NCBI RefSeq assembly: GCF_003259895.1
Contig: NZ_QLME01000006.1
Span: 62,001 to 126,000, forward strand
Source: Halanaerobium saccharolyticum
Lineage (GTDB): Bacteria > Bacillota > Halanaerobiia > Halanaerobiales > Halanaerobiaceae
Length of the DNA stretch: 64,000 nucleotides
Direction: 5' to 3'
In this document: positions 1-64,000 of the stretch, one piece after another
Layout: every line of letters begins with the position of its first letter
Numbering within the stretch: the first letter of the stretch is position 1
Made by a program: the position numbers and the translations under genes
Notes under the pieces: model-generated
Seen by the model: only the letters and a program-made list of their open reading frames with translations
The model's database searches: none
Told to the model about the DNA's origin: nothing

Positions 1-96
1 TGATAAAAGGGCATCAAAGGTGTTAAAATTATTGAAAATACTATAATCAAAACTATAATGTTTTTCATTTTTAATGACAAATTAACTACACCATCC

Positions 97-1083
97 TTAA
101 AAATTTATTTCGAAAGAAGCACTAATATTTCTTTCGCTATCCTCTTCCTCATTTTCACTCTGGATTATTTCATAACCAAGATTTAATCCATAGTTTTCAT
201 TTATATTAACTCCCAGTCCCAGATCCCAGGCAGTTTGTGATCTCAAGGTCGACTCCAGATCTGCAGGGTCCAGAAGTTTATAGGAAGCGCTGAAAGTTGC
301 CAGATTATTAAAATCAAGCTCAACCCCGGTTATTCTCTGGGTTAGCTCATCATTTAAGTCAACCTGATAACTGGCTCTAATTGTTCCCCTCCGATCATTA
401 TACTGCAGACCAAAAACTGTAGAGTTAGCATTTAAATCAAAATCATTATTAAAACTATTTAAGTCATTATTTTCTATAAAGTCAGCAGATACTGTAAAAC
501 GGTCACTGGTCTGATAGGCAACTCCCAGGCTGCGGCTGACTTCATTTTCCTCTCTAAATACTCTTTCTGAGTTATTATTGAGCAGTGATGACTGATCACT
601 ATTTATACTCAAATTTGGCTCCTGCCCGGCCGCTTCCGCTTCAGTTTGAGGCCGCTGAACTTCCCACCATTCTCGATTGGCCAGACTGTAACCGGCTCTA
701 ATTAAAGCACGCGAGTTAATTGCATATTCTAACTGCAGTTGAGTTTCACTTACTATTTCGTCATTGATAATTTCTTGGTCATAATCTGTATTAAAATTTA
801 AATCAGATAAAAGCTGTAAACCAGGATTTGCCTGAGTTCCATTCCCGGTTAAATTAAAACTGCTGTTATCTATTTCAATGTTTTCTATATTAGTTGGACT
901 TTCATACTGAGAAGCAATCCCCAGTAATTCCTCCCTTGCTGAATCGGAAAAAGATTTTCCTTGAGACAGGTCCAGACTTTCTAAATTTTCGCTTTCAAGA
1001 TCTGCAGACTCGGCTTCCTGAGCTGCAGCACTAAAACTAAATAACATTATAATTATTAAAGAAAATACAAATATTTTTTTCAT
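97..1083 (-). CDS. Putative outer-membrane beta-barrel protein
   Basis: The 328-residue product begins with a Sec signal peptide (Lys-Lys, hydrophobic stretch, cleavage near Ala-Ala-Ala-Gln at residues 19-22). An acidic, low-complexity region follows, then alternating polar/hydrophobic strands from about residue 95 to the end. The chain ends in Phe after a beta strand, as outer-membrane barrels do for recognition by BamA. A clear AAAGGAGG site precedes the ATG. I do not recognise a named family. It stands alone, divergent from ccdA. Barrel topology is inferred from composition only; a soluble periplasmic protein is less likely. Confidence 0.6.
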   Translation of the reverse strand: MKKIFVFSLIIIMLFSFSAAAQEAESADLESENLESLDLSQGKSFSDSAREELLGIASQYESPTNIENIEIDNSSFNLTGNGTQANPGLQLLSDLNFNTDYDQEIINDEIVSETQLQLEYAINSRALIRAGYSLANREWWEVQRPQTEAEAAGQEPNLSINSDQSSLLNNNSERVFREENEVSRSLGVAYQTSDRFTVSADFIENNDLNSFNNDFDLNANSTVFGLQYNDRRGTIRASYQVDLNDELTQRITGVELDFNNLATFSASYKLLDPADLESTLRSQTAWDLGLGVNINENYGLNLGYEIIQSENEEEDSERNISASFEINF

Positions 1084-1185
1084 CTTACCCTGCCTCCTTT
1101 CTTTTCTAGTTACACACTATTAGTATAACAGATATGAGCCGAATAATCCAGATGGTGATGGCTTTTATTTTATTAAATATTATAT

Positions 1186-1214
1186 TTGTCTATCTGGATA
1201 TAGTATTATATAAT
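1186..1214 (+). promoter_or_regulatory. Probable sigma-A promoter of ccdA
   Basis: A TTGTCT -35 element (1186-1191) and a perfect TATAAT -10 element (1209-1214) are separated by 17 bases. Transcription would start near 1221, shortly before the GAGGTGG ribosome binding site of ccdA. Assigned by consensus only. Confidence 0.45.
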
Positions 1215-1245
1215 TTAATCAACACAAATAAAACGAGGTGGTCAA

Positions 1246-1938
1246 ATGACAGCAGATCTCAGCTTAATAGCAGCACTTTCGGCAGGACTATTATCTTTTT
1301 TTTCACCCTGTATTTTACCGCTGATACCAACTTATCTCTCCTATCTTGTAGGTGATTATGCAAAAGCAAAGCAAAATAAAAATGAGCTTTCTATAATTAT
1401 TACTGCTCTGAGTTTTATTGCCGGTTTTACAGTAATTTTTGTTTTTCTGGGACTTTCTGCTACATTTCTGGGCAAGTTTTTAATTAGAAACCAGCGTTTA
1501 CTGATGCAAATTGGAGGCACTGTAATTATTATTTTTGGTCTTCACTTAACTGGAATCCTGGAAATTAATTATTTTTATCGAGAAAAAAAGTTTGAGCTTC
1601 CCAATTCTCTGACAGGAAATTTAAGAGCGTTTATCATGGGAGTAATTCTGGCAGTTGGTTGGACCCCATGTATTGGACCAATTTTAAGTTCAATTTTAAT
1701 TGCCGCCAGCACCAGAGCTAATATTTTTCAGGGAGGACTGCTGCTTTTCGTTTATGCAGTCGGTCTGGCTCTACCATTTTTTATCACAGCATTATTTATG
1801 GACTATCTGCTCCCCAAATTGAAAGCTTTTAATAAATTTCTCCCAATTATAAATAAAATAACAGGTACTCTGCTGATCATTTTTGGACTGCTGATGGTTA
1901 CCGGTTATCTGGAAGTAGTCAATAGAATCTTATTGTAA
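1246..1938 (+). CDS. ccdA: CcdA-type thiol-disulfide electron transporter
   Basis: CcdA/DsbD-like membrane protein of 230 residues with six predicted membrane segments. Such proteins carry reducing equivalents from cytoplasmic thioredoxin across the membrane to extracytoplasmic thiol proteins. The paired redox cysteines are visible: Cys22 in FSPCILP and Cys142 in WTPCIGP, each in the proline-flanked context typical of the family. Length is normal for the short CcdA form. GAGGTGG lies six bases before the ATG. No cytochrome c maturation genes are adjacent, so the electron acceptor cannot be named from context. A reading frame starting at 1134 that overlaps the start is a shadow. Confidence 0.9.
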   Translation: MTADLSLIAALSAGLLSFFSPCILPLIPTYLSYLVGDYAKAKQNKNELSIIITALSFIAGFTVIFVFLGLSATFLGKFLIRNQRLLMQIGGTVIIIFGLHLTGILEINYFYREKKFELPNSLTGNLRAFIMGVILAVGWTPCIGPILSSILIAASTRANIFQGGLLLFVYAVGLALPFFITALFMDYLLPKLKAFNKFLPIINKITGTLLIIFGLLMVTGYLEVVNRILL

Positions 1939-2177
1939 ATCTGCTCAAAAAATTTAAAATAAGTGATAACCCCCCTTCTGTTTGAGAATTATATAACTAA
2001 TTTAAAAGTTATAATACCTTTCTAAACAGTAAAGAAAGCGGGTAAAACAGAGAGAATAAATGATAACAATTACTGAGGGACAAAACAGCCTCGTTTTGGA
2101 ATTTATTTTTTATCGAATATTGTCGATAATACCTCCAAGACCACTACACTATTAAATTCTACAACAGGAGGGGTTAA

Positions 2178-3893
2178 ATGAAAATCAAAAATTTATCAAT
2201 TAAGTATAAAATATTATTGATAGTTATCGTCGGTATTATTCTGATGACAGGAGGCATTATTTTCCGCATCAGAGGTGTTTCAACTGAAGAAGCAAAAAAT
2301 GCAGCTGCCATCAAAGCCAACGCTGATCTTGCTACCGGTTATGAAATTATCGATCTGCAGTATCCCGGAGACTGGGAATTAAGAGGAGATCAATTATATA
2401 AGGGTGAAACCTTAATCAATGGTAATTTTGAAATAGTTGATCGGATAGGAGAATTAACTCAGGGAAACACAGTTACAATCTTTGCCGGAGATACCAGAGT
2501 AACAACCAATGTGATGGTAGATGGCAGTCGAGCAGTTGGCACTCAGGTTTCCAGGGAAGTTAAAGAAGTAGTTCTAAGGCAGGGAAAAGAATTCCACGGT
2601 GAAGCAAACGTTGTTGGAAAACGCTTTCAGACAGCCTACCAGCCAATTCGAAATACTCAGAATGAGATAATTGGCATCTGGTATGTGGGGACCTCAATGG
2701 CCTTCGTTAATCAGATGGTAAATGGAGTTACAGTTAATACAGCTGTCTTTGCTCTAATTGCCGGTTTGATTTTATCTTTAATAATCTTTATTTTTGTACT
2801 CAAATTGACAAAACCACTAAAAGATTTAAGCTCATATGCCGAAGAAATAGCAGACGGGAATTTAACAGTAAAAATCAAAGAAAAGTATTTAAATAAGGAA
2901 GATGAAATTGGAAAACTGGCAGGTTCTTTTAAGAAAATGATAGAAAGTTTACAAAGTGTAATGATGGGGATTAATAATACAGTAGATGAGTTAAGCAGCT
3001 CCAGTCAGGATTTAACTGCTACAGGAGAAGAATTATCAGCCTCAGCCGATGAAATTGGCAATTCTGTTCAGCAAATAGCTTCCGGAGCTGAAGAACAATC
3101 GGCCCAGGTAGAAGAAGTATCTTCGATAATTGATACCCTGGCTGAAGATATTACTAAAGTCTCCAATAATACCGAGTCGATGGCCGGACAGTCAAAAAAT
3201 GTAATGAAAAATATCAAAGAAGGTAATCAGTCCCTTAAAAATTCCGAACAGAGTTTTAAGGAAGTCAGCGAAAACACCCGTTTAACCTCCCAGGTAATTG
3301 ATTCACTGGGCCAATCCTCCGAAAAAATTGGAGAGATTGTTGATTTAATTAATAACATTGCAGCCCAGACAAATTTACTGGCCTTAAATGCTGCCATCGA
3401 GGCAGCCAGAGCCGGTGAAGCTGGAAGAGGATTTTCTGTAGTAGCAGATGAAATCAGAGAACTGGCAGAACAATCTGCTGCAGCTACTGGAGATATTTCA
3501 AATTTAATTGTCTCCATTCAAAAGGATGTAAAAAATACTGTAACTAAAATGAATGAAAATGAAACTAAGGTTAAAGAAAGTGTGACAGAAATTAATACAA
3601 CTTCTACAGCTTTCACAGAAATAATAAGTGCTGCAGAAAGCCTAGATCAGTTAATCCACGAAATTGAAAGACAGAGTCAGCGGATGAACGAAAATAGTGA
3701 AGTAGCCAAATCTGCAGTTAGAGAAATAGCGGTTGTAAGTGAAGAAGCCGCTCATAATGCAGAAGGTGTAGCTGCTGCCAGTGAGGAACAGTCCAAATCA
3801 ACTAAGATTATTGCTCAAGCCTCAGAAGACCTTGTTGAAACCGCAAGTACTCTTGCTGGACTGCTTAAGCAGTTTAAGCTGAATAACAATTAA
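2178..3893 (+). CDS. Methyl-accepting chemotaxis protein with extracellular Cache domain
   Basis: 571-residue transmembrane chemoreceptor. Order: N-terminal membrane helix (about 10-30), an extracytoplasmic single-Cache-like sensor (about 35-180) with the typical GIWYVGTS end, a second membrane helix (about 187-210), a HAMP linker (about 211-265) and a methyl-accepting signalling domain to the C-terminus. The conserved hairpin tip is present ([20 protein letters not shown]). It would pass ligand binding to the CheA/CheW complex. The ligand is unknown. GGAGGGG precedes the ATG. It is monocistronic and ends at the hairpin at 3940-3971. No other chemotaxis genes are in view. Confidence 0.93.
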
Positions 3894-3939
3894 AAAGTTA
3901 AGTATTTATCGCTAACAGGTAAAATATTGTTTGCTTTTA

Positions 3940-3971
3940 AAAACCCCCATTTTTCTAAAAATGGGGGTTTT
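3940..3971. terminator. Bidirectional rho-independent terminator
   Basis: A hairpin with arms AAAACCCCCATTTTT and AAAAATGGGGGTTTT lies between the convergent chemoreceptor gene (plus) and the broken barrel-protein gene (minus). The arms end in A or T runs on both sides, so it can serve both directions. Confidence 0.8.
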
Positions 3972-3988
3972 GTTTAATAGATTTAATT

Positions 3989-4672
3989 TTAGAAACTATA
4001 TGTTAAACCAGCAGTATAAGAAAATCCATTACTGTATACATTACCTTCTTCATCATCATCCATTTCTAAATATAAATAATCTAAACCTGCATTAAAATCC
4101 CAGTTATCAGCAAAAGATCTTTCATAACCAACCCCCATACGATAACTAACTGCATCTAAATCAACTTCTTTATCTACTAAACCAGAAGCAGCAAAAGCTT
4201 GTCCTTCAAAATTTTTATCTTTTGTACCTTTGTAAAATGCTACTCCACCACCAACTGTCCAACTTTCATTTAATTAATAATCAGCTAAAAATGCAAGTCC
4301 ATTCAATACTACATCTATTTCTGCTGATCCACTACCTAAAGCTGAGTCGAATTTAGTTTCTACAGCACCAAAAATACGCTCATACTGAACTGTAGTTGTC
4401 CATTTATCATTCAAATTCTTTTTAGCACCAACATAAATCATTGGAACTCTATCTATATTTTCCATTTCTTCAATATTGCTTGTTGGAATTGCTCCTCTAA
4501 AATCACTCGCAACTAATGTATTTAAATCATCAATTGTAGAATTCCATTTATCTAGTGTAACATTGGTAATAGCCATTCCACCAACCGCTTTCCAATCAGA
4601 TGCTGCTGCACTACCTGCCATCAGTCCTACTATCATTAAAGCCATCATTAACACTATAATTTTATTCTTCAC
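3989..4672 (-). pseudogene. Outer-membrane barrel protein gene interrupted by one in-frame TAA
   Basis: Reading from the GTG at 4672 (AAGGAGG upstream), a signal peptide (about 1-24, ending SAAAS) is followed by barrel-like strands. Codon 133 is TAA (4274-4276). The same frame then continues without any shift for 94 more codons: LNESWTVGGGVAFYK, further strands, and a typical barrel ending AGLTYSF at the stop at 3989-3991. The whole frame would be 227 residues, usual for a small outer-membrane protein. One base change (AAA Lys to TAA) would explain the break. Without the second half the barrel could not close. A sequencing error or read-through are the alternatives. Confidence 0.75.
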
Positions 4673-4723
4673 GTTTTATATTTCCTCCTTGTGTATTTAC
4701 ATAATTTTCCTTATAACATAGAA

Positions 4724-4750
4724 AACCCGAGGGATAAATCCCCCGGGTTG
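4724..4750 (-). terminator. Terminator downstream of the SLH-porin gene
   Basis: The inverted repeat AACCCGAGGGA / TCCCCCGGGTT lies 41 bases after the porin stop codon. The T run is short on the minus strand (TTTTC) and longer on the plus strand, so its efficiency for the porin transcript is uncertain. Confidence 0.6.
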
Positions 4751-4790
4751 TTTTTGTATCTTGTTTGTATCTTTTAGCTATAAGCTATAT

Positions 4791-6695
4791 TTAGAAGCTT
4801 ACGGATAAGGAAGTAGTAAGTGCAGAACCTTCGCCTTCTACTTCGTTAATACCAACATCACCCATGATATACTTCGCTTCTGTATTCCATGTCATGTTGT
4901 CAGCTAATTCTTTGTCTAAAGTACCTTTTAGATAGTTATAGTTAATTACGTTATCTCCATTTTCGTCTTCTTCGTTCTTGTTAACTAAAGCAACACCAAG
5001 TGTAGTTGTTTCGTTCCAAGCATACTCAGTACCTAATTCGATAACCATTGTAGTATAATCTTCTAAATAATTATCATTCATTGTATATGATACAGAAGCA
5101 TTATTTGTGAAGTCACCATATACATTTTCAAGACCTAAGTCTACAGTACTCTTATCTTCATCAGCATTTACTGCATAATAAGCAGAATCTCCAGGCTGAA
5201 CAAATGTATAAGCACCTGTTATAGTGTTATTTTCATTTAATACATACTCAGCACCAATGTTAAATAAGTTGTAATCACGGTCTTCTTCGAAATCAGGATT
5301 ATATCCATAGAAATTCTCTCCAACTGTTTCTGCTTTAGCATCTAAAGTAAGCTCTTCAGTTGCAGCGAATTCACCATTAACCATTGCATAAATGTCACTT
5401 TCGTCTTGTGCAGTGTTATCATTGAAAGCAACTTCTCCACCAACAGTTACTACATCTGTTAATACTACGTCTTCAATTCCTATACCTACAGTAGAAATTT
5501 GATCTCCACCTAATCTAGCTTGGTATAAGTTACCAGTTACTGTACCGAAGTCCATATCTTTTGCAGCTGTTACACCATAAACATCAGTTTCAGAACCATC
5601 ATCAGTATCTTCACCTGCTGCTAAGAATGTCCAGTCGATATCATAGTAGTTTTTAGCAACTTCAAGACCTCTTAAGTCTTCTTCATCATTGAAGTAACGA
5701 GCTACACCATAATCAGCGTGGTCTCCAGCTTTCATTGTAGCACCATAATATTCTACAGTCAGAAGAGCAGAATCCATTACAAAATCCTTGGAATCTAATT
5801 CTTGATAACCAAAGGCACTATCTTCTTCAGAGAACATGTTTGTAAATGTATCTACATCTAAGTTAAACTTAGCTTCACCTAAGTTACCATTAATGTTGAA
5901 GTCATATTCCTGCCAGAATCTCTTTTCAGATGGAAGAGCATCTCCGTCTTCCCAATCTTCACCAGTTTGTGGAAAATTATTTGCTGTCAATCTATCAATA
6001 TATCCATCTGCAGTATTTGCAAGATCATTTGCATCATAAGCATTGTTAGCTACAGGCATATCTAAATCTAAAGCATCACCATCAGCCCAAAGTAACATAG
6101 AAGCAACTAATTTTTCATTAGTTTCGTCTTCATAGTTAGCTACTTCAAAGCTAGTTGTTACATCCATACCAAATTCAATGTTATCTTCTGGTACGTCCAT
6201 AGCGTCTACCTTAGCAGCTAATTCGTCTACGTCTTTGCCTAAAGCATCGATGTCTGCACCTAATACTTTAAGTTCAGCTTGTAGTTCGAATGTTAAAGCA
6301 TCAACGATATCTGCTACTTCTTCAGCTTGAGCATCGCTTAAGCTGTCCTGAGTGTTCTTTTCCATTAAAGACTTAACGATAGCAGTTACGTCTTCAGCCT
6401 GACCTGTAGTTAGACCTTCGCCCATTTCGTCAACCTGGTTTGCTAGAGCTTCTTGCTCAGCAACAATGTTGTCTAATGCGCGGCTAACCATAACAGCCAT
6501 TTCGTAACGAGTCATGTTCTGGCTACCTTTGTATTCGCCATCAGGATAACCTTCGACGATACCAGCAGCAACTAATTTGTTAATTGCATCATATGCCCAG
6601 TGATCACTTGGTACGTCAGAGAATGACTGACCAAATGCAGGCATAGCTAATGCTACGACTAAAATTAAAGCAATTGTAATTGTAAGTTTTTTCAT
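4791..6695 (-). CDS. ompM: SLH-domain outer-membrane porin of the OmpM type
   Basis: 634-residue protein with a Sec signal peptide (about 1-22), one S-layer-homology domain (about 24-68, FSDVPSDHWAYDAINKL ending in the TRYEMAVMVSRAL motif), a coiled-coil linker (about 72-170) and a long C-terminal barrel ending SLSVSF. In diderm Firmicutes such proteins are abundant porins that also tie the outer membrane to peptidoglycan through the SLH domain. The sequence is strongly acidic, which fits a high-salt habitat. AAGGGGG precedes the ATG. Expression probably starts at the promoter at 6943-6972 through a long leader. The symbol is by architecture; orthology to Veillonella ompM is inferred. Confidence 0.88.
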   Translation of the reverse strand: MKKLTITIALILVVALAMPAFGQSFSDVPSDHWAYDAINKLVAAGIVEGYPDGEYKGSQNMTRYEMAVMVSRALDNIVAEQEALANQVDEMGEGLTTGQAEDVTAIVKSLMEKNTQDSLSDAQAEEVADIVDALTFELQAELKVLGADIDALGKDVDELAAKVDAMDVPEDNIEFGMDVTTSFEVANYEDETNEKLVASMLLWADGDALDLDMPVANNAYDANDLANTADGYIDRLTANNFPQTGEDWEDGDALPSEKRFWQEYDFNINGNLGEAKFNLDVDTFTNMFSEEDSAFGYQELDSKDFVMDSALLTVEYYGATMKAGDHADYGVARYFNDEEDLRGLEVAKNYYDIDWTFLAAGEDTDDGSETDVYGVTAAKDMDFGTVTGNLYQARLGGDQISTVGIGIEDVVLTDVVTVGGEVAFNDNTAQDESDIYAMVNGEFAATEELTLDAKAETVGENFYGYNPDFEEDRDYNLFNIGAEYVLNENNTITGAYTFVQPGDSAYYAVNADEDKSTVDLGLENVYGDFTNNASVSYTMNDNYLEDYTTMVIELGTEYAWNETTTLGVALVNKNEEDENGDNVINYNYLKGTLDKELADNMTWNTEAKYIMGDVGINEVEGEGSALTTSLSVSF

Positions 6696-6936
6696 TATTA
6701 AAATCCCCCTTGATTGTTTTCTAACTTTTTCTTTTCAATATATAAGTTCTAATAACTTATACAATCATAGAGGACATCCGAGCGAGTTACCTAGTTTCCT
6801 CTTCAGCTGTCCAAAAGATTTAAGATAAGTATCTTAGAACTCTCATAACTCTACCACCACGCAGCTTCGGGGGGCACCTCCTTTCTGCCGCATTTTAGCG
6901 TCGAGTTTATAAGCATTATTAAATTATCAATTTGCA
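6696..6936 (-). promoter_or_regulatory. Long, potentially folded 5' leader of the SLH-porin mRNA
   Basis: About 240 nt lie between the predicted transcription start and the porin ATG, with no gene. The following complementary pairs are seen on the minus strand: GAGTTA (6846-6851) with TAACTC (6784-6789); GGACA (6809-6813) with TGTCC (6772-6776); AGAGGA (6797-6802) with TCCTCT (6769-6774), which competes for the same bases; AAGATACTTATCTT (6822-6835); and ATAAGTT/AACTTAT (about 6741-6761). A run of six C lies within a GC-rich segment at about 6865-6900. I could not match it to a riboswitch class I know. Confidence 0.5.
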
Positions 6937-6942
6937 AATTAA

Positions 6943-6972
6943 ATTATAACAGCAAATTACTCTTCCTGTCAA
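6943..6972 (-). promoter_or_regulatory. Near-consensus sigma-A promoter of the SLH-porin gene
   Basis: On the minus strand a perfect TTGACA (6967-6972) and a perfect TATAAT (6943-6948) are 18 bases apart. This is the strongest promoter match I found in the window and fits a highly expressed porin. The start would be near 6936. Confidence 0.7.
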
Positions 6973-7012
6973 ATTTAATTTTTGTGTATCCTCAATCCCA
7001 ATTATACAGTAT

Positions 7013-7426
7013 TTAATCATCTTCGTCAATCTTTTTAAGATATTTTTCACCAATTATCAAGGCTGCGTAGTCATCAAGCGGTTTTTTTACCTTCCAGCTG
7101 ACCATTTTCCGCAGCAGTTTTTCGTAATTGGACATTGGCTTTTCTTCTAAATACCGGGTCTGAGCCTCTTCGGTTGTGTATTTTTCTTCTATTAGAGTAA
7201 TCTCCAGATCAGGATAGGCACTGCTGATCATTTCTTTTACAGCTTCAGCCCCGGTTCCATTACCGATTACAATCTCTTCTATCTGATAGTGGCTGAAAAT
7301 TTCTTTTAAATGATCCAACAGCTCTTCTTTTTTAACAATAGTTTTTTCTCTCTCATCCTTAGTAAAGCTCAAAACTGCAGTCCCAACTTTATCACTGCCG
7401 GGATCAAGCGCCAGTAAATCACTCAT
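7013..7426 (-). CDS. YqgF/RuvX-like RNase H fold protein
   Basis: 137-residue protein beginning with LLALDPGSDKVGTAVL, the first acidic strand of the YqgF/RuvX RNase H-like fold. It continues with a nucleotide-binding-like EEIVIGNGTGAEAV segment, IEEKYTTEEA and a late acidic DDYAAL motif. These match the three acidic positions of the family in order. YqgF processes pre-16S rRNA in E. coli, but this copy is divergent, so RNA or Holliday-junction specificity is only inferred. GGAGG precedes the ATG at good spacing. The start overlaps the end of the DUF3084 gene by 8 bases, so the two are probably translationally coupled. Confidence 0.7.
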   Translation of the reverse strand: MSDLLALDPGSDKVGTAVLSFTKDEREKTIVKKEELLDHLKEIFSHYQIEEIVIGNGTGAEAVKEMISSAYPDLEITLIEEKYTTEEAQTRYLEEKPMSNYEKLLRKMVSWKVKKPLDDYAALIIGEKYLKKIDEDD

Positions 7427-8729
7427 TACTATCTACCTCCCCGGCAGCTGAACTATCAGCCGAATTATCTTCCAGTTCAAATCTTAGGTTATCACTTAAT
7501 CTATCCTGGCGCCAGATGTCTGTATCCGCATAAATGTTGACCTTTACTTTACCACTGGCAGAACGAACTTGATTAACCAGATCATAAAACTGACTAAAGT
7601 TAATACTTCCTACCTGACCAGAATTGTCAGGTAATAAGCCCTGGTTAATAGCTTTTTCGTTAATATCCTGCAGCAGTGCTTCCAGTTCAGTCTCGATTTC
7701 TTTACTGTTCTGTTCAGCACTGATTTCCCGGCTGCTGATCAGCTGTCCCTGTTCAAATACTTTAAAGTCCTCGTAAAGCTGAAAGTTTGCATAAAGCCAG
7801 TCATTTTGAGGAACATTAACCCTGGCTATCAGAGAAACAATTACTCTACTGCCGGAATCCATATTATAAATTATCCGGGCAGCATTTAAAATATCCTCTG
7901 TCTGCAAACGCAGAGCCATCCCAGTTTCTTCGTTTACTTCAATTTCTTTTTCTCGGGCCACCTCATTTGCTGCCTGCAGATATCTGTTTAAAGCAGAGAT
8001 AGTTTCCTGTTCACTGCGCCCACCTTCAAGTACATCGGTGTAAACTACATCACCTTTTTGATAAACCATATCCTCACCCATATAATAAATCACACCGGCC
8101 TGCAGCTGATTTGCAACCTCACGCAGTTCATCATAATCTGCTTCCAGTTCGGATATCTGATTGTCGAGTTCAGCAATTTGGGATTCCAATTCCTCTCGCT
8201 GAGAACTTAATTCATCAACCCGATTCTGCAGCTGATCCCGATTCTGGGTTAATTCTTCCAGTTCATTTTCCACAGCTGCTATTTCCTTATCTTTTTGAGC
8301 TATTTCTGCTTCCCGGGCCTCGATTTCAGCTTCTTTGCTGGCAATCTCTTCTTCTCTTGCTTCAATTTCCTGCTGCAGCTCTGACAGCTCCTGGTCTTTG
8401 GATTCCAGTTCCTGATCTTTAGCCGCCAACTGTTGATCTCTATTTTCCAGTTCTTGATTTAAATATTCAAGTCTTGTTAAAACATCATTAATATTAAATA
8501 AAGCCTGACGCAGTTCAGAATAAACTGCAAGTAAAATAGTAACTGATAAAACGGCGATTAAAATTCCGGTAACAATGGTAATAATAATTGAAGAATAACG
8601 GGGGCGGAGACCAAATAAAGAAACACGCCTTTTACCCATTTTCATCCCAATCCGATCACCAAGATAGGCGATTAAACCACTTAAAACCACTACTGCTCCT
8701 ATAATTACAAATGCGTTAATAATCTCCAC
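7419..8729 (-). CDS. DUF3084 membrane-anchored coiled-coil protein
   Basis: The N-terminus has two membrane segments (about 5-25 and 45-70) around the signature LIAYLGDRIGMKMGKRRVSLFGLRPRY (positions about 19-46), which defines DUF3084, a family well represented in cyanobacteria. A heptad-rich coiled coil follows (about 90-215), then a globular C-terminal half to residue 436. Its function is unknown; an envelope-spanning or scaffold role is inferred from architecture. The listed GTG overlaps the AGGAGG ribosome binding site (8729-8734), so real initiation is probably a few codons later, perhaps at ATT 8720-8718, eight bases after that site. The Skp and DUF3084 coiled coils are unrelated in their flanking domains. 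Confidence 0.8.
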   Translation of the reverse strand: MEIINAFVIIGAVVVLSGLIAYLGDRIGMKMGKRRVSLFGLRPRYSSIIITIVTGILIAVLSVTILLAVYSELRQALFNINDVLTRLEYLNQELENRDQQLAAKDQELESKDQELSELQQEIEAREEEIASKEAEIEAREAEIAQKDKEIAAVENELEELTQNRDQLQNRVDELSSQREELESQIAELDNQISELEADYDELREVANQLQAGVIYYMGEDMVYQKGDVVYTDVLEGGRSEQETISALNRYLQAANEVAREKEIEVNEETGMALRLQTEDILNAARIIYNMDSGSRVIVSLIARVNVPQNDWLYANFQLYEDFKVFEQGQLISSREISAEQNSKEIETELEALLQDINEKAINQGLLPDNSGQVGSINFSQFYDLVNQVRSASGKVKVNIYADTDIWRQDRLSDNLRFELEDNSADSSAAGEVDSNE

Positions 8730-8750
8730 CTCCTATTGTGTTATTCTAAA

Positions 8751-10505
8751 TTATTCAATCTCTGTTTTCAATGCCAGTTCCTTACCTTTAAAACCAATTC
8801 CCAATTTATATACTTTCTTTAAACCCTGCTTTTTTAAAGCCTCTGCATATTTTTGTTCATTTATCTGCTGCAGTGCTTTTTCAGCTGCAGCTGCAGCTGA
8901 AATATCAGAAGTCGTATACTCATTTTTAAATTCCATCACAAAAGCATCCTGATCCGTATCTTTCGGCAAAAGTACTACATCGGCTCTCCCCAGCCCATAC
9001 TCTTTGTTGCTTTCTAAATAATACTTATCAGATAAATAGGTCATCAGCCCTAAAATCAGGCCGTGATAAAAATTTTCCTGTTTTTCTTTTTCCTGACCTA
9101 TTTCTGAAAGAACCCTGGTAGAAGCAGCTGCATCATAATAGCTGCTGCTGACAAGTATTAAATCCTGAAGATGAATTTCAAAACTACTCAAATCACCTTT
9201 GATTAGAGAATTTAACATATCCACAATTAAATCTCCACTCTGCTCCTCAAAATTAAACCAGTTGGCCAGAATGTTTTTGAAAATTAGCCTGATTTCCCGA
9301 TTGGGAATGCTGAGGCTATATTTGGGATATGCTTGACCTTTCTTCTCGGCCTTTAAATAACCGCTGTGCAGTAAAAAACTCAAAGCTTTATCAACATCAT
9401 TAAATACATAATCATAGATAATATTGCTGTCAACTTCTACTTCCAGCGACTGCCCCTGATATAGTTTTTCTAAATACTCTTTTCCTTTTTTCTGATCCAG
9501 CTGCAGTGCTTCTTTAATCAACCCCGGATCACCCGTATTATTCCAGTATGTTTGGGGCTGTTGGGGGTTGGACTTAACAAAATTAAGAATACTCCAGGGA
9601 TTATAGATCACAACTCGATCACCGAAAAGATAGCCATTATACCAGTCACGAACGATATCCAGCTGATCGCTAATTGAATAATAAGCAAGCATTTCTTTGA
9701 CCTCTGCTTCAGTGAAACCAAATTTATCCGCACAAAATGAATCAATAATTGTATTTGTTTCCGGATTATTAAAAGCACTAAAAATACTTTCCTGTGAAAT
9801 TTTCATAATACCGGTAACCACACCTTTTTCCAGGCTGTCATTACCTTTAAGACCATCAATCATTAAAGCTCTCATAAAATTTAACATTTCATCATAATAA
9901 CCATTGAGTTTAGCATAATGCAGAGGGGTATCATATTCATCAATTAAAACAATACTTTTTTCGTTAAAATATCTTTTTAAATAATCAGTTAGTTCCTTAA
10001 TTGCAGAACTATAGTTGAAAATCTGTGCTTCTTTCCGCATCAGTTTTTGATATTCATCTTTTTCGAAATCTGTCAGCAGATTAGAATCCAGTAAATAACG
10101 GTGCCGCTTGTATTCTCTTGCGATTTCTTCTTTTAGAAGATAGGCAGCCTCCTGCCAGTTATTAGCCTTAATTTTTTTGAAAGAAAAATTGAGCAGAGGA
10201 TAGCGGCCCTGATGTTCTGCAAGCAATTCCTCTTCTGAAGCAATATCCAATTTTTTAAAAAGATATTTATAACTTTGATCCTGATTATCAAACTTTCTGC
10301 ATTCCGGTTTTTCTAAAAAACATTTCAGCATCGAGAAGTTTAAACTTTTGCCAAAGCGGCGGGGACGGGTAAAAAGCATTATTTTACTTGTATTATTAAT
10401 CACTTCTTTAACAAAAAGTGACTTATCAACAAAATAAGCATTTTTATCCAGCAGCTCTTTAAAATTATCTATTCCAAGTGGTATTCCTTTTAAAACTTCA
10501 GCCAT
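8751..10505 (-). CDS. AAA-like ATPase fused to a PD-(D/E)XK nuclease-like domain
   Basis: 584-residue protein of the AAA-ATPase-like/DUF1703 family. The N-terminus has the family opening GIDNFKELLDKNAYFVDKS, a Walker A variant in RPRRFGKSLN (about 46-57) and a Walker B-like SIVLIDEYDTPL (about 184-195). The C-terminal part has a PD-(D/E)XK-like core: GRADVVLLP followed by FVMEFK (about 510-530). Such genes are often multicopy and scattered in anaerobes; their role is unproven. It sits between a DUF3084 gene and the Lpt genes without obvious functional link, which suggests later insertion. An ATG with a reasonable upstream purine stretch (AAAGGATGGG) was chosen. Confidence 0.85.
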   Translation of the reverse strand: MAEVLKGIPLGIDNFKELLDKNAYFVDKSLFVKEVINNTSKIMLFTRPRRFGKSLNFSMLKCFLEKPECRKFDNQDQSYKYLFKKLDIASEEELLAEHQGRYPLLNFSFKKIKANNWQEAAYLLKEEIAREYKRHRYLLDSNLLTDFEKDEYQKLMRKEAQIFNYSSAIKELTDYLKRYFNEKSIVLIDEYDTPLHYAKLNGYYDEMLNFMRALMIDGLKGNDSLEKGVVTGIMKISQESIFSAFNNPETNTIIDSFCADKFGFTEAEVKEMLAYYSISDQLDIVRDWYNGYLFGDRVVIYNPWSILNFVKSNPQQPQTYWNNTGDPGLIKEALQLDQKKGKEYLEKLYQGQSLEVEVDSNIIYDYVFNDVDKALSFLLHSGYLKAEKKGQAYPKYSLSIPNREIRLIFKNILANWFNFEEQSGDLIVDMLNSLIKGDLSSFEIHLQDLILVSSSYYDAAASTRVLSEIGQEKEKQENFYHGLILGLMTYLSDKYYLESNKEYGLGRADVVLLPKDTDQDAFVMEFKNEYTTSDISAAAAAEKALQQINEQKYAEALKKQGLKKVYKLGIGFKGKELALKTEIE

Positions 10506-10586
10506 TTTTACCCATCCTTTCTATAAATATAATTTAAGATAAACTAAAAGATAAACTAAAAACCAATTAACTCCTGATTAGTCAGC

Positions 10587-11687
10587 TTACTGTCTGGCAG
10601 TCTTAATCAGCAGTCCAACTCCAACAATAAAGATTACGATATTCTGCAGCCAGGCTCCTAACCAGGGCTGGATGCTGCCCTGACTGCCCAGGGCATCGCC
10701 AACTGTCATTAAAATATAGTAAATAAAAATAATAATAATACTGATTCCAAATCCGGTTGCCGAACCGGCAGAGCGCTGAGGTTTAATCCCCAGCGGTGCT
10801 GCCAGCAGGGCAAAGATAAAGCTGGCCAGAGGTATAGAAAAGCGGTGATGCAGTTCCACCCGTTCCTCATAAGCTGTCCTGCCCTGTTCCTCTTTCAGCG
10901 CAATATGCTCATTTAATTCTCTAATATTCATCTCATCTATATTTTTACCCAGCTGTCCGGCCTGAGTCGGAGAATGAATTTCCTCCCGGGAGCGGTAAGT
11001 ACTGAACTCTAAGGCCGGCTGCCGATTATTCCTGTCCAGAAAATAAACCGTCCCATTATAGAAGTGCCAGCCATCACTCAGCCATTCGGCTCTCTCTGCT
11101 TTGAGTACACTATCCGGCTCACCATCCTCAAAACTCTGAACAACCACATCTTCCATCATCCCGGTATCTCCATTAAATCTGTAGGCATAAAGCATATAAT
11201 CCGGACGGCGGGTGCTGCTGTCCATCGGTGTTAAAAATAAATCATACTGGGTTTCCGGTCTCTGTTCACCATGACGGGCCTGATACATAATCTGCTCAAC
11301 CTGATAGTTGGCATTGGGGACCAGAAACTCCGTAATTGCAACTGTAACTCCACTGGTCACCAGTCCCATAATTAGTGCAGGCAGCACAAGCGAAATAATG
11401 CTGACTCCTCCGGCTCTCATGGCAGTAATCTCGCTGTCTCCGGAAAGCCTATTATAGGCCATAATCGTCCCCAAAAGTGAAGCCATAGGGAAAGTAAGTA
11501 CTATAATTTCCGGCAGGTTTAAAAAGAAGAGCCGGATTAAAGTAAAAACATCTACTCCCCACTCAGTATAAAATTCTGTCAGCTCAAAAATTAAATCCGT
11601 ACCGATAAAAATACCGGTAAAGGCTGCCACCCCAAAGAAAAAAGGTGCGATCAATTCTTTATAAATATATTTGTTAATTGTTTTCAA
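10587..11687 (-). CDS. LPS export permease of the LptF/LptG family
   Basis: 366-residue membrane protein with the LptF/LptG (YjgP/YjgQ) layout: three membrane helices at the N-terminus (to about 110), a periplasmic beta-jellyroll-like domain (about 125-265), and three helices at the C-terminus. The AMRAGGVS motif after the third helix is typical. With LptB it extracts lipopolysaccharide from the inner membrane. Only one such gene is in this block, although the known transporter is an LptF-LptG heterodimer; the partner may lie outside the window. The start is TTG, eight bases after GAGGTG. It is the last gene of the envelope block and lies 15 bases after lptB. Confidence 0.88.
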   Translation of the reverse strand: MKTINKYIYKELIAPFFFGVAAFTGIFIGTDLIFELTEFYTEWGVDVFTLIRLFFLNLPEIIVLTFPMASLLGTIMAYNRLSGDSEITAMRAGGVSIISLVLPALIMGLVTSGVTVAITEFLVPNANYQVEQIMYQARHGEQRPETQYDLFLTPMDSSTRRPDYMLYAYRFNGDTGMMEDVVVQSFEDGEPDSVLKAERAEWLSDGWHFYNGTVYFLDRNNRQPALEFSTYRSREEIHSPTQAGQLGKNIDEMNIRELNEHIALKEEQGRTAYEERVELHHRFSIPLASFIFALLAAPLGIKPQRSAGSATGFGISIIIIFIYYILMTVGDALGSQGSIQPWLGAWLQNIVIFIVGVGLLIKTARQ

Positions 11688-11702
11688 AAAAGATGCACCT
11701 CA

Positions 11703-12422
11703 CTATATTTTGAATTTATCGCCCAGATAAAACTTGCGGGCCTGCTCATTTTCTGCTATCTCCTCTGACGTTCCTGAAAGTAAAATTTTGCCCTCATGCA
11801 TAATGTAAGCTCGATCGGTAATCGAAAGGGTTTCGCGCACACTGTGATCGGTAATTAAAACCCCAAGTCCGCGGTTTTTTAGATAGCGAATTATTTCCTG
11901 GATATCATTAACTGCTATCGGATCAACTCCGGCAAAAGGTTCATCCAGCAGAATAAAGTCCGGATCAGCTGCCAGAGCTCTGGCAATTTCTACCCGCCTT
12001 CTCTCACCACCGGATAACTGAAAGCCCTTACGGTCTCGCAGACCTTCCACATGGAATTCCTGCAGCAGTTCTGTGATGGCAGCTTCAATTTCCTGACTGC
12101 TTAAATCTCTATATTCCAAAATTGCTTTCAGATTCTCACCCACTGTTAACTTACGGAAAATCGAGGCCTCCTGCGGCAGATAACCGATCCCCAGTCTTGC
12201 CCGTTTATAAACGGGTAGATTGGAAATATTATGCTGATCAAAAAATATCTGACCACCATCAGGATTAATCAGCCCCAGAATCATATAAAAGGTAGTAGTT
12301 TTACCAGCCCCATTGGGACCCAGAAGACCCACAATCTGGCCGCGGTCAACCTGTAGATCTACTTCGTTAACAACTCTTTCTTTATTATATTCTTTAATTA
12401 AGCCCTGAGCTTTAATAGTCAT
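11703..12422 (-). CDS. lptB: LPS export ABC transporter ATPase LptB
   Basis: 239-residue ABC ATPase with Walker A GPNGAGKTT (about 35-43), Q-loop in IGYLPQEASIFRKLT, signature LSGGERRRVEIARAL and Walker B FILLDEP followed by the LptB-like FAGVDPIAV stretch. These features separate LptB from general ABC ATPases. It powers the LptF/LptG permease encoded next to it. It starts with ATG four bases after the stop of lptA, so the Lpt genes form one transcription unit. Confidence 0.94.
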   Translation of the reverse strand: MTIKAQGLIKEYNKERVVNEVDLQVDRGQIVGLLGPNGAGKTTTFYMILGLINPDGGQIFFDQHNISNLPVYKRARLGIGYLPQEASIFRKLTVGENLKAILEYRDLSSQEIEAAITELLQEFHVEGLRDRKGFQLSGGERRRVEIARALAADPDFILLDEPFAGVDPIAVNDIQEIIRYLKNRGLGVLITDHSVRETLSITDRAYIMHEGKILLSGTSEEIAENEQARKFYLGDKFKI

Positions 12423-12426
12423 TCAA

Positions 12427-13080
12427 TTATTCCTCCACTGTCTCACTGTCACTGCTCTCAGGATCCTGAATTTCCTGATCCTCACTAAAACGCAGAGTAG
12501 CCTGACCCCGCAGCTGAACCTCTTCTGTCTGCTGATCAATCTCTGCTGATTGAGAGCTAAAACTTTCTCCATTCCGCTCACCGCGGACATTACCTTCTAA
12601 TAGAATTAATTCCTGGTCCAGATGATAGGTTATCTGATCAGCTTCAGCCCAGAAATCATTATATTCCAGATAGCCATTACCTCTAACTTCTATTCTATCT
12701 TCTGCCCGATAAATATCAATTTTATCTGCTCTCAGCAGAGAATTTTGGCCTCTGACCTCAGCTTCTTCAATCAAATGAAAGACTTCTGCTTCCAGGTTTC
12801 CCGTCAACTCAACCGCCTCAGCCTCAAATTCCTGATAAAAAAGTTCTACATTGTTTCTGAATTCAATTTCTCCATTATAGCGGCGGTAAATCCCTTCATC
12901 TGCGGCAGTGATTCGGAGCTGATCATAGATCAACTCCACATTACCGGTTGCTGTAAAAATCTGACCCTGCTCAGTCTGCTCAAATTCCAGATTGTCCCCG
13001 TTCAATTCTCTAACAGCACTCGCATTTGCAGTCAGTGCTAAAATAAATATTAATAAAAAAAATAAAATTTTTTTCTGCAT
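12427..13080 (-). CDS. lptA: LptA/OstA-like periplasmic LPS bridge protein
   Basis: 217-residue protein with a Sec signal peptide (about 1-23, ending ANASA) and an OstA/LptA beta-jellyroll: repeated short strands such as GQIFTATGNVELIYD, IEFRNNVELFYQE, LEGNVRGERNGE. LptA multimers bridge the inner and outer membranes for LPS movement. The C-terminus is an acidic tail. GAGGAG precedes the ATG. Its place between lptC and lptB matches the usual lptCAB order in Proteobacteria. Confidence 0.88.
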   Translation of the reverse strand: MQKKILFFLLIFILALTANASAVRELNGDNLEFEQTEQGQIFTATGNVELIYDQLRITAADEGIYRRYNGEIEFRNNVELFYQEFEAEAVELTGNLEAEVFHLIEEAEVRGQNSLLRADKIDIYRAEDRIEVRGNGYLEYNDFWAEADQITYHLDQELILLEGNVRGERNGESFSSQSAEIDQQTEEVQLRGQATLRFSEDQEIQDPESSDSETVEE

Positions 13081-13116
13081 TTTTATTGCTCCTCATCTGA
13101 GTTGGTCGACCTTAAA

Positions 13117-13686
13117 TCATTCGTCAAAACTATCAAATTTTACTTCAGCCCGGCCATTATTTCCGGAAAGTTTTAAATTATTAAGATTAAGATCAGAATT
13201 AAAACTTTGAGCCCGAGAATTAAAATCACTGCCAGTAATTTTAACTGAGCCCCTGCCCTCTAAATAATTGCGGCTTAGATAATAATCCAGTTCCTCTGAT
13301 TCAATCTGATAGCGATCACTATCTATCAGAACATTACCCCTGATTTCAAGATAATCCTGATTGGTGTAGTAAATTGCAAAATCACCAGTTAAAGTATAAA
13401 GAAGTTGACCACTATTGGTTGAATAAACTTCAGCTTCAATGGGTCTTAATTCCATTCGGTTTTCATTTTTATAGTTCTGCAAATTTTCGCTTTCTAATTT
13501 AAGTTCATGTTCCTGCTGGTCATTAAAGATACTGAAATTTACATTTTCCAGCTCTTCTTCCGGCAGTTCTTCATTTTCTGCTGCCGGCTCCGGAGGAGTA
13601 ACCGGATTTTCCTCTAGAGTAAAATAGAATGAAAAAGCTATGATAATAAAAATAAAGAGCGCTAAAAAAATACCTTTTCTATCCAC
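13117..13686 (-). CDS. lptC: LptC-like LPS export protein
   Basis: 189-residue bitopic protein: one N-terminal membrane anchor (about 5-23), an acidic proline/glutamate-rich linker, then an LptC-type jellyroll (about 75-185) with the paired pattern EVYSTNSGQLLYTLTGDF and LEIRGNVLIDSD. LptC receives LPS from LptB-F-G and passes it to LptA. The GTG start overlaps the end of lpxB by 8 bases and has GGAGGG ten bases upstream inside lpxB. Confidence 0.85.
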   Translation of the reverse strand: MDRKGIFLALFIFIIIAFSFYFTLEENPVTPPEPAAENEELPEEELENVNFSIFNDQQEHELKLESENLQNYKNENRMELRPIEAEVYSTNSGQLLYTLTGDFAIYYTNQDYLEIRGNVLIDSDRYQIESEELDYYLSRNYLEGRGSVKITGSDFNSRAQSFNSDLNLNNLKLSGNNGRAEVKFDSFDE

Positions 13687-14824
13687 TATTTTTTAGCCCT
13701 CCTTCTCTAAGCAGTAAGTCTGCTGTTTTTTCCACTGCTCCTCCTCCACCAAGTTTTTGGCGGACAGTCTGCAGTTTCTCTTTTATTTTATTAAGTTCTT
13801 CTCTGTCATTTAACCAGTTTAAAGCAAGTTCAGCAATCCTTTCTGCCTCAAAATCATTCTGCAAAAGTTCGGGTACAACTTCCTCTCCGGCAATAATGTT
13901 GGGTAATCCCACAAACTCTACTTTAAATACATATTTCGCCAGCAGATAGGTAGTCAAAGCTGCCTGATAGGCAATGATCTGCGGTGTGTTTAAAATCGAA
14001 GCCTCCAGAGTTGTAGTCCCTGAAGCAGAAATTATGAATTCTGAAATCTTCATCAATTGATAATTTCTTTTTTGAACAATTTCAAGCTCGAAATCAACTT
14101 TTTCGGTAAAAGATTTTAAATAGTCAATCTTAATTCCTTCTGCCGCTGCAAGTAAAAACTTAAGCTCCGGTTTCTCTTTTTGTATTTTTTGAGCTGCCTT
14201 CAGCATCTCCGGCAGCAGAGATTCGATTTCTCCCCTGCGGCTGCCCGGGAAAAGCGAAATTACCGGCTGTTCCGGTTTCAAATCCAGCTCTTTTTTGATT
14301 TCGGCTTCTGATTTTTCAACATCTACCAGATCTACCAGCGGATGGCCGACAAAAGTCACCTCAGCTCCAGCTGCCTGATAAACATCTCTTTCCATGGGAA
14401 AAACTGCTGCAATATGGGTTCCATAAGCAGCCATTTTATCAGCCCGGCGCTTATTGTAGACCCAGGCAGAGGGAGGAAAATAATTAACTGCCTTAATTCC
14501 TTCCTGACTGCAGGCTTTTGCCAGCTTCATATTAAAGGCAGAATAGTCTACCAGAAATACCAGATCCGGCTGTCGCTGCCGCAGCAGCTTTTTCATCTGC
14601 TTAAGATGTTTAAAATGCTGTCTAATATTCTTTAAAGCTTCTATATAACCGATAGTACTGATTTCGGTGGGGTCGATTAAAATCTCTGCCCCCATTTCTT
14701 TAAGGGCAGTTGAACCCATCCCGAAAATTTGCACACTATCATTTTTTTCTTTTACTTTTTTCAGGACTGCTGCAGCATGCATATCACCAGATACTTCACC
14801 TGCAGAAACCATTATTTTTGCCAA
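13679..14824 (-). CDS. lpxB: Lipid-A-disaccharide synthase
   Basis: 381-residue GT19 enzyme that joins UDP-2,3-diacylglucosamine and lipid X to form the disaccharide of lipid A on the inner face of the cytoplasmic membrane. The N-terminal IMVSAGEVSGDMHAA signature, the central LFPGSRRGEIESLLP motif and the donor-site segment SASGTTTLEASILNTP are all present in the right order. Length matches the family. The gene overlaps lpxI at its start by 13 bases and lptC at its end by 8 bases. Confidence 0.95.
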   Translation of the reverse strand: MAKIMVSAGEVSGDMHAAAVLKKVKEKNDSVQIFGMGSTALKEMGAEILIDPTEISTIGYIEALKNIRQHFKHLKQMKKLLRQRQPDLVFLVDYSAFNMKLAKACSQEGIKAVNYFPPSAWVYNKRRADKMAAYGTHIAAVFPMERDVYQAAGAEVTFVGHPLVDLVDVEKSEAEIKKELDLKPEQPVISLFPGSRRGEIESLLPEMLKAAQKIQKEKPELKFLLAAAEGIKIDYLKSFTEKVDFELEIVQKRNYQLMKISEFIISASGTTTLEASILNTPQIIAYQAALTTYLLAKYVFKVEFVGLPNIIAGEEVVPELLQNDFEAERIAELALNWLNDREELNKIKEKLQTVRQKLGGGGAVEKTADLLLREGGLKNSG

Positions 14825-15648
14825 GGTAGGATTAACTCCCCTTCTTTATATTCTGCAGCAGCAATTACAATTCCGTCTGCAGCTGCTCTGCGGCAGAACT
14901 CTTCTTTATTTAAAATAAATGTATTCCCTGCCTCAATCATTAAGGCTGCCGCCTTATTTTCAATTAAATTTGCCAGGGTTTTGAGACCAACTGTAGGAAG
15001 ATCAAAGCGAATATCCTGCCCCTGTTTGCTGCATTTGGCCATTACAACCCCCGGGCCACCATATTTAGCCGCCCGTTTTATTGCCTGATCTGTGCCTTCA
15101 ATTGCCTCCAGGGCCATCACAGCTCCATCTTTTACCAGAGCCGTCTGTCCGATATCAAAGCGCCCCAGGTTATGGGCAGTCTCGAAAGCAAAGATTAAAT
15201 CCCTTTTTAACTCAGTCTTAATTTCTCCTGCCAGGACACCGGCCTCTGCCAGCTGATCTTCTAGAAGATAGGTCTGAGGCAGTAGCTTAACTCCGGAATT
15301 TATAAATTCTAAGGCCAGGGCCATCAGAATTGTATCATCATTTAAATCAGCCAGCTGGGCCAGCAGCTGCTGTAATTTCTGATCAGGATTAAAGTCATCA
15401 AAAAGATGTGCTTTCTGTATTTTACCCAGCCAGATAGCTTCTTCAATTTTTTCTTTTTTTAAAATCTCAAGTATTTCTCCAAGCTGAGTTAACTTAACCG
15501 TATATTCTGCACAGTCTAAATCAGAGAATTCAGCTGTAATTTCTTCGGCAATTTTAATTACAATAAAGTCTTCTCCTACAGCCTGAGCTTTTTCGGCCCA
15601 GATTCGCGGCAGCTCACCCCAGCCTGCAATTAAAGCTTTTTTAGTCAT
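14812..15648 (-). CDS. lpxI: UDP-2,3-diacylglucosamine diphosphatase LpxI
   Basis: 278-residue protein of the LpxI (formerly DUF1009) family, which makes lipid X in bacteria that lack LpxH. The N-terminal Rossmann-like part opens with ALIAGWGELPRIWAEKA. The C-terminal catalytic half has DIGQTALVKDGAVMALEAIEGTDQAI and FDLPTVGLKTL, the conserved LpxI motifs. It sits between lpxA and lpxB, so its step falls in the expected order. ATG start with AGGTG nearby. Confidence 0.93.
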   Translation of the reverse strand: MTKKALIAGWGELPRIWAEKAQAVGEDFIVIKIAEEITAEFSDLDCAEYTVKLTQLGEILEILKKEKIEEAIWLGKIQKAHLFDDFNPDQKLQQLLAQLADLNDDTILMALALEFINSGVKLLPQTYLLEDQLAEAGVLAGEIKTELKRDLIFAFETAHNLGRFDIGQTALVKDGAVMALEAIEGTDQAIKRAAKYGGPGVVMAKCSKQGQDIRFDLPTVGLKTLANLIENKAAALMIEAGNTFILNKEEFCRRAAADGIVIAAAEYKEGELILPWQK

Positions 15649-15657
15649 TAATTACAC

Positions 15658-16434
15658 CTACCGGCAGATTCCGCGGCTGGCATTACGCAAAAAACGTAAG
15701 AAATGTTCAATTTCTTCACTGGCATCCAATTCCTGATCCATTTTTTCTATTGCTTCATCTATATTTAATTTAGAGCGGTAGAGAGTTTTATAGGCTTTTT
15801 TAATTTCTCTCCGCATATCAGGACTAACCCCATTGCGTCTTAAACCAACGACATTGATTCCATTAACTCCGGCCGGATGTCCATCAACCAAAATATAGGG
15901 AGGTACATCCTTTACTACCTTAGAATGAGCACCAACCATACTCATTTTACCAATGCGTACAAATTGGTGTACTCCAACCATACCGGCAATTACGGTATAG
16001 TCTTCAATAACTACATGGCCTGCTAAATTTGTTGCATTTGACATCACAATATGACTGCCCAGCTGACAGTCATGTGCTACATGACAGTAGGCCATAATTA
16101 AATTATCATTTCCAATTCTTGTCTCCCCTCCGCCTTCGGCGGTCCCCCGGTGGATAGTAACATTTTCTCTTATCGTATTATCATCTCCAATAAAGAGATA
16201 GCTTTTTTCTCCATCAAATTTTAAATCCTGGGGTTCAAAACCTATAGAAGCCCCGTGAAAAACCTCATTATTTTTACCTATCTGAGTCCAACCCTTAACC
16301 ACTACATGAGGTCCGATTACTGTACCTTCCCCAATTTCAACATTTTCACCGATAATAGCATAAGGACCAATTTCAACATTTTTACCTATTTTGGCTCCAG
16401 GAGCAACAATTGCAGTATCGTGAATATTGCTCAT
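15658..16434 (-). CDS. lpxA: UDP-N-acetylglucosamine acyltransferase
   Basis: Left-handed beta-helix acyltransferase that performs the first committed lipid A step. The hexapeptide repeats run from about residue 6 to 185. The catalytic His121 lies in HVAHDCQLG, equal to His125 of E. coli. I start it at ATG 16434 (MSNIHDTAIV, 258 residues): this matches the family start, and AAAGGTG lies upstream. A longer frame from TTG 16488 adds 18 residues without family support. It follows fabZ, as in many LPS bacteria. Confidence 0.94.
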   Translation of the reverse strand: MSNIHDTAIVAPGAKIGKNVEIGPYAIIGENVEIGEGTVIGPHVVVKGWTQIGKNNEVFHGASIGFEPQDLKFDGEKSYLFIGDDNTIRENVTIHRGTAEGGGETRIGNDNLIMAYCHVAHDCQLGSHIVMSNATNLAGHVVIEDYTVIAGMVGVHQFVRIGKMSMVGAHSKVVKDVPPYILVDGHPAGVNGINVVGLRRNGVSPDMRREIKKAYKTLYRSKLNIDEAIEKMDQELDASEEIEHFLRFLRNASRGICR

Positions 16435-16497
16435 GTGGAGCACCTTTCCCTTTTTCTCTGCTGCCAAGACTATCATTCCCCTTCCCAAATTATCAAT

Positions 16498-16947
16498 TTA
16501 TTTCTCTTCAAAAGTAAACATCATTTCTGCTTCTGCAGCAAGATTATCGCCCACATAAGCTTCTCCTCTAACCTTAGAAATTCTCTTGCGTAATCTCACC
16601 ATTTCCACTTTGATTCTTAACTGATCACCTGGTTTAACAGGTGTTCTAAACTTTGCTTTATCAATACTTGTAAAGATGGGAAGCCTATCTTCCATCTCTT
16701 CAAAGCTATAATAAATTAAAATTCCCGCTACCTGAGCCATTGCTTCTACAATCAAAACTCCCGGCATTATTGGATGATCAGGATAGTGACCCAGGAAAAA
16801 CTCCTCATTTATTGTTACATTTTTTATCCCAACAATCGATTCCTTTTTATGTACTTCTTCTATTCTATCTACTAATAATAAAGGATAGCGATGGGGTAAA
16901 ATTGACTTGATTACACTAATATCAATGATCTCATTTAACTTACTCAA
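16498..16947 (-). CDS. fabZ: 3-hydroxyacyl-[acyl-carrier-protein] dehydratase FabZ
   Basis: 149-residue hot-dog fold dehydratase that supplies unsaturated acyl-ACP for fatty acid synthesis, and sets the balance with LpxC in lipid A makers. The catalytic motif GHYPDHPIMPGVLIVEAMAQ shows both His and Glu. AGGAGG lies eight bases before TTG 16947, which decides the start; an earlier TTG at 16965 would fall before this site. It begins one base after the lpxC stop, so the two are tightly coupled. Confidence 0.95.
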   Translation of the reverse strand: MSKLNEIIDISVIKSILPHRYPLLLVDRIEEVHKKESIVGIKNVTINEEFFLGHYPDHPIMPGVLIVEAMAQVAGILIYYSFEEMEDRLPIFTSIDKAKFRTPVKPGDQLRIKVEMVRLRKRISKVRGEAYVGDNLAAEAEMMFTFEEK

Positions 16948-16948
16948 A

Positions 16949-17815
16949 TTAATTTTCCTCCTCAATCATTTTTGCTCTGATCTTCTCCGCCAATTTAACA
17001 TGGAGCCTGTGGCCAGATTTAATGGCTATAATATGACCCATTATTCTGCCATTTAAAAACATATCCCCAATAACATCAAGAATTTTATGTCTTACAAACT
17101 CATTTTCAAATCTGAGTGGATTAACTGTCTGATTATTTTCTATTAATACAGCATTCTCCAGACTACCTCCCAGAGCAAGTCCCTGTTCGTGCAGTCTTTC
17201 CACCTCTTCGGCAAAACCAAAGGTCCTGGCCTTTGCAATTTCTTCGCCAAAATCTATTTTTTCAGCATCGAATTCAAAATAACTGCTTCCGATTACAGGA
17301 TGCTGGTAATCTAAAGTATAGGAAATCTTAAAACCAGGATAGGGCAAAATAGTAATATAAGCATCATCCTGTCGGACATAAATTGGAGACTCAACTTTAA
17401 AAACTATTCTCTGCTGCTGCTGTTCTTTAAGGCCGCTCTCCAGAATCCGCTGATAATAAGGATAAGCACTACCATCAACAACTGGTATCTCCGGCCCGGA
17501 AACTTCAATTTCTAAGTTATCTATTCCACTACCCCAGATAGCTGCCATTAAATGCTCAACTGTACTTACTTTAGCTTCCTTAATTTCTCTGCTGCCAATA
17601 GTTGTATTTCTGACTAAATTAACAACTGATCCTGGCTCTGCTTTCAGCTTTATTTTTTTATCTAAATCAGAACGATAAAATATAATTCCTGTATCAGCAG
17701 GAGCAGCTTTCAACCTAATTGCCGCTTCCTTACCGGAATGCAGGGCAATACCCTCAATTAAAATTTCTTTTTTTAGTGTCTTTTGTTTTTCCTTTTCTAT
17801 ATACAAAATTGTCAT
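16949..17815 (-). CDS. lpxC: UDP-3-O-acyl-N-acetylglucosamine deacetylase
   Basis: 288-residue zinc deacetylase of lipid A synthesis. Ligands and catalytic residues can be placed by comparison with E. coli: Glu87-His88 in VEHLMAA, His243 and Asp247 in HKILDVIGD, His269 in SGHRLH. It is a stand-alone LpxC, not the LpxC-FabZ fusion found in some phyla, but fabZ follows after one base. The upstream gene is lpxD, with a 60-base gap. Confidence 0.96.
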   Translation of the reverse strand: MTILYIEKEKQKTLKKEILIEGIALHSGKEAAIRLKAAPADTGIIFYRSDLDKKIKLKAEPGSVVNLVRNTTIGSREIKEAKVSTVEHLMAAIWGSGIDNLEIEVSGPEIPVVDGSAYPYYQRILESGLKEQQQQRIVFKVESPIYVRQDDAYITILPYPGFKISYTLDYQHPVIGSSYFEFDAEKIDFGEEIAKARTFGFAEEVERLHEQGLALGGSLENAVLIENNQTVNPLRFENEFVRHKILDVIGDMFLNGRIMGHIIAIKSGHRLHVKLAEKIRAKMIEEEN

Positions 17816-17875
17816 CCTTTCATTAAAAGCCTTTCAATAGTTTATTATATATTTATTGGCTTTATAATTCAAGGA

Positions 17876-18940
17876 TTATTTATTTTCAAGTTCCGCCAGC
17901 CGCTTTTCCAGCTGCTTTATTTTATCAATATATTTTGGCAGCCGCCGCAAATAAGCCTGTTCTTTAAGAGCTTCCCGGTGAATCTGGGCTGGAGCTCCCG
18001 AAATAAAATCACCTTCGTTAGTTGGTGAAGTAACCATTGCTCTGGCTGCTGCAGTAGTGTTATCAGCTAATTTAATATGACCAACAACTCCGGATTGTCC
18101 ACCCAGTGTCACCCGGCGGCCCAATTTCGTACTGCCGGCAATCCCGGTATGAGCAATTAAAAGTGATTCTTCGCCAACTTCAACATTATGTCCAATCTGA
18201 ATTAAATTATCAAGTTTACTTCCCTGCCTGATAATAGTTGGTCCACTTGCTCCCCGATCAATTGTAACATTGGCTCCAATCTCAACTTCTGATTCGATAA
18301 TTACATTTCCCTGCTGGGGAATTTTATGATGACCATCTTTGTCTGTTGCAAAGCCAAAACCATCAGAACCAATTACAGCACCGGATTGGATTATAACCCG
18401 ATCCCTGATTATTGTACCTCTTTCAATAATAACACCTGGATGTAATAAGCAGTTATCACCAATTTCTACATCCGGTCCTATAATTACTCCTGGTGCCAGA
18501 ACAGTATCATTTCCGATTTTCACATTCTCGGCAATTACTACCCCTGGATGGATAGAAATATTTTTCCCTTTTTTTACTGATTCATCAATTACAGCTTTAT
18601 TAGAAATTTTCCTGTTTTCATAAGGTCTGGGTGTTAATAAATCAGCAATCTGGGCGTAAGCCCGCCTCGGATTATCTGTCAGCAAAAATGTTTTATTTGT
18701 CTCTGCAGCCGAATCCAGCTGTTCATAAATTTCATAACCGCTGACGATCACTGCTGCCTCAGAATTTAAGGCTTTAATTAAATATTCTTCCTGATCAGCA
18801 AAGGTAACTGATTTTTGATTACTTTCTTCTATCCCCCGGGCATTATCAACAGATATTTCTTGATTCCCTCTGATTTCGGAAGCTGTAATTTCTGCTAATT
18901 TCTGCAGCTGATAATTAATTTCTGGATTATTTTCTGTCAA
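17876..18940 (-). CDS. lpxD: UDP-3-O-acylglucosamine N-acyltransferase
   Basis: Left-handed beta-helix acyltransferase that adds the second acyl chain in lipid A synthesis. An N-terminal uridine-binding domain (about 1-100) precedes many hexapeptide repeats. The family motif [18 protein letters not shown] and the catalytic His region [13 protein letters not shown] are present. I chose TTG 18940 because AAGGAGG lies 11 bases before it; GTG 18970 would start upstream of that site. The protein is then about 354 residues, close to E. coli LpxD (341). Confidence 0.93.
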
Positions 18941-19017
18941 TTTTATCTTATCCTCCTTAAAAACTATCACATTTATTTGATGTTATTCTAATTATTATTT
19001 TTTTCTATTCTTAATAT

Positions 19018-19371
19018 TTACCTGTAATTTTCATCTATCCGGGCAGCCAATTCCCGGGTAATATTCTTACCACCCTGATAAATTGATTGATCAATTAAAA
19101 TACTGCTGTAGCTTTTTTCTGCTGCCAGTTCTGCAGATTCAGATCTCAAAATTTCCATTATTTTATTTTCTGCCTCTGCTAAAGAGATTTCTTCCACTTC
19201 TGGATCAGCTGAACTCTCAGCTTTTATCTGGCTGAGATGAGCACTGGCAGCAATTACCTGTTCTAAATTGATTACTGCTGTTTCCTCTTCTTTTTCCAGA
19301 AAAAGAGGCAGCATTAATGCCATAATAATAATAAATACCGCAGCAGCCTTTCGATAATAATACATCGCCAT
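19018..19371 (-). CDS. Short Skp/OmpH-like protein
   Basis: About 117 residues: a basic N-terminus, one hydrophobic segment (about 9-24), then a short acidic region. The end YQGGKNITRELAARI matches the C-terminal strand of Skp/OmpH proteins. The long coiled-coil arm of Skp is largely missing, so it cannot form the normal grasping trimer by itself. GGGAGGG lies just before ATG 19371. It is the last of three Skp-like genes between bamA and lpxD. Confidence 0.6.
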   Translation of the reverse strand: MAMYYYRKAAAVFIIIMALMLPLFLEKEEETAVINLEQVIAASAHLSQIKAESSADPEVEEISLAEAENKIMEILRSESAELAAEKSYSSILIDQSIYQGGKNITRELAARIDENYR

Positions 19372-19385
19372 CAAACCCTCCCGAA

Positions 19386-20273
19386 TTAGTAATACTTCTC
19401 GCGTGTGTTTTCTATTAATTGTTCCATTTCAGCCGACTTTTGTTCCCGTGTGGAAGCTAAATCACTTTTTATTTCTTCTCTGGCCTGAGCCAGCTCGTTT
19501 TCAATTTCCTGTCTCTGCTCAGAGAGAATTTGCTGATGTTCAGCTCTTATTTGTTCCCTGTAAGCTGCATACTGCTGATTAAAATTCATAATCAGGGTAC
19601 TGGTCCGGCTGGAAATAGACTCATTTAACTGAGAATTTTTTTCGGCCATCAGTGCCTGCTGTTCCGCCTTTACTTTCTCCAGCTGCTGTTGATATTCTTT
19701 TCTTTCACTCTCAGTCCGGGCAATAAATTCAATTTTAAGTCTAAGATTAATCATCTCCAGATAATTGTCTCTGATCTGTTCCTGATTAAAGTCAGAATAT
19801 TGATTTCTTATTTCCTGCCGCAGCTGCTGTAATTCCTGAGAAAGATCCGCTTCTAACTGCTGCCGTTTTTCCTGCAGTAAGTTATCTTCTCTCTCAGCCA
19901 GGCGTCTTTGTTCAGCTTCCAGGGTCAGCATTCTTTCTTCTCTTAAACCATTCATTCTTTCTAAGTGGTTGGCACTAATAACTGCCAGCATGCTTTCTCT
20001 GCTCTGCTGCATTAGTTCAAAACTTCTCTCTCTTAATTCTTCCTGAAATCTCGACTTCTCAGCCGCCATTGCTACCTCCATAGTTTGAGGATCAGAATCA
20101 AAAATAACGGGGCTTTCTGGAAAACCCAGTTCTCTTTTCTGGAGACTATAAGTCGAATATTCTTCTCTCTGCTGAGGGGTAAACACATAGATAAAGAGAA
20201 AAGCAAAAATTAAAGCCAGTAGAATTGCAGTCAAAAACTTTAATGAGATAAAATGATAATCATGTTTATCCAT
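19386..20273 (-). CDS. Membrane-anchored coiled-coil protein in the Skp cluster
   Basis: About 295 residues: one membrane anchor (about 10-33), then an almost unbroken, Glu/Gln/Arg-rich coiled coil from about residue 60 to the C-terminus. No terminal Skp strand motif can be seen. It lies between two OmpH-like genes, so a periplasmic chaperone or envelope-spanning role is inferred from place and shape. ATG 20273 is chosen because AAAGGAG lies eight bases upstream; TTG 20297 precedes that site. I cannot name the family with certainty. Confidence 0.65.
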   Translation of the reverse strand: MDKHDYHFISLKFLTAILLALIFAFLFIYVFTPQQREEYSTYSLQKRELGFPESPVIFDSDPQTMEVAMAAEKSRFQEELRERSFELMQQSRESMLAVISANHLERMNGLREERMLTLEAEQRRLAEREDNLLQEKRQQLEADLSQELQQLRQEIRNQYSDFNQEQIRDNYLEMINLRLKIEFIARTESERKEYQQQLEKVKAEQQALMAEKNSQLNESISSRTSTLIMNFNQQYAAYREQIRAEHQQILSEQRQEIENELAQAREEIKSDLASTREQKSAEMEQLIENTREKYY

Positions 20274-20350
20274 CTGCTTTTCTCCTTTCTTTGCCAAAGA
20301 TTAAAGACTTCTTTTGCTGGACTATTAATCAATGATTTGAGTTTAGCCTG

Positions 20351-20809
20351 TTATTTTTCCCACTCTGCCTTTAGTTTTTCCAGAACATCATCAGTTAAAT
20401 TATAGCCGCCATATAAAACCTGCTCTTCTTCTAAAACAAATTTTACCTTTTGCTCTGCTGCGGTCTCCTTAATTATTTTTTCTACTTCTTCGGTAACTGA
20501 AGTTAAAAGCTCGGATTCCAGATTCTGCAGCTGCTGCTGATATTGGACTAACATTTCTTTTTGTTCAGTACCTGACAGTTCTTCAGCCTCTAATTCCAGC
20601 TGCTGCTGATACTCCGCTGCTTTTTGATTTAAGGCCTGCTCAGCTGCTGTTCTTGCCGGATGTTCTGCAAAGACCCGCTCTAAATTAACATAGGCGGCTT
20701 TATCAACAGATTCATCTTCTGTCAGCACTCCGAGAATAATTACTGCAGCCAGAATTGCTGTTAATAAAAGCAATGCTGCAAATTGAAATTTGCGGTCACT
20801 CCAATTCAT
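20351..20809 (-). CDS. OmpH/Skp family periplasmic chaperone
   Basis: 152-residue protein with an N-terminal hydrophobic segment (about 10-28) and the OmpH pattern: AAYVNLERVFAEHPARTAAEQAL, a Gln/Glu-rich coiled-coil hairpin (about 60-125), then VLYGGYNLTDDVLEKL. Skp chaperones hold unfolded outer-membrane proteins in the periplasm before BamA. No clear signal peptidase site follows the hydrophobic segment, so it may stay anchored. It lies 135 bases downstream of bamA, as skp does in E. coli. Confidence 0.82.
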   Translation of the reverse strand: MNWSDRKFQFAALLLLTAILAAVIILGVLTEDESVDKAAYVNLERVFAEHPARTAAEQALNQKAAEYQQQLELEAEELSGTEQKEMLVQYQQQLQNLESELLTSVTEEVEKIIKETAAEQKVKFVLEEEQVLYGGYNLTDDVLEKLKAEWEK

Positions 20810-20944
20810 CTTTTAATTCCCCCAGGTGGTTTTATTTATTATTAAATACAAATGGTATCTCTTATTAAATATTAAGTCTAAATTGGATGATTGTTTTAGC
20901 TAAGAACTTAATAATTAACTTCAGCCAACCCTCATAATTTAACT

Positions 20945-22675
20945 CTAAAAGGTATTACCGATACTAAAGTGCAGCTGACCATCCTGATCTTCATCCCAGC
21001 CGTAATCAAGGCGGAGCTGGCCAACAGGAGTGTTCATTCTCATCCCTAAACCATAACCATACTTTAAATCATCAAGGGAAATACTGTCTCTATCTTCCCA
21101 GACATTACCGGCATCTGTAAATAGAACTCCGGTAAAGCTCTCATTAAAGGGAATTCGATATTCTAAGTTTAATAACAGAAGATTGTTGTTTGCTCGATCA
21201 GCAGAATCAAAGTCACTACGTTCATAGCCACGCAGGCTATCTGAACCGCCAAGGTCATATTCTTCCCCTCCAAGTGGAGTTCGCGGATCACTTAAGCCCA
21301 GCTTCATCCGGGCAGCTACTGCATGGTCGCTAAAGCCGGGGAAATATCTGCGGCTGTCCCAATTAAATTTAGTGAAATCCATATTTCCTCCCATAAAACC
21401 TCCTGCATATTCTACACTAAAGTTATTAATAGAACCACTGGTAGGATGGAATCGATTATTGGAAGTATCCCTGTTAAAGGAAAGTGTAAGTGATCGCAAC
21501 TCAGTATCAGTAAATTTTTCTCCTTCTATAACATCACTATAATCGGGATTGGTTTCATCCCAAACCTCTTCTGTATCTTCAATTCTATATCTTAAAGACG
21601 TGCTCCAGTCTTTAGGAAGTGGGTGTCCCAGGCTTAAACTACCACCTTTACTCTTCCTGATATAGTCTAAACTTTCATCTGATCCTGAATAAGAGGTCGT
21701 TCTATCTGTTTCACGATCATAAACACTAAAACCAAATGAATAATTAGTATCCATCAAATATGGTTCATAGAAATTTAAAGAATAGGTTGTGGTGTCACCA
21801 AACTGCCACTTAGCTCCAATATTCTGGCCATTACCAAATAGGTTTTTCTCACTCGCTTCTACAAATCCTATCCAACCATCTGTAGAACTGTAACCTCCAC
21901 CAAAATTAAGGCGCCCGGTATTGGCCTCATCAAGATTAATCACCAGTTTAGCAAGATTATTCTCACTGTCTACCCGCTCCAGCTCAGGGTTAATATTTTC
22001 GAAGTACTCGAGACGATATAAATTCTGATAACCCCGCTGAATTTTATTGATATTTATTATCTCTCCAGCTTCTATCGGCATTTCTCTTAAGATAACATCA
22101 TTATCTGTTTTAGTATTACCACTAATTTCGACAGTATCAAGACGCCCCGGACTAATCTCAACTGTCAGTACACCCTCATCTGAAATATTAACATTTTTAT
22201 ATCTGGCTAAAATATATCCATCATCCTGCATTTTTTCCTGAAAAGATTTTAAGTTTTGATTCATCTTTTTAACATTTAAAACAGTACCTGTCTGTAAATC
22301 AAGTTCATTTTTTATTGAAGCTGCTGTATATAGTCCTTCATAGCCGGAAAGTTCAATTGCTTCCAGGACAGGATTTTCAACAACTTCAAAAATAACATTT
22401 AGGCCACCTTCAAAATTTTCAAAAACTATATTTACATCAGAAAAATAACCCAGATCAAAAACTGACTGCATATCAGCCCGCAGTGCTTCCTGATCTGTCT
22501 GATCACCAACCTCAGTTTGAACTGCATTTAAAATTTCAAAATCACCGACGTAATCATTACCCTGTACAGTAATTTTTGTAATCTCATTAATTGGGATATT
22601 TTGAGCTGCAGCTGCACTGGAAAAGCTCAGTAATAATGTTAAAATAAGTAGTGCTGACAATAAACCTTTTTTCAT
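20945..22675 (-). CDS. bamA: BamA-like outer-membrane protein assembly factor
   Basis: 576-residue Omp85 protein. A Sec signal peptide (about 1-25) is followed by three POTRA domains (about 29-103, 104-183, 184-258) and a 16-strand-type barrel ending LHFSIGNTF. E. coli BamA has five POTRAs; the shorter set is seen in other diderm Firmicutes. It would insert barrel proteins, such as the OmpM-type porin here, into the outer membrane. tamB lies directly upstream and skp-like genes downstream. TamA is a possible alternative, since tamB is adjacent, but this is the only Omp85 gene in the window. Confidence 0.9.
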   Translation of the reverse strand: MKKGLLSALLILTLLLSFSSAAAAQNIPINEITKITVQGNDYVGDFEILNAVQTEVGDQTDQEALRADMQSVFDLGYFSDVNIVFENFEGGLNVIFEVVENPVLEAIELSGYEGLYTAASIKNELDLQTGTVLNVKKMNQNLKSFQEKMQDDGYILARYKNVNISDEGVLTVEISPGRLDTVEISGNTKTDNDVILREMPIEAGEIININKIQRGYQNLYRLEYFENINPELERVDSENNLAKLVINLDEANTGRLNFGGGYSSTDGWIGFVEASEKNLFGNGQNIGAKWQFGDTTTYSLNFYEPYLMDTNYSFGFSVYDRETDRTTSYSGSDESLDYIRKSKGGSLSLGHPLPKDWSTSLRYRIEDTEEVWDETNPDYSDVIEGEKFTDTELRSLTLSFNRDTSNNRFHPTSGSINNFSVEYAGGFMGGNMDFTKFNWDSRRYFPGFSDHAVAARMKLGLSDPRTPLGGEEYDLGGSDSLRGYERSDFDSADRANNNLLLLNLEYRIPFNESFTGVLFTDAGNVWEDRDSISLDDLKYGYGLGMRMNTPVGQLRLDYGWDEDQDGQLHFSIGNTF

Positions 22676-22726
22676 TTCCTTGGCCTCCTAGTATTTTATT
22701 CAAATTATAGAGATTGATCAAACTAA

Positions 22727-25700
22727 CTAAAATTCAATTTCTGTTTCTATACTGATTTGATATTCCTGATCACCAAAATAAGTACCCTTGAGAACAGTTG
22801 GTTCTGTTAAATTATATTGAAAAGATATTTCTTCTTCTCTGCCTTCCTGATTAAAATAGTTTGCATATTCTAAATACAGTCTATCTGTAATATTTTTACC
22901 TAAATAAATTGTAAACTCTCTCTCTGTACCATACTGAAAAGCATTTATTTCTGCTCTATCAAGTGAAAATATTGTTTCAAAATCAGATTCAAGATCGGAG
23001 AGTACTCCGCGCTGTAAAAATGAATTTACAACCCGCATCAATTCCTGCCAGATAATATTTTGAACACCTATCTCTTCCCCTCCGATAATCGCAGACCCCA
23101 GAGCTCCCTGAGTTGAAAGCAGGTTTAGAATTTCCTCTTCTGTAAGATCAGTATTTGAACTGAGGGTAATTCTCATATCATCTGCAGGGCCGGTCAGATT
23201 AATAGTGATCTCGTTCCCCCCTGCATAAGTTACCGCATTAACACTGAGATCCGGAATATCGTTTTCATTCACAGGAGTAAAAATGGCTTCTGCATTTTCA
23301 AGATTAAACCGAGAATTATAGTAAGCAAATTCGCCTTCCTGACTGCGTAAACGCCCCTGCATTCTAAGGGGATCATCCAGAGTGTGATCAAACTGCAGAT
23401 TAAGAGTTCCTGTTTCTACAATAATTTCCATATTTTCATTTTCTACCCTTACATTTTCTCCCGGTCTAATATCCAGGTTTATTTCTGGAATAAAAGCATC
23501 TGGATCAGCTTCATTTTGGGGCCATTCAAAGGGAATGCCAATTACAAAATCATGAGTTACTAAATCCCCCTCTAAAACTGGATTCAACAGGGGACCAACA
23601 AAAGCCAATTCTGCATCAAAGTTTCCTGCCAGTGAACCCTGTTCAAAATATAGCTGTTGACCATTTAAAGATAAATTCCAGAAATTTTCTAAATCAAAGA
23701 AATCCATACTGCCGCTGGCAGCAAAATTACCTTCTGCAAAAAGTCCACTTAAATTTTCTACTTCAGCACTTCCCTGATTAAGATTGATTGAGCCCCTTAA
23801 ATCCTCAATTGGATGAGTGAGTCCAAGTTCCAGATTTTCAGCCGCCAGTTCAAGCTCTCCTCCAAGCTGGGGAGACTGCAGACTGCCTTCCGCTCTAAAG
23901 GCACCATCAATGCTGCCGGAAGCGGAATAGCCCTCTCCCAGAAAAGAAATCAAAAAATCTAAAGGTAAAGCTTCAAGATTAGAACTTAAATTTAACTGAT
24001 CATCGACCATAGAATAACTTCCATCTACTGTCAGTTCCCCACCACCACTATAATTAATGCTTTCGGAAGCTGAAAATCTTCTGTCGCTTTCCAGAAGTAT
24101 TTCCCCTTCCACTAATTCCACACTATTGCCATTAACACTTAATTCCCGCAGCTGGTGGGTGAGCCTCACGATGGGAGCTTCCAGACCGCCTTCAATACTA
24201 CCACTAAAGTCTAAAAGACTACTTAAATTAAAATTAAAATCATACTGTCTGGAACTAAAATCAAGCCTCAGCTCTGAAGCCTCAAAATCAAGAGCCAGAT
24301 TTTCATCAACTGTACCAGTTAAAGTTAAATTGCCCTGATTTGCCTCAGACTCTGCCCTGAGATCTACCTGAGCCTGATAATCCAGACCCTGAGAGTTTAA
24401 ATCTACAGCCCCGGCAAAAATCAAATCCTCTGCCAGGGGATAAAAATCAGCAAACTTAAGGCTTAATTCTCGAGTTGAAACTTCCAGCAGCTCCAGCTTT
24501 AATTCAGTTTTAACTTCATTATTTAAATCAAAAACTCTACCATTTAAATTATAGCTGCCGGAATCAACAGCAAAATTAAACTGCTCAATTGAAATTGTAT
24601 TTTCAATCAAATTATAGCTGAATGAGTTATCAGCAATCTCAATTCCCAGTTCAGCAAAACTCAAATCCTGAGAACCAAGTTCAAAATCAAAAACTGTATT
24701 TTCCAGATCACCGCTGAGATTTCCTGTTAAAGATAGACTCCCATTCAGATTATTGGCAGCATACTGATAATTATTTAAATAACTGGCAGGTTCAAAGTTA
24801 TCCAGCTCTAAATCTATATCAAATCCCTGAGTAAAATTAAAACGTCCAGCAGCATTTAATTGTACATTCTGCTGTTTAGCAGTTAAATTATTGATTATAA
24901 AATCTCCATTGGCTCTGCTAATTTCTGCCATCAGATTGGAAAATTCAATTTCCTGACCGTCAAATTCCAGAATACTGTTGGGGGCATCTAAGCTCAGATC
25001 AAGATTATAATCAGCAATTTGGCCGCTAAGAGCCGCCTGAAGCTGAACTTCTCCGCTTAAAGGCAGAGGCTGACCACTAAAAGCTGCTAGATCTTCAAAA
25101 TATAAATCCTGACTGTTAAAAGTCAGCTTAAGTTCTGCCTCTTCCAGACGGGAAAGATTGTTTATCTGGCCTGAGGCAGCAACTGAAGCCTGTGCAATTT
25201 CTGCCTGCAGATCATTTATATTTAAATTGTCATTTTCATAGACTGCAGAAAATATAAGATCTTCCAGAAGATAACTATCATATTCTAGCTGCTTCATCTC
25301 TAACCTGATATTTACTGTCGGGTTTGTAAAACTATTTAAAATCGAACCTTCCAGATAATCAATATTGGGATTTAGCTCAGTTAAAATTGGCGCCTCCTGA
25401 GCCAGAAATTCATTTGCAATTTCCGGCTCCAGATTATGAGCTGCATAGCGAAGTTTTACTTCTTTGCTGTCCAGATCCAGCTCTCCCATCAGATCCAGGC
25501 GGCCGTAATCCGAAACTGCTTTAAAAGAATTGAGCAGCAGCTTATTATCTGTATACCAGAAAGAGCTGTCTATTTCAAAATCTGCTCCAGCTGCAGCTGT
25601 TTTAAAAGATAAGTTTAAGTCACCATTAGCTGATAAGCCCTGTTCTGGACCATAAAGTCCGGCTGCATCAACTCTAAAATCTAGACGCTCATCCCGGATT

Positions 25701-27148
25701 TTGCTAAGATGGGAAAGATAATCATTTTCTGATAATAATTCAATCTGATTTAAATTTGTAATTAAAGTTTCTGAGAGGCGAAAGTTTTCTGCCTCTGCAG
25801 ATAAAAGGTAATTTTCTTTTTCAAAATTATAACTTCCAGTTAAAGAAAGTTGATTTCCAGCAGCCAGTGAAAACTGGGCTCTATTTAGAAATAATTCTTC
25901 CTGATCAAGCAGAAAGGAAATTTCGGCTGAATTCAAAGCTGTATATTCACTGCTTAAATCGCTTGCAGAGATTTCTGCAGCAGCGATTTCGAGCTGGTTG
26001 CCGGCTCCACTGAGATTAAAATCAAAGTCAAAAAGACCCTCGTTTAAATAAGGAGCTGCAAATTGATAGTCAAAATTAAAGTCTGCAGCTGCTGCTTTTA
26101 ATTGATAATTTAAAGATTGATCAATTTCTAGACTTAAATCAACAGCTTCCTGATCTATAAAAATTCTATTCTGATTAAGAACTAAACTCAGTTCAGGACC
26201 TGCTGCCTGAATATTTAAAACTGGAGCAGATAAAGCTATGTTTTCATTTTCTCCTTCAGCATAATTATAGCTGCTCTGGAGACCAAAATCATCAATGGAT
26301 AACTGACTCTGATAGCTGCTGATCCTATTGTTGCTAAAGATAACTTCTCCGCTAACAGAAGCCAGGCCAGCAAGAGTCTGCAGGTCAACTTCAAAATCCT
26401 GATAATTAAATTCGTTAAGCGGCAGGTTGGCTGCAGCTGATGCCAGATCAAACTCTTCTCCTGCAAAATATAAATCAGCATCAGCATTATCTTTATTAAA
26501 TTTTAAATCTAAATTACTTAAATTAAGATTATTGAGCTCCAAATCATTTTCCAGCTGCAGCTGTCTGAGCCTTACCCCAGCCGAAAGATTAAGCCTATAA
26601 TTATCAGTGCTGTCTGTTTCCAGACCGAGCTGCAGATCTGATAGTTCAAGCTGCAGAGCGGCTGTATTTAAAATTAAATTTGAATTTCTAATATTCACAT
26701 TTAAGTCAGCAAAAAAATCAGGCAGACTGAGTGCAGATAAAAGGTCAGCATTACTAAAATCACTTTCCCCATTATTATCTGCAGCAGACAAACTCTGATT
26801 TAGATTAATAAAATCTCCCTGAACTTCAATCTCTGCCCCGAGCAGTTCTATAAAATCAACTCTAACAATTTCTTCTTCGTTAAAGTTAAGGCTGTAATCA
26901 AGATTTAGACTTTCAGTTTTAAAAGAAGTACCATCTTCGGCAGTAAACTCAAAGTTATTAAGTCGAATCCGATTAAGAGGCCATAAAGAGACAGAGCTGA
27001 AAGAAATATCACCTGAAAACCTCTCTTCCAGAAAAGCAATAATATCCTCTTCAAAATATTGGGGTAAGCCTACCAGCAGACTTAAAAAATAAGCTGAGAT
27101 AAGCAGTAAAACTAATACTCCCAAAAGATATTTAATTTGCTTATCCAT
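22727..27148 (-). CDS. tamB: TamB/YdbH-family intermembrane protein
   Basis: 1473-residue AsmA/TamB-type protein with one N-terminal membrane helix (about 6-27). A very long series of amphipathic beta strands then builds the predicted hydrophobic groove, and the C-terminal TamB (DUF490) domain lies at about 1150-1473. It includes motifs such as GPADDMRITLSSNTDLTEEEILNLLSTQ. TamB-like proteins carry phospholipids to the outer membrane and help with barrel assembly. It precedes bamA by 51 bases, suggesting the two are made together. It is the largest gene in the window, with no frameshift. Confidence 0.92.
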   Translation of the reverse strand: MDKQIKYLLGVLVLLLISAYFLSLLVGLPQYFEEDIIAFLEERFSGDISFSSVSLWPLNRIRLNNFEFTAEDGTSFKTESLNLDYSLNFNEEEIVRVDFIELLGAEIEVQGDFINLNQSLSAADNNGESDFSNADLLSALSLPDFFADLNVNIRNSNLILNTAALQLELSDLQLGLETDSTDNYRLNLSAGVRLRQLQLENDLELNNLNLSNLDLKFNKDNADADLYFAGEEFDLASAAANLPLNEFNYQDFEVDLQTLAGLASVSGEVIFSNNRISSYQSQLSIDDFGLQSSYNYAEGENENIALSAPVLNIQAAGPELSLVLNQNRIFIDQEAVDLSLEIDQSLNYQLKAAAADFNFDYQFAAPYLNEGLFDFDFNLSGAGNQLEIAAAEISASDLSSEYTALNSAEISFLLDQEELFLNRAQFSLAAGNQLSLTGSYNFEKENYLLSAEAENFRLSETLITNLNQIELLSENDYLSHLSKIRDERLDFRVDAAGLYGPEQGLSANGDLNLSFKTAAAGADFEIDSSFWYTDNKLLLNSFKAVSDYGRLDLMGELDLDSKEVKLRYAAHNLEPEIANEFLAQEAPILTELNPNIDYLEGSILNSFTNPTVNIRLEMKQLEYDSYLLEDLIFSAVYENDNLNINDLQAEIAQASVAASGQINNLSRLEEAELKLTFNSQDLYFEDLAAFSGQPLPLSGEVQLQAALSGQIADYNLDLSLDAPNSILEFDGQEIEFSNLMAEISRANGDFIINNLTAKQQNVQLNAAGRFNFTQGFDIDLELDNFEPASYLNNYQYAANNLNGSLSLTGNLSGDLENTVFDFELGSQDLSFAELGIEIADNSFSYNLIENTISIEQFNFAVDSGSYNLNGRVFDLNNEVKTELKLELLEVSTRELSLKFADFYPLAEDLIFAGAVDLNSQGLDYQAQVDLRAESEANQGNLTLTGTVDENLALDFEASELRLDFSSRQYDFNFNLSSLLDFSGSIEGGLEAPIVRLTHQLRELSVNGNSVELVEGEILLESDRRFSASESINYSGGGELTVDGSYSMVDDQLNLSSNLEALPLDFLISFLGEGYSASGSIDGAFRAEGSLQSPQLGGELELAAENLELGLTHPIEDLRGSINLNQGSAEVENLSGLFAEGNFAASGSMDFFDLENFWNLSLNGQQLYFEQGSLAGNFDAELAFVGPLLNPVLEGDLVTHDFVIGIPFEWPQNEADPDAFIPEINLDIRPGENVRVENENMEIIVETGTLNLQFDHTLDDPLRMQGRLRSQEGEFAYYNSRFNLENAEAIFTPVNENDIPDLSVNAVTYAGGNEITINLTGPADDMRITLSSNTDLTEEEILNLLSTQGALGSAIIGGEEIGVQNIIWQELMRVVNSFLQRGVLSDLESDFETIFSLDRAEINAFQYGTEREFTIYLGKNITDRLYLEYANYFNQEGREEEISFQYNLTEPTVLKGTYFGDQEYQISIETEIEF

Positions 27149-27178
27149 TTAAAAACCTCCAGAAATCATTGAGTATGC

Positions 27179-29101
27179 TTACTGCCGGGATTTTTTATCT
27201 GTTTCTGGTGCAGTATTTGATTCTGCTTCTGCATTTGCACCTGTTTCTGCAGCTAAATCATTTTCAGGTGGAACCAAAATTTCAAGGTCGAGATTTAAAC
27301 TACCTTCCAGCACATATTCAGTAGAGTAGCGCTCTTTTATTTCTTCATCCATATTTTCGGGCTCCACCGGCTCTTCTCTCAGCTGCTCGTTGTTTTCCGG
27401 ATTATCATTTTCCGGATTATCATTATTTTCTTCACCCTTGCCAAAGTTCTGCCCGGCCTGTCCGGGTGGGGCCTCACTGCTTTCCTGATAAATTGGAGCT
27501 GCATAAGAAGGATAAAGCTGCAGGATCAGATCATTATTGTCCGGAGAATCCAGATAAGCATCTAACATGGACTCAAAACTTTTATGACCGGAAATTTCAG
27601 CTTCATTCAAACCACCCGCACTCTGCATTGGAGCAGTCTCCTCCGGCCTCATTGCTTCTCCGGTATAGCCTCCATCAACAAAAAGAGTGGCTATCCCTGG
27701 TTCCACATCTTCGGGAACTTTCATCCTGATTATTTTTGTTTCAGTACCATTCCGATAGCGGTGCAGGGTTACCTCAACCTCCAGCTGATCACCGGGATAA
27801 ATCTCTTCGTTTAAAACTTTTGCTTCCTGGATCAAAGCCACACTATCACTCCGATCAAAATCTAACTCCAACCTGATATCAATCAGATTAACTTCTTTAA
27901 ACGGATTGCTCAGAATTAAGTCTAATAACTGAGAAAAATCGTATAAAGCCATACTTCCGATATCATTCTGACTGTAATACATATTGCTGGATTCTATCTG
28001 CAGCTCAGGCAGTCCTCTGCCCATAATTTTTAGTCTGGACTCTGCCGAACCTGGTCCAATTCTATCCAGTGCCGAATCAACGGCCTGCAGGGCAGCACTA
28101 TTAGAAAGAGATGAAAATAAATATTCATCATTAATAATCTGCAGACTTACTTCTTTGAGCAGTTCCCCATTTTCGGAAATAGAAATATAAAGAGGAGTAA
28201 TTCTGGGATAGGTATCAATTCTACCTGCAATGCCAGCACCTCTATCCTGAGTTACTGATCCTAAAAGTCGATTATAGGGTGAGCCCAATTTAAAAGGCTG
28301 CTCTGTACTGGGGATAACTGCATTAATATGAGCTCGACTTAAAAGATAATTTACCCGCCCGCGATTGGTAAAAGGATGACCAAAAGCTAAAAATTGTCCC
28401 TGGTCTACATAAGTTAAAGTACCAATGGAAGCGACACTAATATCACCTCTGACCAGCTGAACGGCAATCGCCTCTCCTGGCTCGGGTTTTTCATCACTTT
28501 TATCGACCTCTTCAATTCCTGAGCCGGGAATAACATCCAGATTTAATTCGGATAAGTTCCTTTCCAGTCTATCTAAAGCTCTACCACTAATCCCGCTGAC
28601 CATAATTGGACTTTCAGATCTGATAATATTTTCTCCCGGTGTGAATTCTTCCAGATCCAGATCAAAATCACTAATATTACCGCTGCTTTCTTCAAAATCA
28701 TTATCTTCCAGAAGTTTAAGCATTCTTCCAATAGGTGTCACCAGTCCATAACGATGATCACTATTACTCCAGCCGTAACCAATGGCTCCAATTATGCGAT
28801 CCTCAAGATAGATAGGACTGCCGCTCATTCCGGCAGCTATTCCACCATACTCTTCAACTTTATCACCGGTTAATTTAATCAATATTAAATCTTCATCCAG
28901 ACTGCGGTTGTCGAGAATATCTATTATTTCCACTTCAAATTTTTCGATTTTATTGCCAGAAAAAACAGTTTTCCCATAGCCTGTCATTCCTGCTTCTACT
29001 TCATCTAAAGGCATAGTATTTTCTACAGCAAGTACTGGGGTATTAGTAAGAATTAAGACTATTAAAATATAAAATAAAACTTTTTTTATAATTTTTTTCA
29101 A
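27179..29101 (-). CDS. Secreted SpoIVB-type S55 peptidase domain protein
   Basis: 640 residues. A signal peptide (about 1-25) is followed by an S55 peptidase domain (about 28-240): MPLDEVEAGMTGYGKTVF, the nucleophile-containing GGIAAGMSGSPIYLEDRIIGAIGYG and a late FAFGHPF-like segment (FLAFGHPFTNRG). A beta-rich region and an acidic Asn/Glu/Pro-rich tail follow. SpoIVB is a signalling protease of spore formation; here it sits between mreB and tamB, so an envelope quality-control role is more likely. This is inferred. TTG start with GGAG upstream. Confidence 0.82.
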   Translation of the reverse strand: MKKIIKKVLFYILIVLILTNTPVLAVENTMPLDEVEAGMTGYGKTVFSGNKIEKFEVEIIDILDNRSLDEDLILIKLTGDKVEEYGGIAAGMSGSPIYLEDRIIGAIGYGWSNSDHRYGLVTPIGRMLKLLEDNDFEESSGNISDFDLDLEEFTPGENIIRSESPIMVSGISGRALDRLERNLSELNLDVIPGSGIEEVDKSDEKPEPGEAIAVQLVRGDISVASIGTLTYVDQGQFLAFGHPFTNRGRVNYLLSRAHINAVIPSTEQPFKLGSPYNRLLGSVTQDRGAGIAGRIDTYPRITPLYISISENGELLKEVSLQIINDEYLFSSLSNSAALQAVDSALDRIGPGSAESRLKIMGRGLPELQIESSNMYYSQNDIGSMALYDFSQLLDLILSNPFKEVNLIDIRLELDFDRSDSVALIQEAKVLNEEIYPGDQLEVEVTLHRYRNGTETKIIRMKVPEDVEPGIATLFVDGGYTGEAMRPEETAPMQSAGGLNEAEISGHKSFESMLDAYLDSPDNNDLILQLYPSYAAPIYQESSEAPPGQAGQNFGKGEENNDNPENDNPENNEQLREEPVEPENMDEEIKERYSTEYVLEGSLNLDLEILVPPENDLAAETGANAEAESNTAPETDKKSRQ

Positions 29102-29124
29102 CTTTATTCACTCTCCAGTTACTT

Positions 29125-30165
29125 TTACGATAAAATGCCCTGATCACCTGTGCTTAATACATTTGAAATTTTATCTAATTCATTTAGAGCCTGTCCTGTT
29201 CCTTCAGCAACACAGACCAGCGGATCATCAGTTACAAAGGCTCCAACCTCTGTCTGCTGACTGATAAATTTATCAAGACCTTCCAGTAAAGAACCACCAC
29301 CAGTTAAAATAATGCCTTTTTCGACTATATCGGCAGATAGCTCTGGTGGTGTTTTTTCTAAAACTCGTCTGGCTCCCTGAGCAATATTATCCAGTAATTC
29401 TTTAAAGGCTTTATTGGTTTCCTGGGCTGTTAATTCTATATGTCTGGGCAGTCCTGTCATTAAATCTCTACCTTTAACTTCATAGGTGGCAGAATAATTG
29501 GGATTAGCACTACCAATATTTATCTTAATTTCCTCAGCGGTTGATTCCCCAATAACTAAGTTATAATTTTCTCGAACATAACGGACCAGAGCCTCATCAA
29601 ACTTATCACCACCAACTCTAATCGACTCCCCGACAACAATTCCCCCTAAGGAAAGGACAGCAATTTCTGTTGTTCCTCCACCAATATCAATTATCATATT
29701 ACCTTCTGCTTTTTCAATTCTGAGACCTGCTCCAATTGCAGCTGCTACCGGTTCTTCAATCAAAAACGCCTTGCGAGCTCCAACCTGAACTGCCGCTTCC
29801 AGAACCGCACGGCTTTCAACTCCGGTAACTCCAACAGGTATACAGACCATAATCAAAGGTTTAATAAATCTACTTTTAACTCCGACTTTTTTCAAAAAAC
29901 TCTTAAGCATCATTTCCGCGACCTCAAAATTTGCTATAACACCGTCTTTAAGTGGCCTAATAACTTCAATATTCCCGGGAGTTCTTCCCAGCATCCGCCG
30001 GGCTTCTTCTCCAACCGCAATTATCTTGTTTGTATTTGTATCAAGAGCCACAAAAGAAGGTTCCTGGAGAACAATTCCTTTATCACTCTCATAAATTATC
30101 ACTGTAGCTGTCCCTAAATCAATTGCAATTTTTTTACTAAATCTATTAAAAAAATTCAATAGCAT
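29125..30165 (-). CDS. mreB: MreB/Mbl-family rod-shape actin homologue
   Basis: About 346-residue bacterial actin. Phosphate-binding motifs are visible: IAIDLGTATV near the N-terminus and MIIDIGGGTTEIAVLSLGG in the middle; ILTGGGSLLEGLD marks the adenosine site. It guides cell-wall growth beneath the inner membrane. I use ATG 30165. GGGAGG lies only three bases before it; a TTG six bases on has the better nine-base spacing, so the start may be 30159. A longer frame to 30264 is not supported by the family. It could equally be called Mbl. Confidence 0.9.
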   Translation of the reverse strand: MLLNFFNRFSKKIAIDLGTATVIIYESDKGIVLQEPSFVALDTNTNKIIAVGEEARRMLGRTPGNIEVIRPLKDGVIANFEVAEMMLKSFLKKVGVKSRFIKPLIMVCIPVGVTGVESRAVLEAAVQVGARKAFLIEEPVAAAIGAGLRIEKAEGNMIIDIGGGTTEIAVLSLGGIVVGESIRVGGDKFDEALVRYVRENYNLVIGESTAEEIKINIGSANPNYSATYEVKGRDLMTGLPRHIELTAQETNKAFKELLDNIAQGARRVLEKTPPELSADIVEKGIILTGGGSLLEGLDKFISQQTEVGAFVTDDPLVCVAEGTGQALNELDKISNVLSTGDQGILS

Positions 30166-30270
30166 ACTCCTCCCTGTTAATTGCCTGTCCTGACAGGTCA
30201 ATTTAATTACTAAGCTGCTATAATAAGATTTCTCTAAATAATCATTAATTCCTGCAGCTGTCAAAATGAT

Positions 30271-31542
30271 TTATGCTTCTGCTTCTCCGGATCTGATAAC
30301 TGCTTCTTTAGTAAATAACGGACCAAAAATTTCAGTTAAAGCAGCAGTTAAAATAACCATATTGAAAATCATTAAAGATGTATCTGGAATCTGAGTAAAC
30401 TGCTTCTGCACAGAAAACGCAAGGGCAATAGCTACTCCCCCCTGGGGAAATAAGCCCAGACCAATATATTTTTTGACTACAGGAGCTGCATCCGAAAAAT
30501 GGCCGGCCAGGATTGCTCCTCCATATTTACCAATAATTCTAGAAACTAAAAACACAAGAGCTGTAAGCAGAAAAACCGCAGAACCCATCTGAGTAAAGCG
30601 AATTTCAGCCCCCGCAAAAATGAAAAACATGGCATATAAAGGAATAGTCAATGTGTCAAGATATTCAGAAATTTCCAGGTTCTTTTCAGCAAAGTTTCTG
30701 ATGGCAAAACCAAGTGCCAGATTAGCAATCAAAGATGACAGTCCAAAAACCAGACTGAGAGCCGAGCTGAGTACTATCGAAGTCAGAATCGATACAACTT
30801 TTTTAGTTTTATCATCAACCAGACTAATGTAATGCTGGGTTAAATAGCCAAGCACCAGACCGATCATAATTGCTGCCGAAATTTCGAAAACTGGTACTAA
30901 TAAAAGCTGGATCGAAAGTGACTCTCCTGTACCAATAAACATCATAGCAATCGGGCTGATCAGGGCAAAAAGAATTAAAGCCAGAGTATTATCCAGACCA
31001 ACTACTGCCATCAGGGTTGAACTTAAAGGTCCTTCCGCATTATATTCTTTTAAGACCATAATTGTTGAAGCTGGCGCTGAAGCAGCGGCGATTGCTCCCA
31101 GCAGCAGGGCCATATAGATCGGTGCTCCTATAATATAAACTGCCAGACCTGAAATAAGAGCAGCCCCCAGAGCTTCAAAAATAGTGATTATGTATATATT
31201 TTTACCAAGTCGTTTAAAAGTTCTTAAAGAAAGTTCACTCCCGATAGTAAAGACTATAAAAGCCAGTGCAATCTGGGTGATATAATCTAATTTTATAATT
31301 AGAAATTCATACCAGCTGTGAAATTCACTTTCCAGAAATGGAATCAAATTTAAAATATCAGGACTGATCACAATCCCAAATAAAACATATCCTACTACTA
31401 TCGGCAGACTGTATTTTTTTGAAACTATTATTGCAATCATTGCCAGAACTAGAAAAAAAGCAATCAAATAAATAGCCCTGGTCTGCAGCTCATTGACATG
31501 AAACCATTCCTGCAGTTGATGCAGCTCTATATTATTTTCCAT
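30271..31542 (-). CDS. Cation:proton antiporter, CPA family (copy 2)
   Basis: 423-residue membrane protein with 12-13 predicted helices of the sodium/proton exchanger fold. The region SAPASTIMVLKEYNAEGPLSSTLMAVVGLDNTLALI resembles the ion-binding helices of CPA2 antiporters. At the position where its neighbour has GLDDA, this copy has GLDNT: one acidic residue of the pair is replaced by Asn. The N-terminus carries a short soluble stretch of about 17 residues. It would expel sodium or potassium in exchange for protons. It is a tandem duplicate of the gene at 31653-32933. Confidence 0.85.
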   Translation of the reverse strand: MENNIELHQLQEWFHVNELQTRAIYLIAFFLVLAMIAIIVSKKYSLPIVVGYVLFGIVISPDILNLIPFLESEFHSWYEFLIIKLDYITQIALAFIVFTIGSELSLRTFKRLGKNIYIITIFEALGAALISGLAVYIIGAPIYMALLLGAIAAASAPASTIMVLKEYNAEGPLSSTLMAVVGLDNTLALILFALISPIAMMFIGTGESLSIQLLLVPVFEISAAIMIGLVLGYLTQHYISLVDDKTKKVVSILTSIVLSSALSLVFGLSSLIANLALGFAIRNFAEKNLEISEYLDTLTIPLYAMFFIFAGAEIRFTQMGSAVFLLTALVFLVSRIIGKYGGAILAGHFSDAAPVVKKYIGLGLFPQGGVAIALAFSVQKQFTQIPDTSLMIFNMVILTAALTEIFGPLFTKEAVIRSGEAEA

Positions 31543-31652
31543 TCTTATCCCCCATTATAAACTATCAATCTTAAAATAAAATTAAAATATTACTACAGTT
31601 TTTTCGTTATATTAGTCTTTAGCTGCTTTTTTTCGTTTGTTTTATGTTAATC

Positions 31653-32933
31653 TTAATCTTTTGACTCTCCTGCATTTACTACCGCATATTTTGTTAACAG
31701 CGGACCAAAAACTTCTGTGATAGCTGCAGTCAGTAATAAGGTGTTAAATATTACAAGTCCAACCTCTGGAGCCTCGACATACTGTCTCTGGACAGAATAA
31801 GCCAGAGCAATTGCTACTCCACTTTGCGGTAAAAGTCCAAAACCAATGTATTTTTTTACTGCCTCAGGAGCTCCAGAAAGCCTGGCAGCCAGTGTTGCCC
31901 CCCCCACCTTACCGATGATACGCGCAGTTAAATAAATAAATGCTATCAGCAGAAAACTAAGGGAACCCATCTCAGAAAATCTAATTTCTGTACCAGCAAT
32001 TATAAAAAATACGGCATAAAGTGGTATAGTCAGTGTATCCATTTCTTCTGAAATTTGAAGGTTCTTTTTGGCAAAGTTCCTAACAGCAAAGCCAACTGCA
32101 AGATTGGCAATTAAAGGTGAAAAGCCCAGAAAAATAGAGACTGAAGAACTTAAAGTGATTGTGGTTACAACAGTTAATATTTTTCTCGTTTTTTCATTAA
32201 ATCTAGTTAACAGATACTGAGCTGTATAGCCAAAGGCTAAACCAATAATAATGGCTCCAAATATTTCGATTAAAGGAAACACAATTATTTCACTTATATC
32301 AATCGCTCCGCCGCCGCTGTACTGTAAATAAGCAATTGGATTGATCAGCGAGAAAATTATTAAAGCAAAAGCATCATCCAAACCCACAACAGCCATAATG
32401 GTTGAGGTTAAGGGCCCTTCAGCATTATATTCTTTTAAGACCATTACTGTTGCAGCTGGTGCAGTAGCAGAAGCAATGGCACCTAAAAGCAGAGCCATAT
32501 AAAGCGGCCATCCAATTAAATAAATAGCTGTAGTAACAACTGCAAATGCTGCCACAGATTCCATTAAGGCTATCGCGAAGATACTTTTACCCAGGCGTCT
32601 CATTGTTTTAAGTGAAAGTTCACTCCCGATAGTAAAAGCAATAAAGGCCAGAGCAATATTGGTAATATAATCTAAATTAGCCAGAATTAAAGTATACATA
32701 TTTGACATTTCTTGATCAATCAGCGGAAAAAGCGAAATGATATCCGGACTCAATAAAATTCCCAGAAATACATAACCTACTACAATCGGAACTTTATACC
32801 TTTTAGCAAGTAATACTATTAAAAAAGCAAAGAGCAGGAATAAAGAAATCAAATAAATTTCTTTATTCGCTATATTATTAATAACCAGCCATTCTTCCAC
32901 CTGATGTGGAGCTAAAGACATTAAATCATCCAT
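31653..32933 (-). CDS. Cation:proton antiporter, CPA family (copy 1)
   Basis: 426-residue antiporter, clearly paralogous over the whole length to the next gene (for example GYVFLGILLSPDII against GYVLFGIVISPDIL, and IGSELSLKTMRRLGK against IGSELSLRTFKRLGK). It retains an aspartate pair in AVVGLDDAFAL. GAGGTG precedes the ATG. It follows a CBS-domain gene by 66 bases. The cation cannot be told from sequence alone; sodium is likely given the ATP synthase type in the same window. Confidence 0.87.
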   Translation of the reverse strand: MDDLMSLAPHQVEEWLVINNIANKEIYLISLFLLFAFLIVLLAKRYKVPIVVGYVFLGILLSPDIISLFPLIDQEMSNMYTLILANLDYITNIALAFIAFTIGSELSLKTMRRLGKSIFAIALMESVAAFAVVTTAIYLIGWPLYMALLLGAIASATAPAATVMVLKEYNAEGPLTSTIMAVVGLDDAFALIIFSLINPIAYLQYSGGGAIDISEIIVFPLIEIFGAIIIGLAFGYTAQYLLTRFNEKTRKILTVVTTITLSSSVSIFLGFSPLIANLAVGFAVRNFAKKNLQISEEMDTLTIPLYAVFFIIAGTEIRFSEMGSLSFLLIAFIYLTARIIGKVGGATLAARLSGAPEAVKKYIGFGLLPQSGVAIALAYSVQRQYVEAPEVGLVIFNTLLLTAAITEVFGPLLTKYAVVNAGESKD

Positions 32934-32999
32934 GATTTACACCTCATTTCATTCTATTTTGCTTATATAAATTATAAAATTATAAATAGATAATGATTA

Positions 33000-33464
33000 T
33001 CAATCAGCTTTACCATTCCCAGCCTCATCTAATAAGTAATGCAGCAGGTTAGATCTTTCGATAAAACCTCTTAGAAAACCATTTTCATTAATTACAAAAA
33101 GCAGGGATTCTTTATTGTTAAGCATAATGTCAGCCAGTTTTTTCATATCACTGTCTTCTTTAACCGCATCCCGGTTGCGGGACATATACTTCTCGACCTT
33201 TTCGTCCTTAACATATTTTAAATTCTCTACAGCTTCATTAACCTCATAAAAAAGACGGCTGCTGTCTAGAAAACCAAAACTCTCTGGAATTATGTTTTTA
33301 AGTATATTATTACTATAAATAGTTCCCACAAATAGGTTTTGATTATCAACCACAGGCAGTACAGACTGCTCTGATCTATACATTAAAATTATTGCCTTGC
33401 GAATACTGTCCTCCGGAGTAACTGAATTCATAGTCCGGACCATATAATCTCTTACATTACTCAT
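33000..33464 (-). CDS. Two-CBS-domain regulatory protein
   Basis: 154 residues forming a pair of CBS motifs (about 5-60 and 85-145): VRDYMVRTMNSVTPEDSIRKA and VEKYMSRNRDAVKEDSDMKKLA are the starts of each. CBS pairs bind adenosine nucleotides and often control transport proteins. The two antiporter genes lie immediately downstream, so they are the likely targets; this is inference. GGAGGTG precedes the ATG, and the gene starts 3 bases after the kinase gene. Confidence 0.85.
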   Translation of the reverse strand: MSNVRDYMVRTMNSVTPEDSIRKAIILMYRSEQSVLPVVDNQNLFVGTIYSNNILKNIIPESFGFLDSSRLFYEVNEAVENLKYVKDEKVEKYMSRNRDAVKEDSDMKKLADIMLNNKESLLFVINENGFLRGFIERSNLLHYLLDEAGNGKAD

Positions 33465-33467
33465 TTT

Positions 33468-34421
33468 TTACACCTCCAGCTTATTGATTTCCAGTCGATC
33501 AAGACAGGCATTATAATTTTCTCTATCCTTTAAATAAATTTCTTTATTCTCTGCTATCCACAGAGCAGCTGCTCCACCGCGTCGATTGGCCTCTAAAAAG
33601 TCAAAATCATCTGTTTTAAAAGCATAATCAAGATAGCCTGTATTATAAGCATCACTGGAACCAAGCCAGTTAACAATACAGTATCCTTTAGGTGAGAGCT
33701 GATAGACATCTCCATTTCTATCAAAAAGCAGACGGTCACAGTGAAAGGGAATCATTACTCTTTTTGCTCCCCTTTTTTGAATTTCTTTTCCTGCTTTAAT
33801 GTAATCTTCTTTATCATTCATTTCCATATCCAGAATTGTTTTGTGGTGCTTAAAATAAGGTGTCACTACATCGGGATTTGACTCTAAGGCCAGCTTTAAA
33901 GCTTCACCACTCGCCTGCAGAAATACATGTTTACCTTTATCTTTGGCAATTTTTATCAAGCGCTGATAGATATCAAAATCTACTCCCTCAGGTACTGAAC
34001 CTGAAATTAAAATACAATTACTCTCGGAAATTGACCTTTTAAAACGAACAATTAATTCTTTTACATCTTCTTTTTCTACCCGGTAAGTATAATCGTTATA
34101 CTGGGTATAGGTTGCAGGATCCCGACCAATTATTTTAACATTATTTCTAATTTCACTTTCAGTATAAATATAGTTGCTGATAATATCCTGTTTCTGCACC
34201 ATTTTTTCGAAAAACAATCCCTGTTTGCCGCCAACAAAACCAATATTTTGCACATCCTTATAGCCCAGAGACTTAAAATTAATTGCACTAATTAAGCCTT
34301 TTCCACCCGGGTAAATCTTTAAGTCTTGATCATTATAAATAAACTGGTTTTTCATGACTTCATTTTTATCAACAAAATATTCGCGGTCAATAGCTGGATT
34401 CAGCGTTACTGTTGTAATCAT
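33468..34421 (-). CDS. Divergent PfkB-family sugar kinase (1-phosphofructokinase-like)
   Basis: About 317 residues with the FruK/LacC-type opening TVTLNPAIDREYFVD and a PGGKG motif, then SGSVPEGVDFDIY. Two signature positions differ from usual 1-phosphofructokinases: GGKGINVA is GGKGLISA, and the catalytic GAGD motif is GSSD, which keeps the Asp but lacks the second Gly of the anion hole. Activity or substrate may be altered. ATG 34421 is chosen, eight bases after AAGGTGG; the frame extends four codons upstream over that site. No sugar transporter is nearby. Confidence 0.75.
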   Translation of the reverse strand: MITTVTLNPAIDREYFVDKNEVMKNQFIYNDQDLKIYPGGKGLISAINFKSLGYKDVQNIGFVGGKQGLFFEKMVQKQDIISNYIYTESEIRNNVKIIGRDPATYTQYNDYTYRVEKEDVKELIVRFKRSISESNCILISGSVPEGVDFDIYQRLIKIAKDKGKHVFLQASGEALKLALESNPDVVTPYFKHHKTILDMEMNDKEDYIKAGKEIQKRGAKRVMIPFHCDRLLFDRNGDVYQLSPKGYCIVNWLGSSDAYNTGYLDYAFKTDDFDFLEANRRGGAAALWIAENKEIYLKDRENYNACLDRLEINKLEV

Positions 34422-34476
34422 TTTTTTCACCACCTTATTTTTTTGAAAAGCAAAAATTGACTTTTAAAACAGAAAA

Positions 34477-34494
34477 CCGCTGAAATATCAGCGG
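34477..34494 (-). terminator. Terminator of murA
   Basis: The arms CCGCTGA/TCAGCGG form a tight hairpin 11 bases after the murA stop codon. On the minus strand it is followed by TTTTCTGTTTT. Confidence 0.8.
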
Positions 34495-34504
34495 CAGGTT
34501 TTAT

Positions 34505-35755
34505 TTACTCAGATACTTTATTTATTGAAGCTCCAACTCCTCGCAGCTTCTTCTCTATATTTTCATACCCACGCTCTACATGATAGATATCCTTGACCTC
34601 TGTTTCTCCTTCGGCAGCCAGCCCGGCCAGAATAAGTGCAGCTCCTGCCCGCAGATCTGTAGCTTTTACTTCGGCACCAGTCAGGCGGCCCGGTTTGATG
34701 AGAGCACTGTGTCCATCAATTTTGATTTCTGCTCCCATTCTCTTCAGCTCATCTACATGCATAAAACGATTTTCCCAGACTGTTTCGATAATTAAACTCG
34801 TCTCATCAGTTTGAGTCAATAAAGCCATCATTTGAGACTGCATGTCTGTAGGAAAACCCGGGTAAGGCAGTGTTTTAACATCAACCGCCTTTAAGTCATT
34901 CCCTGCTTTAACCCTGACACCTGCTATGTCTTCTTCTACAGTAATGCCCATCTCATGCATTTTAGCAATTAATGGTTTTACATGTTCAGTCAGTACATTG
35001 CGTACAAATACATCTCCACCAGTGATAGCAGCCGCTATCATATATGTACCAGCCTCGATCCGATCAGGTATGATTCGATGTTCAACTCCATGCATCTCAT
35101 CTACACCTTCAATTTTGATGATATCTGTACCTACACCTTTAATATTAGCTCCCATCACAGTCAAAAAGTTTGCCAGGTCGACAATTTCTGGTTCCCGGGC
35201 AGCATTTTCGATAACTGTTTTACCCTCAGCCCGGCTGGCAGCAATCATAATATTAATAGTAGCCCCTACACTGGGATAATCAAGATAAATCTCTGCTCCT
35301 TTTAATTGATCAGCCTTTACATCCACAACTCCATGGTCTAAATTAACCTCTGCTCCCAGAGCCCTGAAACCCTTAAGATGAAGGTCGATAGGACGATTAC
35401 CAATATTACAACCTCCGGGAAGGGTGGTTCTGGCATGACCTGATTTGGCAAGCATCACTCCCAGTATATAGTAAGAAGCACGCAGTTTCCTTGCTAAATC
35501 ATGATCTGCTTCTGTTTTAATTTCTCCAGTTGGATCAATCTGAATCCTATTTTTATTTCTTTCTATTTTTGCACCCATATCTTCAATAATACTGCATAAA
35601 TTGGTGACATCTCTAAGTCGCGGAATATCATCTAGCACAACCTGAGAATCAGCAAGTAAAGATGCAGCTATAATTGGTAAACCTGCATTTTTTGATCCCC
35701 CAACTTTAATTTCTCCTGCAAGTGGATTTAAACCCTGAATAATATACTTGTCCAC
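34505..35755 (-). CDS. murA: UDP-N-acetylglucosamine 1-carboxyvinyltransferase
   Basis: 416-residue EPSP-synthase fold enzyme that starts peptidoglycan precursor synthesis by moving enolpyruvate to UDP-GlcNAc. The N-terminal GGSKNAGLPIIAASLLA motif and the loop TLPGGCNIGNRPIDLHL are present. The fosfomycin-target cysteine is Cys116. GTG 35755 is chosen because AAAGGGG lies nine bases upstream; ATG 35785 would precede that site. It ends at its own terminator, so it is separate from the kinase gene. Confidence 0.96.
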   Translation of the reverse strand: MDKYIIQGLNPLAGEIKVGGSKNAGLPIIAASLLADSQVVLDDIPRLRDVTNLCSIIEDMGAKIERNKNRIQIDPTGEIKTEADHDLARKLRASYYILGVMLAKSGHARTTLPGGCNIGNRPIDLHLKGFRALGAEVNLDHGVVDVKADQLKGAEIYLDYPSVGATINIMIAASRAEGKTVIENAAREPEIVDLANFLTVMGANIKGVGTDIIKIEGVDEMHGVEHRIIPDRIEAGTYMIAAAITGGDVFVRNVLTEHVKPLIAKMHEMGITVEEDIAGVRVKAGNDLKAVDVKTLPYPGFPTDMQSQMMALLTQTDETSLIIETVWENRFMHVDELKRMGAEIKIDGHSALIKPGRLTGAEVKATDLRAGAALILAGLAAEGETEVKDIYHVERGYENIEKKLRGVGASINKVSE

Positions 35756-35844
35756 TTCTAAAAGCCCCTTTCTAAAATAAATCATTCCTTTAAATACTAT
35801 AAAATCGAATTAAATTTCATTATTTAATCATTGATAAATGTCAG

Positions 35845-36405
35845 TTATTTATTTTGACAGCCTATACAATCTGTACCAGTTAATTTATCGAATATGCCGG
35901 CCTTTTTGTAATTTATTTTTTCTTCCGGCGCTTTTTCCATTAATTCCTTCCAACAATCACTGCAGAGCAAAGAGCCTGCATTCCTTATAATGTTATCAGA
36001 TAAACCTTTTTTTTGCAACTTTTCTTGTCGATCAGGAATCCGTCCAAACTGCTGGGTTACTGCATCTTTCCCGGCAACTGCCAGAGCTACATTTCCCCGG
36101 AAGTCGGGAGAGTTTTTTCTATTAAATCGAAGCCCTTCTTCCCGGGCCCATTTTATATAATCTGAGATACATTTTTTATCAATATCTCCTCTAATTATCA
36201 GCTTATTTGCCTCTTTACTTTTTAAAGCATCTTTTACCTCAGGGTATAAAGCTCTTTCTTTAATCTGATCCTCTGTCAAATAAGCAATAACTCGTTCTGC
36301 ATATTCACCCAGAAATCTATTTTTTTCACCTTTTTTAATTTCAGTCGGACCAAAAGCTCCCTCACGGGCTTTTCGCTCTAATTTACTTTCATTATTGTTT
36401 GGCAT
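35845..36405 (-). CDS. DUF1694 (YueI-like) protein with a cysteine-rich tail
   Basis: 186 residues. The DUF1694 core fills about 12-135: FGPTEIKKGEKNRFLGEYAERVIAYLT, then LIIRGDIDKKCISDYIKWAREEGLRF. The YueI family is of unknown function. The C-terminus adds a SLLCSDCWKEL segment and ends TDCIGCQNK, two CxxC pairs that could bind zinc; Bacillus YueI is not known for these. GAGGAGG precedes the ATG. No partner is suggested by the neighbours murA and atpC. Confidence 0.75.
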   Translation of the reverse strand: MPNNNESKLERKAREGAFGPTEIKKGEKNRFLGEYAERVIAYLTEDQIKERALYPEVKDALKSKEANKLIIRGDIDKKCISDYIKWAREEGLRFNRKNSPDFRGNVALAVAGKDAVTQQFGRIPDRQEKLQKKGLSDNIIRNAGSLLCSDCWKELMEKAPEEKINYKKAGIFDKLTGTDCIGCQNK

Positions 36406-36508
36406 AATTATACCCTCCTCTTAATATTTTAACACTTTCAGTTCGAGATGTACACCTACCGTTTACCGAACCAATATTCGGAAATAAATAAAGTAAATAG
36501 AAAGAGAA

Positions 36509-36530
36509 AAGAGCCCTGGTTAGGGCCCTT
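36509..36530 (-). terminator. Terminator after the ATP synthase operon
   Basis: The arms AAGAGCCCT/AGGGCCCTT (one mismatch) lie about 100 bases beyond the atpC stop. They are followed on the minus strand by a T-rich stretch. A second hairpin, CCCGA/TCGGG at about 36564-36588, lies between and may add to it. Confidence 0.6.
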
Positions 36531-36625
36531 TAATTATACAATAAATATTCTATTTAAAGCCTCCCGACTTTTTTCGACATAAATCGGGCGGTTCACGGTG
36601 CGTGCACATAAACGAACATTTTCAG

Positions 36626-37057
36626 TTATAAACGATCATAACCGTGATCATGGTGCCCGGCTGCTTTGAGACGCGCCAGGGCCCGATCATAGGCTGCTTC
36701 GGCACGGGCAAAATCAACATTTTCGTGACCTTTTTCCAGCTTTTCTTCCGCCCGTTCCCGGGCAGCTTCTGCCCGCTCAATATCAATTTCTTCCGGCAGC
36801 TCAGCTGTTCTGACCACCAGATTAATCTGATCAGGCTGAACTTCCATAAAACCGTTACTGATAGCTATCTGAGTTTCCTCACCCTCTTTAACAACTCTAA
36901 CAGTTCCAATTTTCATTGCTGTTACTAAGGGAGCATGTTTGGGCCAGATACCGATCAATCCATCAATAGCTGGTGCTTCTATCAAGTCTACCTGTTCACT
37001 GTAGACCAATTTTTCCGGAGTTACTACATCAAGCTTAATTTTTGGTGCAGCAGCCAT
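36626..37057 (-). CDS. atpC: F1Fo ATP synthase epsilon subunit
   Basis: 143 residues. An N-terminal beta-sandwich ([38 protein letters not shown]) is followed by a two-helix C-terminal domain (about 90-140), which in bacteria can block rotation in the hydrolysis direction. It is the last gene of the atp operon, 3 bases after atpD, with AGGTGA before the ATG. The His-rich end [12 protein letters not shown] is unusual but short. Confidence 0.95.
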
Positions 37058-37060
37058 TGG

Positions 37061-38497
<1,437 letters not shown>

Positions 38498-39418
38498 TTA
38501 TTTAAGTGCCTCTGCTCCACCAACAATTTCTGTGATTTCTTTAGTGATTTCTGCCTGACGGGCTCTGTTATATTTCAATGTCAATTTATCGATCATTTCG
38601 TTTGCATTTTCAGTTGCAGAATCCATGGCAGTCATCCGGGCACCAAACTCACTTGCTTTAGACTCTAAAAGAGCTGAATAAATTACATTAATTAAATACT
38701 GCGGTAAAATATTAGCAAAAACTTCAGCCGGGGAAGGTTCAAAAATATAATCTACATATTTTTTTGCTTCTGCTTCCTCTCCCGCTGTTTCCGCATCCAT
38801 CTGCTCCTGCTCCTCAACTTCAGCCGCCTCTGCCTCTGCTTCTTCCTCAAATTTTTCTACAGGTAAAAGCTGCATAGTTTTTACTGACTGACTGATAGCG
38901 GAATTAAAGTGAGTATAAACTAGTGATACCTTATTAACATCTTCTGCTTCAAAATGATGAATAATCTCGTCAGCGAGATTGTTGGAAAAACCATAACCTG
39001 GATAATCATCAAGCTGAACATATTCGGCCATGATATCTGTCTCAAGGCGGCGGAAATAGTCACGAGCCTTACGGCCGAGAACCATTAAAGAAACCTCTTC
39101 TTCTGTTTCCACAATCTCTTCAGCTGCATCAATCACCTTATGATTATAGGCTCCACAGAGACCTCTATCACCTGTAATAACAATTACTAAATGTCTGCCG
39201 CCCTCTCTTTCTGCTAAAAGTGGATGAGTCGCTTCTTTAGTTCTGGTAAACACACCTCTTAAAACTTCCACAGTTTTATTGAAAAAAGGTCGGGCATCTT
39301 CTGCTCTATCCTGAGCATTTTTCAGTTTGGCGGCAGCAACCATTTTCATGGCTCTGGTAATCTTTTGAGTGTTTTTAACACTCCCTATCCGCCTCTGAAT
39401 ATCGCGCATATTCTGCAT
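38498..39418 (-). CDS. atpG: F1Fo ATP synthase gamma subunit with an acidic insert
   Basis: 306-residue rotor shaft subunit. N-terminal IQRRIGSVKNTQKITRAMKMVAAAKL and C-terminal ARMTAMDSATENANEMIDKLTLKYNRARQAEIT are the conserved coiled-coil ends. The middle holds about 25-30 extra residues rich in Glu and Ala (about 200-228). Typical gamma subunits have about 285 residues. The insert lies in the Rossmann-like part, away from the axle, and fits the acidic surface of salt-adapted proteins. Confidence 0.95.
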   Translation of the reverse strand: MQNMRDIQRRIGSVKNTQKITRAMKMVAAAKLKNAQDRAEDARPFFNKTVEVLRGVFTRTKEATHPLLAEREGGRHLVIVITGDRGLCGAYNHKVIDAAEEIVETEEEVSLMVLGRKARDYFRRLETDIMAEYVQLDDYPGYGFSNNLADEIIHHFEAEDVNKVSLVYTHFNSAISQSVKTMQLLPVEKFEEEAEAEAAEVEEQEQMDAETAGEEAEAKKYVDYIFEPSPAEVFANILPQYLINVIYSALLESKASEFGARMTAMDSATENANEMIDKLTLKYNRARQAEITKEITEIVGGAEALK

Positions 39419-39420
39419 TG

Positions 39421-41001
39421 TTATTTCACCTCAGCTTCCTCTGCTTCGGTATCAGCTTCGCTAGAATCCATATCTACAATAGTATTTTTTTGAATCTGGA
39501 ACATATCTTTGAATTCTTTAACCATCTCATTTAATTTTTCTTTCAGCTCATCAGATAATTTTCCTGATTCAACAATTTCTTCTTTTACTTCAGCATAATT
39601 GCTGTCGATAAAGTTAAGATATTCTTCTTCAAATCGTCCTAAATTATCAACTGGAAGATCATCTAAATGACCATTTGTTACAGTATAAATAATGATAACC
39701 TGTTCTGCTACCGGCATTGGTGAATACTGGTTCTGTTTTAGAATCTCTACAATTCTTTCTCCACGGGCCAGTTTCTGCTGAGTAGCTTTGTCAAGGTCAG
39801 ATCCAAACTGGGAGAAAGCCTCAAGCTCACGATACTGAGATAAATCCAGTCTCAATGTACCGGCAACATCCTTCATTGCCTTAATCTGAGCATTACCACC
39901 AACACGAGATACAGAAATACCTACGTTAACAGCCGGTCTTACACCTGAGAAGAATAACTCACTCTCAAGATAAATCTGACCATCAGTAATCGAAATTACG
40001 TTGGTCGGAATGTAGGCGGAAACATCTCCAGCCTGAGTTTCAATGATCGGCAGAGCAGTTAAAGAACCTCCACCTAAATCATCATTCAATTTAGCTGCAC
40101 GCTCTAATAACCGGGAGTGTAAGTAGAATACATCACCAGGATAAGCTTCACGTCCAGGTGGTCTTCTTAAAAGAAGTGACATGGAACGGTAAGCCACCGC
40201 ATGTTTGGAAAGATCATCATAAATAATCAGCACATCTCTATCATCTTCGTACATAAAATGCTCACCCATAGCACAACCGGCATAAGGTGCAATATATCTA
40301 ATTGGAGCTGGCTCACTTGCAGTAGCAGAAACTACTATAGTATAATCCATTGCTCCTTCTTCTCTCAGTCTTTCTGTAAGCTGAGCTACGGTTGAATTTT
40401 TCTGGCCGATAGCCACATAAATACAGATTACGTCATTATCTTTCTGGTTAATAATTGTATCAATACCAATTGCTGTTTTACCAGTCTGACGGTCACCGAT
40501 TATTAGCTCACGCTGACCTCTTCCAATTGGAGTCATCGCATCAATTGATTTTAAACCTGTCTGCAGTGGTACTTCTACAGGCTGACGCTCAACTACACCA
40601 GGTGCTTCCGATTCTACTGGACGATATGTATCACTGTCAATTGCACCTTTTCCATCAAGCGGCTGTCCAAGTGGATTAACAACTCTTCCTAAAAGAGCAT
40701 CTCCAACCGGAACCTCAACCACCCGACCGGTGCGTTTTACATCATCACCCTCTTCAATTAATGTTTCATCACCGAGTAAAACAACCCCGATATTATCTTC
40801 CTCTAAGTTCAGTGCCATTCCGAAAACTTCATTGGGAAATTCCAGAAGTTCTCCGGACATAGCATCCTTAAGACCGTAGACATGAGCGATACCATCACCA
40901 ACATCTAATACAGTACCGACACCCACGGATTCTAATTTTTGTCCGTAATTTTCTATTTCTTTTTTTATAATCGAACTTATTTCTTCAGGTCTCAGTTTCA
41001 A
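39421..41001 (-). CDS. atpA: F1Fo ATP synthase alpha subunit
   Basis: 526 residues. It has the P-loop [15 protein letters not shown], the arginine-finger region [13 protein letters not shown] and the N-terminal beta barrel that starts IEDVG-like ([19 protein letters not shown]). The C-terminal 20 residues are an acidic tail. TTG start with GGGGTGA upstream; it starts 2 bases after atpH. It alternates with AtpD in the F1 head and holds the non-catalytic nucleotide sites. Confidence 0.97.
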
Positions 41002-41002
41002 A

Positions 41003-41563
41003 TTAATTCACCCCTAACTTACTTACTGGAATCGATTTTAGCTTCTGATTTAATGAGTTAAGCTCATTGCGCAGACTGCCGTCAATAATATAATCTTCAA
41101 TTTTTAATACAATACCAGCAATAATTTCTTCATTTACATTATTTTTTATCTGAATATTATAGTCTACCAGTGAATCTAATTTTTCTTTTAATTTATCAAG
41201 TATAGAATCATCTAATTCTACAGCTGATGTAACTTCTACATGCATAATACTTTCCGCATCATCAACAAGTGTGTCAAATTCTTTAATAATTGATTCCAGA
41301 AAAAATTCTCTTCTTTTATCAATTAAAATATACAGAAAATGCAAAATATCCTCGTCAAGTTCTTCAGCAAAGATCTTCCCCAGAATCCTCTTTTTATCCT
41401 CAGGAGTTATCCGCTGATGAAAAAGAAGTTCATTTAAATCTTCATTATCCTCTATCAGCTGCCAGAACTCAGACAGATTTTCTTTTAATTCTAAAAGATT
41501 ATCATGGTCTTTACCCAGCCCAAATAAAGCTCGACTGTACTTAGACGCTACTTCATTTCTCAT
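41003..41563 (-). CDS. atpH: F1Fo ATP synthase delta subunit
   Basis: 186-residue peripheral-stalk subunit that ties F1 to the b dimer. The N-terminal helical bundle begins [19 protein letters not shown], and the C-terminal domain contains [21 protein letters not shown] and [24 protein letters not shown], the typical delta signature. It overlaps atpF by 4 bases (ATGA-type), so translation is coupled. Confidence 0.95.
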
Positions 41564-42060
41564 TGCAGCTCACCCAGTTTCTCTTTATCCAGCTGATCTA
41601 TAAAGTTCATAATCATCTGCTGATGTTTATTCTCGTCTAATTGCTCCTGGATTAGTTTGTTTGCTGCCTGAACTGTGTAATCAGCAATATCGTCTCTAAG
41701 TTCAGCTGCTGCTTCTTTTTTCGCCTGTTCAATTTCTTCTAACTTTTTGGCCTTTAAATTATCAGCCTTTTCTTCTGCGTTATTTATAATATCTTTAGCT
41801 TTTTTGTTGGCTCTACTTTCTGCTTTATCTACAATTTTTTGAGCCTCATTATGAGCATTTTTAAGTTTCTGCTCGTATTCTGCTTTAATTTCTTCCGCTT
41901 CTTTTCTTGTCTCTTCGGCTTCATCCAGATCACTGTTGATCTGATCAGCTCTTTTATCCAGTATTTCTTTTACTGGAGAATAGAGATATCTTTTTAATAA
42001 AAACATTAAAACAAAAAAGTTTAATAACTGCCATAACATTGTAGTGTTAATATTAACCAA
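41560..42060 (-). CDS. atpF: F1Fo ATP synthase b subunit
   Basis: About 166 residues: an N-terminal membrane helix (LWQLLNFFVLMFLLKRYLY), then one long coiled-coil helix that forms the peripheral stalk. The start is uncertain. AGGAGG at about 42073-42078 overlaps a GTG at 42072, so I prefer TTG 42060, 11 bases after it. A 199-base gap with three hairpins separates it from atpE upstream, unlike the tight spacing elsewhere in the operon. Confidence 0.92.
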   Translation of the reverse strand: MVNINTTMLWQLLNFFVLMFLLKRYLYSPVKEILDKRADQINSDLDEAEETRKEAEEIKAEYEQKLKNAHNEAQKIVDKAESRANKKAKDIINNAEEKADNLKAKKLEEIEQAKKEAAAELRDDIADYTVQAANKLIQEQLDENKHQQMIMNFIDQLDKEKLGELQ

Positions 42061-42132
42061 GAGTACATTCACCTCCTGAAAGATAATTCAGGCTTAATTT
42101 CCGCCCAAAATATTTATACTCAAAATTTTATA

Positions 42133-42246
42133 AAAATCGGCAGCAAAATATGCCGATTTTATTAACGGCCCATCATTTAAGATGGGCTATCAAACAAATA
42201 ATATAGTAAGCACTATTAAGTCAGGAGAATTACTCTCCCGACTTAA
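42133..42246 (-). promoter_or_regulatory. Three hairpins between atpE and atpF
   Basis: On the minus strand, in order after the atpE stop: a 13-base stem TTAAGTCGGGAGA/TCTCCTGACTTAA (42216-42246, one G-T pair), a stem GCCCATC/GATGGGC (42168-42187), and a stem AAAATCGGCA/TGCCGATTTT (42133-42160). None is followed by a long T run before atpF. They could slow 3' decay of the atpE message or partly end transcription, giving more c subunit than b. This role is inferred. Confidence 0.55.
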
Positions 42247-42259
42247 CTACAGACTTAAA

Positions 42260-42532
<273 letters not shown>

Positions 42533-42555
42533 TCAATATTAAAAAACAAGAATTC

Positions 42556-42963
42556 TTATTTATACTCATCAATTTTACTTTGAAAAGTATCTTTAATTAA
42601 ATCAATAACTGACCAAGAAATCACAACAAATTTAATCATAAATAAACCTACTGCAGCTGCCAGAAAATTGAGCCTGGCATGTCTAACGGCAGTAATCAGT
42701 ACCAAAAAATAGAGGGCATATTCTAAAAAATATCTGTTTCTGATAAACTTCTCAGCTGATTCTTCTTCCATACTTAATGCCCTGATTATGTTATTATATT
42801 TTAATCTGAGCAGAAGAGTGGCAATTACCAGGCCAAAAACAAAACCCAGGGTAATATCATATTCTCCTGCCAGTAAAGAAGATATAATTGGCAGTAAAGA
42901 AATCAAATAAGTTTTTTTCAGGATTTCTTTCTGTACTTTATGTGGATTATCAATATCTTTCAT
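42556..42963 (-). CDS. atpI: ATP synthase subunit I-like membrane protein
   Basis: 135-residue protein with four predicted hydrophobic segments (about 18-32, 36-50, 82-97, 101-120), fitting the ATP synthase I family, thought to help c-ring assembly. Family support is by shape and position; the sequence is poorly conserved. Its location is odd: it lies between two c-subunit genes rather than at the start of the operon, where the AtpZ-like gene sits instead. Confidence 0.65.
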   Translation of the reverse strand: MKDIDNPHKVQKEILKKTYLISLLPIISSLLAGEYDITLGFVFGLVIATLLLRLKYNNIIRALSMEEESAEKFIRNRYFLEYALYFLVLITAVRHARLNFLAAAVGLFMIKFVVISWSVIDLIKDTFQSKIDEYK

Positions 42964-43003
42964 CTATTACTCCTTAATTATTTAGTCCTCGCTTATTCGG
43001 GAA

Positions 43004-43276
<273 letters not shown>

Positions 43277-43282
43277 TCAAGA

Positions 43283-43942
43283 CTAAGACTTAGCAACTGA
43301 AATATAGGCAATAGCAACCATCCCAAAAATCAGAGCCTGAATCGCACCAACAAATATCCCAAACCAGGCATGCAGTGGTACCGGAATTAAAGCCGGGGCC
43401 GCCTGATAAATAAGGGTAATAATTATACCTCCACCCACAATGTTACCAAAAAGACGGAAAGAGTGAGAAATAGGTTTTGCTAATTCTCCTATAATATTAA
43501 TTGGAAGCAAAAAGATTACCGGTTCGGCAAAACCTTTTATATACCCCCAGACACCATACTCTCGCATGCCTTCGTATTGAGTTACAACAAAGACCACCAG
43601 CGCCAGTCCCAGGGTAGTATTTAAATCTCCAGTCGGGTTGGTGACACCCGGTACAACTCCAATCAAATTACCCACACCGATGTAAATAAAAATAGTGGCA
43701 ATAAAAGGAAGGAATCTCCAGCCTTCTCCCGGCAGCATAGGTTCAATCTGTTTATAAATTATCTCTATTATAAACTCAGCTACATTTTGCTTGCCATTAG
43801 GACGGAGAGTCAAACTGGTAGTTAAATACTTAGCTCCTATCAAAATAATAATTACAGAAACCCAACCTACAATCAGGGTGTCCGTAATCGGTAAATAATC
43901 TTTTCCAAAAAGATAAAATAATATCTGTGGACCTGGATTCAA
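43283..43942 (-). CDS. atpB: F1Fo ATP synthase a subunit
   Basis: 219-residue membrane stator subunit with five to six helices. The essential arginine lies in PISHSFRLFGNIVGG. AGAGGAGG is seven bases before TTG 43942, which decides the start; ATG 43960 would lie upstream of this site. It forms the two ion half-channels with the c ring. Two c-type genes follow it in the operon. Confidence 0.95.
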   Translation of the reverse strand: MNPGPQILFYLFGKDYLPITDTLIVGWVSVIIILIGAKYLTTSLTLRPNGKQNVAEFIIEIIYKQIEPMLPGEGWRFLPFIATIFIYIGVGNLIGVVPGVTNPTGDLNTTLGLALVVFVVTQYEGMREYGVWGYIKGFAEPVIFLLPINIIGELAKPISHSFRLFGNIVGGGIIITLIYQAAPALIPVPLHAWFGIFVGAIQALIFGMVAIAYISVAKS

Positions 43943-44037
43943 AATTCTTCCTCCTCTCATAAAAATAGTTTAAAAATAATAAAAGTTAATTTATCTAAAA
44001 TAACTTTAATCAACCAAAATTAGTAAAAAATATTAAT

Positions 44038-44259
44038 TTAATCATCAAAAGTTGAAATTAACAATTTATAAACAGAATAAAAACCAGCGGCAAGACCAAC
44101 AAAAAGCCCACTTAGTTTAAAAAATAAATTAAAATTGAAAAAATTATCAATTACATAACCAAGACCGAAACCAATTCCTGCTGAAATAACAATTACCAGT
44201 CCAACTTCGGTCAGCAGTGATAAAGCACGCATAATTTGATGCCAATTTTTGTTATCCAT
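44038..44259 (-). CDS. atpZ: AtpZ/AtpI-family small membrane protein
   Basis: 73 residues with two membrane helices (about 12-36 and 43-66). The pattern GIGFGLGYVIDNFF followed by GLFVGLAAGFYSVYKL is that of the AtpZ/AtpQ family, often first in atp operons. In Bacillus, AtpZ with AtpI is linked to magnesium or calcium transport. It is the first gene of the operon, 78 bases before the atpB ribosome site. The AAAGGTAAG site precedes the ATG. Confidence 0.8.
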   Translation of the reverse strand: MDNKNWHQIMRALSLLTEVGLVIVISAGIGFGLGYVIDNFFNFNLFFKLSGLFVGLAAGFYSVYKLLISTFDD

Positions 44260-44279
44260 TTTTATCTTACCTTTGTCAT

Positions 44280-44308
44280 ATTTTATTATATAAAGACTAA
44301 AGTTGCAA
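44280..44308 (-). promoter_or_regulatory. Possible promoter of the atp operon
   Basis: On the minus strand TTGCAA (44303-44308) and TAAAAT (44280-44285) are 17 bases apart just before atpZ. A TATAAT is also present a few bases upstream of the -10 but lacks a good -35. The match is moderate and the resulting leader would be very short. Confidence 0.35.
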
Positions 44309-44453
44309 GCTAAATTGTGAATTTAACAACAAAGTTTTTAAAAGAACAAGTTTTTTACTACAGTCTCTATTTTATATTTTCAGCCAACTAGATTCTGTAA
44401 AAAACCAACAAATAGTTGAGTAATTTGCTCATATAAATTAGCTTTCAATCCAA

Positions 44454-45494
44454 TTAGCCGTCTTCCAGAGAACAACCTTCTTTGGGAAGTTTAACAGAAA
44501 AAATCCCCAGTTTTTTGGCTCCATAAATAATTATTAAAATCACTGAAACAAAGATAATTAAAGCATGATCAAATTTAATCCCGTTAATGACAAAAGCCAC
44601 TGTTCCCAGGATTGCACTGATCACATAAACTGAGATTACAGCCTGTTTCTGGTTCATTCCAATTGCCAGCAGCCGATGATGAATATGTCCATGGTCAGCC
44701 TCTCCAATTGGACGATCATTAAAAATTCTTCTGATAATAGCAAAGGTAGTATCCATAATTGGAATTGCCAGAGCCAGCATCGGCACAAAAATGGTCACCG
44801 CTGCCGCACTTTTTAAGGCCCCGGTAATCGAGACAGCTGCAATAATATAGCCGATAAACATGGAGCCTGTATCCCCCATAAAAACTTTAGCGGGATTAAA
44901 ATTGTATTTTAAAAAGCCAAAACAGCTCCCGGCAAGTAAAACTGCCAGCATTGGAGCCACAATTTGATTTTCCTGCAGCGCAACCGCAAAAAGAGTTAAA
45001 ACTGCGATAATCGAAACTCCTGCTGCCAGGCCATCAAGACCATCAATTAAATTAATAGTATTAATGATACTGACAATCCAGAAAACTGTAAAAGGAACTG
45101 TATAAACACCAAGATAAATAAAGCCGCCAAAAGGGTTAGTGATAAAATTAATTTTCACACCATAATAAATTAAGATTAAAGCCCCTATTATCTGACCAAT
45201 AAATTTTAAAGGAGCAGAAATTTCGAATTTATCATCCAGCAGACCTAAAATCAGCATAAAAGTTCCACCAATAATGATGCCTTTAATTGTCTGATTGGCA
45301 GGCAGAAAAAACCTGAGAGGTATCATAAAGGCAAGATAAATTGCCGTTCCTCCTGCTGTAGCAATAACCTTTTTGTTTATTTTTCTTTCTCCAGGCTGGT
45401 CAATAAAATTAAAGCGATGAGCCAGCTTGATCACAACTGGAGTTATTGCTAAAGATAATATTAAAGTGATTATAAAAGCAGCCAGATAAAGCAA
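44454..45494 (-). CDS. Undecaprenyl-phosphate GlcNAc-1-phosphate transferase (WecA/TagO)
   Basis: 346-residue, multi-span glycosyl-1-phosphate transferase of the MraY/WecA family. The NTINLIDGLDGLAAG motif holds the catalytic Asp pair, VFMGDTGSMFIGY lies in the next loop, and the GEADHGHIHHRLL motif near the C-terminus is characteristic of WecA/TagO rather than MraY. It starts lipid-linked glycan synthesis (O-antigen or wall polymer). TTG start with AAGGAGG at good spacing. It follows upp, with the palindromic repeat between them. Confidence 0.9.
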   Translation of the reverse strand: MLYLAAFIITLILSLAITPVVIKLAHRFNFIDQPGERKINKKVIATAGGTAIYLAFMIPLRFFLPANQTIKGIIIGGTFMLILGLLDDKFEISAPLKFIGQIIGALILIYYGVKINFITNPFGGFIYLGVYTVPFTVFWIVSIINTINLIDGLDGLAAGVSIIAVLTLFAVALQENQIVAPMLAVLLAGSCFGFLKYNFNPAKVFMGDTGSMFIGYIIAAVSITGALKSAAAVTIFVPMLALAIPIMDTTFAIIRRIFNDRPIGEADHGHIHHRLLAIGMNQKQAVISVYVISAILGTVAFVINGIKFDHALIIFVSVILIIIYGAKKLGIFSVKLPKEGCSLEDG

Positions 45495-45515
45495 TTAACT
45501 TACCTCCTTTTCTAC

Positions 45516-45593
45516 GGTACCGGGTACTTGTAAAAATATTCCATTGATTAAACAAATAATTTTTTTGGGATATTTTTACAAGTACCCGGTACC
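45516..45593. repeat. Palindromic dispersed repeat, copy 1
   Basis: 27-base arms starting GGTACCGGGTACTTGTAAAA, with one mismatch between the arms, enclose a 24-base AT-rich loop. A closely related copy lies at 56587-56667. It begins 10 bases behind the upp stop codon. No coding capacity, and no T run behind the hairpin. Confidence 0.85.
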
Positions 45594-45602
45594 TACATTT
45601 TT

Positions 45603-46232
45603 TTACTTAGTACCGTAAAGTCTATCCCCTGCATCACCAAGACCGGGAACAATATAAGCATGATCGTTTAATTTTTCGTCCAGAGCACCTGCCCAGATAT
45701 CAATATCAGGATGTGCATCCTGAATTTTCTTAACTCCCTCCGGAGCTGCAACCAGAACCATTAATTTAACACTGCGCGGATTTCTATCTTTAATAAACCT
45801 GATTGCTTCCATAGCTGTATTACCGGTGGCCAGCATGGGATCAACTACCAGTAAATCTCTTTCCTGAACATCAGTGGGAAGTTTACAGTAATACTCAACA
45901 GCTTCCAGGGTTTCTGGATCTCTATATAAACCAATATGACCAACCCGGGCAGCCGGAATCAGCTTCAGGACACCATCAAGCATCCCCAGACCTGCTCTTA
46001 AAATAGGCACAATCCCCAATTTTTTACCAGCTATCATCTTAAATTTACCTTTGGTAATTGGAGTTTCAATTTCTACATCTTCTAAAGGCATATCTCTTGT
46101 TACCTCATAGGCCATTAAAGTTGCTACCTCATCAGCCAGCTCTCTAAATTCTTTGGGCCCGGTATTTTTGTCCCTCATTATTGCAATTTTGTGTCTGATT
46201 AACGGATGGTCCATTACATGTAATTCACTCAA
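45603..46232 (-). CDS. upp: Uracil phosphoribosyltransferase
   Basis: 209-residue salvage enzyme that makes UMP from uracil and PRPP. The PRPP-binding loop [15 protein letters not shown] and the uracil-site end [16 protein letters not shown] are present. AAGGGAG lies eight bases before TTG 46232, giving the family length of 209; ATG 46250 lies upstream of this site. Neighbouring ywlE, upp, tagO and atp genes occur in the same order in many Firmicutes. Confidence 0.95.
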
Positions 46233-46277
46233 AATTATTTCTCCCTTCATATATAATATTATTCTACTAAAAGAGGC

Positions 46278-46796
46278 TTAGTCCTCCTCAATTAACTCAA
46301 TATTTTTTAGTTTTTTCAATGAAAACCTTAAATTCTCCTGGATTTCATCTCTAGTTTTTCGATATACTGCTTCGGAAAGACCAAAAGGATCCTGAATGTC
46401 TCTGGAATCAGTATCCAGCTCACTTAATTCTTTTAAAGTAAAAATCTTATCGGCTAAATCTGGATGCCTCAGAACCAGAGCCCGACTGTGCTTGCGGGTC
46501 ATAGTTATTATTAAATCTTCCTGACCCAGTTCAATCTCATCTATATTATGAGAAATATGCTCTGAAAGATCAATATTTAGTTCCTTCATCACAGAACTTG
46601 CTTTTTCATTGGCTTCAGCACCTTTAACAGCCGAAATTCCAGCTGAAAGAACTTCCCATTTTTTCAATTTGAGTTCTTCATTTTCTGAGATCAAGTCTTT
46701 TAATAAATACTCTGCCATTGGACTTCTACATGTATTTCCCGTGCAAACAAATAAAATCTTTTTAATTGTCTCCACCTCCTGGCTGAGAATAATCAT
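46278..46796 (-). CDS. Low-molecular-weight protein (arginine/tyrosine) phosphatase
   Basis: The catalytic loop CTGNTCRSP (C-x5-R-S) opens the protein, and the late acid motif IQDPFG supplies the general-acid Asp. It is of the YwlE type by context (next to sua5 and upp as in Bacillus), where YwlE removes phosphate from arginine. The start needs care: ATG 46796 has no ribosome site, whereas AGGAGG (46775-46780) lies eight bases before an ATT (46766-46764), directly in front of the family start KKILFVCTGNTCRS. True initiation may be at this ATT, overlapping the sua5 stop. Confidence 0.85.
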   Translation of the reverse strand: MIILSQEVETIKKILFVCTGNTCRSPMAEYLLKDLISENEELKLKKWEVLSAGISAVKGAEANEKASSVMKELNIDLSEHISHNIDEIELGQEDLIITMTRKHSRALVLRHPDLADKIFTLKELSELDTDSRDIQDPFGLSEAVYRKTRDEIQENLRFSLKKLKNIELIEED

Positions 46797-47895
46797 CAGC
46801 AGCGGCAGCCTTATAAATCCTGTTCATTACGGCTTCACCGATACCTTTTGTCTCCAATTCTTCAATGTAAATTTCTTTGACACTCTGATCAGCATCAAGT
46901 TTTCTCAATAAATCAAAAAGTTTCTGGGCCAGTTCTTCCGGTTTTGCATGATTGAAAACTTTTAAAATCTTTATTTTTTTATCTGCAAGTTTTTTTCTAT
47001 CAATTTTGCTTTCTCTGGCTGTTATCAGAGCAATCTTTTTGCTTTCTGCTCTTTTTAAAGCCTGATTTAAGACTGAAATTTTATCTTCAAAATTAAAAAT
47101 ATATAATTTTTTCTGAGGAGCATAATGCCTATATTTCATTCCTGGAGATAAAACCTGCCGGTCTTTAAGTTCAGCCGCTAATATTACATCTTCTCCCAAA
47201 ACTCTAGAAATTTCTCTGCGGCTGACACCTCCCGGACGCAAAACTTCAGGCTGCTCTCCCCGGAGATCAATCACTGTTGATTCCACCCCGAAATGAGAGG
47301 GGCCTCCGTCAAGAATTAACGGTATTTTTCCTTTTAGGTCATTATAAACATGTTCAGCTCGAGTTGGACTGGGAAAACCAGATGTATTGGCGCTTGGGGC
47401 TGCCAGTGCCAGACCCGAACGTTCTATTACGGCCAGCATCAGAGGATGAGCCGGCATCCGGACTGCTAAAGTCTGCAGCCCAGCAGATGTTACAGCAGGC
47501 ACCTTCTGATTTTTAGAAAAAATTATAGTCAGAGGGCCCGGCCAGAATTTTTCCATTAATTTTTCTGCTCTATCCGAAATTTTAGCTGCTGTCAGCTGCT
47601 GCAGCTGTGATTTATCAGCAATATGAACAATTAAGGGATTATCCTGAGGACGTCCCTTGGCTTTAAAAATTTTTTTAACAGCTTCCGGATTCATGGCATC
47701 TGCAGCCAGACCATAAACAGTTTCTGTAGGCAGAGCAACAATTTCGCCATTTTTTAAGAGATCAGAGGCCTCAATAACTGCCTGATCTTCTTTTAATTTA
47801 TTTCTCAAAACAGAATCAAGGGCATGTTTTTCAATACTCTCAGACTGAAATTCTTCCCCGTATCCTGTTTTTTTGATTTCGGTTTTAAACTGCAT
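46762..47895 (-). CDS. sua5: Threonylcarbamoyl-AMP synthase (Sua5)
   Basis: 377-residue enzyme for the first step of the universal t6A37 tRNA modification. The YrdC domain covers about 40-230 (IVALPTETVYGLAADA, KGRPQDNPLIVHI, SANTSGFPSP). The Sua5 C-terminal domain follows after the SPGMKYRHYAP motif. An N-terminal extension of about 35 residues is not typical. ATG 47895 is chosen, with AGGTGA upstream. The gene is between prmC and ywlE as in Bacillus. Confidence 0.94.
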   Translation of the reverse strand: MQFKTEIKKTGYGEEFQSESIEKHALDSVLRNKLKEDQAVIEASDLLKNGEIVALPTETVYGLAADAMNPEAVKKIFKAKGRPQDNPLIVHIADKSQLQQLTAAKISDRAEKLMEKFWPGPLTIIFSKNQKVPAVTSAGLQTLAVRMPAHPLMLAVIERSGLALAAPSANTSGFPSPTRAEHVYNDLKGKIPLILDGGPSHFGVESTVIDLRGEQPEVLRPGGVSRREISRVLGEDVILAAELKDRQVLSPGMKYRHYAPQKKLYIFNFEDKISVLNQALKRAESKKIALITARESKIDRKKLADKKIKILKVFNHAKPEELAQKLFDLLRKLDADQSVKEIYIEELETKGIGEAVMNRIYKAAAADDYSQPGGGDN

Positions 47896-47932
47896 CAGCT
47901 TCACCTAACTTTATATAGTGCAGTAATTATTT

Positions 47933-48817
47933 TTAATTATTTTCAGTCTCAGTTTTTTTAACTGCTTCAAAAACTGCTGAAACAATTCTGTCATTCTCTG
48001 CATAATCCTTTTTCACTTCCAGCTGAGACCAGTTTTCAGCAAAAAGTTTGCTGACAGCCTCAGACTGCTGATAACCTATCTCTAAAAAGATTTTCCCACC
48101 ATTTTTAAGTACTTTTTCGGCTTCCGGTATCAGACGCCGATAATAGTCTAAACCGTCTTCTCCAGCTTCCAGAGCAGTTTTGGGTTCTTTTTTGACCTCA
48201 GGCGGCAGTTCTTCCATTTCTGTTTTCGAAATATAAGGGGGATTAGAGACAATAATATCAATCTCTTTAATCTCCCTTTTAATAAACTCTGCCAGCAGAT
48301 CACTTTTTAGAATACTCATCCGCTCACTTAATTCGTGTTTTTCCATGTTGGAGCGGGCAATTTTCAGAGCCTGAGGCGAAAGATCAACTCCTACAACTTT
48401 AGCTTCAGATAAGTAGTGAGCCAGACTAACTGCGATAGCTCCACTACCTGTGCCCACATCAATAATCTGGGGACTCTGCAGCTCATTCTGACGGCAGTAT
48501 TCAATAACTGTCTCCACCAGATTTTCTGTATCAGGCCGGGGAATTAAGACCCCTTCCTTTATTTTAAATTCTAATGACATAAATTCCTTTTTTTCAGTAA
48601 TATAGGCTACAGGAATTCTCTGTGCCCGCTTTTTTATCATTTCTCGATATCTGTCAACTTCAGAACTTTTAAGGGGATAATCATATTTAACATAGAGATT
48701 AATTCTTTCCATATCTAAGAGATCTGCCATCAGCACCTCAGCATCCAGACGGGAGCTTTCGATCCCTCTATCAGCCAGAAACTGATCACTGCGTTTAAGA
48801 AGTTCTTTAATATTCAT
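47933..48817 (-). CDS. prmC: Release factor glutamine methyltransferase
   Basis: 294-residue SAM-dependent methyltransferase that methylates the glutamine of the GGQ motif in RF1 and RF2. It has the SAM loop VGTGSGAIAVSLA and the NPPY catalytic motif. ATG 48817 is chosen, with GGAG ten bases upstream; a longer frame to 48856 overlaps prfA without support. It follows prfA, its substrate, after one base. Confidence 0.95.
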   Translation of the reverse strand: MNIKELLKRSDQFLADRGIESSRLDAEVLMADLLDMERINLYVKYDYPLKSSEVDRYREMIKKRAQRIPVAYITEKKEFMSLEFKIKEGVLIPRPDTENLVETVIEYCRQNELQSPQIIDVGTGSGAIAVSLAHYLSEAKVVGVDLSPQALKIARSNMEKHELSERMSILKSDLLAEFIKREIKEIDIIVSNPPYISKTEMEELPPEVKKEPKTALEAGEDGLDYYRRLIPEAEKVLKNGGKIFLEIGYQQSEAVSKLFAENWSQLEVKKDYAENDRIVSAVFEAVKKTETENN

Positions 48818-48818
48818 T

Positions 48819-49901
48819 TTAGATCTTCTCCAATCTCTTGATGTTATCCTCCTCAATTAAGGCTTCAACTACCGGATCTAAATCTCCATCAAGAATTTTA
48901 TCCAGCTGGTGGACAGTCAGATTAATTCTATGATCACTTACTCTCCCCTGTGGAAAATTATAGGTTCTAATTTTTTCGCTGCGGTCACCTGTACCAACCT
49001 GAGATTTACGAGCTTCAGCTCTTTCCTTTTGTTTTTCCTGCTCTTTTTTCTCCTGCAGGCGGGCCCGCAGAATACGCATTGCCTTGGCTTTATTTTTATG
49101 CTGAGACTTTTCGTCCTGACAGGAAACTGTAAGTCCGGTTGGCTTATGGGTAATTCTAATAGCAGAATCAGTTGTATTTACACTCTGACCACCTGGACCA
49201 CTGGAACGAAAGGTGTCAATAGTTAAATCATTAGTATTGATATCTACATCGACTTCTTCTGCTTCCGGTAAAACGGCAACAGTAGCGGTAGAAGTATGAA
49301 TCCGGCCGCTGGACTCAGTCGAAGGAACACGCTGTACCCGGTGAACACCACTCTCGTACTTTAAATATTTAAAGATATCTGTGCCTTCAATTGTGAAAAT
49401 AATTTCCTTAAATCCACCAGAAGCAGACTCATTGGCACTCATTATTTCTACCTTCCAGCCCTTATTTTCTGCATAACGAGAATACATTCTGTATAAATCG
49501 GCTGCAAAAAGTGCAGCTTCATCCCCACCAGCACCAGCTCTGATCTCTACAATAACGTTTTTCTCATCATTGGGATCATCAGGCAGCAGCATAATTGGAA
49601 GCTTTTCTTCCAATTTTTCTTTTTTAGGCTTCAGTTCCTCAATTTCTTCTTCAAAAAGGGCCTGCATTTCCGGATCATCTTCCAGCTCCATCATTTCTTC
49701 GGCCTCTTCGATACCTTTTTTGGCTTCTTTATATTCTTTATATTTATCTACAATCTTTTTTAACTTGGCATGTTTTTTTAAAAGTTTTTGATATTTGTCA
49801 CTATCATTGATTACCTCTGGATCACTGAGTTTAGAATTTAATTTTTTGTAATTATCAACCAGTTTATCCAGTTTTTCTTCTAAGTTTTCTAAATCAAACA
49901 T
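48819..49901 (-). CDS. prfA: Peptide chain release factor 1
   Basis: 360-residue class I release factor reading UAA and UAG. The GGQ motif is in [17 protein letters not shown]. The stop-codon recognition tripeptide is PST in [12 protein letters not shown], the P-x-T form of RF1 (RF2 has SPF). Domain 1 is strongly coiled coil and acidic. GAGGTG before ATG. Length is standard. Confidence 0.96.
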
Positions 49902-49941
49902 TTATATTTCACCTCATATTATCTTTAAAATTGGCAGCAGA

Positions 49942-50520
49942 TTATTCCCCTTTAATTGCGTGACAGCTTCTACAGCGAGCCTCATAAACCTCAGATGCTC
50001 CAACTAAAATTACCGGATCATCTGCTGCTGCTGGCTCTCCATCAATTAAGCGCTGGGTTCTGCTTGCAGGTTCTCCACACTGGATACAAATAGCATGCAG
50101 TTTGTCAACATATTCAGCTCGGGCCATTAATTCCGGCATCGGTCCAAATGGCTGATTGCGAAAATCTCTATCCAGACCAGCTAAAATAACTCTGATCCCT
50201 CTGTCAGCCAGATTTTCACAAATTTCTACTAAATCTTCATGAAAAAATTGAGCTTCATCAATACCTACTACATCAACTGCAGCATCGATTCTTTCTAAAA
50301 TTTCTTCCGGATGATCAACTGGTACTGCTTCTATACTGTTTCCACTGTGAGAAACAACATCTTTTTTGCTGTAACGGTCGTCTAAAACAGGTTTAAAAAC
50401 CTTTACCTTCTGTTTAGCAATTTTTACCCTGCGCAATCTGCGGATCAGTTCTTCACTTTTTCCACAGTACATGGGGCCTGTAATTACTTCGAGCCAGCCG
50501 CTTTTTGTAATTTTATACAA
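49942..50520 (-). CDS. tdk: Thymidine kinase
   Basis: 192-residue type II thymidine kinase of nucleotide salvage. P-loop [11 protein letters not shown], the DEAQFF motif with the catalytic Glu, and zinc ligands in CIQCG and CRSCH are visible. TTG start after GAGGTGG. Position between rpmE and prfA matches Bacillus. Confidence 0.95.
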
Positions 50521-50623
50521 TTATTCCACCTCATCATTATTATGCTGATCATTATTCTTTAAAATTTCAACTCAAAAACTTACTATTTTATAGCCAGTTA
50601 ATGAAAATTTTTCTAAAAAAAAA

Positions 50624-50643
50624 GCAGAGCAATTAAGCCCTGC
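50624..50643 (-). terminator. Terminator of rpmE
   Basis: The arms GCAGGGC/GCTCTGC (one G-T pair) with a six-base loop are followed on the minus strand by nine T. It lies 28 bases after the rpmE stop codon. Confidence 0.88.
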
Positions 50644-50671
50644 AGCAGAAAAAAAGGATTTCTGTTCCGTT

Positions 50672-50911
50672 CTACTCAGCATCTTTCTCAGATTCTTCTT
50701 CTGAGCTTTCATCTGAAATCCCATATTTTTTATTAAATCTTTCGACACGACCACCTTTTTTGGCTTTACGCTGTTTTCCTGTATAGAATGGATGACAGCT
50801 AGAACAAACTTCAACCCTGATATCTTCTTTAGTTGACTTAGTTGTATAAACCTCGCCGCAGGCACAGGTTATTGTGGTTTCTTTAACGTCTGGGTGGATT
50901 CCTTCACGCAT
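50672..50911 (-). CDS. rpmE: Ribosomal protein L31, zinc-binding type
   Basis: 79 residues. It has the four cysteines of the zinc-binding (C+) form: CACG and [13 protein letters not shown]. The C-terminal tail after FNKKYGI is acidic and longer than usual, perhaps a salt adaptation. AGAGGTG precedes the ATG. It is followed by its own terminator. An overlapping frame at 50572-50865 is a shadow. Confidence 0.95.
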
Positions 50912-51075
50912 CTATATCACCTCTCTTGCATACATAATTATTGTTACACCGATTATTTTATGTCTCAAAAATCGGGCTGAAGACATAAATCTTCACGCTA
51001 AGATTTATTATAACACAGGCTTTTTGGCTATGCAAGGAAAAAAGTCAGCTAAATTTCTGCCTGCTTTTGAAACTT

Positions 51076-51330
51076 CTATTTTTTTATTTGTATATTTATC
51101 TCATTTGTTCTTATTTGTTCCTTCGTTGTAATTATACCTGAAACAGTATACTTGCCCTCAGCTAAAGAAACATCTGATTTACCATTATATTCTTTTGTTT
51201 CACCTGGTTTTAATTCTAAATGACCTAAAACTTGATAAAACCCTTTATTATCTGACCAAAACTTAACAGTCTCATTTTCTTCATTTTTGATAATTACATC
51301 ATTCCTCTGGTTAATAATATTTGCTTCCAC
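51076..51330 (-). pseudogene. 3' fragment of a BsuPI-domain (protease inhibitor-like) gene
   Basis: 84 residues that match only the second half of the BsuPI domain: VKFWSDNKGFYQVLGHLELKPGETKEYNG and then GKYTVSGIITT. Intact BsuPI domains have about 40 more residues at the front, which carry the first strands. Upstream, the DNA changes directly into group II intron sequence (51331-51570). The missing part was therefore probably lost in that rearrangement. The GTG at 51330 has no convincing ribosome site. It may be expressed as a remnant, but a folded domain is unlikely. Confidence 0.6.
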
Positions 51331-51570
51331 TTCATCTATCTACTGTATTTACACTTCATATCTTGAATAGTTTTGAACTTCGTTTTGTTCAGCAAACACA
51401 CCCACAGGATTGTGCCTTTTATACAGTTCGTATTCCTCAGAGCAAAGCTTTGCCTCTAACTTACTGCAGATACACCTCAGGATGTACACCCCTGTCTTCA
51501 ACTAGCGATTAGCACTATTAACCCCCACATCAGATTTTCACTGAGTAGCGAATATTCATGCCAGATAAAC
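51331..51570 (-). mobile_element. 5' fragment (domain I) of a group II intron
   Basis: On the minus strand the sequence from about 51560 down to 51331 shows the domain I landmarks of bacterial group II introns, in order: GGCATGAATATTCGCTAC, CAGTGAAAATCTGATG, GAAGACAGGGGTGTACATC, GAGGCAAAG, TCTGAGGAATACGAAC, GTTTGCTGAACAAAACGAAG and AGTAGATAGATGAAGTGGAA. These resemble the Oceanobacillus-type IIC intron from memory. The usual 5' GTGYG is changed to GTTTATC. Domains II-VI and the reverse transcriptase are absent. It is a dead remnant. Confidence 0.75.
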
Positions 51571-51577
51571 TGATAAA

Positions 51578-51599
51578 AGCCCCTGAGTTAGCAGGGGCT
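51578..51599 (-). terminator. Terminator of the lipoprotein gene
   Basis: The arms AGCCCCTG/CAGGGGCT with a six-base loop are followed on the minus strand by TTTTATCA. It lies 17 bases after the stop codon of the gene at 51617-53386. The group II intron fragment begins directly behind it. Confidence 0.85.
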
Positions 51600-51616
51600 A
51601 ATTAATATTAAATGTT

Positions 51617-53386
51617 TTAATTTACATAATCATAAAGGAAAGTTATACTACCAGTTTCAGCATAAAACTCTTCGGCTACTTCTCCCTCTAACTCTACATT
51701 AAACAGACCCGGAATCTTCTCGTCTGTTAGCACAGAACCAGCTGCAAAAGTTTTGTAACCGTCTACATCTTCTATATATTCATTAAAACCAGTAATAGTG
51801 TCATTTAAAACCTTCTTATTGGAATCAAGATAAGCAATATCAGAAGTTATCGAATCGCCTGAATTATCAAGAATACTAACACTTTTACCTTCTAGACTAT
51901 TAGCTGTATCAACTTCAGGAGACTCGTTAATTGAAGCTAAAACCAAACTATCATTCTCAGTAATATCTGTATATGCAAAAATTTCATCAATTTCTTTTTC
52001 CGTAAATAATTCTATCACTCTGGTGACTATATTAAATTCAACTCCCAATTCAACCACAGAGGAAACACTGGTGCGATAACCTTCTTCTATAGCTTTCCAG
52101 TAATAATTACCTGCATCAAGTCCGGTAAAGAAAGCAAAATAGGCATCATCAGGTGATTCAAACAAATTATCTGCTTTGAATAATAAGTCACCATTATATC
52201 CATTATATAACTCAACTTCTGCTTCCGGTAATGGTATGATTTCAGAATCATCATAGGAAGCAATTAAAACACCAAACATATTCTTTGTTATTTTAATATC
52301 ATAATTATTGATGTGGGACTGGTCCACTGATACTGGCTTAGGATAATGTCCATAAAAACCAATTTGTTCGGTTATATTAACAGTATCATCTCTATTGAAT
52401 AAATCAACATCAATTTTCCCGTTTCCATTTTCATCATCGTAGGCAAGAACATAATAATCTTTATCTGGATCAACATCATCAAAAACATAACGGTTCTGAC
52501 TGTCTAAAGAAGATCTGGCATCTGCCTCAGATGGATCTAAGGCTGCTATCTTTTTCTGTGAATCCACCAGTAATACTTCTATTTGCTCACTATCTTTTTC
52601 AGCTTCTACAGTACCTGAAATTGAATTAGTAGAAATTATTTCTTCATTATTTCCTAAACCATTATCCTCAACAGTAACATCAGCACCCTCTTTTAGTTGA
52701 ATAGAATTATTATCACCATTAACTACTAAATTAACTGAATTAGTTTTTGCTGTTAACTGGATTATTACTCCATTACCACTTACTGTTATCCGATTACCAT
52801 TAAGGCTTCCAGTTATTTTAACTACAGAACTAGTTACGGAAGAAGAACTAATTTCTATATCACCATTAATAATACCTTCATTATTGAATGTAATACCATC
52901 ACTATCTGATATATTTACTTCTGTAATTTTTCCTTTATTATTAAAGGTATTTTCTGCTACATTCTTAATAGTAGTAGCTCCCTCCACTGTAACATCTTCA
53001 GCAAGTGTAAAAGACACTGCCGGATCATTAATAGTTAAATCTCCATCGATAGTACCTTTTTGAATTGCAAATGTCCAAGGATTATTGTTAGAAGGCTGAT
53101 TCAATAATAAACTACCTATTAAAGTATTATCACTTAGATTAAGTACTAAATCATCTTCTCTATCATTAATTTCAGCATCACCTTCAATTTTGTTCAAAAA
53201 ATCAATACCTGTAACATCTGAGTTTAAAGCTGCATTTAAATCATCACTATTTTCCACTTCTGTTGTCACCGAAACTGGTATAAGATCATCACTTCCGCCA
53301 CTATCACAACCTGCCAATAAAAAAGTAAAAGTTATTAAAACAACTAAAAAAGCAAATACTTTTCCCCTGTTTTCAAAAAAATTCAT
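51617..53386 (-). CDS. Large secreted lipoprotein of unknown function
   Basis: 589 residues. A lipoprotein signal peptide ends at the lipobox LLAGC with Cys27 as the lipidated residue. Then comes a strand-rich region (about 50-270) with repeated short Asn/Asp/Ile-rich units such as VEGATTIKNVAENTFNNKGKI, fitting a right-handed beta-solenoid. DDENGNGKIDVD (about 315-326) resembles a calcium-binding loop. The C-terminal part (about 360-589) has beta-sandwich-like pieces including YYWKAIEEGYRTSVSS. It is strongly acidic. I do not recognise the family. It stands alone with its own terminator. Confidence 0.7.
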   Translation of the reverse strand: MNFFENRGKVFAFLVVLITFTFLLAGCDSGGSDDLIPVSVTTEVENSDDLNAALNSDVTGIDFLNKIEGDAEINDREDDLVLNLSDNTLIGSLLLNQPSNNNPWTFAIQKGTIDGDLTINDPAVSFTLAEDVTVEGATTIKNVAENTFNNKGKITEVNISDSDGITFNNEGIINGDIEISSSSVTSSVVKITGSLNGNRITVSGNGVIIQLTAKTNSVNLVVNGDNNSIQLKEGADVTVEDNGLGNNEEIISTNSISGTVEAEKDSEQIEVLLVDSQKKIAALDPSEADARSSLDSQNRYVFDDVDPDKDYYVLAYDDENGNGKIDVDLFNRDDTVNITEQIGFYGHYPKPVSVDQSHINNYDIKITKNMFGVLIASYDDSEIIPLPEAEVELYNGYNGDLLFKADNLFESPDDAYFAFFTGLDAGNYYWKAIEEGYRTSVSSVVELGVEFNIVTRVIELFTEKEIDEIFAYTDITENDSLVLASINESPEVDTANSLEGKSVSILDNSGDSITSDIAYLDSNKKVLNDTITGFNEYIEDVDGYKTFAAGSVLTDEKIPGLFNVELEGEVAEEFYAETGSITFLYDYVN

Positions 53387-53791
53387 TATTTAAACCACTC
53401 CTTTTAAGTTTGTATCTAAAATTAATTAATCAATAAAAGTTTAAATTATCCTTTATATAGATATTACTGACTTAAACCAGATAAGTATACTAAAAAACTT
53501 ATAACGAGCAGATTTAAACCAGCAAAACAGGATAAATAGAAAGATAATAAATTGAGATTCTTAGAAACACCTGATAGAGAAAAAACTGACAGTACAGTTA
53601 GATTAATTAAAAATTATGTGAAAAAATAATATTACTTTAATTCCTTATTCTATATAAAATAGTTGTTTCCTTCTTTTAATATTAAAAAATATAAAATTAG
53701 ACAAAGTTTGACAATGAAAACAAAAAAAAGACCACCCAACTAATAAAAGTTAAGTGGCTTTTATACTCCTATCCAATTTTTATTCAAAAAT
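53387..53791. other. Gene-free stretch between rho and the lipoprotein gene
   Basis: Very AT-rich. It holds the rho terminator (53731-53758) at its high-coordinate end and the ribosome site AAGGAG of the lipoprotein gene near 53400. No coding frame, repeat or clear promoter was found in the rest. Confidence 0.6.
53731..53758 (-). terminator. Terminator of rho
   Basis: An 11-base stem GCCACTTAACT/AGTTGGGTGGT with three G-T pairs is followed on the minus strand by TCTTTTTTTT. It lies 34 bases after the rho stop codon. Confidence 0.8.
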
Positions 53792-55051
53792 TTAGTTCTT
53801 AAACACCTTATCCAGCATCTGCAGCAGTTCCTGATTATCCTTAGTATTTTTTAACTGTTTGAGGAAAGTACTCATTAATTCATATTCTGACATATCCTGA
53901 GTCTGCTGACGGAGCTTCCAGATAATCTCCAGTTCTTTTTCTCCCAGCAGCATTTCTTCTTTTCTGGTACCGGACCGGTTAATATCAATAGCAGGGAAAA
54001 GTCTTCTTTCTGCCAGACGACGATTTAAGTGAAGTTCCATATTACCTGTACCCTTAAACTCCTCATAAATTACATCATCCATCCGGCTGCCTGTATCTAC
54101 CAGCGAGGTAGCAATAATTGTCAGGCTGCCTCCTTCTTCAATATTTCGAGCTGCTCCAAAGAATCTTTTAGGAAAATGCATCGCTGTTGGATCCAGTCCT
54201 CCGGAGAGAGTCCTGCCGCTTGGAGGAATAGTCACATTGGCAGCTCTGGCCAACCTGGTAATACTATCTAATAAGATAACTACATCGTTTTTATGTTCCA
54301 CCAGCCGCTTTGCTTTTTCTAAAACCAGTTCTGCAACCTGAATATGTTCTTCTGGCGGCTCATCAAAAGTAGAAGCAATAACCTCCGCATCAACCGAACG
54401 CCTCATATCTGTTACTTCTTCCGGGCGCTCATCAATAAGCAGAATCATCATCTTGCTTTCTGGATAATTATAGCGAATACTGTTGGCAATCTTCTTTAAA
54501 AGCACTGTTTTCCCAGCTTTGGGAGGAGAAACTAAAAGCCCACGCTGCCCCTTACCTATGGGAGCAATCAGATCAATCATGCGCGAGGAAATTTCATTTT
54601 TGTGGTATTCCAGCTTGTATCTTTCTTCCGGATAAAGGGGAGTTAAATCCTCAAAATGTGAGCGTTCTCTTGCCTTTTCCGGATCCTGATAATTAACAGC
54701 CTCAATTCGTAAAATAGCAAAATATTTTTCACTATCTTTGGGTTCTCTCACCTGACCGGAAACAACATCTCCGGTTCTTAAATCAAAGCGCCGGATCTGA
54801 GAAGCAGATATGTATATATCATCACTGGAAGGAATGTACTTTGAAGGTCTTAAAAAACCATAACCTTCACTCTGAATAATCTCCAGTACTCCCTCAGCAA
54901 AGATGTTACCCCCTTTTTCTGTTCCTTTCTTTAAAATAGCAAAGATTAAATCCTTTTTCCGCATCTGCGAATAACCGCTGACACCCATTTCCTTTGCTAT
55001 CTCATGTAATTCTGTAATAGTTTTTCTTTCTAGTTCACTGATGTTAAGCAC
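53792..55051 (-). CDS. rho: Transcription termination factor Rho
   Basis: 419-residue hexameric RNA helicase that ends transcription at unstructured RNA. The Rho N domain (about 1-47), the cold-shock-like RNA-binding domain ([24 protein letters not shown]) and the ATPase domain with P-loop [10 protein letters not shown] are all present. The Q-loop region and [15 protein letters not shown] end are normal. GTG start seven bases after AAAGGTGG. No insertion of the kind seen in some high-GC Rho proteins. Confidence 0.96.
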
Positions 55052-55543
55052 ATCAAGTCCACCTTTCTTAAATTTTCCCTATTTTTTTATAAAATAATTT
55101 TATTATACTTAAATTTTAACATGTAGCTTCCTTTTATTAATAATCTACCATTCAAAAAAATCCGGCAGAAACAAAATCTAGAACCCAAATTTACCGCCCA
55201 CTCCCCAGCAGAGTTTTCTGCCCTTTCTGTATCCGCTGAGTCATTTAAGAATATTATTGCTGCTTAAGTAATTAATTTCAAATTTTGAATAAAGTTTATA
55301 TTTTTGGCTCTAAACTCTTGTCGAGATAATTTAGTAAATTACCCAGAAAAAGTTAATGATTAGCAGAGTTAAAACTGAACGAAGAACAGGAAGTTCTGAG
55401 CTGACCGTGGCACACGAAATGCCAATCGGAGATGATTTAGTATTTTTACTTAGTTAAGAATCTTAGCTTAATCTAAAAATAATACTGGAAGATATTTAAA
55501 CTATTTTAATAAAATGACTGATTAACTGTAAAGAATAATATTC
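55052..55543. other. 492-base stretch without a recognised gene
   Basis: It lies between the rho start and the end of the antiporter gene. Two items were seen: GGCAGAAA/TTTCTGCC arms (about 55163-55221) enclosing about 44 bases upstream of rho, and on the plus strand a hairpin CCG-TGGCA/TGCCA-AT-CGG (about 55407-55431). A 33-codon frame (55356-55457, plus) covers the latter, but has no ribosome site and no family that I know. The rest is AT-rich without features. Confidence 0.5.
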
Positions 55544-56563
55544 TTAAATTACGTTTAGCCCGAGCTGAAAGAGCAGATAAACCCCTGCAAAGTAAACAAC
55601 TGCAGCCGCAATTGCATCCCAGCCCATCAGCATAAAAGATCGGCGAGAACGATAAAATAATCCAATTAACATAATAGTTGCCATCACAATACCCACTGTT
55701 GCTGTTAAAATATGAACTATCCGGGCATCATGCAGCAGCACTCCCTGACGGTAAAAAACATCTGCAAAGAATATAACTGTCATATTAAAGATATTGCTGC
55801 CAAATACATTTCCGACTGCCATATTATAGGCCCCAATCTTAACAGCAGAAATAGTTGCTACCAGTTCCGGCAGAGAAGTTGCTGCAGCAACCAGAATCGA
55901 GCCAATAAAACTCTGATCGATTCCTGTCATGATCGATATCTGGTCAGCAGCAATAGTTAAACGATAACCACTAAAAACAATTACCACTGCACAGGCAGCA
56001 AATCCCAGCAGCGCTTTATTTAAAGTATAATCCGGGTTCGGATCCTCCTCTTTAACCGGATCATCAGGATCCAGAGGATTTCTTTTATCATAGCGATAAA
56101 TCATCCGTACCGTAACAATATAGGTAAGCAGTAATATTATACTATCTACTCCGACACCAAAAACACTTAAATTAAAATTCATAAAATTAGATAAGATAAG
56201 ACTGAAAACTACTAAAGCTGAAAGTAAGATGCCTACCAGGCCGGAAAGAATATGACTGTAGTTAACTCGGAGTAATAAGGGACCTTTACCCTGAAGGAGA
56301 TCGGCAAAGGCTAAAATAACAAGATTAAAAGTGTTGCTGCCAAAAGCGTTACCAACTGCTATATCTGGAGCACCAACAATAGCGGAACTTACACTCGTAA
56401 CCAGTTCCGGCAGTGAAGTCGCCATTGCAATTAAAATTCCACCGATAAAAGCCTGACCCAGACCACTTTTATCAGCAATTATATCACCAAATCGCGATAA
56501 ATAAGTACCAGAAATAATTATAAAGATTGCCATTAAAATAAATTCTAACCAGAGCTGTGCCAA
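55544..56563 (-). CDS. Calcium/sodium antiporter of the CaCA (YrbG) family
   Basis: 339 residues, 10 predicted membrane helices in two inverted halves. The two alpha repeats are clear: LIAMATSLPELVTSVSSAIVGAPDIAVGNAFGSNTFN (about 45-82) and LVAAATSLPELVATISAVKIGAYNMAVGNVFGSNIFN (about 225-261), each with the ion-binding Glu. It exchanges calcium for sodium or protons. An acidic loop (about 160-176) joins the halves. It is followed upstream by the palindromic repeat. Confidence 0.92.
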   Translation of the reverse strand: MAQLWLEFILMAIFIIISGTYLSRFGDIIADKSGLGQAFIGGILIAMATSLPELVTSVSSAIVGAPDIAVGNAFGSNTFNLVILAFADLLQGKGPLLLRVNYSHILSGLVGILLSALVVFSLILSNFMNFNLSVFGVGVDSIILLLTYIVTVRMIYRYDKRNPLDPDDPVKEEDPNPDYTLNKALLGFAACAVVIVFSGYRLTIAADQISIMTGIDQSFIGSILVAAATSLPELVATISAVKIGAYNMAVGNVFGSNIFNMTVIFFADVFYRQGVLLHDARIVHILTATVGIVMATIMLIGLFYRSRRSFMLMGWDAIAAAVVYFAGVYLLFQLGLNVI

Positions 56564-56586
56564 TTAAATCCTCCTTTGTAAATAAA

Positions 56587-56667
56587 GATACCGGGCACTT
56601 GTAAAATATCTCCAATTAACTGCTTTCAGCAATCATTATAGGAAATATTTTACAAGTACCCGGTACC
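56587..56667. repeat. Palindromic dispersed repeat, copy 2
   Basis: 27-base arms (right arm, read on minus, starts GGTACCGGGTACTTGTAAAA) with three differences that still allow wobble pairing, around a 27-base loop. It matches the arms of the element at 45516-45593, while the loops differ. It begins 18 bases behind the fba stop codon. Confidence 0.85.
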
Positions 56668-56684
56668 AATATACCAATAATTAT

Positions 56685-57545
<861 letters not shown>

Positions 57546-57581
57546 TTATTTCCTCCTTATTAAATATTAATTCAGGGTCTT

Positions 57582-58214
57582 TTAAAAATTATTTGGTTTT
57601 CCCTGAATAGCATGCAGCTGCACTTTATTTAGCTGTCTAAGATTTTTTAAATCATTCTGGTTAACAGCATCTATATTCAAGTGCGAACCACAGTTGTTAC
57701 AAATTAGTTGAATTTTGTCAGAAAATAATTCTATGTTTATCTCATCACTACCACATTCACAGCTTAAAGCTCCGTCTGCAGCAATGTCATGAATAAAATC
57801 AAGTGACTGCAGCATAACATCTGGACTTTTAAAATCATCAAAACCAAGTTCTGCTGCCATTAATTCCAGGTCCTGTTTTTCCTTCTTAATTTCCTCATTA
57901 ACTAAAGGCGGGGGACCAAAAAATCCCGGATTCAGACCTGTTTCCCTGCAGGAAAGAGGATGTAACCCTTTTGAACGCCAGAATTTCTGAGCAGAAACTG
58001 TGAGTTTATGAGCTTTATTACAGTGCAGACAGAAATAATTGATCTGTATCTGAGAATTTTCTTTTCTTTTAAGTGCAGCCTTTTCTGCTCCACAGCTGCA
58101 GCTTAGCTGCTTTAATTCTCCTGCTGGTAGTTCAAAAATATTAATTTCTTCCTTTTCCAGACAACCACAGGCAGGACAGCTCAAAGCAATTGTTGTTGAA
58201 AGATTGATTAACAT
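57582..58214 (-). CDS. Cysteine-rich zinc-ribbon protein of unknown function
   Basis: 210 residues with several zinc-finger-like cysteine pairs: CPACGC (about 13-18), CSCG (about 39-42), CLHCNKAH (about 62-69), CECG (about 154-157) and CNNCGSH (about 175-181). A helical linker lies at about 108-145. I do not recognise the family; nucleic acid or protein binding is possible but unproven. The start ATG has only a weak local ribosome site. A strong AAGGAGG lies about 37 bases upstream with a hairpin between (58212-58237). It probably shares a transcript with fba. Confidence 0.65.
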   Translation of the reverse strand: MLINLSTTIALSCPACGCLEKEEINIFELPAGELKQLSCSCGAEKAALKRKENSQIQINYFCLHCNKAHKLTVSAQKFWRSKGLHPLSCRETGLNPGFFGPPPLVNEEIKKEKQDLELMAAELGFDDFKSPDVMLQSLDFIHDIAADGALSCECGSDEINIELFSDKIQLICNNCGSHLNIDAVNQNDLKNLRQLNKVQLHAIQGKPNNF

Positions 58215-58333
58215 TATTTATCCCGGCCTGTAAACTTGCGGCCAGGTCTTCACCTCCTTAACCTAATTATTCTTCATTAGTCCTAAAAATCCTTTTTTCA
58301 ATCTCAAAAATTAGGTTAAGTGTTCAGACTCTT

Positions 58334-59107
58334 TTAGCTATCTTCCTTGACAATTCGCTTCATCTCTCTAATTCTAACTCTATGTTCTTCAGTTTTAAAG
58401 CATTCCGCAAAAGCTTCACTCTCATACTCATATCCCGCTTTTGAAGCTTCTTCGTACTTTTTATTAACAGCAGTTTTGATCAGCTTTACAGCTTTTGTAG
58501 AACGATCAGTTATCTCCAGGGCCAGCTCCCCTGCCTCAGAAAGCAGACTGCGGGGAGTAACTACTTTATTGATCAAACCCAGCTCATAGGCCAGAGCAGC
58601 ATCAATAATATCACCTGTATATAATAACTCCTTAGCTTCTGCCTCCCCAATCAGGCGCGGCAGCCGCTGAGTTCCACCAAAAGCAGGTATAATACCAAGT
58701 TTAACTTCTGGCTGCCCAAAACGGGAGCGGGTTGAAGCAAGACGAATATCACAGGCCAGGGTAATTTCCATACCCCCACCGAGGGCATATCCATCTACTG
58801 CTGCAATCACAACCGGGGAGCTATTTTCAATTAAACTGCATAAACGCTGTCCTTTTTGCGATAATTTTTTTGCCTGCTCACTATTTAAGGTTTCCAGATA
58901 ATCAATATCTCCTCCAACAGAAAAAGCCCTATTGCCTTCCGCGGTTAAAATTACTGCGGCTGCTTTTTGATCTGCAAAAAGTTCTTCTAAAGTTTGAGAG
59001 AGCTGATCCAGCAGCTCTTCATTATAGGCATTTAAAACCTGTGGGCGATTAATGGTAACAGTTGCTACTGGTGATTCAAAGTCACATTTAACTAAATCCC
59101 CTGCCAT
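58334..59107 (-). CDS. Enoyl-CoA hydratase/isomerase family protein
   Basis: 257-residue crotonase fold enzyme. Oxyanion-hole motifs AFSVGGDI and DGYALGGGMEIT are present, as are the two catalytic Glu positions of hydratases (GQPEVKLGIIPAFGGTQRL). Close relatives include crotonase (3-hydroxybutyryl-CoA dehydratase). No thiolase or acyl-CoA dehydrogenase genes are near, so the pathway is open. It starts 12 bases after pyrG ends in transcription order. Confidence 0.88.
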   Translation of the reverse strand: MAGDLVKCDFESPVATVTINRPQVLNAYNEELLDQLSQTLEELFADQKAAAVILTAEGNRAFSVGGDIDYLETLNSEQAKKLSQKGQRLCSLIENSSPVVIAAVDGYALGGGMEITLACDIRLASTRSRFGQPEVKLGIIPAFGGTQRLPRLIGEAEAKELLYTGDIIDAALAYELGLINKVVTPRSLLSEAGELALEITDRSTKAVKLIKTAVNKKYEEASKAGYEYESEAFAECFKTEEHRVRIREMKRIVKEDS

Positions 59108-59119
59108 GCTTTTTCCCCC

Positions 59120-60796
<1,677 letters not shown>

Positions 60797-60799
60797 TTA

Positions 60800-60855
60800 A
60801 AAAGAAGATTTACTTAGAACTTAATCCGAATCCATTCTAAATAAAATCTTCTTTT
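60800..60855 (-). terminator. Terminator-like hairpin after argS
   Basis: The arms AAAAGAAGATTT/AAATCTTCTTTT, with further inner pairing TTTAGAA/TTCTAAG, lie 18 bases after the argS stop. The right arm ends in a T run on the minus strand. A perfect AT palindrome follows at about 60779-60800. Confidence 0.55.
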
Positions 60856-60872
60856 ATCCATTTTAGATATAA

Positions 60873-62534
60873 CTACATCTGCTCCGGGGCACTGATTCCC
60901 AGCAGGGTTAAAACATTCTTTAATACCTGGCGGGCAGCATTGACTAAATAAAGTCTGGCCTGAGCTAAGTTTTGATTATCTGTATTTACCCGACAATTAT
61001 TATAGAACGAATGGAACGCAGTTGCAAGGTCATAAGCATAAGTTGTCAGATGATGAGGCTGTCTTGACTCGGCGATCATTTTAATTTCTTCCGGCAGTTT
61101 AGCCAGCATCTTCATTAAATCAATTTCTGTTTCCTGATTTAAGAGATCAAGGTTTTCAGCGTCAGCTTCCACTTCCGCATTATCTATAATACTGTGAATT
61201 CTGGCATGAGCATACTGCACATAATAAACCGGGTTGCTGCTTGATTCTTCCTTGGCAAGTTCCAGATCAAAATCAAGGTGGCTGTCAGTGCTGCGCATTA
61301 CATAATAATAGCGGGCAGCATCTGTACCTACTTCCTGATTAACATCTTTCATTGTTACAAAACTACCGGCTCTTTTAGACATCGGCATTTTTTTCCCGTT
61401 CCTGAGCAGGGTAACCATCTGAACCACAATTACCTCCAGAGTCTCTCGATCATAACCAAAGGCTTCAATTACAGCTTTCATCCGCGGAATATATCCGTGG
61501 TGGTCAGCTCCCCAGACATTAATCAGTTTATCAAAACCGCGCTCTAACTTATCTAAATGATAGGCCATATCAGCAGCCAGATAGGTGGGAGAACCATCTG
61601 ATTTGATAATAACGCGATCTTTGTCATCACCAAAGTCAGTTGACTTAAACCAGAGAGCATCTTCTTTTTCGAAAATATATCCCTTACCCCGCATTAGTTC
61701 AATTGCCTGCTCAATTTTATCAGGATGCAGAGTTCGCTCACTAAACCAGTTATCAAATTCAATTCCAAATTCTTCTAAGTCTTCTTCGATATTTTTAAGC
61801 ATTTCCTGATAGGCATATTCGCGACAAATTTCAAGCCGCTGCTCCTCATCTTTTTCCATTAAATCTGCCCCGTGTTCATCATATAAATCCTGAGCAATTT
61901 CTTTTATATAATCACCAGCATAAACATCCTCCGGCATTTCAATTTCTTCACCCAGGATTTCTCTATATCTTAAAAAGGTTGACTGACCGAGGATATCCAT
62001 CTGATTTCCGGCATCATTGATATAATATTCTCTTTCTACCCCATAACCTGCAGCCTCCATAACTGAAGCAGTTACATCACCAACTACAGCTCCCCGACTG
62101 TGCCCCACATGCAGAGGCCCGGTAGGGTTAACAGAAACAAATTCCAGCTGCACTCTTTTGCCTCTGCCAGCATCAATTTTACCATAATCTTCTGCTCTTT
62201 TAGTAATAATTTTAAGGTTATTCCAGAGCCAGGCATTTTTTAGTTTAAAATTAATAAAACCCGGGCCAGCAATACTGATTTCTTCTACAATTTCACTTTC
62301 AAAATTATCTACGATTATATCGGCAATCTGGCGGGGATTCATCCCTGCCTGGCCTGCTAAAACCATTGCCAGATTGGTAGCATAATCGCCGTGTCCTTTT
62401 TCGCGCGGTACCTCAATTGAAACCTCAGGCACCTTTTCTAAGTCTAAATCTCCCTCAAAAATAGCTTTTTTTACACTTTCGACCAGAAAGCTGATTAATT
62501 CAGCTTCCACTGCGGCCTGTAAATTTTTCTGCAA
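60873..62534 (-). CDS. argS: Arginyl-tRNA synthetase
   Basis: 553-residue class I synthetase. The HIGH-type motif is HVGH in SVNPTGPLHVGHSRGAVVGD, and the KMSKS-type motif is MSKR in KMPMSKRAGSFVT. The C-terminal DALR anticodon-binding domain ends LTLLGISAPEQM. AGGAGG lies nine bases before TTG 62534, which decides the start; ATG 62561 lies upstream of it. It follows the DUF1934 gene, as in Bacillus (ywiB-argS). Confidence 0.95.
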   Translation of the reverse strand: MQKNLQAAVEAELISFLVESVKKAIFEGDLDLEKVPEVSIEVPREKGHGDYATNLAMVLAGQAGMNPRQIADIIVDNFESEIVEEISIAGPGFINFKLKNAWLWNNLKIITKRAEDYGKIDAGRGKRVQLEFVSVNPTGPLHVGHSRGAVVGDVTASVMEAAGYGVEREYYINDAGNQMDILGQSTFLRYREILGEEIEMPEDVYAGDYIKEIAQDLYDEHGADLMEKDEEQRLEICREYAYQEMLKNIEEDLEEFGIEFDNWFSERTLHPDKIEQAIELMRGKGYIFEKEDALWFKSTDFGDDKDRVIIKSDGSPTYLAADMAYHLDKLERGFDKLINVWGADHHGYIPRMKAVIEAFGYDRETLEVIVVQMVTLLRNGKKMPMSKRAGSFVTMKDVNQEVGTDAARYYYVMRSTDSHLDFDLELAKEESSSNPVYYVQYAHARIHSIIDNAEVEADAENLDLLNQETEIDLMKMLAKLPEEIKMIAESRQPHHLTTYAYDLATAFHSFYNNCRVNTDNQNLAQARLYLVNAARQVLKNVLTLLGISAPEQM

Positions 62535-62565
62535 AACAATAAACCTCCTAGTGATTTTCATTCTA

Positions 62566-63003
62566 TTATTTTTCTTTTAATACTTTATAATTTATTTTTA
62601 AATGGTGTTCAGCATTTAACTCTCCACCTAAAAAGACCTGATAACTAATCCTGATCAGACCTGCATTCTCGCTGATTTCCATTTCCAATCTTTTAGTTTT
62701 AACTGCCATTTTAATTTCACCATAGGCAGTTTTAAAATATCCTTCCTGCTTTTTCCCGATTACAAAATCCTGTTTCATAGCTGCAGGTTCCTGTCTTAAA
62801 AGCAAAACTCTTTCTCGTTCCGGATCAATCTTGACCACGGTTCGGGCGCCTTCTATACCTTCTGCATCATCCTGATAGCTTAAATAAAGTTTTTCATTTT
62901 TAATATAAAATTCGCCCTGGTACTGATTATTTAGCCTCTGTTTTTCCTGATCATCAATTAACTGCTGTACATTTTCTAATTTAATAGAAACATTTTTACT
63001 CAT
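62566..63003 (-). CDS. DUF1934 (YwiB-like) protein
   Basis: 145 residues of predicted lipocalin-like beta barrel, family DUF1934. LYLSYQDDAEGIEGARTVVKID and the end LGGELNAEHHLKINY are typical. The function is unknown in Bacillus too. The gene lies 31 bases before argS, the conserved neighbour, which supports the assignment. Confidence 0.8.
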   Translation of the reverse strand: MSKNVSIKLENVQQLIDDQEKQRLNNQYQGEFYIKNEKLYLSYQDDAEGIEGARTVVKIDPERERVLLLRQEPAAMKQDFVIGKKQEGYFKTAYGEIKMAVKTKRLEMEISENAGLIRISYQVFLGGELNAEHHLKINYKVLKEK

Positions 63004-63037
63004 TCTTTATTAATTCACTCCAGAATATTATAATTTG

Positions 63038-63072
63038 AAAAAACCACAGCCCAAATTTTAACTGCGGTTTTT
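63038..63072 (-). terminator. Terminator of the flavodoxin-like gene
   Basis: The arms AAAAACCGCAG/CTGTGGTTTTTT (one G-T pair) on the minus strand lie right behind the stop codon at 63078 and are followed by T residues. Confidence 0.75.
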
Positions 63073-63077
63073 AAATT

Positions 63078-63485
63078 CTATATTTTAAGATTTTTACCAA
63101 ATTCTACTGCTGACTGGTGGTTCTTAATTGCTTTAAAATTTTTGACTATACAGCCCTGTGACTCCAGTGCTGACATCACCTTTTTTAAGGATTTATTAGT
63201 TGCAAAAAAGCGAGGTTTAACATAGGCTACAGCATCTTTGCCAACAGTTCTTTTTGCTTCGGAAAGAAACTTATTTAAAGATTGATCTATCTTACCCCGA
63301 AAAATCCCCTCTGTTGTGCTGCCTGCTACAATCAAATCATAGGGATAAAAGGAGATACCATTACCAATATCTTTAGTGTTTTTCAAATCAACTCTAAACC
63401 CCTTGGCTTCTGCCCCTTCTTTAATACCTTCTGCTATCTCCGTCAAATCAGCATCAGGTGTATGTATAATTAATAAACGCTGCAC
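63078..63485 (-). CDS. Flavodoxin-like protein
   Basis: 135 residues with a flavodoxin-type Rossmann fold: LLIIHTPDADLTEIAEGIKEG takes the place of the phosphate-binding loop, and YDLIVAGSTTEGIFRGKI matches the second FMN loop. The first loop lacks the usual Thr/Ser-rich T-x-T-G-x-T pattern, so FMN binding is uncertain. No reductase partner is nearby; trxA precedes it by 140 bases but has its own terminator. Confidence 0.6.
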   Translation of the reverse strand: MQRLLIIHTPDADLTEIAEGIKEGAEAKGFRVDLKNTKDIGNGISFYPYDLIVAGSTTEGIFRGKIDQSLNKFLSEAKRTVGKDAVAYVKPRFFATNKSLKKVMSALESQGCIVKNFKAIKNHQSAVEFGKNLKI

Positions 63486-63570
63486 TTATAACCCTCCTTT
63501 TTTAATCAATCTTAATTTTATCATAAAACTTTATAATTTTACAGGGTTATCTGCAAGAAAATATAAAAAA

Positions 63571-63602
63571 CCCCTCTTCTGTACTAAAAATAAGAAGAGA
63601 GG
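63571..63602 (-). terminator. Terminator of trxA
   Basis: On the minus strand the arms CCTCTCTTCT/AGAAGAGGGG (one G-T pair) are followed by TTTTTTAT. It lies 24 bases after the trxA stop codon. Confidence 0.85.
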
Positions 63603-63625
63603 ATTTAAAATTTGATTAAAATTTA

Positions 63626-63946
63626 TTATTTTAAACCTAATTTGTTTACAAGTTTATCCTTGGGCATATATCCTACCAGTTTATCCTGAACCTCGCCATT
63701 TTCCATAACTAACATTGTCGGAATGCTCATAACTCCATATCTAGAAGCAGTAGCCTGATTATCATCAACATTTAATTTAACGACTTTAATCTGGTCACCA
63801 TATTCTCCTGCTACATCCTCTAACACGGGGGCTACCATTCTACAGGGGCCACACCATTCTGCCCAGAAATCAACTAAAACTTTTTTGTCAGCACTTAATA
63901 CCTCTGTGTTGAAGTTATCATCTGTTACTTTTACCGGTTTGCTCAT
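63626..63946 (-). CDS. trxA: Thioredoxin
   Basis: 106 residues with the active site WCGPC (Cys32 and Cys35) and the cis-proline in MSIPTMLV. It reduces protein disulfides in the cytoplasm and could feed electrons to the CcdA encoded at 1246-1938, although the genes are far apart. AGGAGG lies before the ATG. The promoter is probably in the last 50 bases of the window or beyond. Confidence 0.96.
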   Translation of the reverse strand: MSKPVKVTDDNFNTEVLSADKKVLVDFWAEWCGPCRMVAPVLEDVAGEYGDQIKVVKLNVDDNQATASRYGVMSIPTMLVMENGEVQDKLVGYMPKDKLVNKLGLK

Positions 63947-64000
63947 TATAAAATTTCCTCCTGTTATGTGTTTTGTGAAATTATTTATTTGTACCAGGTT

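What the first reader, a model, noticed from the sequence alone, without database searches (positions are those of the whole stretch)
6696..6972. Structured leader of about 240 nt before the SLH-porin gene
A promoter with perfect TTGACA and TATAAT is followed by a long untranslated leader with several self-complementary segments. Two pairings compete: GGACA/TGTCC and AGAGGA/TCCTCT share bases at 6772-6774, so two alternative folds are possible. GAGTTA/TAACTC would close a multi-branch fold. I could not match it to a known riboswitch. It may stabilise an abundant mRNA or sense an envelope or salt signal.
Basis: partly seen in the sequence, partly recalled or inferred. Interest (0 to 1): 0.6.

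Follow-up and report, generated by a model that had tools for sequence, protein, structure and literature searches.

The report
Widespread RNA switch before outer-membrane genes
The stretch before this porin gene is a folded messenger-RNA leader that recurs, almost always before outer-membrane protein genes, in at least three bacterial phyla, and in most of them it carries two segments that have co-evolved to pair with (and so hide) the gene's own ribosome-binding site, a previously uncatalogued translation switch.

Summary
The leader is real and is the local copy of a large structured-RNA family that is absent from Rfam. The promoter is exact. The leader occurs in all 12 genomes of the genus and in 32 of 38 genomes of the order. 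Related forms precede outer-membrane protein genes in Limnochordia, Negativicutes, Deinococcota, Atribacterota and one MAG labelled Synergistetes. Helices covary.

Two domains: DI displays AGAAAGGAGGUG, the exact complement of the 16S 3' end; DII has the near-invariant hairpin RAGGAAACnnGGnnACUY. Key result: the bases after AGGAGGUG (ASD1) and the 3' strand of DII (ASD2) are complementary to each gene's own Shine-Dalgarno region. Both co-evolve with it in non-redundant sets (z about -10 and -8; 0 of 5000 permutations each). They target the same bases, so they exclude each other.

Best reading: a translational gate in which the SD is hidden by ASD1 or ASD2 and freed when DII closes and/or a 30S subunit or factor binds the leader. 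The trigger is unknown.

The parts
6943..6972 (-). sigma-70-type promoter TTGACA-18-TATAAT with extended -10
6696..6936 (-). untranslated leader, about 241 nt; start inferred from the -10 box
   Evidence: homologues
6903..6914 (-). domain I helix P1, 5' strand GCTTATAAACTC
   Evidence: pairs with 6842-6851; covaries
6842..6851 (-). domain I helix P1, 3' strand GAGTTATGAG
6897..6900 (-). short helix P1b, 5' strand CGCT, pairs with 6855-6858
   Evidence: inspection of A4; two of its pairs counted
6887..6892 (-). helix P2, 5' strand TGCGGC, pairs with GCTGCG 6860-6865
   Evidence: 5 of 6 pairs with changes on both sides
6875..6886 (-). decoy Shine-Dalgarno AGAAAGGAGGTG in the domain I loop, exact complement of the 16S 3' end
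   Evidence: 16S end GGATCACCTCCTTTCT found in the same genome; start codon follows in only 2 of 143 relatives
6869..6874 (-). ASD1: CCCCCC, first anti-Shine-Dalgarno element
   Evidence: -12.0 kcal/mol with the SD; coevolution across the family
6834..6840 (-). domain II helix P3a, 5' strand GTTCTAA, pairs with 6746-6752
6825..6830 (-). domain II helix P3b, 5' strand ACTTAT, pairs with 6755-6760
6808..6812 (-). domain II lower stem GGACA, pairs with TGTCC 6772-6776
   Evidence: fold
6780..6804 (-). apical hairpin of domain II with loop GAAACTAGGTAA (6787-6798); most conserved part of the family
6761..6775 (-). ASD2: GTCCTCTATGATTGT, second anti-Shine-Dalgarno element, 3' strand of domain II
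   Evidence: 14 pairs with 6703-6717; coevolution z -7.8
6703..6717 (-). Shine-Dalgarno region ACAATCAAGGGGGAT, target of ASD1 and ASD2
4791..6695 (-). SLH-domain porin gene (OmpM-type outer-membrane tether), controlled gene
   Evidence: Pfam SLH E 2.6e-14

Best explanation
This is a cis-acting RNA element that gates translation of the major outer-membrane tether/porin gene. Shown by sequence: (1) a conserved two-domain leader lies between promoter and gene; (2) the domain I loop carries a second, non-initiating Shine-Dalgarno (complement of the 16S 3' end) followed directly by ASD1; (3) the 3' strand of domain II is ASD2; (4) ASD1 and ASD2 each co-evolve with the gene's real SD and cover the same SD bases, so only one can pair with it at a time, and ASD2 must leave its partner in domain II to do so. 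Inferred: when domain II is closed and ASD1 is displaced, the SD is free and the gene is translated; when ASD1 (long-range pseudoknot) or ASD2 (nested helix) pairs with the SD, initiation is blocked. Inferred with less certainty: a 30S subunit docked on the decoy SD displaces the adjoining ASD1, acting as a standby site, and the near-invariant domain II hairpin loop is the docking site for a regulator or ribosomal component that sets the balance.
For: Homologues precede SLH/porin genes in 32 of 38 genomes of the order and related forms do so in Limnochordia, Negativicutes, Deinococcota and Atribacterota. Covariation score 0.288 against 0.187 in shuffles and 0.09-0.14 in slid controls on an alignment not fitted to a covariance model; 0.510 against 0.143 on 95 further matches. 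ASD1:SD cognate energy -11.66 against -9.07 (sd 0.18) permuted, 0 of 5000; 74 non-redundant loci z -9.1, and a scan along the leader peaks sharply just after AGGAGGUG (z -9.9), all other windows lying within about 4 sd. In 71 non-redundant loci ASD1 z -10.0 and ASD2 z -7.8, both still 0 of 5000 within SD classes, with the 5' strand of DII as a negative control at z -1.3. Matched variants: CCCTTGAATCG/CGATTCAAGGG, CCTTGATTG/CAATCAAGG, CCTTAGGTT/AACCTAAGG, CTTGGTAG/CTACCAAG. In the window, the SD-free fold (-56.3) and the ASD2:SD fold (-54.4 kcal/mol) are close in energy, and the apical hairpin survives in both.
Against: No expression, probing or ribosome-binding data. Some loci pair weakly (L310, L312: 4 nt). 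Hairpin-only members (most Deinococcota, Selenomonadaceae-like Negativicutes) lack domain I; ASD2 coevolution is clear in Negativicutes (z about -4) but weak in Deinococcota (best z -2.7), so the switch as a whole is not universal. The regulator and trigger are unknown. Permutation tests reduce but do not remove shared ancestry.
Confidence: 0.7

Rival explanations
1. The leader is mainly an mRNA stabiliser: a 30S subunit parks on AGAAAGGAGGUG (as on STAB-SD of Bacillus thuringiensis cry3A) and, with the 5' structures, blocks 5'-to-3' decay of an abundant mRNA; SD pairing is secondary.
For: The loop contains GAAAGGAGG inside a 12-nt exact complement of the 16S end, with no ATG at initiation distance behind it in 141 of 143 relatives. 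STAB-SD is described as an SD-like sequence in the 5' UTR that does not direct translation but can bind the 16S 3' end (PMC4113751).
Against: It does not explain two separate segments that co-evolve with the real SD, nor the conserved DII hairpin in members that lack the decoy SD.
Confidence: 0.15
2. It is a riboswitch: domain II or the junction binds a small molecule and the ASD/SD competition is its expression platform.
For: Conserved loops, mutually exclusive pairings and consistent gene association are typical of riboswitches.
Against: No Rfam match. The domain II helix changes length and sequence while only a 12-nt apical loop is kept, unlike a usual aptamer core, and the genes served are structural proteins without an obvious ligand.
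Confidence: 0.15
3. The DII hairpin loop is a target for a trans-acting small RNA or RNA-binding protein (the cyanobacterial Yfr1/Yfr2/porin network is an analogy), and the anti-SD elements transmit its binding.
For: The loop GGAAACnnGGnnAC is kept across phyla even where all else is lost, and the same letters GGAAACAAGGAAAC form the Cyano-1 loop. Yfr1 is reported to target two porin mRNAs (PMC6778093).
Against: No partner was searched for or found; this is partly compatible with the best explanation.
Confidence: 0.3

Closest known systems
Cyano-1 RNA (Rfam RF01701), the motif of the cyanobacterial Yfr2 sRNAs
   Same: Hairpin with the same loop letters GGAAACAAGGAAAC (alignment).
   Different: Yfr2 genes are described as mostly individual transcriptional units with their own promoter (PMC8400943); here the hairpin lies in an mRNA leader, with anti-SD elements. 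Scores 17.4-18.2 bits against a 41-bit cut-off.
STAB-SD of cry3A (Bacillus thuringiensis)
   Same: A Shine-Dalgarno-like sequence far upstream that does not start translation (PMC4113751; the letters GAAAGGAGG are from memory).
   Different: Here it sits in the loop of a conserved two-domain RNA, next to a co-evolving anti-SD.
Translational riboswitches and riboregulators with anti-SD expression platforms
   Same: Mutually exclusive pairing decides whether the SD is free.
   Different: Two anti-SD elements plus a decoy SD; no ligand known; gene range confined to outer-membrane proteins.
OmpM / SlpA outer-membrane tether genes of diderm Terrabacteria
   Same: These are the genes served; the SLH tether system is known (PMC10628300, PMC9388160).
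   Different: I found no description of a conserved RNA leader for them in the papers searched.

Membership tests
Cyano-1 / Yfr2 | covariance-model score at or above the gathering cut-off (41 bits) | tested here: not met
   17.5 bits in the window; 18.2 and 17.4 in relatives; none at gathering
Cyano-1 / Yfr2 | apical loop GGAAACAAGGAAAC | tested here: met
   identical in many relatives, e.g. L045; GGAAACTAGGTAAC in the window
Cyano-1 / Yfr2 | free-standing small RNA gene | tested here: not met
   hairpin lies in the leader of an outer-membrane gene in essentially all loci inspected
STAB-SD mRNA stabiliser | SD-like sequence in the 5' UTR not followed by a start codon | tested here: met
   (ATG only was counted)
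STAB-SD mRNA stabiliser | 30S binding protects the mRNA from RNase J | not testable with these tools
   needs decay and toeprint assays
any Rfam 15 riboswitch or leader family | match above the gathering score | tested here: not met
   only low-scoring matches with permissive thresholds
anti-SD translational switch (mode of action) | a segment complementary to the SD that co-varies with it | tested here: met
anti-SD translational switch (mode of action) | mutually exclusive alternative pairing of the anti-SD | tested here: met
   ASD2 pairs with the DII 5' strand or the SD; energies within about 2-4 kcal/mol; ASD1 and ASD2 share on average 5.1 SD bases
anti-SD translational switch (mode of action) | expression changes with the trigger | not testable with these tools
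   no trigger known
leader-peptide attenuator | short ORF behind the upstream SD and a terminator before the gene | tested here: not met
   ATG at the right distance in 2 of 143; no terminator-like site in the leader

The most novel reading that the evidence does not exclude
The DII hairpin is an ancient recognition element of diderm Terrabacteria that ties outer-membrane protein synthesis to a shared regulator or to free 30S subunits. The leader is a ribosome-operated switch (a decoy SD that unlocks the real SD), and the cyanobacterial Yfr2 sRNAs carry the same hairpin as trans-acting relatives.
Probability: 0.3. Interest if true: 0.95.

Novelty: new variant of a known kind. Interest (0 to 1): 0.87.

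Why it matters
A structured RNA shared by several phyla and confined to outer-membrane protein genes would be a common layer of control for the outer membrane of diderm Terrabacteria, a group whose envelope is at the centre of the debate on how the two-membrane cell arose (PMC5007114). It gives a precise, mutable target (two anti-SD elements, a decoy SD, a 12-nt loop) in cultivable organisms such as Thermus and Halanaerobium, and may point to the unknown role of the conserved loop in the cyanobacterial Yfr2 small RNAs.

Tried and rejected
Rfam gathering and permissive searches: nothing above cut-off in the leader. GAGTTA/TAACTC and AGAGGA/TCCTCT as the competing helices: not kept in relatives; replaced by P1, the DII hairpin and ASD2:SD. 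A fixed CCCCC/GGGGG lock: not general (many loci lack the C run), but the matched-complement version of the same idea is. A local GGAGG/CCCC hairpin in the DI loop: predicted in the genus, impossible in loci without the C run. Leader peptide: ATG in 2 of 143. Mimicry of 16S 1497-1509 (GUAACAAGGUAAC, from memory) by the DII loop: considered, but loop positions 6-7 and 10-11 vary freely. CsrA sites: considered from memory because of GGA in the loop; the window has GGU there and I do not know Deinococcota to carry CsrA; not tested. A control search in Gracilicutes could not be run: the E. coli genome was not held. Papers: none found on a conserved leader of OmpM/SlpA genes, within an open-access library only; older subscription papers on Thermus slpA leaders could not be checked.

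Full report
1. The observation. The sequence described is there. On the - strand a 12-of-12 promoter (TTGACA 6972-6967, 18-nt spacer, TATAAT 6948-6943, TG before the -10) precedes about 241 nt of leader and the ATG at 6695 of a 634-aa SLH-porin gene. The fold is only moderately better than shuffles (z -2.19), and Rfam has no family for it, so energy alone would not have settled the matter.

2. Conservation in the genus and order. A DNA search finds the leader in all 12 genomes of the genus at 78-97% identity to the window, in front of the SLH-porin gene; two of these genomes hold a second, diverged copy in front of a neighbouring paralogue. Another genus of the family keeps it at 67% identity. 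A covariance model built from these (R1) finds it in 31 of 38 genomes of the order, and a refined one (R2) in 32 of 38, including distant families at E down to 1e-34. Every order-level locus examined lies in front of an SLH-domain outer-membrane protein gene.

3. Structure. Domain I is a long stem (P1, P1b, P2) with a large apical loop AGAAAGGAGGUGnCCCC. Domain II is a longer stem that ends in a near-invariant hairpin RAGGAAACnnGGnnACUY. On alignment A4 (21 sequences, MAFFT, not fitted to a covariance model; the structure itself was derived from it) 83.8% of cells pair, with covariation score 0.288 against 0.187 in shuffles (0 of 500) and 0.09-0.14 in slid versions. On 95 further matches, fitted to R2 and therefore biased towards it, the values are 82.1% and 0.510 against 0.143. 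In the hairpin the second outward pair exchanges G-C for A-U and the third U-A, A-U and G-C.

4. Beyond the order. R2 run on 299 genomes of the phylum matches 38 of them, 33 outside the order, some weakly. These records are labelled Halanaerobiales (including Halanaerobium, Orenia, Halanaerobacter, Natroniella), Limnochordia, Negativicutes, Deinococcota (Trueperaceae, Deinococcales), Atribacteria including Caldatribacterium, one Synergistetes MAG and unclassified Bacillota. Of 123 matches, 121 have an ORF a short way downstream; 88 carry an SLH motif, and the other 33 mostly start with a signal peptide; of eight of these tested, four have weak to clear porin or beta-barrel matches. This scan required the decoy SD and the hairpin, so their presence in these loci is by construction.

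5. Unbiased tests of the hairpin alone. GAGGAAACNNGGNNACTC occurs in 103 of 111 Deinococcota genomes, nearly always once, with 1 hit for the reversed control pattern. The loci taken are in front of SlpA-type SLH genes of Thermus- and Deinococcus-like organisms, apart from one or two whose frame or motif was not resolved by the script. In Atribacterota it occurs in 21 of 50 genomes (control 3 hits); of the 24 loci newly fetched from them, 20 are in front of SLH genes and also have the decoy SD of domain I (which the query did not ask for), a further one ends before its gene but has the decoy SD, and the remaining three look like chance. In one Negativicutes family the related pattern TRAGGAAACNNGGNNACTYA gives 56 matches in 36 of 61 genomes (control 0); apart from one contig that ends too early, the loci taken precede OmpM-type genes, and this group lacks domain I. 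In the window's own genome the pattern occurs twice: this leader and the leader of a second SLH-porin gene on contig C9.

6. The key finding: two anti-SD elements. The loop sequence just after AGGAGGUG is complementary to the gene's own SD region, and it changes with it. Over 138 distinct loci the cognate duplex averages -11.66 kcal/mol against -9.07 (sd 0.18) when leaders and SDs are swapped, 0 of 5000 permutations. With 74 loci made non-redundant by signal peptide, z is -9.1; permuting only within SD classes over the 138 loci still gives 0 of 3000; and a scan of the leader has one sharp peak, at the 14 nt after AGGAGGUG (z -9.9), with other windows at z -4 to +2. Written out, the matched pairs are plain: CCCTTGAATCG/CGATTCAAGGG (Trueperaceae), CCTTGATTG/CAATCAAGG (Halobacteroidaceae MAG), CCTTAGGTT/AACCTAAGG (Negativicutes), CTTGGTAG/CTACCAAG (Atribacteria), CCCTAAGT/ACTTAGGG (Bacillota MAG). 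The 3' strand of domain II shows the same behaviour (z -7.8, 0 of 5000; within SD class z -6.2), whereas the 5' strand of domain II does not (z -1.3). It is also seen in hairpin-only Negativicutes (z about -4) and only weakly in Deinococcota. ASD1 and ASD2 cover largely the same SD bases (about -18 to -9 from the start codon), so they exclude each other.

7. In the window. ASD1 is CCCCCC (6874-6869); ASD2 is GTCCTCTATGATTGT (6775-6761), which forms 14 pairs with ACAATCAAGGGGGAT (6717-6703), about -18 kcal/mol. The window's genus was not in the coevolution set (its hairpin failed the filter), so these pairings are a fresh example. The SD-free fold (-56.3) and the fold with ASD2 on the SD (-54.4) are nearly equal; the apical hairpin is kept in both while the rest of domain II rearranges.

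8. Mechanism. Shown: conserved structure, gene association, and coevolution of both anti-SD elements with the SD. Inferred: translation is off when either anti-SD holds the SD and on when domain II is closed and ASD1 is displaced. The decoy SD AGAAAGGAGGUG matches the whole 16S tail of this genome, sits in the same loop as ASD1 and has no start codon behind it, so a 30S subunit bound there would probably displace ASD1: a standby site that unlocks the gene. The hairpin, which outlives domain I in evolution, is the best candidate for the binding site of a regulator. The trigger is not known. mRNA stabilisation in the manner of STAB-SD (PMC4113751) is the main alternative role for the decoy SD.

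9. What is known. Rfam 15 has no such family. The nearest entry by sequence is Cyano-1, the motif of the cyanobacterial Yfr2 small RNAs (PMC8400943): the loop letters are the same but the score is far below cut-off, so it is not filed there. The genes served are the OmpM/SlpA tethers of diderm Terrabacteria (PMC10628300, PMC9388160). I found no report of a shared leader in the open-access papers searched, which does not exclude one elsewhere.

10. Limits. Absence from Gracilicutes and presence in front of cyanobacterial porins were not tested. The transcription start, the in vivo fold and any effect on expression are untested.

Noticed in passing
window 51316-51486 (-): Group II intron fragment D1-D4-3 (RF02001, 100.4 bits), the only Rfam match above cut-off in the window.
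   Followed up: no
window 7013-14824 (-): Upstream of the porin gene lie a RuvX/YqgF-like gene, a DUF3084 gene and what look by eye like LptF/G, LptB, LptA/LptC-like and LpxB genes: the porin sits next to an LPS/outer-membrane cluster.
   Followed up: partly
G000 C9:99568-99669 (locus L085): A second SLH-porin gene of the same genome has a reduced leader: the hairpin AAGGAAACTAGGTCACTT with a shorter domain II and an SD of AAAGGAG type.
   Followed up: partly
L097 (G076 C11, Candidatus Frackibacter), L138 (Negativicutes MAG), L075, L100: Neighbouring outer-membrane protein genes each carry their own copy of the leader, so the element is duplicated with the gene.
   Followed up: no
L070, L107, L130, L153, L102: In several Limnochordia-like genomes the arms around domain II hold repeated GCAGCA / ACGCAGCA units, possibly multiple binding sites.
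   Followed up: no
L276-L298 (Thermus/Meiothermus-like slpA leaders): A separate conserved block such as GGATGTGCAAGGTGAGA or GGGCACGCGTGAGACTTTGC lies upstream of the hairpin where domain I would be; it may be a diverged or replaced domain I.
   Followed up: no
window 4274-4672 (-): A short ORF with a signal peptide directly downstream of the porin gene has no Pfam match; a similar protein follows a porin gene in L015.
   Followed up: no
window 8751-10505 (-): A 584-aa ORF resembling the AAA-ATPase/PD-(D/E)XK (DUF1703-like) proteins sits inside the envelope gene cluster; identified by eye only.
   Followed up: no
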